DNA from: an uncultured Pseudomonadota bacterium
GTDB taxonomy: Bacteria; Myxococcota_A; Bradymonadia; Bradymonadales; Bradymonadaceae
Reading direction: 5' to 3'
Assembly (NCBI GenBank): GCA_950059285.1
Contig: CATLTV010000039.1
Location: 1-33,771 of the forward strand
DNA length: 33,771 nucleotides
The translations under genes were made by a program, and so were the position numbers. Below are positions 1-33,771 of the stretch, piece by piece (position 1 is the first letter of the stretch; every line of letters begins with the position of its first letter). The notes beneath the pieces were generated by a model. It was not told where the DNA came from and made no database searches. It was given only the letters and a program-made list of their open reading frames with translations.

Positions 1-53
1 CTAGCCAATCCTCGCCCCCTGTGTTGGTTGCGCTTCTTATTTGATCTTTTTTT

Positions 54-81
54 TTGTGCCTGCCCAAAAAACAGCTACATT
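54..81 (+). promoter_or_regulatory. possible promoter of the 162-644 gene
   Basis: TTGTGC (54-59) and TACATT (76-81) are separated by 16 bp, matching a sigma70-type promoter at 3/6 and 4/6 positions. Transcription would start near 88, just before the palindrome at 98-123. The matches are weak, so this is inference only. Confidence 0.3.
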
Positions 82-97
82 GAAGACACAGACAACG

Positions 98-123
98 ACA
101 CAGACCTACATGTAGGTCCGTGT
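98..123. promoter_or_regulatory. palindromic operator candidate
   Basis: A perfect 16-bp palindrome, GACCTACATGTAGGTC (103-118), extends to 26 bp with one mismatched pair (102/119). It lies about 40 bp before the ATG of the downstream gene and has no T tract, so a protein-binding dyad fits better than a terminator. The regulator is unknown. Confidence 0.5.
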
Positions 124-161
124 AAGTAAAAACATTTTCTCACACGTCAAGGAGTGACATC

Positions 162-644
162 ATGGCATTCACAACATGCACAAATCTCAACGATGAGCGT
201 CGTCGCCGACGCAGTAAAGATCCGCTCGTTGCAATGCGTTTTCAGCTGATGCAAGTCATGGACGATTTCAAACTTAAAGCCTGTGTCCTGGCGAGCGATG
301 AGGGATTGCTTCTGGTGTCCCCTGAGAGCGTCGCTGTTGAAGATGCAGAGCTTCTGGCTGCCATGGGCACACTCCCTCGCAATGAAGAGGGCATGATCAT
401 CAACGATGAGCTTGTGGCGTCATTCCTCGACCAGCTCTCTGGCTCCATCACACTGGATGAGCAAGAGAAAACAGCTCCATCAAAGTCTGTCTACACACAA
501 GAGTTTTGGGCCTGGGATCAACCCTGGGTAATGGTCGCAGTTGGCCACCTTAGCCGTGCTCAAGAGCTTAGCCTGATGCGCGCCATCATGGGCATCCGTC
601 GCATTGCGCGTCAGAGCGAACCAGTCGAAAAAGTCTCGGCTTAG
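162..644 (+). CDS. small roadblock/LC7-like protein
   Basis: This is a 160-residue soluble protein with no signal peptide or membrane segment. The ATG has a good ribosome binding site, AAGGAG, 8 bases upstream. After a basic N-terminus (RRRRR at about residues 14-18), a central segment reads ACVLASDEGLLLVS, followed by a helix containing AELLAAMGTL. That pattern of strand, DEGL turn, and helix with an LAA motif resembles roadblock/LC7 domains, which in bacteria usually act with small Ras-like GTPases (MglA/MglB) or as dimeric regulators. The C-terminal helix (about 130-155) is amphipathic and basic. No GTPase gene lies next to it, so no partner can be named. The family call comes from a short motif only; a lineage-specific unknown is the alternative. 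It appears to be a single-gene unit with its own operator candidate. Confidence 0.55.
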   Translation: MAFTTCTNLNDERRRRRSKDPLVAMRFQLMQVMDDFKLKACVLASDEGLLLVSPESVAVEDAELLAAMGTLPRNEEGMIINDELVASFLDQLSGSITLDEQEKTAPSKSVYTQEFWAWDQPWVMVAVGHLSRAQELSLMRAIMGIRRIARQSEPVEKVSA

Positions 645-1197
645 GTTCTGTTGAAATCAGCTCTCAGACCATAAGAAAATTGAACGATTTTTTTGTGCAA
701 ATGCAAAAATCGTTGAACACTACTTCACAAGCAGCGGGTCTGTTCCCCTTCGTCATCAAGGGGTCTTGATTCAAGTATCTTAATCTTTGACATCTTCTAC
801 TCTCGCAGGTTCACAGGAACAAGAGCCGTCGAAATCCATCAACTCAAGGAATTCGAATACTGTACCCCAACACCTTTGGCCGTTCCTTTGCCCCACACGA
901 GACGAAAAGAAAAACAAAGCCCAAGATCCTGATAATCAAGGTCTTCTGCTCACAAAATATATACATCTCGCGAGGGTGATCCTGTGATGCTCTGGTCCTC
1001 AGAGCATGGCAGAACTCTCCTTCCGTTCTGGCCTGATGGTATGCAGGTAGGTTTATCCTCTCTGTCATCGCTCATCACTCACGGCCAACCTCTTCATACA
1101 TTCCGTATTTTTCCACATTACCCAGGCACCGATCTGGGCTCGACGACCCCTTGTCTCAATTCCAAGGACACGAGACAGGTTTATGTGGACCTTCAAT

Positions 1198-1240
1198 CTC
1201 CTGCTCTCCCTGAACGACACATTCAGGATGGGGGCAGGAG
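1198..1240. other. strong two-part hairpin, possible ncRNA element
   Basis: CTCCTGC (1198-1204) pairs with GCAGGAG (1234-1240). Inside it CCTGAA (1209-1214) pairs with TTCAGG (1222-1227), leaving a 7-nt loop and an asymmetric internal loop. No T tract follows on either side, so it is not a standard terminator. It may belong to an RNA transcribed from the gene-poor region. Confidence 0.35.
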
Positions 1241-1361
1241 GTCTTGTTTCTTGGTCGTGTTCAAGCTGATCGCATCACGATCGGGATGATCCCTCATTCG
1301 ACCCTTTTGATCCTGGCCACAATGCGATAAAAACACAGCGCACGTTTTGATGCTCAGATGG

Positions 1362-1370
1362 TGGTATCAT
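1362..1370 (+). promoter_or_regulatory. probable extended -10 promoter of dnaX
   Basis: TGG directly followed by TATCAT (1365-1370) fits an extended -10 element (TGn plus 5/6 of TATAAT). No good -35 is visible at 17 bp. Transcription would start about 45 bases before the dnaX ATG. Confidence 0.4.
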
Positions 1371-1421
1371 CGCCTGCCCAGTTGCTCCTTTAACAATGTA
1401 TCCAACAAGGTAAGTTAAAAC

Positions 1422-3557
1422 ATGTCTTACGTGGTCTTAGCACGAAAGTGGCGTCCCAGGTTTTTTGAAGAAGTTGTCGGCCAGTCCCATGTCGCACGCA
1501 CCCTCAAAAACTCGATTGAACAGGATCGTGTCGCGCACTCCTACCTCTTTACAGGGGCTCGTGGTGTGGGAAAAACCTCCACAGCGCGTATTCTTGCCAA
1601 GGCTCTGAACTGCGAAAAAGGACCAACAACCACGCCATGTTATGAGTGTACATCTTGTCTTGAGATCTCGCAGGGACAGAGCGTGGATGTGTTTGAGATC
1701 GATGGTGCGTCCAACCGTGGTATCAATGAGATCCGCGAACTTCGTGAGGGCGCGCGTTATGCCCCCTCCAAGAGCCGCTTCAAGATCTACATCATTGATG
1801 AGGTTCACATGCTCACCACCGAGGCGTTCAACGCGTTGCTCAAGACGCTTGAAGAGCCTCCTCCCCATGTGAAGTTCATCTTCGCCACCACTGAACCCCA
1901 GAAGATCCCTGTCACTATTCTCTCACGTTGTCAGCGCTTTGACTTCAAACGCATTAGCCAGCATGACATCGTGGAGCACCTGCTCCAGATCTGCCCCAAT
2001 GAAGGGATTGAAGCCGAGGAAGGCGCGCTGCAATTGATCGCCAGGCAGGCATCAGGCGGTATGCGCGATGCCCTCTCCTTGCTCGATCAGGTCATTAGCT
2101 TTGCAGGAAACCATATCACCGAGGAACAGGTCACACAGATCCTTGGCGTGGCCAACCGCACGCACCTCTTTGAGCTGAGCAGGTCCATTGTGAAAGGCGA
2201 TGCTCAGCAGGCGCTCCTTACGCTCGATGAAGTGCACCGATATGGCTATGATTTACAACAGTTTTCCAGCGAAATGGTGAACCACATGCGCGACCTCATG
2301 GTCGTCAAGGTTGTTCAAAACCCAGAGCGTGTCACGACCATGACGCAGAGCGAAATCGATGTGGTCCTGCCCACACTCAAGCAGGTCACCACCGATCTCC
2401 TCCACCGCTATTTCTCGGTGATGATCGAGGGAGCGCAGGAGATGAGCCGCTCCCCCTATCCCAAGCTGATCTTCGAGATGACGCTTGTGCGCATGTGTCA
2501 GCTTGAGCCTCTCGTGGGCCTTGATCTGCTCATTGATAAGCTCCACGCGCTTGAAGGCTCGCTTGATGACGTCCCCCTGGAACCCATGGTGGACTCAAAA
2601 AAAAAAATTGAATCACGACCAGTAGTTGAGCCTGCGACGCCTGCACCAAGCAACCCCACCCCACCTCCAGTACAGGCGTCGCCAACACCAGCGCCCTCCC
2701 CCGAACCGAAAAAAGAGACGCCTTCACACGTCTTTACAGCCGATGATCCCAGCGAACTTAACAACACCCCGCTGGATGATGCCATCTCTGCTGCACCAAG
2801 CCCCACCACCACCACACAAGCGACGCCTCAGGAACAACCTGACGAGCCAGCACCTGCCACGCCAGAACCCATTGAGCACACCGACGAAGACGAGTCCAAC
2901 CCCGACTTCGAGCAGCTTGATGAAGAGCTTGAGCGACTCGCCATGGAGGCGGAAGAAGAGGATATGCTCGGGCTTGACAGTGAGGAGCATGAAAATACAC
3001 ATGATGAATCAATGCGTTATGAGGTATTCTCACTCACCGACACAGAACGCAACGCTGTCACACAGGCCACCGCACTTGCTCCTGATGAGGAGAGCGACGA
3101 CGAAGACGATGCACAAATTCCACTCCCTGAACTTGATATCGCAAAGGATGGACGTCAGGACTCGTGGAAGAAGATCGTGGACTATATTCGACTCACACAC
3201 GCACCTCTGGCAGCCACGCTTGAGCATGCCTATATCGAGGAGTTGACCGAGCAACATATCAACATGACCTTTGCTCAGCGTTACTCCCCCTTTGTGCATG
3301 ATGACAAGCGACTCTCCATCCTGAAAGAATACCTTCATCGGGTGCTTGGTGATGACTTTAATGTCAATATCGGGACACGCTTTGATGACAAACCCCTGCC
3401 TGGCTTTGAAACGCTCGCACAGCTTCGAGACATTGAACTCAGGCAACGTCGCGATACGCTCGCAGATGACACGGAAAATCACCCCGTCATCAAGGAAGCG
3501 CTGGAGCTCTTCTCTCCTTCAGCATCCCGCATCATGGTCGCGCTCTACGAAGATTAA
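1422..3557 (+). CDS. dnaX: DNA polymerase III subunit gamma/tau
   Basis: DnaX is the ATPase of the clamp loader and, as tau, couples polymerase cores to the DnaB helicase. The 711 residues begin with the family signature MSYVVLARKWRP. The Walker A motif GARGVGKT is at residues 45-52, a zinc module has Cys64, Cys73, Cys76 and Cys79, Walker B is the IIDEVHM segment near 125, and an arginine-finger region reads ILSRCQRFDF. Domains I-III end near residue 370. From about 395 to 580 the protein is Pro/Thr/Glu-rich and probably disordered, and a final folded part (about 580-711) matches the tau-specific C-terminus. Codons 393-395 lie in an 11-A run (2597-2607), and slippage there would end translation almost at once (separate entry), giving a roughly 396-residue gamma. 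The usual downstream partners ybaB and recR are absent here. The preceding ATG context is AAGGTAAGTTAAAAC. Confidence 0.97.
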   Translation: MSYVVLARKWRPRFFEEVVGQSHVARTLKNSIEQDRVAHSYLFTGARGVGKTSTARILAKALNCEKGPTTTPCYECTSCLEISQGQSVDVFEIDGASNRGINEIRELREGARYAPSKSRFKIYIIDEVHMLTTEAFNALLKTLEEPPPHVKFIFATTEPQKIPVTILSRCQRFDFKRISQHDIVEHLLQICPNEGIEAEEGALQLIARQASGGMRDALSLLDQVISFAGNHITEEQVTQILGVANRTHLFELSRSIVKGDAQQALLTLDEVHRYGYDLQQFSSEMVNHMRDLMVVKVVQNPERVTTMTQSEIDVVLPTLKQVTTDLLHRYFSVMIEGAQEMSRSPYPKLIFEMTLVRMCQLEPLVGLDLLIDKLHALEGSLDDVPLEPMVDSKKKIESRPVVEPATPAPSNPTPPPVQASPTPAPSPEPKKETPSHVFTADDPSELNNTPLDDAISAAPSPTTTTQATPQEQPDEPAPATPEPIEHTDEDESNPDFEQLDEELERLAMEAEEEDMLGLDSEEHENTHDESMRYEVFSLTDTERNAVTQATALAPDEESDDEDDAQIPLPELDIAKDGRQDSWKKIVDYIRLTHAPLAATLEHAYIEELTEQHINMTFAQRYSPFVHDDKRLSILKEYLHRVLGDDFNVNIGTRFDDKPLPGFETLAQLRDIELRQRRDTLADDTENHPVIKEALELFSPSASRIMVALYED
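2597..2611 (+). promoter_or_regulatory. dnaX slippage site: A11 tract followed by -1 frame TGA
   Basis: Eleven consecutive A residues (2597-2607) are read in frame 0 as Lys-Lys-Lys plus the first base of Ile. In the -1 frame the next codons are AAT and then TGA (2609-2611). In the other alternative frame a TAG follows at 2623-2625. Either ribosomal -1 slippage or RNA polymerase slippage on the A tract would therefore yield a truncated protein of about 396-400 residues containing domains I-III. This parallels gamma formation from dnaX in E. coli (ribosomal frameshift) and Thermus (transcriptional slippage on an A run). A perfect 10-bp inverted repeat (2634-2643/2673-2682) lies 26 bases downstream and might stimulate it. 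Confidence 0.75.
2634..2682 (+). promoter_or_regulatory. inverted repeat downstream of the dnaX slip site
   Basis: GCGACGCCTG (2634-2643) and CAGGCGTCGC (2673-2682) form a perfect 10-bp stem with a 29-nt loop, inside coding sequence. It starts 26 bases after the A tract, farther than the usual 5-9 bases for a -1 frameshift stimulator, so a functional role is uncertain. Confidence 0.35.
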
Positions 3558-3664
3558 GAACACCATCAAAAGAGCTAAATGTCATAAAAACACATTGATA
3601 GATTAATGCTTGTGAAGAGTATTTAGGGCGTCAAACACTTACTTCCACATTGAGGAGGAAGCCC

Positions 3665-5035
3665 ATGGAACAACAAGCATTATTAAATCATAGACCCAGA
3701 GTGGTCATCATTGGTGGCGGTTTTGGAGGCCTGAATGCAGCTCGACAATTTCGCAAGGAAGATGTCGACGTGGTGCTCGTCGATCGACAGAATTACCACC
3801 TCTTTCAGCCCCTACTCTACCAGGTTGCGACCGCAGGCCTGAGCCCTGCTGATATCGCAGCAAACTTACGCAACACACTAAGAAAACAAAAGAATACCGA
3901 AGTCGTCATCGGTGAGGTCAAGCATATTGATCGCGCAACCCAGGAGGTCGTATTTGAAGAAGGTAAGTTGCATTACGATTACCTGATCATCGCCGCTGGA
4001 ATGAAGCATAACTACTTTGGAAATCAGGAGAAATGGGAACAATACGCACCAGGGCTCAAGACTGTCGATGAGGCGCTCGACCTGAGACGCCGCATGTTGC
4101 TTGCCTTTGAGGCCGCAGAATACGAGACGGACCCCAAAGAACGTGAGCGCTTGCTCACGTTTGTCGTTGTGGGTGGTGGTCCCACAGGTGTGGAGATGGC
4201 AGGCGCACTGGCAGAGATCGCACGTGAAGTCATGGTGCATGACTTCAGGAGGATCGATTCAAGCTGGGCGAGGATTGTACTGATTGAAGGTCAGGATCGT
4301 TTGTTGGGAGCATTCAGTGAGAGCTCCAGCAAGAATGCTCTGGAGGAGCTTCAGGAGCGAGGCGTGGATGTACGCCTGAACACCTTCGTCAAGGACATCG
4401 ATGAGAAGGGAGTTACGGCTGGCGAGCAGTTTATCCCAGCGCATAATATTGTCTGGGCGGCGGGTTTAAAGGCCGAAACGCTCGCAGATTCACTGGGAGC
4501 AGAACAAGATCGCATGGGCCGTGTACACATTGAACAGACGCTCAACATCAAGGGAGATCAGAGGGTCTTTGTCATTGGAGACATGGCACATCTTGAGGAC
4601 GAGGATTATGGCGGAGTCTTGCCAGGTCAAGCGCCCGTAGCCATTCAACAGGGTCGACACGCAGGCAAGAACATTATTCGCCTGTTACGCGACCAGGATC
4701 TCAAGCCATTTGAATACTTTGACAAGGGCCAGATGGCGACAATTGGTAGAGCATCAGCGGTCGCAGAGACGGGCAAGATGAAGCTCACAGGTTTTGTAGC
4801 GTGGTTAGCGTGGTTATTTGTCCACCTGCTTTATCTGGTCAGCTTCAGGGATCGTGTCTCGGTGCTCATCAACTGGATCTATGCTTATGTCGGTTTCAGG
4901 CGAGCGACGAGGTTTGTGGTAGGAAGCGACGAGAGAGGGCTCAAACAGAGGTTGTTGGATCATGGTCCAACACGGCTTCTGGAGCACGCACCTGAGCCGC
5001 TTCGACCTGACAAAGCCTTACGAGAAGCATCATAA
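3665..5035 (+). CDS. ndh: type II NADH dehydrogenase (NDH-2)
   Basis: This is a single-subunit, non-proton-pumping NADH:quinone oxidoreductase on the cytoplasmic face of the inner membrane, 456 residues. An N-terminal FAD dinucleotide fold reads VVIIGGGFGGLNAARQF (about 13-30), and a second nucleotide-binding fold for NADH reads FVVVGGGPTGVEMAGA (about 163-178). A typical FAD-proximal C-terminal motif reads VFVIGDMAHL, followed by the quinone-site AIQQGRHAGKNI. Hydrophobic segment GFVAWLAWLFVHLLYLVSF (about 376-394) and the amphipathic stretch after it form the membrane anchor seen in NDH-2. I chose the ATG at 3665 because GAGGAGGA lies 7 bases upstream; the frame remains open upstream from a TTG at 3650, but that TTG sits at the edge of this ribosome binding site. 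It appears monocistronic, between dnaX and gap. Confidence 0.93.
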   Translation: MEQQALLNHRPRVVIIGGGFGGLNAARQFRKEDVDVVLVDRQNYHLFQPLLYQVATAGLSPADIAANLRNTLRKQKNTEVVIGEVKHIDRATQEVVFEEGKLHYDYLIIAAGMKHNYFGNQEKWEQYAPGLKTVDEALDLRRRMLLAFEAAEYETDPKERERLLTFVVVGGGPTGVEMAGALAEIAREVMVHDFRRIDSSWARIVLIEGQDRLLGAFSESSSKNALEELQERGVDVRLNTFVKDIDEKGVTAGEQFIPAHNIVWAAGLKAETLADSLGAEQDRMGRVHIEQTLNIKGDQRVFVIGDMAHLEDEDYGGVLPGQAPVAIQQGRHAGKNIIRLLRDQDLKPFEYFDKGQMATIGRASAVAETGKMKLTGFVAWLAWLFVHLLYLVSFRDRVSVLINWIYAYVGFRRATRFVVGSDERGLKQRLLDHGPTRLLEHAPEPLRPDKALREAS

Positions 5036-5075
5036 GGTAATGTCGCCAAAAGCGCGGCTTACTCTTTACAGAAAT

Positions 5076-5100
5076 ACCCTCTTTCGCTATGGAAGAGGGT
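5076..5100 (+). promoter_or_regulatory. first dyad of the gap leader
   Basis: ACCCTCTT (5076-5083) and AAGAGGGT (5093-5100) form an 8-bp perfect stem with a 9-nt loop. A TATTAT element (5104-5109) follows directly. The dyad could therefore be an operator overlapping the -35 region of a gap promoter or, if transcription starts upstream at the TTTACA element (5065-5070), an RNA hairpin. Confidence 0.45.
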
Positions 5101-5122
5101 GTTTATTATGTGGCCGAAAGAA

Positions 5123-5150
5123 AACCTCTTGTGAAGCTCTCAAAGAGGTT
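5123..5150 (+). promoter_or_regulatory. second, related dyad of the gap leader
   Basis: AACCTCTT (5123-5130) and AAGAGGTT (5143-5150) form a second 8-bp stem, sharing the core CCTCTT/AAGAGG with the dyad at 5076-5100. Arm 2 of the first dyad (5093-5098) can also pair with arm 3 (5125-5130), so the four arms could form mutually exclusive structures. It ends 40 bases before the gap ATG. Confidence 0.45.
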
Positions 5151-5190
5151 CACAGGACCCTATTTAACAACCCTTCACAAAGGAACACAC

Positions 5191-6198
<1,008 letters not shown>

Positions 6199-6205
6199 GT
6201 CTTTC

Positions 6206-6225
6206 GCTTGAGTTCAAACTCAAGC
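6206..6225 (+). terminator. short hairpin after gap
   Basis: GCTTGAGT (6206-6213), loop TCAA, and ACTCAAGC (6218-6225) form a perfect 8-bp stem 8 bases after the gap stop codon. No T run follows. It may stabilise the gap transcript 3' end or act together with the larger palindrome that comes next. Confidence 0.45.
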
Positions 6226-6237
6226 AACCCAAAGAAG

Positions 6238-6279
6238 AAGAGGAGGAAAATGTTTCACGTGAAACACTTTCCTCCTCTT
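6238..6279. terminator. terminator-like palindrome enclosing parS
   Basis: Arms 6238-6249 (AAGAGGAGGAAA) and 6268-6279 (TTTCCTCCTCTT) are perfect 12-bp complements. They enclose, after one mismatched pair (6250/6267), the fully palindromic 16-bp parS core, giving a 42-base near-perfect dyad between gap and pgk. The right arm is T-rich and runs into TTTTC, so it could act as an intrinsic terminator or a partial attenuator for pgk. Confidence 0.6.
6251..6266. other. parS: parS centromere site
   Basis: TGTTTCACGTGAAACA is an exact match to the conserved bacterial parS consensus TGTTNCACGTGAAACA, the site bound by ParB/Spo0J for chromosome partitioning and SMC loading. It is a perfect 16-bp palindrome in the gap-pgk intergenic region, as expected for an origin-proximal chromosome segment. 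I found no second copy in the window by eye. No parA or parB gene is nearby. Confidence 0.9.
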
Positions 6280-6317
6280 TTCACACATCTACCCTCCCCT
6301 CCCGACGAGTTGCACTC

Positions 6318-7544
6318 ATGAACACCACAGGAATCCACTTTATCGATGAGCTCGCCTTGGCAGAGAAGACCGTCTTCATCCGCTGCGACTTCAACGTCCC
6401 CCTCGACAGTGACGGCAACATCACGGATGACACTCGCATCCAGGCCGCGCTCCCCACCATCAAGCGCGCTATTGACGGCGGCGCGAAGGTTATCCTCGCC
6501 AGCCACCTCGGTCGTCCCAAGGGCAAGTTCAATGAAAAGTACAGCATGCTCCCTGTCGGCGAGCGCTTGCGTGAACTGCTTGGCTACGAGATCATCATTC
6601 CAGAGGATGTGATGGACTCACACGTCGACTTCTTGCTTGAGAACCTCGACCCCAAAAAACAAATTATCCTGTTGGAAAACCTGCGATTTAATCCAGGTGA
6701 AAAGAAGAACGACCCCGAGTTTGCAGCACGCCTCGCGAGCCTTGCAAATGTGTACGTCAACGATGCATTTGGCACAGCGCACCGTGCTCACGCCTCAACC
6801 TATGGCATGGTCAAACACTTCGACCAGAAGACCAAGGTGCGCGTGGGTGGCTACCTCATCAAACGTGAACTCGAACAACTTGGTCAACTCCTTGACCGCC
6901 CCGAGCGTCCCTTTATCGCAGTGATGGGCGGTGCCAAGGTCTCCGATAAACTCAGCGTGCTGCTCTCCCTCGTCGATCGTGTCCAGGGTCTCGTCATCGG
7001 TGGTGCCATGGCTTACACCTTCCTCAAGGCAAAGGGCGTCGAAGTTGGCGCGTCTCGCGTGGAAGACGATTTGCTCGATGATGCGCAGGCCATCTTGAGA
7101 CGTGCGACTCAGTCCAAGGTCGAGGTTCATCTCCCTGTAGACCATGTCATCGTCGAAAACTTCGATGATGAAAAAGGAATCACCACACCTGATGAAGCAA
7201 TTCCTGAAGGCATGATGGCTCTTGATATCGGCCCCAAGACACAGCTCCTCTACGCCAATGTGCTCACCGATGCACAGACCGTATTCTGGAATGGCCCCAT
7301 GGGTGTCTTTGAGCGTGATGCATTTGCCGCAGGCACCTTCGCTGTCGCTCAAGCCATCGCATTGAGTGACGCCAAGAGCATTGTGGGTGGAGGCGACTCC
7401 GCCAGCGCAATTCAAAAGGCTGGCCTCAAGGAAGAGATCACACACGTGTCCACAGGTGGTGGTGCGAGCCTTGAATTTGTAGAAGGACGCAAACTCCCTG
7501 GCGTGGAAGCACTTCGCGCACACCATGAGTTTGATCTCGGCTAA
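6318..7544 (+). CDS. pgk: phosphoglycerate kinase
   Basis: PGK transfers phosphate from 1,3-bisphosphoglycerate to ADP, the first ATP-yielding step of glycolysis. The 408 residues match the usual bacterial size. The N-terminal substrate domain shows RCDFNVPLD (about residues 22-30), SHLGRPKG (about 61-68) and [11 protein letters not shown]. The nucleotide domain shows [15 protein letters not shown] (about 202-216), [10 protein letters not shown] and [13 protein letters not shown] near the C-terminus. The ATG at 6318 has only a weak upstream purine stretch (GACGAG). It lies 119 bases after gap, separated by the parS palindrome, and 50 bases before tpiA, so pgk and tpiA probably share a transcript. 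Confidence 0.97.
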
Positions 7545-7594
7545 GAACCTCCAGAACCAAGACACATAAACATCTGACAACAAAAGGATTTCAA

Positions 7595-8365
7595 ATGCGC
7601 CGTCACATCATTGCTGGAAACTGGAAGATGAACATGCTCCTTGAAGACGCTGTCGCGCTCGCCACTGGCGTCGCACAGAACACCAAGGAACTCGGCGGAG
7701 TTGACCTTGTGGTCGCTCCTGCCATGCTCGCTGTTGCTCCTGTTGCCAAAGCGCTCAAAGACGCTGGCTTCACACACCTCAAGGTCGCGACACAGAACAT
7801 GCACACTGTGCCTACCAAGGGTGCCTACACAGGTGAAGTCTCCGCACAGATGCTCAAGGATGCTGGCTGTGACTTTGTCATCCTCGGACACAGTGAACGA
7901 CGTCAATACTTTGGTGAAACCGATGCAGGCGTGAATCACAAGGCCAAAGTCGCGCTCGCGCATGGCCTTACACCCATCATTTGCATTGGTGAAACACTCG
8001 CAGAACGCGAAGCAGAGAGGACGTTTGACCGCATTGAGTTTCAGGTTCGCGCAGCACTTGCGGGTATTGATGACAAGAACCTCCCTGCCCTCGTCCTCGC
8101 CTACGAGCCCATCTGGGCCATCGGTACAGGCAAGACCGCATCTCCCGAACAGGCACAGGAAGTTCATGCGTTTATTCGCTCCATCCTGAGCAAACTTGCA
8201 GGCGACGAAATCGCACAGCAAGTCCGCATTCAATATGGTGGTAGCGTCAAACCTGCCAACATCTCAGACCTGATCTCACAGCCCGACATTGATGGCGCTC
8301 TTGTAGGCGGCGCTAGCCTCAAAGTCAGTGACTTTGTCTCTTTGGCGGTCTCTTCAAACGCGTAA
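7595..8365 (+). CDS. tpiA: triosephosphate isomerase
   Basis: TpiA interconverts dihydroxyacetone phosphate and glyceraldehyde-3-phosphate. The 256-residue TIM barrel carries Lys11 in GNWKMN, His99 in LGHSERR, the catalytic base Glu171 in AYEPIWAIGTGKTAS, and the phosphate-binding YGGSVKPAN and GALVGGASL loops. AAAAGGA precedes the ATG by about 8 bases. It is the last gene of the gap-pgk-tpiA cluster, and two strong hairpins follow its stop codon. Confidence 0.97.
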   Translation: MRRHIIAGNWKMNMLLEDAVALATGVAQNTKELGGVDLVVAPAMLAVAPVAKALKDAGFTHLKVATQNMHTVPTKGAYTGEVSAQMLKDAGCDFVILGHSERRQYFGETDAGVNHKAKVALAHGLTPIICIGETLAEREAERTFDRIEFQVRAALAGIDDKNLPALVLAYEPIWAIGTGKTASPEQAQEVHAFIRSILSKLAGDEIAQQVRIQYGGSVKPANISDLISQPDIDGALVGGASLKVSDFVSLAVSSNA

Positions 8366-8375
8366 CACCAGAAAC

Positions 8376-8413
8376 AAAAAAGAGGACGGGGCCATGGTCC
8401 CGTCCTCTTTTTT
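8376..8413 (+). terminator. intrinsic terminator of tpiA
   Basis: A perfect 15-bp stem (8376-8390 with 8399-8413), GC-rich at the apex (GGACGGG/CCCGTCC) and A/T-rich at the base, ends in six T residues. Because the base is A-rich on the other side it could work in both directions. Confidence 0.9.
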
Positions 8414-8421
8414 CGGAATAA

Positions 8422-8455
8422 AAAGCGGGTTAATTCATTTAAATTAACCCGCTTT
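8422..8455. terminator. second hairpin after tpiA
   Basis: Arms 8422-8435 and 8442-8455 form a perfect 14-bp stem (AAAGCGGGTTAATT and its complement) with the 6-nt loop CATTTA. It ends just before the TATACT element at 8462, so it may be a back-up terminator or may insulate the next gene. Confidence 0.65.
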
Positions 8456-8461
8456 GTGGCG

Positions 8462-8467
8462 TATACT
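8462..8467 (+). promoter_or_regulatory. -10 element for the DUF4241 gene
   Basis: TATACT (8462-8467) matches the -10 consensus at 5/6 positions, but no clear -35 lies at 17 bp. It sits between the hairpin and the preferred ATG at 8519, which argues against an earlier translation start in that frame. Confidence 0.35.
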
Positions 8468-8518
8468 CGCGCCCTTCCACACCTCTTTGGAGTGAGCTTT
8501 TTGCTCCTCACACACGCC

Positions 8519-9178
8519 ATGATTTATTCAGTTTATCGCGACTTTAAAGATGGAGAATATGTCTCAACCCTAGGTTATGACATCCTCATCCATACACGGT
8601 CTATCGGACCACTCATCTTGCCGACAGGACAGCTCGTCGCATGTGACCCCGTCATACATCCCACGACAGAACCTTTTGTCACCGAGCTGCCGCGAGGAGA
8701 ATATCCCGTACATCTCACGATCGCAGAGCTTCGTGATGAGGCCCGAGTCGCCTATGCTGCGATTCACCTCAAGAAGGAGAACGCACGCTCATGGACACTT
8801 GCCACAGTAGCGAGCGAGGATGTGGGGATGTTCTCGAAGGATGAACATGGGTACACGATTATCTCCTCGCTTGGTGCGTTTATGGACGCCAAGACTGCGG
8901 ACCATTACCTGGATTATCTGGAGATCTTCCATGATAGCGATCAAAACACACTGGAAAAATCGCTTAATCGACTGGAACACAAAGCTAAACAAAAGGGTAC
9001 AAGCTTTGGCAACCTCTCTGATAAGCATCTGGGCAAGGGCAATATTTTGACGTTCTCCTCGGGGTTTGGGGAAGGTTTTTATCAGACCTACATTGGTAAA
9101 AACGCCGAGGGAGAAATCACACGCGTGGTCACAGACTTCAAGGTATTGGACTTTAGATTTCCTTCCTTTGGATTTTAG
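8519..9178 (+). CDS. DUF4241 domain protein
   Basis: This 219-residue protein of unknown function matches the DUF4241 pattern in order: LILPTGQLVACDP (near residues 31-43), PFVTELPRGEYPVHL, then VAYAAIHLKKENARSWTLA, and a C-terminal FSSGFGEGFYQTYIGKNAEGEITRVVTDF block. In that family the conserved Gly-Arg-Tyr-Pro-Val and SGFGDG motifs are diagnostic; biochemical function is not established. There is no signal peptide. The reading frame is open from a GTG at 8456, but that lies upstream of a likely -10 element, so I start at the ATG at 8519; a TTG near 8501 preceded by GGAG is an alternative. It ends 28 bases before a bidirectional terminator shared with the convergent tRNA gene. Confidence 0.75.
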   Translation: MIYSVYRDFKDGEYVSTLGYDILIHTRSIGPLILPTGQLVACDPVIHPTTEPFVTELPRGEYPVHLTIAELRDEARVAYAAIHLKKENARSWTLATVASEDVGMFSKDEHGYTIISSLGAFMDAKTADHYLDYLEIFHDSDQNTLEKSLNRLEHKAKQKGTSFGNLSDKHLGKGNILTFSSGFGEGFYQTYIGKNAEGEITRVVTDFKVLDFRFPSFGF

Positions 9179-9206
9179 GCCCGTTGACATCGCGAAAAAA
9201 CATCAC

Positions 9207-9248
9207 AAAAAAAGCCGAACAATATCAAGATATTGATCGGCTTTTTTT
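9207..9248. terminator. bidirectional terminator between DUF4241 gene and tRNA-Leu
   Basis: A7-GCCGA (9207-9218) pairs with TCGGC-T7 (9237-9248), and CAATATC (9220-9226) with GATATTG (9229-9235), leaving one A/A mismatch and a 2-nt loop. T tracts follow the stem on both strands, so it can end both convergent transcripts. Confidence 0.9.
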
Positions 9249-9257
9249 GATTCAGAG

Positions 9258-9338
9258 TACGGAAGAAAGGACTTGAACCTTCACGCCTTGCGGCACTGGA
9301 ACCTAAATCCAGCGTGTCTACCATTCCACCACTTCCGC
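9258..9338 (-). tRNA. leuU-type tRNA: tRNA-Leu (anticodon UAG)
   Basis: Read on the minus strand, 81 bases fold as a class II tRNA. The acceptor GCGGAAG pairs with CTTCCGT (first pair G-U), a D arm contains GGTAGAC, the anticodon stem CTGGA/TCCAG has the loop TTTAGGT (anticodon TAG, reading CUA), the long variable arm is TGCCGCAAGGCG, and the T loop is TTCAAGT. The 3' CCA is not encoded and must be added enzymatically. A GC-rich perfect dyad (9348-9362) lies directly upstream, in the leader or discriminator area. Confidence 0.95.
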
Positions 9339-9347
9339 ATGATTTAT

Positions 9348-9362
9348 GCGCGTTCAACGCGC
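9348..9362 (-). promoter_or_regulatory. GC-rich dyad in the tRNA-Leu leader
   Basis: GCGCGTT and AACGCGC flank a single base 10 bp upstream of the tRNA 5' end on the minus strand. It would lie close to the transcription start and could be a processing hairpin or a GC-rich discriminator region. No clear -10/-35 pair could be assigned upstream. Confidence 0.35.
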
Positions 9363-9562
9363 CCGTTTGGATACCTAAAATCAGATACTTTGACCAGAAC
9401 GAAAACAAAAAAGTTTCATGTCGGCAGCCCTGAAACAGGAAAAATAAAAAACAATTCGGTGAGTTATCAAACAACTTCTCTAAACTGGTTTCCCATCGTG
9501 CCGATGTGTACGAATGCACATGTCTGCTCCTTATCATAACAGCTCACCAAGGAGGGCACGCG

Positions 9563-9934
9563 ATGGATACACATCAGACAAAAACTCTCGTAAACAAAGC
9601 CACGGAACTCTCAAAACGAGCGTCTTCACTTCTAGAACAAGCACAGGCATTCTCACTGGATATGGACAGCGAAGCCTGTGATGTCTCAGACGAGACGGCG
9701 GCGTTTCTTGAACAGGCGCAGGAAGCAGTTGAACAACTTAATGAAGTTGTTGATAGTATTAATGATAATAAGAAGATAACCTACATCAACACCAAGCACT
9801 TTAGAGAACCCACAAAAAAAGTGCCGACCTTGAAACTCGTCCCCAATGACTTTGCAGATCCAACACAGACCCCCACTGTTCAGGTCGAAGTGCTGCCCTC
9901 CATCTGGGAGTGGGATGACGACGAAGATGAGTGA
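9563..9934 (+). CDS. small acidic coiled-coil protein, unknown function
   Basis: This 123-residue protein belongs to no family I recognise. AAGGAGG 7 bases before the ATG at 9563 fixes the start, although the frame is open from 9506. Residues about 5-65 look helical and probably coiled coil (KATELSKRASSLLEQAQAF, then FLEQAQEAVEQLNEVVDSI). The C-terminal half is less ordered and ends with an acidic tail WEWDDDEDE. There is no signal peptide or membrane segment. It stands alone between tRNA-Leu and adhC. The codon usage and ribosome binding site make it a credible gene despite its size. Confidence 0.7.
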   Translation: MDTHQTKTLVNKATELSKRASSLLEQAQAFSLDMDSEACDVSDETAAFLEQAQEAVEQLNEVVDSINDNKKITYINTKHFREPTKKVPTLKLVPNDFADPTQTPTVQVEVLPSIWEWDDDEDE

Positions 9935-10055
9935 GGCTTGCCTAATCCTGCTTTTTTCGGAACAATTTATACCTGATTCTGCTCAATTTTGGTGAATTCC
10001 AATCTCGACTTTCGAATATAGATCCTGGTCTGTATCATGTCTTCAACAACGATAA

Positions 10056-11252
<1,197 letters not shown>

Positions 11253-11310
11253 GAAAAACAAAAGGGGGCGATTTTTTAACAAGTTAAAAAATCGCCCCCT
11301 TTTGTTTTTC
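11253..11310 (+). terminator. long perfect terminator hairpin after adhC
   Basis: Arms 11253-11280 and 11283-11310 are perfect 28-bp complements around a 2-nt loop, with GGGGGCGA/TCGCCCCC in the middle and an A-rich left base with a T-rich right base. The stem begins at the base after the TAA stop codon. Confidence 0.9.
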
Positions 11311-11337
11311 AAATGTTTTCAATCACTTGAAAGCATA

Positions 11338-11377
11338 CAACAAGGAGCAAAGATGCGCGCATCTTTGCTCCTTGTTG
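11338..11377. repeat. 40-bp perfect palindrome in the adhC-fghA gap
   Basis: Positions 11338-11357 and 11358-11377 are exact reverse complements with no spacer. No T tract follows, so it is not a classic terminator. The left arm contains AAGGAG, 7 bases before an ATG at 11353 that opens a 30-codon frame. It sits 56 bp before the fghA start. Confidence 0.7.
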
Positions 11378-11445
11378 CCATACAGATACAAATACACTCC
11401 ACAAATCTCGAATTTTCTCAAGGACTTGAATCATGCAAAAAGTAG
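11353..11445 (+). CDS. possible 30-residue leader peptide before fghA
   Basis: An ATG with AAGGAG 5-7 bases upstream starts a 30-codon frame (beginning [13 protein letters not shown]) that ends with TAG 13 bases inside fghA, in a different frame. The ribosome binding site and start codon both lie in the 40-bp palindrome and would be masked if the RNA folds. The peptide has a hydrophobic start but no recognisable family. It may be fortuitous, and the overlap with fghA would allow translational coupling. Confidence 0.25.
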
Positions 11446-12260
11446 ATCAGTACACAAGCTTTGGTGGCGAACAACAAATCTGGGAGCACACCTCCGAGAC
11501 GCTCAACTGTCCCATGCGAATGGCGGTTTATCTGCCACCCCAGGCGAGTACAAAACCCTGCCCTGTGGTCTACTGGCTTAGTGGTCTCACCTGCACCGAA
11601 CAAAACTTCACCACCAAGGCGGGCGCACAACGTGTCGCCAGTGAGCTTGGCCTGATCATTGTCGCGCCAGATACGAGCCCTCGTGGTGACGATGTCGCCA
11701 ACGATGATGCGTATGACCTCGGCCAAGGCGCTGGCTTTTACATCAACGCCACTCAAGAGCCCTGGGCCAAGCACTACAAGATGTACGACTACATCACGCA
11801 AGAACTGCCCAAACTCATTGAAGACACCTTCAACACCACATCCAAGCGCTCCATCTTTGGACACTCCATGGGTGGTCACGGTGCCTTGATGATCGCGCTC
11901 AAAAACCCTGGCATGTTCCAGAGCGTGTCTGCCTTCTCCCCCATCGTCGCCCCTTGCAAGGTCCCATGGGGAGAGAAAGCTTTTGGCGCCTATCTTGGCG
12001 ACGATAAAGAAGAGTGGAAACAGTGGGATACCTGCGAGCTTGTCAGTCAGGCCACTGAAAAACTTGAACTGCTTGTCGATCAGGGCACAAGTGACTCCTT
12101 CCTTGAAGGACAACTCCAGCCTGAACACCTCGTCAAGGCATGCGAAGCTGCTGAACACCCACTCAACCTGCGTATGCATGAAGGTTACGATCACAGCTAC
12201 TACTTCATCGCTACATTCGTTGAGGATCACCTCAGACACCACGCCAAGCATCTGAAATAA
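11433..12260 (+). CDS. fghA: S-formylglutathione hydrolase
   Basis: The enzyme hydrolyses S-formylglutathione to formate and glutathione, completing the pathway begun by the preceding dehydrogenase. The 275-residue alpha/beta hydrolase of the esterase D family has the nucleophile Ser145 in GHSMGGHG, the acid Asp221 in DQGTSDSFL and His254 in GYDHSYYF. The family's oxyanion region is visible as [12 protein letters not shown] (about 48-59), and the substrate-binding segment as [29 protein letters not shown] is 9 bases before the ATG. It lies 180 bases after adhC, behind a strong terminator and a 40-bp palindrome, so it may have its own promoter or depend on read-through. A 29-bp-arm terminator begins within its stop codon. 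Confidence 0.95.
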
Positions 12261-12317
12261 AAAGAAATTCATGGGTGAACCTTGATATTATCAAGGTTCA
12301 CCCATGAATTTCTTTTT
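12259..12317 (+). terminator. long perfect terminator hairpin after fghA
   Basis: Arms 12259-12287 and 12289-12317 are perfect 29-bp complements around a single T, starting within the fghA stop codon and ending in a run of Ts. It reaches to 19 bp before the next gene's preferred start. Confidence 0.92.
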
Positions 12318-12335
12318 TCAATTGATGAGCCCTAT

Positions 12336-13232
12336 ATGTTTCACATCGATGACGTCTTCTCTTCAATCCGTGAATACCTTCAGACCACACAAAAAGATGC
12401 GCCTGTGGTCATGGAAGATATCTTGCTCAGAATGAACCGCGCCAAGGGTCAGGAAGGCCCATTTGATGAGCGTTATGGTGCATATATTGATCAAGAATTA
12501 TCCAGACGATTTCACGACGCCGAGCGCACTCTCCAGCTTGATGCCAGCCTCACCAAACTCACATCAAGAGTACCACGCTTTGTGCGACACCTGATCCTGG
12601 ACTATGACAAAAAGCTGCTCTCGAAAGCTGCTCTCATCCAACTGGCCAAAGACTTGCCAGCCAGGCACCTTGAACACATCAACACGCTTACCATCCAAAA
12701 CTTGAGCTACACAAACCTCTTTCGTGTCATCGATCTCTTTGCAGAGCTACTTGCCCCTGAACTTCAACAATTCAGATTTGCGTTTGCATTCAATCAAAAG
12801 GGGCTTACCCCAGAGCGTATGGAACGCTTCGCCGATCACATCACCACCCTCTGGAGTAGCTCCCTGGAGGTGATTCATCTGGACTTTTTTACCTCTCAGG
12901 ACTTTGGCTACATCTTACAAGAGAGGCTGACTGCATACCCCAGGCTAAACGAGGTTATCTGTCATGGGTTAGTCAGTCATAATACAGACGTCGTAGCACT
13001 ACTTAACAGACTACCCGACACGGTACGCTACATAACGCTCTCTTCATCTCTGAACCTGGATCAATGGGAGGATCTTTTAAGTACCCACCCTGCCGCTGCG
13101 CAACTTCAGGGCATTCGCGATCGGTCTCTACCACAGGACGGCATTGACCTCTCAAGCTACCCCACTCTACGTTCTCTGGAATGCTTTGAACCCCACAAGC
13201 GAGACCTAAGAACAACCTATAAGCCATGGTGA
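12336..13232 (+). CDS. leucine-rich protein of unknown function
   Basis: This 298-residue soluble protein is not recognised. The ATG at 12336 is preferred over an in-frame TTG at 12282, which lies inside the terminator stem of fghA; the ribosome binding site is weak (GATGAG). An N-terminal helical part (about 1-75) is followed by repeating stretches with a leucine-rich-repeat flavour: LEHINTLTIQNLSYTNL, LEVIHLDFF, LNEVICHGL, VRYITLSSSLNLDQWEDLL, LRSLECFEPH. They occur about every 25-40 residues, suggesting a degenerate LRR-like scaffold. No signal peptide or membrane segment is visible. It converges with the lipoprotein gene on the minus strand with only 5 bases between the stop codons and no obvious terminator. 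Confidence 0.65.
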   Translation: MFHIDDVFSSIREYLQTTQKDAPVVMEDILLRMNRAKGQEGPFDERYGAYIDQELSRRFHDAERTLQLDASLTKLTSRVPRFVRHLILDYDKKLLSKAALIQLAKDLPARHLEHINTLTIQNLSYTNLFRVIDLFAELLAPELQQFRFAFAFNQKGLTPERMERFADHITTLWSSSLEVIHLDFFTSQDFGYILQERLTAYPRLNEVICHGLVSHNTDVVALLNRLPDTVRYITLSSSLNLDQWEDLLSTHPAAAQLQGIRDRSLPQDGIDLSSYPTLRSLECFEPHKRDLRTTYKPW

Positions 13233-13237
13233 ATCAC

Positions 13238-15517
13238 TTACTCATACACAAGTAAATAAAAAATCTCACGTAAGGCGCGTTTATGAGGCTCATGATCTAC
13301 AGTCAGCAAGGTATACACTTGCTTTGAGGGCATGGCGGCTGCACATTCTTGAAGAATAGGAGCAAGCGCAGGAGGAAACGCCTCAAACAATGTCACACTG
13401 AGTGATCCCGCCTTGCGACAGTTCCCTGTTCGAGCGCGCAAGACCTCAACTCTTGCATGTAAGAGTGCATCGCGCTGGCCACCACGCTCAAGCCCTAACC
13501 AGCTCTCCAGCGTCTGAAGGTCTGAAGGTGTAAATCCTGATGGTAGAACCTCTTCCTCGGATAATATCTGAAGAATTTGGCGAGCGATCACCTTCAAGTG
13601 CTCGGGACCAAGTGCAGCCTCAAGATCCGTGGAAATTGTTGAAAACTCGAACCCTTGCATGATCTTACGGTGCCCCCAGGCAGACCACATGGCGGTAAAC
13701 TCAGAGGTTTTGAGCTTCTGAATCGGCACAGAAGCACTCAACGAAAGCACCTGTGAATCCAGATACTTATCTGCATACTCATAATTCGGCAAATCGCTCA
13801 ATAGCGCTCTCAGTAACATCACCTCCCTCGCCATATCATTGCTTGATTCAAGCACATTCAAGGCGTTCAAAAAGCGTTCGGATTGCTCGAATGAAAGGCC
13901 CGAAAGCAATGAGCTCTGCTCAAATGAAGTCAGAAAAGCCAGGACGTCTTGCCTACTTTTCATACGTGTTGTGAGCGCCAGCAAAACCTCGGGAGACTTT
14001 ACAAAATAGCGATGAAAGACCTCTTTCATGGCTGCTGGACAGTAACGCCAGTGTTTAGCCAAGCCCAGTAGCTCGGAGACCAGCTCGTCGGGAACCTGAT
14101 GTGTACTTTGCTCTGCGTCAGCAAACCGTATGTATTGGTAAAATCGCAACATGGCGAGCTCCCAATCCGTGCCTTGCTCAATCCACATATTCTGTAAGCT
14201 TGCCTTACCAAGACGTGTGTCATCTTTTATCTGAGCTTTTTGAGCCCAGTAAAGTAACTCCACCTGCATTGTAATCAGGTCCTCGGAGCTCTCTTTCACA
14301 TCCTGTTGCATGAGGCCACAACAACTGTCCGACGTCTTCTCAATAAGAGCTTGAAGTGCGCTGTCGACCTCACGCATGGCGGTCCTGTCTTTTTTATCAC
14401 TGGACGCCACGAGGTGGGCGCGTTTTGCAAGAAGCGCCATCGTCTCCTCAAACCACGACAACTCCTCGCGTGCAAACGCTGCGAGCTCATCAAACTCCTG
14501 AAGTGATGTGCTGTGCATTAATCGTGTTTTGAAGAGCTCAAAGCCATGTTGTTGCTTCCAGACAGAGCTTGAATGCGTGGCCAGCAAACTCTGCGCGTCA
14601 TCCCACTGTTCAAGAGACACCAACACCTGAAAGCTCAACGCCACGATGCGATCCTGACCAATCTCACCAAGGTTGTGTTTTTTATTCACCAGAAGCGCCC
14701 TGTCACAAAAGCGCCTGGCGTCTTCATAAAAGGCATATGTCGAGAGCGTCTCGCACCCCTGCAAAAGTCCCTTGAAACGCAAACCTGCATCACGCTGAGC
14801 ATCAAGAAGCAGCGGAAAATCCTTACGAATACTTTCTCTGATTTTTTCAGGTTCGCCAGCTCGCGCCATGAGACTACTCCAGCGCTTTCGATGTGTGGGA
14901 TGAAGCACATGAAAGCTCTCCTCATAAGATAGCGAATCATAAGTCTCAAGGACTTGCACAGCTTCACCAAAGCGCCCATAACGCACAGAATCTTCAGCAA
15001 CATCAAGCAGATAAGCAAGATCATCTTTCACGAAATTCGACGCGCCAGGAGGATAAATCAGCCCCCTGAGCACAGGATCAGCAGAGAGCACAGGGTCAAA
15101 CAAGGGCCGCAGGGCTACGCGTTTTTCATCCAGTTCCCCCGTCGACTCCCACGTAGCAAAGTACGGTTTTTCAAGCTCTTTTTGAAGCCGTGCTGACCAC
15201 TCGGAGCCCTTCACATGCTTGACTTGGCGAGTGTAGTTTAACGCAAGCTGTGTATCGCCAGAGACCTTGAGCGCATGAATATAAAGTGCGTGAAGGTGAA
15301 CATGATTGGAGAGTTCAGAGTCGTTCTCCTCAAGTTGTTTTATGGCCAGTGTTGCCGCTTGCATATGAGGAGATGTGGGCATGGGCAGACCAACAAACGC
15401 ATCCATAATGATGTCATCATCTGCTTGTGTTGTGACTGCAACCTCGTCCTTATGAGGCGTGTGAGCACAGCTACTCAGCGTTATCACTACACTTATCACG
15501 ATCCCTATGGCTTTCAT
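13238..15517 (-). CDS. large helical-repeat lipoprotein
   Basis: This 759-residue protein begins MKAIGIVISVVITLSSCAH, a type II signal peptide with lipobox LSSC, so it should be lipid-anchored in the envelope. The start at 15517 is chosen because AGGAG lies 8 bases upstream and the signal peptide begins there; the frame is open further upstream to 15577, in the terminator of the upstream gene. The rest is almost wholly helical with many Leu/Ala and aromatic positions, typical of TPR-like alpha-solenoids (for example RYGRFGEAVQVLETY, YAFYEDARRFCDRALLV, SLEQWDDAQSLLATH). Paired Cys residues (DSCCGLM near 415) are notable. I cannot assign a function; a scaffold or assembly role is plausible. It lies downstream of the Ig-repeat surface protein gene, behind a strong terminator. 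Confidence 0.8.
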   Translation of the reverse strand: MKAIGIVISVVITLSSCAHTPHKDEVAVTTQADDDIIMDAFVGLPMPTSPHMQAATLAIKQLEENDSELSNHVHLHALYIHALKVSGDTQLALNYTRQVKHVKGSEWSARLQKELEKPYFATWESTGELDEKRVALRPLFDPVLSADPVLRGLIYPPGASNFVKDDLAYLLDVAEDSVRYGRFGEAVQVLETYDSLSYEESFHVLHPTHRKRWSSLMARAGEPEKIRESIRKDFPLLLDAQRDAGLRFKGLLQGCETLSTYAFYEDARRFCDRALLVNKKHNLGEIGQDRIVALSFQVLVSLEQWDDAQSLLATHSSSVWKQQHGFELFKTRLMHSTSLQEFDELAAFAREELSWFEETMALLAKRAHLVASSDKKDRTAMREVDSALQALIEKTSDSCCGLMQQDVKESSEDLITMQVELLYWAQKAQIKDDTRLGKASLQNMWIEQGTDWELAMLRFYQYIRFADAEQSTHQVPDELVSELLGLAKHWRYCPAAMKEVFHRYFVKSPEVLLALTTRMKSRQDVLAFLTSFEQSSLLSGLSFEQSERFLNALNVLESSNDMAREVMLLRALLSDLPNYEYADKYLDSQVLSLSASVPIQKLKTSEFTAMWSAWGHRKIMQGFEFSTISTDLEAALGPEHLKVIARQILQILSEEEVLPSGFTPSDLQTLESWLGLERGGQRDALLHARVEVLRARTGNCRKAGSLSVTLFEAFPPALAPILQECAAAMPSKQVYTLLTVDHEPHKRALREIFYLLVYE

Positions 15518-15570
15518 GTGTTGGCTCCTGGCTCTGGGTTCACACAGCAGACATCTTATCACATGCAATA

Positions 15571-15634
15571 GTTTCATGAAAAACGGACGAGGCCCGCGCT
15601 TAAAAGCGCGGGCCTCGTCCGTTTTTCATGAAAC
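15571..15634 (-). terminator. 31-bp-arm perfect hairpin after the Ig-repeat gene
   Basis: Arms 15571-15601 and 15604-15634 are perfect 31-bp complements with an AA loop. The apex is GC-rich (GGCCCGCGC) and the base A/T-rich. It starts 16 bases after the stop codon of the minus-strand surface protein gene and lies before the lipoprotein gene start at 15517. Confidence 0.9.
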
Positions 15635-15650
15635 GATTAACAGCATTTCA

Positions 15651-18600
15651 TTACTTGCGATTCCTACGCCTCAACAGACCAAATGCCATGGCAAAAATAG
15701 CAAGCGGACCAGCAGGAGGAACATCGCCAGGGGATTGTTGACAGCCACCAGAGCCAGACATGGAGTACGTCGCCTCATCTGTAATGACCACAACTTCACC
15801 ACCCATATCCTCGGAACCCATTCCCATATCTACAGAGCCCATGTCGACATCCATGCCACCCATATCTTCGGAGCCCATACCCATATCAGGCATTTCGACC
15901 ACATCGGAGATGACCTCAAATGTAACAGAGTCCATGGCGATCTGGTTGCCCTCTCCTTCTGTACGAACCACGACCGTGTGAATACCAGCCGAAAGATCTT
16001 CCTCAGGCGTGTAGGACCAGTTGCCCTGCTCATCAGCGACAACATCCACAATATCACCACCATCAATGGAGACAGAGACAGTCGCGCCAGGATCAGCCGT
16101 ACCTGTGATTTCAGGACGGACGTTCATCGTTTGCTCGGACTGCATTGGAGAAGAGATCGTGAGCGTGGGAGGCGCAAGATCGATGTTGAACGACACGGTG
16201 TCCTCGACATCATCCACGCGAGCAGTCACGGAGTGTGAACCGTTAGCAAGCGGAGAGCCTGGTGTGTACTCCCAGTTACCATTCTCATCCGCAGTGACAG
16301 TGACAGGCTCCTTGCCATCAATCGAAATTGAGACCGTTGAACCAGGATTTGCAGTGCCTCGAATGGTGGGCTTGGTTGTCATAAGCGAGTCGCCATTTGC
16401 AGGCTCTGTGATGTCCACAGTCGCCACAATCGCAGGCTCGATTTCAAAGCTTGTATTGGCATCAGCGCTGTTACCCACAGGGTCTGTCACACGCGCTGTC
16501 ACAGAGTGCGCGCCATCACCAAGATCGCTGTTGGGGGTGTAGGACCAGTTCCCTGCGCCATCTGCCATCACAGTGCCCACAAGCTGGCCATCAATGAAGA
16601 TCTCCACGGTTTGACCTGGCTCGGAGGTCCCCGAGATCACAGGGCGCTGACTCATGGTGTTTGAACCCGATGCAGGGGAACCAATCGCGATACCTGGAGG
16701 TGTGGTATCCACCGTAAAGGACGTCGCTGCATCAGCATCGTTTCCAGCACGATCCACGACCTCAGCGGTGACCACGTGAGGACCATCTGCGAGTGGGTTT
16801 GTGGGGATGTGCATCCAGGAGCCCGTGTTGGGCACCACAAAGTTAATGGGAGCACCACCATCAATACGCAAGGTCAGGGTGACATTGGCCTCGGCAGTAC
16901 CAATGATTGCAGGAGTACGATCGGTGATAATACTGCTGTTTACGGGCGATGAAATGGCAATATTTGGAGGCGTAACATCAATGGAGAAGCTACCCGTCAC
17001 GGTGGAGGTGTTACCCACATTATCCGAGGTTTCAGCCTGCACACTATGAGGACCAGCAGCAAGGTTTGAAGAAGGCTGCCAGCTCCAGTCACCATTAGCA
17101 TCTGTGGTCACGGTAGCGACCTGGACACCGTCAACATAGACATCCACATCGGTGTTGGGATCGGAGGTTCCCGAAATCACAGGCCTCAAATCATTAATAA
17201 TCACGCCATCTTGAGGAGTATCAAGTGAGAGCGAAGGTGCGGTAAGGTCAACCTCAAAGGAGGTATTATCCTGAGCGGTGTTCCCTGCCTTGTCTGTCGC
17301 AATCACGACCACGGAGTGGTTACCATCCTGAAGATCAGATGTAGGGGTGTAGGACCAATCACCATTGTTATCCACAGTGACAGAGACCTGCTGACCGTTA
17401 TCAAGTCGAAGCGTCACCGAGCTACCTGGCTCTGCTGTACCTGAGATCTCGGGGCGGCGCTCGGCGAGCACGCTTCCAGAACCTGGTGCGAGGATATCCA
17501 CATCAGGAGGAATGGAGTCGATGATCACCACCGTTGCTCCGCCACCTGTGGAGTTTGCATCATCACTAATACGCGTGATGGGATTATTCAAAGTACGACC
17601 CACGAAATCGACAAGGCCCTGGTTTGAGATCTGCTCGCCTGCCATGAGGTCACTGTTAACCACCACACGGTAGGTAGCACGTGCAGACTGATTCTGAAGC
17701 AGAGAACCACCAGATGTCGAGTTGGCACCATTTCCAAGGTGGAAACGCACGCGGGCAGGACCTGTAAGAAGTGTACCAAGGTCACCATCGTCGGCATCGG
17801 TCTGTGTGGATGCATCCACCATCATGGAGCCCATCTGATAGGTTGTACCTGTAGGGATCACGTTGGAAATGACAACATCATCAGCAGGGTCAATACCGAG
17901 GTTTTCCACGAAGAATCGGTATTCGAGCACGTCTGTGGGCTCGACCTCTCCGCCGTTCAGGTCAATGACCTCGAGCGTCATATAGACATCAGGCGCATAA
18001 AGCTCTGTGGCGAAGCTGACAACGGCGGGATAATAGAAGTCACCATCGGTCTCAAGTGTGATGCTCGCGTTGCTGACGTTGTTACCAAGCAATCCAGGGA
18101 GGTCAAACATGTCGACATCAAAGCCGAACTTGTTACGCCATGAAGGGTTGGCGTTTGTAGCGAGCTGACCAAACTGTGAGACAGTGGAGTTAAAGATGTT
18201 GTTTGAGGGGTTCACCACATCACTGATGTAGGTGCTGTTAAGCAGCGCACGAGCGTTGGTCGCGAGCATGTCACCTTCATAAGAGATGATACCGATGTTT
18301 GTGGACACGTTCCCTGTGGCAGGAGTGGTGAAGCCAGACACATCAATGGTCACCTGTGAGGACGATGTAGATGCGGTGGTCACCGCAGCAAATCCATCAT
18401 ACACGACAAGGTTTCGCAAAGGCTCATTCAGATCGCGGTAAACAAAGACGATGCCCCAGCCACCATTGGAGTTATACCCTTGAGAAGTCTGGATATTTGC
18501 CACGGTGTACGCACCCGAACCTGTGGAGGGTACCAGTGATGTAATGTCTGCAAAACAGCTGTAATAGACGCCAAACTCGGAGCCTGTCACGGTCTCATCA

Positions 18601-19088
18601 CAGGAGTTTGCGGTGATGTCCTGATAAGCCGAGGAGCTTGGTGTTCTGAGCTTGACCTCATCCTTGATCGCGTCATCAGGAGCGACCACACCCGAACCAG
18701 CAAAACCACCTGTTTCACCGCCCCAGTAGAGCCCAGCAAAGAGGACCTCAATGTTGGCAGGCAAAGATGCTGTGGCGCTTGATGAGTTGAAGGTGCTTGT
18801 CGAGGTATCCACATCGACAAACGACATGAAGTGTTCGTTGTTATTGAGGTCCGTAGAGAGCGTACCATTACGCGCATCCGTACAGTTTGTAGGGCTAAAC
18901 GTGGAGGTACAGGAGACCACCGTGTTCCCGATCATACGCACCGCACCCGTGTCGTTTGTCTGATAGCGCTCACTAAAATCGCGAACTACCTGGGCTTCTG
19001 CATTCTGAATAGGAAGCGCACAAAACGAGACAAGGAGCGCTAACAACCCCATATGGAAAGGGTTCATTGTGTGTGTATTTTTCTTCAT
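15651..19088 (-). CDS. Ig-repeat surface protein with MYXO-CTERM-like tail
   Basis: A 1145-residue secreted protein, probably displayed on the cell surface. A signal peptide (about 1-32, ending AEA) is followed by a Ser/Thr/Asn-rich region (33-360) of the type found before DUF11 domains in bacterial surface proteins. A DUF11-like segment lies at about 365-485 (VLEYRFFVENLGIDPADDVVISNVIP). Six Ig-like repeats of about 85-90 residues follow (about 526-614, 617-704, 706-794, 797-882, 887-970, 972-1059), each with a P.I.GTA.PG..V core and a GNWSYTP block. Residues 1065-1098 are an acidic Met-Gly repeat. The tail has Cys1116 in GGCQQ, hydrophobic GPLAIFAMAFGLL and basic RRRNRK, matching the Cys/TM/Arg organisation of MYXO-CTERM sorting signals. 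AGAGG precedes the ATG by 7 bases. Likely roles are adhesion or matrix; no fimbrial partners are nearby. Confidence 0.88.
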   Translation of the reverse strand: MKKNTHTMNPFHMGLLALLVSFCALPIQNAEAQVVRDFSERYQTNDTGAVRMIGNTVVSCTSTFSPTNCTDARNGTLSTDLNNNEHFMSFVDVDTSTSTFNSSSATASLPANIEVLFAGLYWGGETGGFAGSGVVAPDDAIKDEVKLRTPSSSAYQDITANSCDETVTGSEFGVYYSCFADITSLVPSTGSGAYTVANIQTSQGYNSNGGWGIVFVYRDLNEPLRNLVVYDGFAAVTTASTSSSQVTIDVSGFTTPATGNVSTNIGIISYEGDMLATNARALLNSTYISDVVNPSNNIFNSTVSQFGQLATNANPSWRNKFGFDVDMFDLPGLLGNNVSNASITLETDGDFYYPAVVSFATELYAPDVYMTLEVIDLNGGEVEPTDVLEYRFFVENLGIDPADDVVISNVIPTGTTYQMGSMMVDASTQTDADDGDLGTLLTGPARVRFHLGNGANSTSGGSLLQNQSARATYRVVVNSDLMAGEQISNQGLVDFVGRTLNNPITRISDDANSTGGGATVVIIDSIPPDVDILAPGSGSVLAERRPEISGTAEPGSSVTLRLDNGQQVSVTVDNNGDWSYTPTSDLQDGNHSVVVIATDKAGNTAQDNTSFEVDLTAPSLSLDTPQDGVIINDLRPVISGTSDPNTDVDVYVDGVQVATVTTDANGDWSWQPSSNLAAGPHSVQAETSDNVGNTSTVTGSFSIDVTPPNIAISSPVNSSIITDRTPAIIGTAEANVTLTLRIDGGAPINFVVPNTGSWMHIPTNPLADGPHVVTAEVVDRAGNDADAATSFTVDTTPPGIAIGSPASGSNTMSQRPVISGTSEPGQTVEIFIDGQLVGTVMADGAGNWSYTPNSDLGDGAHSVTARVTDPVGNSADANTSFEIEPAIVATVDITEPANGDSLMTTKPTIRGTANPGSTVSISIDGKEPVTVTADENGNWEYTPGSPLANGSHSVTARVDDVEDTVSFNIDLAPPTLTISSPMQSEQTMNVRPEITGTADPGATVSVSIDGGDIVDVVADEQGNWSYTPEEDLSAGIHTVVVRTEGEGNQIAMDSVTFEVISDVVEMPDMGMGSEDMGGMDVDMGSVDMGMGSEDMGGEVVVITDEATYSMSGSGGCQQSPGDVPPAGPLAIFAMAFGLLRRRNRK
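15795..15896 (-). repeat. acidic Met-Gly repeat in the surface protein gene
   Basis: The sequence encodes two copies of MGMGSEDMGG separated by MDVDMGSVD, a nearly exact repeat at the DNA level (the CCCATATC block recurs). The segment is very rich in Met, Asp, Glu and Gly and lies between the last Ig-like domain and the sorting tail. Confidence 0.8.
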
Positions 19089-19130
19089 GGCTGACCTCTA
19101 TAGCGACCTTTTTGTACTGTGCACTGCGTG

Positions 19131-19136
19131 ATTATA
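19131..19136 (-). promoter_or_regulatory. -10 element of the surface protein gene
   Basis: TATAAT on the minus strand lies about 43 bases before the ATG at 19088. The -35 region at 16-18 bp spacing has no good match. The perfect -10 and its position make it a likely promoter. Confidence 0.5.
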
Positions 19137-19248
19137 ACTCATTGTGCAAAAGGTCTTTGGAAACATAACAACATTATTTACAGTCACTGGAACTGTCATT
19201 ATTCGCCCATCCTGAGACGTGCTCCAAAACCAGAGCAAGGAAGGTGTG

Positions 19249-19332
19249 ATGAGAAGCTTTCAATGGCTTGAAATCACCTCACAAACATCCAACGGGAGGG
19301 CTTTGAAGAGCGTTCTTATATGGAAGGATTAA
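19249..19332 (+). CDS. possible 27-residue small ORF
   Basis: An ATG preceded by AAGGAAGG opens 27 codons (MRSFQWLEITSQTSN and on) up to TAA. The end contains the ribosome binding site for the next tiny ORF, which starts 3 bases later. No family is recognisable; such short frames occur by chance. Confidence 0.25.
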   Translation: MRSFQWLEITSQTSNGRALKSVLIWKD

Positions 19333-19334
19333 AA

Positions 19335-19364
19335 ATGAAAAGTCATAATTTCTTTTTTGTTTAA
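19335..19364 (+). CDS. possible 9-residue leader ORF (MKSHNFFFV)
   Basis: GGAAGGA sits 6 bases before an ATG followed by nine sense codons, including three consecutive Phe codons, and TAA. It resembles an attenuator leader peptide, but no terminator hairpin follows and the next gene (recC) is not a Phe-pathway gene, so the support is weak. Confidence 0.15.
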   Translation: MKSHNFFFV

Positions 19365-19578
19365 TTTCTGAATGTTAAGTCTATCCAAACGAATCGTTCA
19401 TGTGAAATTCCAAACAAAATACGCACATCAGACAACGCCATGTCTTCATGGTGCGATAACATGAGCACATCGTATCAAAAACAGGAGGGAAACACCTGAT
19501 CATAAGTTCAGAATGATCTACTTGCACAACACCCCTCCGTATGCTTTGATGGGACGTTCCATGTGACAGGTTTTTACT

Positions 19579-19592
19579 GTCCTGTACAGGAC
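19579..19592. promoter_or_regulatory. palindrome upstream of recC, operator candidate
   Basis: GTCCTGTACAGGAC is a perfect 14-bp palindrome 52 bp before the recC ATG. A GTGACA element (19563-19568) lies about 16-17 bp upstream of TACAGG, so the dyad may overlap the -10 of the recCBD promoter. A repressor site is inferred; which protein binds it is not known. Confidence 0.45.
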
Positions 19593-19644
19593 CACAAAAA
19601 CATCACAAAAACACAAACAAACACAACAACTTAAAAACCAAGAA

Positions 19645-22600
19645 ATGATCCAAGTCTTTCACTCAAATCAACCCAAACGCCTTGTGGAACAGCTCACCAA
19701 CCAGGTCAGTGCCGTGCGCACTCTGGACCCCAAAGGGCCCTTCTCCACGGCCCGAGTGATCGTCCCGGATCAGCGCATCGCGAGCTGGCTTAAACTTGAG
19801 ATCGCGCGTCAACATGGAATGATGACCAACTTTGATTTCCAGGAGTTGGAGGACATCATCGCCAGCGCGCTGGACATTGGTTCACTGGCAAACCATCGCA
19901 CACTACGGGCTCGCTTTGAGGTCGCATTACGTGATGAGGAGCTGTTACTTTTGCCCGAAATGAGCGCCACGTTGCGTTATCTTGGTGGGCGAGAACGCCT
20001 TGAAGCATCAAAACACGACGATGTGGAGCGCGATGTACTTGAGCGTCGCCGCTTTCAGCTGGCTGCACAACTGGGTGAGATCTTTGAAGGGTATACTCGT
20101 CAGCGCCCCGAAGTGCTTGATGGTTGGAGTCGTGACGAGACGTTTTACTCCCAGAGCAGCGGCGAATCCGTGGAGCGCTGGCAAAGCATCCTCTGGCGAG
20201 CAGCGCTCAAGACCCATGGAACCATCTGGACGCCATATGAAGCATCACAGGCTATCCGCAAAGGAAAAGGCAAATTTGACAGGGTCTTACACATCTTTCT
20301 CCCCCACTCCACCTTGCGCGCACACTACGAGTTATTTGATGCTCTGGGCACACGGTTAGTTCTCTTTTGCTACCTCTACAATCCAAGTCAGGCGTTCTGG
20401 CACGACCTGCGTTTTGGCAGAATGCACGCGCAGGAAGAAGCCCTTGCCGTCGCAGAGGGCACCAACATGGGGTTCTCAAGTGCGCCTGTTTATGGCGGAA
20501 CACTCGAATATCAGGGCGATGATAGCTTCTGGAGCGAAGAAGACCATGTCCCCTTTCTCTTACGTACATGGGGTTATGCAGGAGGCTTACACCTGAGAGT
20601 ATTTGAAGAGTTACCTGGTGCACAACGTCAGGACCTTTTTGATGAAAGCACCACCGAGGAAGACTCCATGTTGAGTCGTCTCAGGAGTGACATCTTTAAC
20701 ATGGAGCGCTCACCTCAATCTGCCCTCCTGAACATCTCGGACAACGAAGCAAGTCGCCCCTCTGTCCAGGTTCTTGCGGCGGCAAACATTCGTCGTGAAG
20801 TCGAGGTCATCGCCAGTGAAATATGGAGGATCATTGATGAAAACGAGCGCGACCATCAGCAAAATCCAGATGTAGAGTTGATACGACTCAATGAAATCGC
20901 AGTGCTTCTTCCAGAAGAAAATCGCGATGTATATCAAACACATATCAAGTCTATTTTCCCCGCAACACGACACCTCGCCTACAACATGGTAGACATGCCC
21001 GCCAAGAGTTGGAGCCGTGCCATGGAAGCGGTGCACATGTTGCTTGGACTCCCATTTGGACAGTTTAGACGACATGAATTATTGCGCCTCCTGACACACC
21101 CCAATCTGGTGGGTCAGTTCTCACACCTTGACGCAGAGGAGTGGCTCAGGTGGTGTGATGATCTCAAGATTTTGCACGGCGCAGACAAACGCGATCATGC
21201 TGACACCTACATCAAAGGCGAACTATTTCACTGGGACCAAGGGCTTCGCAGGCTGTGTCTTGGTGCGTTCATGACAGGTCGCGCCGCCCAGGATCGACGG
21301 GTCTACTCCATTGAAGGCGCACATTATTTGCCCTACGAATATGGGCAAAGTCAGCTTGTCAGCGCGGGGCGACTGGTAGTGATGGCCAGGTCATTGATCA
21401 AGGATGCGAGGTTCTGTCGCCAGGCGAGGATGTCGTTAAGCAAGTGGTCCGACTTCTTCTGTAGGATGATCTCGACGTATCTCTGTCAGCAAGAACCTGA
21501 AGATGAGTTATTGCTACACACAAGCCGACAACTCATGGCAAAGATGGCAGAACTTGACCTCACAGGAGATCCTATAAGCTACCGTGTTGCTTACGAAACT
21601 GCTCTTGAATTGCTCGCCGATGTCGAGGTTCGCAAGGGACAGTTCATGCTTGATGGTGTGGTTGTGATGGGTCTTGAACCTGGACGAACCGTCCCGTTCA
21701 AGGTCACGTTTGTCGCGGGGATGAATGAAGGTGCGTTCCCACGTCAGGTCAGTAGACGCCCCGAGGATCTGTGCTTTGCCACGGATGAACAGGGTGAGGT
21801 CATCGATCCAAAGAGCTCAATCCCTGAAGCGCACCTGAGAGATCATGACAAGTACATGTTTCTTGGTGCGTTGATGAACACATCCAGACACCTTTGTGTA
21901 TCATACGTGTCGCATGATGCACGTAGTGGAGAGGAGCGCCAGCCAAGCAGCCTTATCAGTGAACTGCTGTACGCCATTGAGCTTGATTACCTTGAGGATC
22001 GACCTGGAGAATCCATTCAGGAGCGCGCAGAACGTGTGGAGCAACAGGTTGTAAAGCATCATGCAGCAAAGCGTTTTCATGAACGTTACTTTCACGAAAT
22101 AATCGATAAAGATCAGGAAGATACAGAAGACGACTTCCTCACGCCAAGTGCGCAGCCTGAAGCACGCGAGGAAGCAAGCACGCTGGCGCTCAGACATGAT
22201 CTTGAGGATCACTGTCGTCAACATGCCATCGCCTATCCCACACGTGAAACGCTTCAGGCCACAGCGAGTAAACCTGTGTGGGAGCAAATCAAGCAAAAGC
22301 TTGGGTTATGCTCCCCTCCTGAGCAGGAAGGTCTGGTGCAGCAAGATCAGGTGTTGCGCCTCTCAACCTATGATATTCGCTCCTTTTTGGAGTGCCCGTT
22401 GCAGGGTTCAGCGCGGTTCTTGTTACGACTTGATGAGGATGAAGACGAGATCTTGCTCAAGGAGTCCGAGCTGTTTGAGCCCAGTGGCCGCGCCAACTCC
22501 ATGCTCTTGAGAAACGTCTTCCTGGAGAAGCTCTCTCGCGAGCATCAGGAAAACAAGCCCTTTGAATTCAAGGACTTTTACGACACACATGCACGCTACT

Positions 22601-23349
22601 TTGAGCTTGAAGGATTGCTCCCCACAGGACCATTCTTGCGCGCTGCACGTGAACGCCACCTGAAGCTCCTTGAGCGCTGGCAAGAGAACTTGCCCTTACT
22701 TGGTGCAGGTCGATCTCCACCCATGGAGGTGCGCAGATTTGGACGACCTGTGGAGCAGGACTATGTAGATGTGGCAAATCCCCCCCTGTCGATGGATATG
22801 GTGGTAGGTCCAAACAAGGACAGGATACGCGTGGAGATTTCAGGGCGAACAGAAGTGTTTATCCCGGAGTGGCCTGCGACCATTATCCCCCACCCTGCGG
22901 ACAACGCGCGTCGCATTTCGCCAAAATTCTTTATGCGAGGTTTTCTGGATCAGGTGTTCCTCTCAGCTGTGGGCGAGCACGAAACCAAGCCATGGACAGT
23001 GCTCGTGAATCCCGCAGAAGAGGCGCTACGCTACAAGCACAAGCACTGTATCAGGCAGTTCAAGCCGCTTGATGCACAGACCTCGAGGGACTATCTTCGC
23101 AACGTCGTGGAGGACATGCTCACTCAGGTACACGCGTATTACATGCCTGTTGAGGTGGTCTTTGAGCACATCACAGGTGAGGAAAGCGTGGCCCAAATCG
23201 CAGAGCGAAAGCAACGTAGCCCGTGGGATGTAACGAGCTCGGACCATGGCCCTGTCCATGACCCGAACCGCTATCAAGCCCCTGAAGATGCGCAAAAAAT
23301 CATCGCCAAACGCTACGGCCTTTACTTTGAGCAGCTCAAGGGCAGATAA
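19645..23349 (+). CDS. recC: exodeoxyribonuclease V gamma subunit RecC
   Basis: RecC is the non-catalytic subunit of RecBCD that splits the DNA duplex and recognises Chi. The 1234 residues are close to the usual length. Family blocks are present in order: N-terminal IQVFHSNQPKRLVEQL; the helicase-like VQVLAAANIRREVEVIASEIWR (about 373-394), equivalent to the REVEVL block; LEPGRTVPFKVTFVAGMNEGAFPRQ (about 677-701); and LRLSTYDIRSFLECPLQGSARFLLRL (about 908-933), the start of the dead nuclease-like domain. The ribosome binding site is poor (ACCAAGAA). It heads a recC-recB-recD operon, with 50 bases before recB. Chi-recognition residues cannot be judged by eye, so the Chi sequence is unknown. 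Confidence 0.93.
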   Translation: MIQVFHSNQPKRLVEQLTNQVSAVRTLDPKGPFSTARVIVPDQRIASWLKLEIARQHGMMTNFDFQELEDIIASALDIGSLANHRTLRARFEVALRDEELLLLPEMSATLRYLGGRERLEASKHDDVERDVLERRRFQLAAQLGEIFEGYTRQRPEVLDGWSRDETFYSQSSGESVERWQSILWRAALKTHGTIWTPYEASQAIRKGKGKFDRVLHIFLPHSTLRAHYELFDALGTRLVLFCYLYNPSQAFWHDLRFGRMHAQEEALAVAEGTNMGFSSAPVYGGTLEYQGDDSFWSEEDHVPFLLRTWGYAGGLHLRVFEELPGAQRQDLFDESTTEEDSMLSRLRSDIFNMERSPQSALLNISDNEASRPSVQVLAAANIRREVEVIASEIWRIIDENERDHQQNPDVELIRLNEIAVLLPEENRDVYQTHIKSIFPATRHLAYNMVDMPAKSWSRAMEAVHMLLGLPFGQFRRHELLRLLTHPNLVGQFSHLDAEEWLRWCDDLKILHGADKRDHADTYIKGELFHWDQGLRRLCLGAFMTGRAAQDRRVYSIEGAHYLPYEYGQSQLVSAGRLVVMARSLIKDARFCRQARMSLSKWSDFFCRMISTYLCQQEPEDELLLHTSRQLMAKMAELDLTGDPISYRVAYETALELLADVEVRKGQFMLDGVVVMGLEPGRTVPFKVTFVAGMNEGAFPRQVSRRPEDLCFATDEQGEVIDPKSSIPEAHLRDHDKYMFLGALMNTSRHLCVSYVSHDARSGEERQPSSLISELLYAIELDYLEDRPGESIQERAERVEQQVVKHHAAKRFHERYFHEIIDKDQEDTEDDFLTPSAQPEAREEASTLALRHDLEDHCRQHAIAYPTRETLQATASKPVWEQIKQKLGLCSPPEQEGLVQQDQVLRLSTYDIRSFLECPLQGSARFLLRLDEDEDEILLKESELFEPSGRANSMLLRNVFLEKLSREHQENKPFEFKDFYDTHARYFELEGLLPTGPFLRAARERHLKLLERWQENLPLLGAGRSPPMEVRRFGRPVEQDYVDVANPPLSMDMVVGPNKDRIRVEISGRTEVFIPEWPATIIPHPADNARRISPKFFMRGFLDQVFLSAVGEHETKPWTVLVNPAEEALRYKHKHCIRQFKPLDAQTSRDYLRNVVEDMLTQVHAYYMPVEVVFEHITGEESVAQIAERKQRSPWDVTSSDHGPVHDPNRYQAPEDAQKIIAKRYGLYFEQLKGR

Positions 23350-23399
23350 GCAGAACACAAGCAATAAAACCTTACACCACAAACACTTAAAACCTTCAC

Positions 23400-26300
23400 A
23401 TGACAAAGATCTATTATCCAAAACCAGAGATTCTCCAGCTTGTTCCAGAGCGTGGGCATGTGTTGATCGCAGCGAGTGCGGGCACAGGAAAAACCTACAC
23501 TCTGGAGCACCTGGTGGTCGACCTCTTGCTGGGAGAGGAGGATATAGAGCTTGAGCAAATCCTGGTTGTGACCTTTACCGAAAAGGCGACCTCGGAGCTG
23601 AAGGTACGTGTGCGTCGGCTGATCAAGACTGTGCTTGATGCCGTAATGATGTCCGCCAGAAACCCAAACTCCCCTTACCTTGAGCCATTAGACCCGGAGC
23701 GATCGCCCCACTGGGAAATTGGTGAGGATGAGCGAAGGAAGTTGGAGAAGGCACACCTCTCTTTTGATATTGCCCCGATTTACACCATTCACGCGTTTTG
23801 TCAGAAGATCTTGACTGAATATGCGTTTGCAAACCAGCGCATGTTCGACCAACAACATGTTGAATTCAATCAGCTTTTCGACCGCGCATTCACAGACACG
23901 ATGAGGAGGACCCTGGCGCGAGACTCTGAATTACAGGACTGGCTTGAATCCTGGCTAGAAGTCTCCAAGGTGGAAGAGTTACAACAGATGATGGCCCAGG
24001 CAGTCACTAGCCGCGCCGAAATCTGGCCAAGGTTTCGTGAAGACCGCGTGTTAAAAGGTCTTGAACGTTTTGGTGATGATCTGTGGGAGCGCTACAGAGA
24101 GGTCTATCGCAGACGCTGTGATAAGCGTGAACAAGCCATGAGGAGGGCTCAAAAGGAGTGGATCGCCACACGCAGCGTACCCCGCTTCCTGATGCACGCC
24201 GATCCCGAGATGACAGACTTCAAACACTCCCTGCGAGAGTCTCAGATCAGCAATGAAGAGCAACATGATTTCCTCAAGTTTACCGTGGCATTGTTGAGGT
24301 TTAAACCTGCGGTTGTACAGAAGTTTCTCCCCATTATGTCCGATGCGCTTGAGCGAGAAAAGCAACGTACAGGTGCGTATACATTTGATGACATGTTGGA
24401 GATGTTATGGAAGAGCCTATCCAGCGAGGGAAGCACAGCGCCCTGGCTCGTCAAGACATTGCGCAGGCGCTATCGCTACGCACTCATTGATGAATTTCAG
24501 GACACCGATGAAATTCAGTGGAAGATCTTTCGTAAGTTGTTCACCCAGAGCTCATCTGACCGTGAGCGACTGTTTGTCATTGGTGATCCCAAGCAGGCCA
24601 TTTATGGGTTCAGGAACGCAGATGTCCACACCTACCTTGATGCGCAAAACGAGCTACTTGATTTCAACAAGGCCGCCAATGACAACGTGGATAGTGATGA
24701 GGACGCACACTCAGACAGTGAAGAGCAATCCTCTGAAGAGCCCGCTGCACACCTACAACAAGAACACTACTTTGCAGAAAATGCAGCGCTGCTAAGACTA
24801 CATTATAATTACCGATCAACCCACAGGTTGATTACAGCCTACAACGCCATCTTTGACCAGCGCGCTGCAAGCCCCTTCTTTTCAAGCAAGGAGATCAACT
24901 ATCTGCATCCAGTCAGATGTGGAGACACCTCACGTAAACTACTTGATTATAAGGACAAAGAACCTCCACCCATCATCATCGGCCAGATGAAACGGCGAGA
25001 GAATGAGCAGCATAAATCCTCAAGGATGAATGACCTTTATGAGTGTTATGGGAAGTGGATCGCAGATGAGATCAAGAGCATTTTAAGTGATGAAGGGGCC
25101 TTGTTCTTTGAGCGTGGAGGAAAGAAAGAGCGCATCCAGGCGCGCGACATCTTTGTGCTGACACGCACCCGTTCAGACGAATATCGGCTCGAAAAGCATC
25201 TACGAGATGCCCAGATCCCGTTTACCTTTGTGCGTCAGGAGAGTCTGTTTGATTCACCACAAGCTCAACATGTGTATGACTTGTTACGTGCAATTGAGCG
25301 CCCCCGAGAGCGAGGCAGACGATTGCGTGCATGGTCCACACCCTTCTTCGACATTGACCTTGATGAGCTGACTCGATGCCGAGAAATTTCTGAGAGCCAC
25401 ACACTCTACAAGAACCTGTTGCACTGGCATGTGCTGGCCAAGGAACAGCGCTTTGAAGAGTTGTTTACAGACATTCTTGAGCGAAGTGGACTTGTACGCC
25501 GCGAAATCTTCTTTTCAGAGGATAATCAAGATCTTGCGGACTACAATCAACTCTTTGATGTCCTCCTTGAGGAGGCTCACCTTGGTCGATGCGATGTACA
25601 TGAGCTGGTCGCGCGTATGCGTGCCTTTATTGAGAAGAAGAAAAAACCACTGGTACAACATGGCGACATTCGTCGCGTGGAAGAACGCGAAGACGCAGTG
25701 CAGCTGTTGACGATGCACAAGAGCAAGGGTTTGGAGGCCCCCGTGGTGTTCCTCTTCGCCTTTGGTGGCATGGGCGGCGACTCATGGCGCTTTCACTATC
25801 AGAACCGTCAGGGCGATCGCATCAGAGCACTGCATATTCACAAGCCTGAACAAAAGATTAGCCCCCGTTTAAGGGATCGTGTAGAGGCAGAAGACAGGCA
25901 AGAATCCGAGAGGTTATTTTATGTGGCACTCACACGTGCCATGGCGCGACTCTACATCCCTTTCATTCCTTATATTGGTGATCAACCCTGCTGTAAAAGC
26001 ATGGCTCAAAGAAGCTATAACGTGCTCAATGAAAGGCTCAAAGCGATGTTGCCTGATATTGAGCAACCGATTGATATCGAAGATGAAAACGCTTCCACAG
26101 AAGGCGCAAACGAGAACAAAGAAGCATTTAAAATTCAAGAACTTATCGAACTTCGTGACATCCCCTACTTTGGCATCCAACCCACCTTCAATCACGAGGA
26201 TCACGACACCATCGCTGCGCTACAAAAGTGGGCGCCGCCCACCCGCTGGGTTGTGCGTCACTCCTATGAAGAGGAGCTTGCCCATGAGGATATGGACAAG

Positions 26301-27197
26301 ATCCAGCGCCGAGTTCAACACCTTGAATCCTACTCCTCACTCAAGAGAAAAGCTGGAGGATACCAAACACACGACTTGCCCATGGATGAGCAAGAGTTAA
26401 TGGCCGATGCAGAGCTTGGCAGTGGTGATGAGGATATTGTCAGCGAGGAGGAGCTTCCAGGAGGCGTGCGCACAGGTTTGTTCCTGCACGCCATGTTGGA
26501 GGATCTGGATTACAGCACATTGACACGTTATCAGGGCGTGGATGAATGGAGGGACGACCCAAAGGTCCAGGAAGTCTTTATGAAAGGGTTCAAGGAGTAC
26601 GGGCTTGAACCACAATACAAGGACCTCGCACAGAGGATGATCTGGCGCGCGCTGACAGCGACCGTCGAGGTCGCACACGGTGTCATTTACGGGCTTGGTC
26701 ACTGCATTCCAAACATCCGCGAGCTGGAGTTTCTCTATCCGATAGAACACACGCCACCACTTCAGAGCAACCTCTTCTCCTCACAAAAAACAAAGATAGA
26801 GCCAGGATTTATCAAGGGCTATATTGACTACACCTTTGAGTGGCAAGATCGCGTTTATTTTGCAGACTGGAAGAGTGATGTGTTGGACCGCTACAGCGAG
26901 CAAAACCTGAAACAACACTTTGAGGCAAACTATACAAAGCAGGCATTTCTCTACACGGTAGCGCTGTGCAAGATGTTTGATATCGACTCGGAGCAGGCAT
27001 TTGAACAACGTTTTGGTGGTGCGGTCTACTGCTTTCTTCGAGGTATGCAAGAGGACAGCAGAACAGGCCTGGTGAGCTGGCGCCCTACATGGAGTGAGGT
27101 CATCGAGTTCAAGGAAAACTTGTTGAACCATAACCAGGCACCCAATGATTCAGCACATGAAGATCACGACACCATGTCGGGGGAAAGCGCATCATGA
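23400..27197 (+). CDS. recB: exodeoxyribonuclease V beta subunit RecB
   Basis: RecB is the 3'-5' helicase and nuclease of RecBCD, which resects DNA ends for homologous recombination and degrades foreign linear DNA. The 1265-residue protein carries superfamily 1 helicase motifs: Walker A AASAGTGKT (about 24-32), Walker B IDEFQDTDEIQW (about 362-373), motif III GDPKQAIYGFRNAD (about 395-408), motif V LLTMHKSKGLEAPVVFLF (about 768-785) and motif VI LFYVALTRAMARLYI (about 839-853). The C-terminal nuclease domain has the family's GVRTGLFLHAMLEDL entry block, then GYIDYTFEWQDRVYFADWKSD with catalytic Asp and Asp/Lys residues near 1141-1157. An acidic insert (about 425-450, DSDEDAHSDSEEQSSEEP) between helicase motifs is unusual. 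The 3' end overlaps recD by 4 bases (ATGA), indicating translational coupling. Confidence 0.95.
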   Translation: MTKIYYPKPEILQLVPERGHVLIAASAGTGKTYTLEHLVVDLLLGEEDIELEQILVVTFTEKATSELKVRVRRLIKTVLDAVMMSARNPNSPYLEPLDPERSPHWEIGEDERRKLEKAHLSFDIAPIYTIHAFCQKILTEYAFANQRMFDQQHVEFNQLFDRAFTDTMRRTLARDSELQDWLESWLEVSKVEELQQMMAQAVTSRAEIWPRFREDRVLKGLERFGDDLWERYREVYRRRCDKREQAMRRAQKEWIATRSVPRFLMHADPEMTDFKHSLRESQISNEEQHDFLKFTVALLRFKPAVVQKFLPIMSDALEREKQRTGAYTFDDMLEMLWKSLSSEGSTAPWLVKTLRRRYRYALIDEFQDTDEIQWKIFRKLFTQSSSDRERLFVIGDPKQAIYGFRNADVHTYLDAQNELLDFNKAANDNVDSDEDAHSDSEEQSSEEPAAHLQQEHYFAENAALLRLHYNYRSTHRLITAYNAIFDQRAASPFFSSKEINYLHPVRCGDTSRKLLDYKDKEPPPIIIGQMKRRENEQHKSSRMNDLYECYGKWIADEIKSILSDEGALFFERGGKKERIQARDIFVLTRTRSDEYRLEKHLRDAQIPFTFVRQESLFDSPQAQHVYDLLRAIERPRERGRRLRAWSTPFFDIDLDELTRCREISESHTLYKNLLHWHVLAKEQRFEELFTDILERSGLVRREIFFSEDNQDLADYNQLFDVLLEEAHLGRCDVHELVARMRAFIEKKKKPLVQHGDIRRVEEREDAVQLLTMHKSKGLEAPVVFLFAFGGMGGDSWRFHYQNRQGDRIRALHIHKPEQKISPRLRDRVEAEDRQESERLFYVALTRAMARLYIPFIPYIGDQPCCKSMAQRSYNVLNERLKAMLPDIEQPIDIEDENASTEGANENKEAFKIQELIELRDIPYFGIQPTFNHEDHDTIAALQKWAPPTRWVVRHSYEEELAHEDMDKIQRRVQHLESYSSLKRKAGGYQTHDLPMDEQELMADAELGSGDEDIVSEEELPGGVRTGLFLHAMLEDLDYSTLTRYQGVDEWRDDPKVQEVFMKGFKEYGLEPQYKDLAQRMIWRALTATVEVAHGVIYGLGHCIPNIRELEFLYPIEHTPPLQSNLFSSQKTKIEPGFIKGYIDYTFEWQDRVYFADWKSDVLDRYSEQNLKQHFEANYTKQAFLYTVALCKMFDIDSEQAFEQRFGGAVYCFLRGMQEDSRTGLVSWRPTWSEVIEFKENLLNHNQAPNDSAHEDHDTMSGESAS

Positions 27198-29392
27198 AGC
27201 AAAGGTTTGTACCATTTGGCACTGTAAGCTCCAGAGAAGAGTTCCGCGCTTATGATCGTGAGTATGCACAGGGTGACGAGGCTACAGAGCAAGAAGCACA
27301 ATTGCGTGACGATGCAACAGCACTGTTTCACGAAGTCATCAAGCTCGTTGAAGCTTTTGATATCGATGATGGCGTCTTCTTCCTTGCCTGGGAGATCGCA
27401 TCACTCCCCCCTGCCCTCACGCGTCAGGAACAAAAGGCAGTGCTCATGTTGGTGCTCTGTACCTTGATCGCACTGCGTCAGGGAAGCACCTGTTTGCCTC
27501 TTGAGCATGGCTTATTATCACTCCTGAAAACACTTGTTTCACAAGAGGTTCTGGTCACGCTTGAGAGTGAGAGTGTAAAGGATCTACATGCGCTCCTCAA
27601 GCAGCTGTTACGCTCCGAAAAGCTCAGGGATATCGTCGCAGACCACGGCGATGAAGAAGATTATAAACCACTGATAATCAAGGACAATAACATCTACCAT
27701 CAGCGTATGCTTCACTATGAACAACGCCTGATTGATGTCTTGTCCGAACGCCTGCTCAAACAGGGAGCATCGATTCAAACGGATGGCATTGAGGAGCATC
27801 TGGAGCAGGTGTGGCAATCCAGTTCAACCACACAACTGACCGCTGAACAGCGCTATGCAGTGCTGACCTCGGTACACCTGCCATTGACCATTATCACAGG
27901 AGGACCAGGCACAGGTAAGACCTCAATTGTGGTCGCAATTTTGCGCCTGATGACCCAGTTAGGAGTGCAACCCGAAGAGATCGCGTTGGCAGCGCCCACA
28001 GGCAAGGCGGCCAACAGGATGCTGGAGTCGATTGAGAGCCAGTGGCAACGCTCGCTTGATGTCGAAATGGACACGCGCAAGGAGTTCTTGAAGAGGTTGC
28101 CTTCTCCACAAACAGTTCACCGCATGTTGGGTTACTCGGGACAGATGCAACACTACCATCACCAGGAGTACAACCCACTTCATGCGCGCGTTGTGATTGT
28201 GGATGAGGCGTCCATGATCGACATCTTTCTGATGGAGCGTCTGGTTCGTGCATTAAGGCCCGATGCCCACCTGATCTTACTTGGGGATGCCGATCAGCTC
28301 CCCTCGGTGGAGGCAGGGAGCGTGTTACGTGATATGACAGCACAAGATCCGTCCACAGATACGCCCTGGCGAGCGCTGTTGAATGAGCCTCCAGAGTCAC
28401 ATCATGGTGCGGGTGTGGGGTCGACGTGGACTGTTAAACTCACCAAGAGTCACAGGATGCGCGATGATGATCCTGATGGTCGCAGCGTACTACACACAGC
28501 AAATGCAGTCAGAGATGGTGATATTGAACGCCTGCTTGGTCAGGGCGATGGCAGCCTACACAGGAGGCGTAACCTTGATGATATTCAGTGGAGAGGTGCC
28601 GAGTGGCTGGAGTTTATGGGTGTCAGACATGCTGATGAATCGCACCATCAGAGCGTAAACGCAGAACAATTACGCCTTTTTCTTCAACAGTTTGCCTATG
28701 ATCAACTTGAGCTAGAAAAACATGTCAACTTGGCCAGTTATGTGGTGAACCACATCTCACATGAGGCCAATCAGGTCTTGACCAATGCTCAGGATATTGA
28801 AGCATTGCGCAAGGTTATGGCACAGACACAGCGCTCAAGGCTGCTTACATTAACGAGAGTTTACCCCACGGGCACACGCGCACTAAATCGCGCGGTACTT
28901 GAATTGTTACGTCGTCAAACGGGAGCACGAGCGACACAGGCGTGGCTGCCAGGCTCTCCTGTGATGATGTTGCGTAATGACTATGAGCGCGAGATCTTTA
29001 ACGGTGATCAGGGCATCGTGATGTCTGCATGGCATCATGGACGACAGGAGCTGATGGTCTTCTTCCCACGAGGCGAGAGTTTTGTGGCATACAATCTTGA
29101 AAGTTTGCGATCGAATCTGGATTTATCGTTCGCGATGACTGTGCACAAGAGTCAGGGGAGTGAGTTTGAGCGCGTGGCGTTGATTCTACCCGAGGAGCCG
29201 CTTCCATTGTTGACACGAGAGGTCATTTATACAGCGATTACACGCAGTAAAAAAGGTGCGATCGTGGTAGGATCGCACCGCGTACTTGAAGCTGGCGTCA
29301 CATCAAAAATGAAGCGTTTTAGCGCACTTGGAGATGCACTCCTTGGGTTAGCAAAGAGCGGCATCCTGGCGCAAAAATCTGACGAAGATTGA
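27194..29392 (+). CDS. recD: exodeoxyribonuclease V alpha subunit RecD
   Basis: RecD is the 5'-3' helicase of RecBCD. The 732 residues include a helical N-terminal RecB-interacting domain (about 1-150), Walker A GGPGTGKTS (about 235-243) within ITGGPGTGKTSIVVAIL, a motif reading AAPTGKAANRM, Walker B VIVDEASMID (about 334-343), GDADQLPSVEAGSVL, and the C-terminal UvrD-like MTVHKSQGSEFERVALILP (about 648-666) and YTAITRSKKGAIVVG. The ATG overlaps the recB stop codon. The gene converges on a minus-strand lipoprotein gene 10 bases beyond its stop, with no visible terminator between. Confidence 0.94.
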   Translation: MKQRFVPFGTVSSREEFRAYDREYAQGDEATEQEAQLRDDATALFHEVIKLVEAFDIDDGVFFLAWEIASLPPALTRQEQKAVLMLVLCTLIALRQGSTCLPLEHGLLSLLKTLVSQEVLVTLESESVKDLHALLKQLLRSEKLRDIVADHGDEEDYKPLIIKDNNIYHQRMLHYEQRLIDVLSERLLKQGASIQTDGIEEHLEQVWQSSSTTQLTAEQRYAVLTSVHLPLTIITGGPGTGKTSIVVAILRLMTQLGVQPEEIALAAPTGKAANRMLESIESQWQRSLDVEMDTRKEFLKRLPSPQTVHRMLGYSGQMQHYHHQEYNPLHARVVIVDEASMIDIFLMERLVRALRPDAHLILLGDADQLPSVEAGSVLRDMTAQDPSTDTPWRALLNEPPESHHGAGVGSTWTVKLTKSHRMRDDDPDGRSVLHTANAVRDGDIERLLGQGDGSLHRRRNLDDIQWRGAEWLEFMGVRHADESHHQSVNAEQLRLFLQQFAYDQLELEKHVNLASYVVNHISHEANQVLTNAQDIEALRKVMAQTQRSRLLTLTRVYPTGTRALNRAVLELLRRQTGARATQAWLPGSPVMMLRNDYEREIFNGDQGIVMSAWHHGRQELMVFFPRGESFVAYNLESLRSNLDLSFAMTVHKSQGSEFERVALILPEEPLPLLTREVIYTAITRSKKGAIVVGSHRVLEAGVTSKMKRFSALGDALLGLAKSGILAQKSDED

Positions 29393-29402
29393 GGTTTTGC
29401 TT

Positions 29403-29795
29403 TTAACCAGAAGGTGGGACACACGCCTTGAGATTATCAGGGTTATCAAGCGTGGTGATATTTGCCGAACAGTTTGACTCGACATCAACGTCACGATTTT
29501 CATTGCACTCGCTCTTATCCACGCAAGATCGGAAGCAGTAGTTCACCCCATCATCATGCGCCACACAGATCGACGCATCAGGACAATCCGCATCTGTGGT
29601 ACATCCTGTGAGACCGCAGTATCCACCCTTGAAGGAGGTCAGACATTGTTGAGCCCAAGGCTCCTCCTGATAGCAATCATCATCCGTCTGACATTGTGCG
29701 CCGACGCCATAGGTGTCGGCGTCCGAGTTACAGCCAGCAAAGAGAAATGACACAGCCAGGACTGCGGAAGAGATCAGGTAGCGTGTGTTGTGCAT
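29403..29795 (-). CDS. small cysteine-rich lipoprotein
   Basis: A 130-residue exported lipoprotein: the signal peptide MHNTRYLISSAVLAVSFLFAGC ends in the lipobox FAGC, with Asn/Ser behind the lipidated Cys. The start at 29795 is supported by AAGGATG upstream and by the signal peptide; the frame is open to 29852 in the adjacent palindrome. The mature part has about 11 further Cys with C-x4-5-C spacings (QCQTDDDCYQEE, YCGLTGCTTDADCPDASIC, YCFRSCVDKSECNEN), the pattern of disulfide-rich knot domains common in surface proteins of Myxococcota and relatives. There is no enzymatic motif. It lies downstream of the Glu-rich lipoprotein gene but is separated from it by a strong terminator, so it is probably transcribed independently. 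Confidence 0.8.
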   Translation of the reverse strand: MHNTRYLISSAVLAVSFLFAGCNSDADTYGVGAQCQTDDDCYQEEPWAQQCLTSFKGGYCGLTGCTTDADCPDASICVAHDDGVNYCFRSCVDKSECNENRDVDVESNCSANITTLDNPDNLKACVPPSG

Positions 29796-29830
29796 GAGGT
29801 CACATCCTTCTTGAGAGTTCTGAATCAAGG

Positions 29831-29889
29831 ATAAGATAGAGATGAGCAGCAAAAAATCGAAGATTTTTTGCTGCTCATCTCTATCTTAT
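29831..29889 (-). terminator. 28-bp-arm perfect hairpin after the Glu-rich lipoprotein gene
   Basis: Arms 29831-29858 and 29862-29889 are perfect 28-bp complements with a GAA loop, beginning within the stop codon of the minus-strand gene (29886-29888). The stem includes an A6/T6 block near the loop. It ends about 35 bases before the next start codon on the minus strand. Confidence 0.88.
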
Positions 29890-30203
29890 TCAAGTTCTTT
29901 GAGTTCTGCTTCAAGTTCGGCTGCGAGGGCGTCAGCCTGAGCTGTAGCGTTTTCCTCTGTAATTTCAGCATCGACCTGAGCTTCAAGCTCGGCTGCGGCT
30001 TCTTTTTTCTCGGCCTCTGTCAAACCTGGCTCTTCTTTTGGAGCTTCAGCAGGTGCCTCCTCGGTAGTTGCGGTGTCATCCGTTGTCTTGTCGTCAACAC
30101 TGGCCACAGTGTCATCAGTCTTTGTGGTTTCTTCCTTGTCACAAGCAAGCATGGGAGAGATGGCAAAGAGGCTGACCAGACCCAAAGTAATAATACGTTT
30201 CAT
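29886..30203 (-). CDS. Glu/Ala-rich small lipoprotein
   Basis: A 105-residue protein: the signal peptide MKRIITLGLVSLFAISPMLAC ends with lipobox MLAC, so it is predicted to be lipid-anchored; the Asp after Cys suggests inner-membrane retention by the E. coli rule, which may not apply here. The mature part has a Thr/Asp-rich linker (about 26-50), then Pro/Glu-rich residues, and ends in a long charged helix (EAEKKEAAAELEAQVDAEI and following) likely to be a coiled coil. AAGGAAA is about 7 bases before the ATG at 30203. No family is recognised. It lies 89 bases downstream of the Lys-rich protein gene, so the two may be co-transcribed. Confidence 0.75.
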   Translation of the reverse strand: MKRIITLGLVSLFAISPMLACDKEETTKTDDTVASVDDKTTDDTATTEEAPAEAPKEEPGLTEAEKKEAAAELEAQVDAEITEENATAQADALAAELEAELKELE

Positions 30204-30292
30204 GAGATTTCCTTTTCTATTGGGCAGATGCAATACACCACTGGCGCATTCGCATCGCATAAAAATATACGTTTAAGTTTAAGAAGTTACGA

Positions 30293-30955
30293 TTATTTCT
30301 TGGGCTCAATATTTGGCTTTTCGATGCCAGGCTTCTTGATTTCAGGCTTGGTGATTTCAGGCTTTGCCTTCTGATCGCCATCAGCCTTTGCGTCGCCAGA
30401 CTTGACCTTGGAGAGCTTTTTCGTGTGACGTGTTTGTTCTTTCTCACGCAGTTCTCCAGCTTTTTTAATCAAGTTCTCGTCTTTGTTCTTTTTGCCAAGC
30501 TCTTCCAGACGGTCGATTTTAGCCATGCGTTCAAGGTGCTTGAGTTCTTCTTTGGACTGTGGATCTTTTTTACCAAAAGCCTTGGCCTTGCCCTTACTTT
30601 TTCCTTTGCCAAGCGCCTTACCGCCAGGATGCTCACCTGACTCTTTCTTCATCTGGCCAGGAGCATGATCTTTTCCTGCGTGCTCAGGCTTGCCCTTGCC
30701 TTCAGGTTTACCTTTGCCTTCAGGCTTACCCTTGCCCTCGGGCTTACCCTTGTCCTCAGGTTTCCCCTTGCCTTCAGGCTTGCTTTTATCGTCAGCCTTG
30801 CCACCCTTTTTATCCATTTTCATTTTGCCAGGAGGCGTTTTGTCGTGGCCCTTGCCCTTGCCTTTTTGAGCAAGCGCGGGAGAAGCAACAAGCGAGGCTG
30901 ACAACAGACCAGCGAGGACGAAAGAGAGGTTTCTTTTAAGCGTAGTGATCTTCAT
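30293..30955 (-). CDS. exported lysine-rich KPEGKG-repeat protein
   Basis: A 220-residue exported basic protein. A Sec signal peptide (about 1-29, ending SPALA) is followed by an extremely Lys/Gly/Pro-rich stretch, six tandem KPEGKG-type hexapeptides (residues 59-94), a Gly/Lys region, a charged helical segment with Glu/Lys repeats (about 130-180) and a Pro/Ile/Lys tail with KPEI-type repeats (about 198-220). Such a polycation would be unstructured and could bind polyanions such as LPS, peptidoglycan polymers or DNA; that is inference. AAAGG stands 8 bases before the ATG. A TATAAT element and a long inverted repeat lie upstream. Confidence 0.75.
   Translation of the reverse strand: MKITTLKRNLSFVLAGLLSASLVASPALAQKGKGKGHDKTPPGKMKMDKKGGKADDKSKPEGKGKPEDKGKPEGKGKPEGKGKPEGKGKPEHAGKDHAPGQMKKESGEHPGGKALGKGKSKGKAKAFGKKDPQSKEELKHLERMAKIDRLEELGKKNKDENLIKKAGELREKEQTRHTKKLSKVKSGDAKADGDQKAKPEITKPEIKKPGIEKPNIEPKK
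30674..30781 (-). repeat. 18-bp tandem repeat coding KPEGKG
   Basis: Six 18-bp units encode KPEGKG or close variants (KPEDKG, KPEHAG). Most units differ by one or two third-position bases, which suggests expansion by slippage or unequal recombination. Confidence 0.9.
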
Positions 30956-30988
30956 AAATACCTTTTTAAATGAGGTCAGAGAGTACGC

Positions 30989-31020
30989 TCAATGTGATCA
31001 AACAACCCTTATCACATTGA
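30989..31020. promoter_or_regulatory. inverted repeat upstream of the KPEGKG gene
   Basis: TCAATGTGAT (30989-30998) and ATCACATTGA (31011-31020) are perfect 10-bp complements with a 12-bp gap. They lie just downstream of a perfect TATAAT on the minus strand (31031-31036), which is a typical repressor position, or they could form a 5' UTR hairpin. Confidence 0.5.
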
Positions 31021-31030
31021 TACAAAAGAC

Positions 31031-31036
31031 ATTATA
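31031..31036 (-). promoter_or_regulatory. -10 element of the KPEGKG gene
   Basis: TATAAT on the minus strand, 76 bases before the gene start, with no good -35 at 16-18 bp. It places the transcription start next to the inverted repeat at 30989-31020. Confidence 0.4.
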
Positions 31037-31215
31037 CTCACTGAAGTGCCAGCATGATTTATAGCAGACTTTGCACGCATGCGTGAGACATCTTTTGCCA
31101 TGATGTGGCATCTGTCCCACAAAACAAGGAACGTATGGAATAGAAATTCGCTTCAATAAATTAAGAGTGCGCAAGTTCAATCGCAGATAAAACATGAGCA
31201 TATGAGAGCTTTTTT

Positions 31216-32190
31216 ATGAATCAACTCCCTGAAATCAAAAGCGAAGAAGATTATGACAAGGTGTACAAGAGCAGTGCATTACGTCTGGAAATCGCACACG
31301 CGATGCTCAAGGATACAGGAATCCAGCATTCGCAGTGTGAGGTGTTAAAAGGAGGATCCAACCTCATCTACAAGATAAACCACGATCGCATCCTCAAGCT
31401 GTACCCACCTATTTACCAGGATGATGCAGCGATTGAACGTGATATTCTGAAGGCGCTCCAACACGAAGAGCTGGGGGCACCTGCGCCAAGACTCTATACG
31501 CATGGTACCTGGCGAGGATGGTTTTACATGGTCATGTCATACGAAGTGGGTCTGAATATTATTCAACGTCCCGAGTATACATGGCCCGCAGGGGTGACCT
31601 CAAAGGACAGGCACTACATCATCAGTCAGCTCGCTGACTGGATGCAAGCAAGCTATGAAAGCAACGCGGTTCAAAGCGTAACCTTGCCCGAAAAGTGGGA
31701 GAGCTGGCCAGATACAGCGCTTAAACTACGCGAAAACTTGCTCAAGAAGCACAGCAAATTTAATGCAGAGCAGGCATGGATTGATCAAATTGAACCGTTC
31801 TTTGAGGACTTTGATCTGGATGCGTGCATGAAGCTCCCCACATACAACGTACACGCAGATATCCATGGTCTGAACGTGTTGATTTCGGACAAGTCAGGGC
31901 GCTGGGAGATCTCATGTGTGCTCGACTTTGCTGACACGCTCAAGGCTCCCATCATTTATGATCTGATCGATCCTGTGCTCTTTATTGCTCAGGGAGATCC
32001 TGCGTTATGCAAGATTCTGTATGACACGTTGCTTGGCACAAACCATGGGCTCAACGCAAAGACCATGATGCAATGGGCGCTGTTACATCGCTTTTGTAAC
32101 CTTGGTTTCTTTACCTCCATGTACACACATACAAAGGGGAAATTCACCACCATTGAAGAGCTTGGACACATGCTCACAGGTTTAAATTAG
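31216..32190 (+). CDS. APH-family kinase-fold phosphotransferase
   Basis: A 324-residue protein of the aminoglycoside phosphotransferase/choline kinase fold. Glycine-rich-loop-like VLKGGSNLIYKINHDRILKLYPP contains the ATP-binding Lys (about residues 43-64). The catalytic loop VHADIHGLNVLI carries the H-x-D and Asn (about 212-223), and the metal-binding Asp is in CVLDFADTLKAPIIYDLID (about 235-253). The substrate is unknown; members act on aminoglycosides, choline, homoserine, fructosamine or methylthioribose, so the fold alone does not mean resistance. The ATG at 31216 has a modest upstream GAGAG. Thirty-five bases downstream is an FGE-fold gene, so they are probably one operon closed by a 25-bp-arm terminator. 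The pairing of the two folds is uncommon. Confidence 0.8.
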   Translation: MNQLPEIKSEEDYDKVYKSSALRLEIAHAMLKDTGIQHSQCEVLKGGSNLIYKINHDRILKLYPPIYQDDAAIERDILKALQHEELGAPAPRLYTHGTWRGWFYMVMSYEVGLNIIQRPEYTWPAGVTSKDRHYIISQLADWMQASYESNAVQSVTLPEKWESWPDTALKLRENLLKKHSKFNAEQAWIDQIEPFFEDFDLDACMKLPTYNVHADIHGLNVLISDKSGRWEISCVLDFADTLKAPIIYDLIDPVLFIAQGDPALCKILYDTLLGTNHGLNAKTMMQWALLHRFCNLGFFTSMYTHTKGKFTTIEELGHMLTGLN

Positions 32191-32225
32191 AGTGATAAAT
32201 CAATATATTGCAAAGGACACAACGC

Positions 32226-32885
32226 ATGTTAAAGCCACTTATGGTGCACATCCCTCAAGGTACAATTCAACTGCGCGATGACCGCAAGCAGACCACATGG
32301 AGCACACAGCTTGACGCGTATCTCATGAGTAAATATCCGATAACTCAGGAGATGTATACATATCTCATGGGCAACAACCCCTCGGTCTTCAAGGGAACAC
32401 ATCGACCTGTTGAGAGTGTCTCCTGGCTTGATGCGATTGACTTTTGTAACGCCCTCAGTCGTGCATGCGAGCTTGAAGACTATTATGATGTGGTTTCGGG
32501 CCATGAGGTGAAGGTTTCACCAAAACACAACGATGGATACAGGTTACCCACAGACGCCGAGTGGGAGTATGCATGTCGGGCAGACTCGGGCAAGGTGCAG
32601 TATGGCCCTATTGATCAGATCGCCTGGTATGCAGAAAACTCCAACGACTCAACGCAGGATGTCGGGATGAAGCAGCCCAATGCTTTTGGGTTGCATGACA
32701 TGTTGGGCAATGTATGGGAGTGGTGCTGGGATGTGTATGATGCGGAAGTCTATGGCTCGTATCGTGTGTTTCGCGGTGGTGGTTGGGCAGACAGGTCACG
32801 TGGTTGCCTTGCTTCAAATCGGAGAAGAAGCCACCCCACATATGCCATTGATGATCTGGGGTTCAGAGTAGCACGTTCACTGTAG
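32226..32885 (+). CDS. formylglycine-generating-enzyme-fold (SUMF1-like) protein
   Basis: This 219-residue protein matches the FGE-sulfatase domain: MVHIPQGTIQL at the N-terminus, PITQEMYTYLMG (about 38-49), RPVESVSWLDAIDFCNALS (about 60-78), YRLPTDAEWEYACRA (about 105-119), NAFGLHDMLGNVWEWCWDVY (about 152-171), RVFRGGGWADRSRGC (180-194) and LGFRVAR at the end. True FGE uses two Cys in RGGS-F-L-C-x4-C; here the first position is Asp189 and only Cys194 remains, so sulfatase activation is unlikely. Related domains serve in other roles, for example as ligand-binding modules. AAGGA lies 9 bases before the ATG at 32226; an in-frame TTG at 32208 is less likely. It is the second gene of an operon with the APH-fold kinase. 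Confidence 0.88.
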   Translation: MLKPLMVHIPQGTIQLRDDRKQTTWSTQLDAYLMSKYPITQEMYTYLMGNNPSVFKGTHRPVESVSWLDAIDFCNALSRACELEDYYDVVSGHEVKVSPKHNDGYRLPTDAEWEYACRADSGKVQYGPIDQIAWYAENSNDSTQDVGMKQPNAFGLHDMLGNVWEWCWDVYDAEVYGSYRVFRGGGWADRSRGCLASNRRRSHPTYAIDDLGFRVARSL

Positions 32886-32886
32886 C

Positions 32887-32936
32887 AAAACACAAAACAA
32901 TCCAGCAGGTTAACCTGCTGGATTGTTTTGTGTTTT
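32887..32936. terminator. 25-bp-arm perfect palindromic terminator
   Basis: Positions 32887-32911 and 32912-32936 are exact complements with no spacer (center GTTAAC). The left base is A-rich and the right ends TTTT, starting 2 bases after the FGE-fold gene stop. It ends both the plus-strand operon and, being symmetric, the convergent beta-barrel gene (stop at 32954). Confidence 0.9.
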
Positions 32937-32953
32937 CACTTATTTTTGTTCTT

Positions 32954-33625
32954 CTAGAAGAAGTACATCACACCGACGAGAAGACTTGTGTTCAGGGTGC
33001 TCACGCGGAGCGCATCAGAGCTATCTGTGAACTCGGCACCATAGAGGTAATGGAATCCAAGACCTGCCTGGATCTGAGCTTTTTCAGCGGCGCGATAACC
33101 GATGGAGAGCTGGCTGAACAGATCCACACCACGAGAGCGCGTAGATTCGTCGAGGATCTTGGTCTGCGAGGAGTCGTTGGGGTCAGGTACAACGGTTGGA
33201 CGGGAGCCACGGCCAAAATAACCACCGATCCCGAGGCCAGGGATAAGGCTCAAGTTGGCGTTCAGAGGGATGTGATAATTAGCGCCCACGTTCACCAGAG
33301 CAGAGCTTTCTGTGGAGCCAGTATCTTCCTCACGTTGAATACGACGCATCATCACACCTGCCTGGGTGCTAATTTCGAGTCGATCGCTGACAAAGTAACC
33401 AAACTTGGGAGTGGCGAGCATAAAGAAGGTGGTGTTTTTGACACTATCACCGCCTTCAAGTTCGTTCATGGATTGTGTAAGACTCACAGAGGTATTGATA
33501 CCAATGTTTCCTCTACCTGCCGAGGTCATTTCAAACATGTCATAAGCACTGGCAGGGAGAGCAAGTGCAGTGAGGAGCAAGAATGCAGAGATGGATGTGA
33601 GGTTTTTACGGACTCGATCACTCAT
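32954..33625 (-). CDS. outer-membrane beta-barrel protein
   Basis: A 223-residue exported protein. MSDRVRKNLTSISAFLLLTALALPASA is a Sec signal peptide ending ASA at residue 27. The mature part alternates polar and hydrophobic residues in strands (for example NIGINTSVSLTQ, PKFGYFVSDRLEISTQAGVMM, SALVNVGANYHI, NLSLIPGLGIGGYFG, QIQAGLGFHYLYGAEF) and ends TSLLVGVMYFF, with the C-terminal Phe used for BAM-dependent insertion. This fits small OmpW- or outer-membrane beta-barrel-domain proteins with about 8-10 strands. The start at 33625 has AAAGG upstream; earlier in-frame codons up to 33760 lack a ribosome binding site. Its ligand is unknown. It shares a terminator with the convergent operon and faces a plus-strand gene at the window edge. 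Confidence 0.8.
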   Translation of the reverse strand: MSDRVRKNLTSISAFLLLTALALPASAYDMFEMTSAGRGNIGINTSVSLTQSMNELEGGDSVKNTTFFMLATPKFGYFVSDRLEISTQAGVMMRRIQREEDTGSTESSALVNVGANYHIPLNANLSLIPGLGIGGYFGRGSRPTVVPDPNDSSQTKILDESTRSRGVDLFSQLSIGYRAAEKAQIQAGLGFHYLYGAEFTDSSDALRVSTLNTSLLVGVMYFF

Positions 33626-33669
33626 GATATAAGCCTTTATTGAAGAAATTAGATAAAGATGCGCGTGCA

Positions 33670-33687
33670 TACAGCGGTTACAGCGGT
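33670..33687. repeat. tandem 9-bp direct repeat
   Basis: TACAGCGGT occurs twice in immediate succession (33670-33678 and 33679-33687), in the 109-bp region between the divergent beta-barrel gene and the partial gene at the window edge. It may be an activator or repressor site. Confidence 0.4.
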
Positions 33688-33734
33688 TAAAATAATTGTG
33701 TACGGGCGCTGACTGGTCTGAAGGAGCGAGCGCT

Positions 33735-33771
33735 GTGTCGGAAAACCAGCAGCAGTACAAGGCACTTGCTT
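33735..33771 (+). CDS. 5' end of a protein gene cut by the window
   Basis: AAGGAG (33721-33726) is followed 8 bases later by GTG at 33735 and twelve open codons (MSENQQQYKALA) to the window end. The strong ribosome binding site and its position opposite a divergent gene support a real start. The product cannot be identified from so few residues. Confidence 0.45.
   Translation, partial: MSENQQQYKALA

Follow-up and report, generated by a model that had tools for sequence, protein, structure and literature searches.

A pure A11 tract in dnaX of an uncultured Bradymonadaceae bacterium is predicted to yield tau and a gamma-like protein by transcriptional slippage

Background

Three kinds of dnaX gene bear on the locus described here. 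In Thermus thermophilus the gene carries a run of nine A residues with stops in both other frames, and is subject to transcriptional slippage (Larsen et al. 2000, as cited in PMC5009743 and PMC1088944). In Escherichia coli the slip site is the heptamer A_AAA_AAG, which is flanked by a Shine-Dalgarno-like stimulator on its upstream side and by a hairpin on its downstream side (PMC3711429). In Chlorobium, Chloroherpeton and others, identified with GeneTack, dnaX is split over two open reading frames with a poly-A stretch, and tau is made by recoding (PMC3711429). Genes with a single frame offer no extra coding sequence to compare, and recoding genome scans therefore miss them (PMC1088944). The need for gamma in cells, and its purpose, have long been argued, and the possibility that the default product of the gene might be swapped has been stated (both in PMC5009743).

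The host of the sequence analyzed here belongs to the Bradymonadales, which are introduced in PMC11509652 as predatory bacteria of the class Bradymonadia, phylum Myxococcota. A literature search combining dnaX, gamma, frameshift and Myxococc- gave no relevant paper. Slippage in dnaX has known precedents (Thermus a direct one, E. coli a functional parallel), and we found no earlier report for this lineage.

Results and discussion

The A11 tract and its predicted products

The window (the whole stretch of 33,771 nucleotides that was analyzed) is contig 39 of a draft genome of 441 contigs. On its forward strand, at positions 1422 to 3557, it carries dnaX, which encodes the tau subunit of DNA polymerase III in frame 0 (711 residues; assigned by TIGR02397, Pfam and NF011526). 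The TIGR02397 match scores 486 bits against a cut-off of 250, and three Pfam models exceed their cut-offs: PF13177 (DNA_pol3_delta2, residues 21-178), PF22608 (DNAX_ATPase_lid, 183-229) and PF12169 (DNA_pol3_gamma3, 232-365). These matches delimit domains I-III (ATPase, lid, and domain III to about residue 365; positions 1422 to 2516), which are common to tau and the predicted gamma. A linker rich in Pro, Ala, Glu and Asp, recognized from the translation (2612 to 3130), belongs to tau only, as does the conserved C-terminal region (residues 571-711; 3132 to 3554). The Pfam search of DnaX gave no match past residue 365. That the full-length product has the tau C-terminal region is indicated by alignment of residues 571-711 with the C-termini of three relatives (26-32% identity over about 130 residues, E values 1e-13 to 5e-23) and by NF011526, which aligns to residues 1-704 with 622 bits, short of the 670 that this model sets as its cut-off.

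An uninterrupted run of 11 A's occupies positions 2597 to 2607 on the forward strand, spanning codons 392-396 (S392 K393 K394 K395 I396) from the last base of the serine codon to the first of the isoleucine codon (TCA AAA AAA AAA ATT GAA). Frame 0 stays open past it to codon 711, and both non-zero frames close soon after it. The -1 frame, entered with one extra A in the mRNA or by a ribosomal -1 shift, reads AAT (2606 to 2608) and then TGA (2609 to 2611, forward strand), ending a 396-residue product. With one A fewer or two more, five codons are read beyond the lysines up to TAG (2621 to 2623, forward strand), for a product of 400-401 residues. We simulated transcripts of altered length: A12 gives 396 residues (44.7 kDa, ending SKKKN), A10 gives 400 residues (45.2 kDa, ending SKKKLNHDQ), A9 gives 395 and A13 gives 401, whereas A11 and A14 give tau (711 and 712 residues, 80 kDa). 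Any length change that is not a multiple of three thus ends the protein after domain III at 395-401 residues and about 45 kDa (44.6-45.3 kDa for A9, A10, A12 and A13); domains I-III are retained in every short form, the linker and C-terminal region in none. An earlier note on this DNA had placed an A11 tract in dnaX with AAT TGA adjoining it in the -1 frame, which we confirm exactly, and a stop of the remaining frame at TAG 2623, which is also there. Its expectation of truncation at about 396-400 residues, after domain III, agrees with the simulated lengths and with the Pfam end of domain III at residue 365; its mass of roughly 43 kDa for the short product was too low, the simulated transcripts giving nearer 45 kDa. 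Given a draft of 441 contigs, the exact tract length of 11 could be off in some strains; frame 0 is intact.

We consider it highly probable that A11 is a programmed slip site, at which slippage of RNA polymerase would give both tau and a gamma-like short protein. On this model the polymerase would stutter on the tract and produce a mixture of mRNAs with 11 ± n A's. Those with 11 + 3n A's would be translated into full-length tau, and all others would run into TGA or TAG and yield a gamma-like clamp-loader subunit of 395-401 residues, with domains I-III present and the linker and C-terminal region absent. From the sequence we infer that RNA polymerase rather than the ribosome probably does most of the slipping and that gamma would accumulate in the host; by analogy with E. 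coli and Thermus, the short product would be expected to work as gamma in the clamp loader. Part of the short product may also come from ribosomal -1 slippage on A_AAA_AAA.

The locus resembles T. thermophilus dnaX in having a pure A tract, tau in frame 0, close stops in both other frames and a short product predicted to retain the shared N-terminal part. It differs from Thermus in tract length (A11 here, A9 there), in belonging to the Myxococcota (Bradymonadales), in being predicted here from sequence, and in that about half of the host family lacks the tract. With the -1 frameshift of E. coli it shares the gene, the place in the protein and a short product that ends one codon into the -1 frame; unlike in E. 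coli, a stimulator and hairpin are not common to the tracts here, and both shifted frames are closed.

Rarity of the tract

Within the coding sequences of the window A11 is by far the longest homopolymer, the next longest having six bases; the only other run of at least nine is a T9 at positions 47 to 55, outside the genes counted and ahead of the contig's first gene. AAA makes up 39% of the lysine codons of the window, so that three lysines all encoded by AAA have a probability of about 0.06, and A11 one of about 0.01 given the peptide. In a pattern search of both strands, each of three relatives' complete genomes (5-8 Mb) showed only three to five places with at least ten consecutive A's, dnaX being among them every time; the per-genome chance of such a match in a given 180-nt zone is 4e-5 to 9e-5. 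Several of the other places, in the host and the three complete relatives, fall outside clear genes or close to where a contig stops. The host (G000) has two further A10 runs that lie, in sense orientation, within long open frames, one of 1000 repeat-rich codons (L152; contig 3, position 39767) and one of 398 codons with a C-terminus that by eye is SAP-like (L154; contig 165, position 1723); these are possible further slip sites.

Relatives in the host family

Of the dnaX genes of the host family that reach far enough to be usable, 8 of 17 carry A9-A11 at the equivalent place, the window and seven other members: A11 in the window, A10 in G013, G002 and G001, and A9 in G010, G011, G012 and G007. 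Their next stops, given as -1/+1 frame in nucleotides after the run, are 1/15, 13/18, 16/9, 3/8, 7/3 (three times) and 1/27; the -1 stops thus lie at 1-16 nt, the +1 stops at 3-27 nt, and both frames are closed within 27 nt. The carrier genes have 48-67% GC and most of the linkers are GC-rich. The run starts in codon phase 0, 1 or 2 with differing flanking residues, and tau is in frame in every carrier of the family, which indicates that the recurring element is the run and not the peptide.

About half of the family has no run, including G006, the sister of G007 in one genus, which reads CCC AAA AAT ATA at this place; the tract is therefore not indispensable across the clade. On the DnaX tree run presence changes six times, at least five of these by well-supported branches, and we read the patchy distribution as several probable gains or losses. 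The earlier note had named relatives lacking the run as evidence against its prediction: this applies in part, as about half of the family has no run, whereas the 8 of 17 genes above keep it with quick stops in both frames.

The short open frame of G008 (L011) was considered as a frameshifted dnaX and rejected, because it is the end of a contig. Many draft contigs stop shortly behind domain III of dnaX (L011, L167-L169, L181, L186, L195, L199, L203, L204, L209 and L214), as if the low-complexity linker had broken those assemblies.

Position and stop statistics across dnaX genes

We assembled 174 dnaX genes: those of the host family, of a second family and of the remaining class and phylum, and, from a wide range of phyla, 79 named loci. 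Around the end of domain III we defined a zone of 60 codons, 10 on its upstream side and 50 on its downstream side. This zone makes up 10% of the sequence (30.9 kb) and holds 24 of the 25 runs of at least nine A's, with one in the remaining 281 kb (binomial P about 2e-23, kinship ignored). Twenty-two run-bearing genes have tau in frame 0. In 16 of them stops close both shifted frames within 20 nt, against a background of 9% of positions in these genes' linkers; in 20 they do so within 30 nt, against 14%. A +1-frame stop lies within 20 nt in 17 of the 22 (null 27%; P about 1e-5 after near-copies were thinned), and a -1-frame stop in 21 of the 22. Sixty dnaX genes from the phylum's other classes served as a negative control, and runs of seven or more A's are absent from all of them; beyond the host family and the second family the run was not found in the remaining class and phylum samples. 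Codon use, the genome-wide run counts, the position of the tract and the stop distances led us to reject chance as the origin of A11.

Ten runs came from the wide sample, in Desulfobacteraceae, Gemmata, Schlesneria and other Planctomycetota, Verrucomicrobia, Bacteroidetes and Ignavibacteria (by record name); these loci were picked by short peptide patterns, one of them covering SKKKI, and 10 of 79 is thus not a true frequency of carriers. One Desulfobacterales gene (L043) has A10 at codon 524 of dnaX, far behind domain III, and there the shifted frames reach stops within 7 and 15 nt of the run.

Apparently swapped frames in a second family

Six of seven dnaX genes in family f4, which belongs to the same class, carry A10-A11. 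Tau is in frame 0 in four of its species (G033, G034, G035 and G038). In two others of the same genus, G036 (L142) and G037 (L147), frame 0 closes at once after an A10 tract (EKKN and EKKNLTPTPSM before the stop) and the -1 frame is open. The -1 frame of G037 runs for 266 codons, and its product is 36-37% identical to the C-terminal parts of tau in sister species (E values down to 3e-36); the contig of G036 ends before the tau C-terminus would be visible. G032 (L151) reads A7 TAA, with a tau tail of 318 codons in the -1 frame (E values down to 1.5e-26). In G036, G037 and G032 these frames leave slipping at the tract as the only route to the long product, and among our data this argues most strongly that tracts at this place do slip. 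An assembly error of one base in the homopolymer is conceivable, but would have had to occur twice, in G036 and in G037.

The two-frame dnaX genes of other bacteria share with our locus the poly-A stretch at the border of gamma and tau, and their layout is seen in these class relatives (with A7 in G032); the window differs from them in having tau in frame 0, and both layouts occur within one genus of the class. It appears likely, with less confidence than we place in the slip site itself, that small changes in the tract or at its edge switched the frame-0 product between tau and gamma within one genus, and that poly-A slippage is a recurrent, easily gained or lost route to gamma in the class, with a patchy occurrence in Planctomycetota, Verrucomicrobiota, Bacteroidota and Desulfobacterota. 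The newest of these results is that the default product seems to have been swapped between species of one genus.

Alternative explanations

Gamma could instead be made as in E. coli, by ribosomal -1 frameshifting on A_AAA_AAA with the adjacent -1 TGA and from a uniform mRNA, and this we regard as unlikely. The run contains the heptamer, -1 stops follow nearly all tracts closely, one relative (L010) has a strong hairpin directly behind its tract (z -4.1), and a 10-bp hairpin lies 25 nt behind the run in the window (z -2.56), although this is far downstream relative to known sites. A ribosomal -1 shift needs only the -1 stop, yet the +1 frame, never used by such shifting, is about equally enriched in stops and as closely closed, which favors slipping by RNA polymerase. 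The run also exceeds what a heptamer needs, and the next base varies among C, T and G instead of conforming to A_AAA_AAG as in E. coli; that heptamer is absent from the window, where A11 is followed by TTG. Across the tracts of 25 genes we found no consistent downstream hairpin or Shine-Dalgarno-like element. In the window the best upstream duplex of Shine-Dalgarno type reaches -4.9 kcal/mol and ends about 3 nt before the run, and the first 60 nt downstream have a structure z of +0.7; neither has the character of the E. coli elements. A11 is moreover at least as long as the A9 of Thermus, which suffices there (PMC1088944), and this too favors the polymerase. Stops in both shifted frames, tract length and the lack of a shared stimulator together lead us to favor transcriptional slippage over ribosomal frameshifting.

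It is considerably less probable still that the run is neutral and yields no separate product, being either a lysine stretch that arose by chance or a hot spot of mutation. Its patchiness in the family, with six changes on the tree, would fit such an origin, as would the statement in PMC6260861 that unprogrammed slippage is common; the position and two-frame stop statistics, the rarity of runs of at least ten A's in the same genomes, and a sister genus in which tau requires slipping all argue against it. Least probable of all, to the point of being hardly credible, is phase variation at the DNA level, in which replication would change the tract length and cells would switch between a tau-plus and a gamma-only state. 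Relatives do have tracts of 9, 10 and 11, and the frame-0 product does vary between species of one genus, but tau is in frame 0 in nearly all relatives at any tract length, because flanking codons compensate, and tau is essential in E. coli. Slippage by RNA polymerase of the Thermus kind, from which the earlier note had predicted gamma, thus gains support from tract recurrence, from stops in two frames and from the frame swap in f4, and remains a prediction from sequence.

Species with and without the tract, side by side, and a sister family with swapped frames make the gamma question testable; Bradymonas and Persicimonas are cultured and have complete genomes, and a Bradymonas transcriptome has been published (PMC7460792). 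Testing for position and two stops also detects slip genes with a single frame.

A different dnaX site in another family

In another family of the phylum (f27), nine sampled dnaX genes (L189, L190, L192, L194, L199, L201, L203, L212 and L215) have their frame-0 stop after 399-408 codons, in most cases preceded by GAY CCG GAG GGC GAG AGG and zero to two further codons. Seven loci extend far enough for the -1 frame to be followed, and in these it is open for 153-342 codons. Its products are 33-58% identical to one another between species, and a comparison with tau C-termini of other families detected weak or no similarity; from their position we infer that they are tau tails. The site has no homopolymer, and in two loci no -1-frame start codon lies within 90 nt of the stop. 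This is likely, from the sequences, a programmed -1 shift of a different, unfamiliar type, in which GGAGGG is possibly an internal Shine-Dalgarno sequence. Of the 18 AGG codons in the nine genes, 9 stand at this site.
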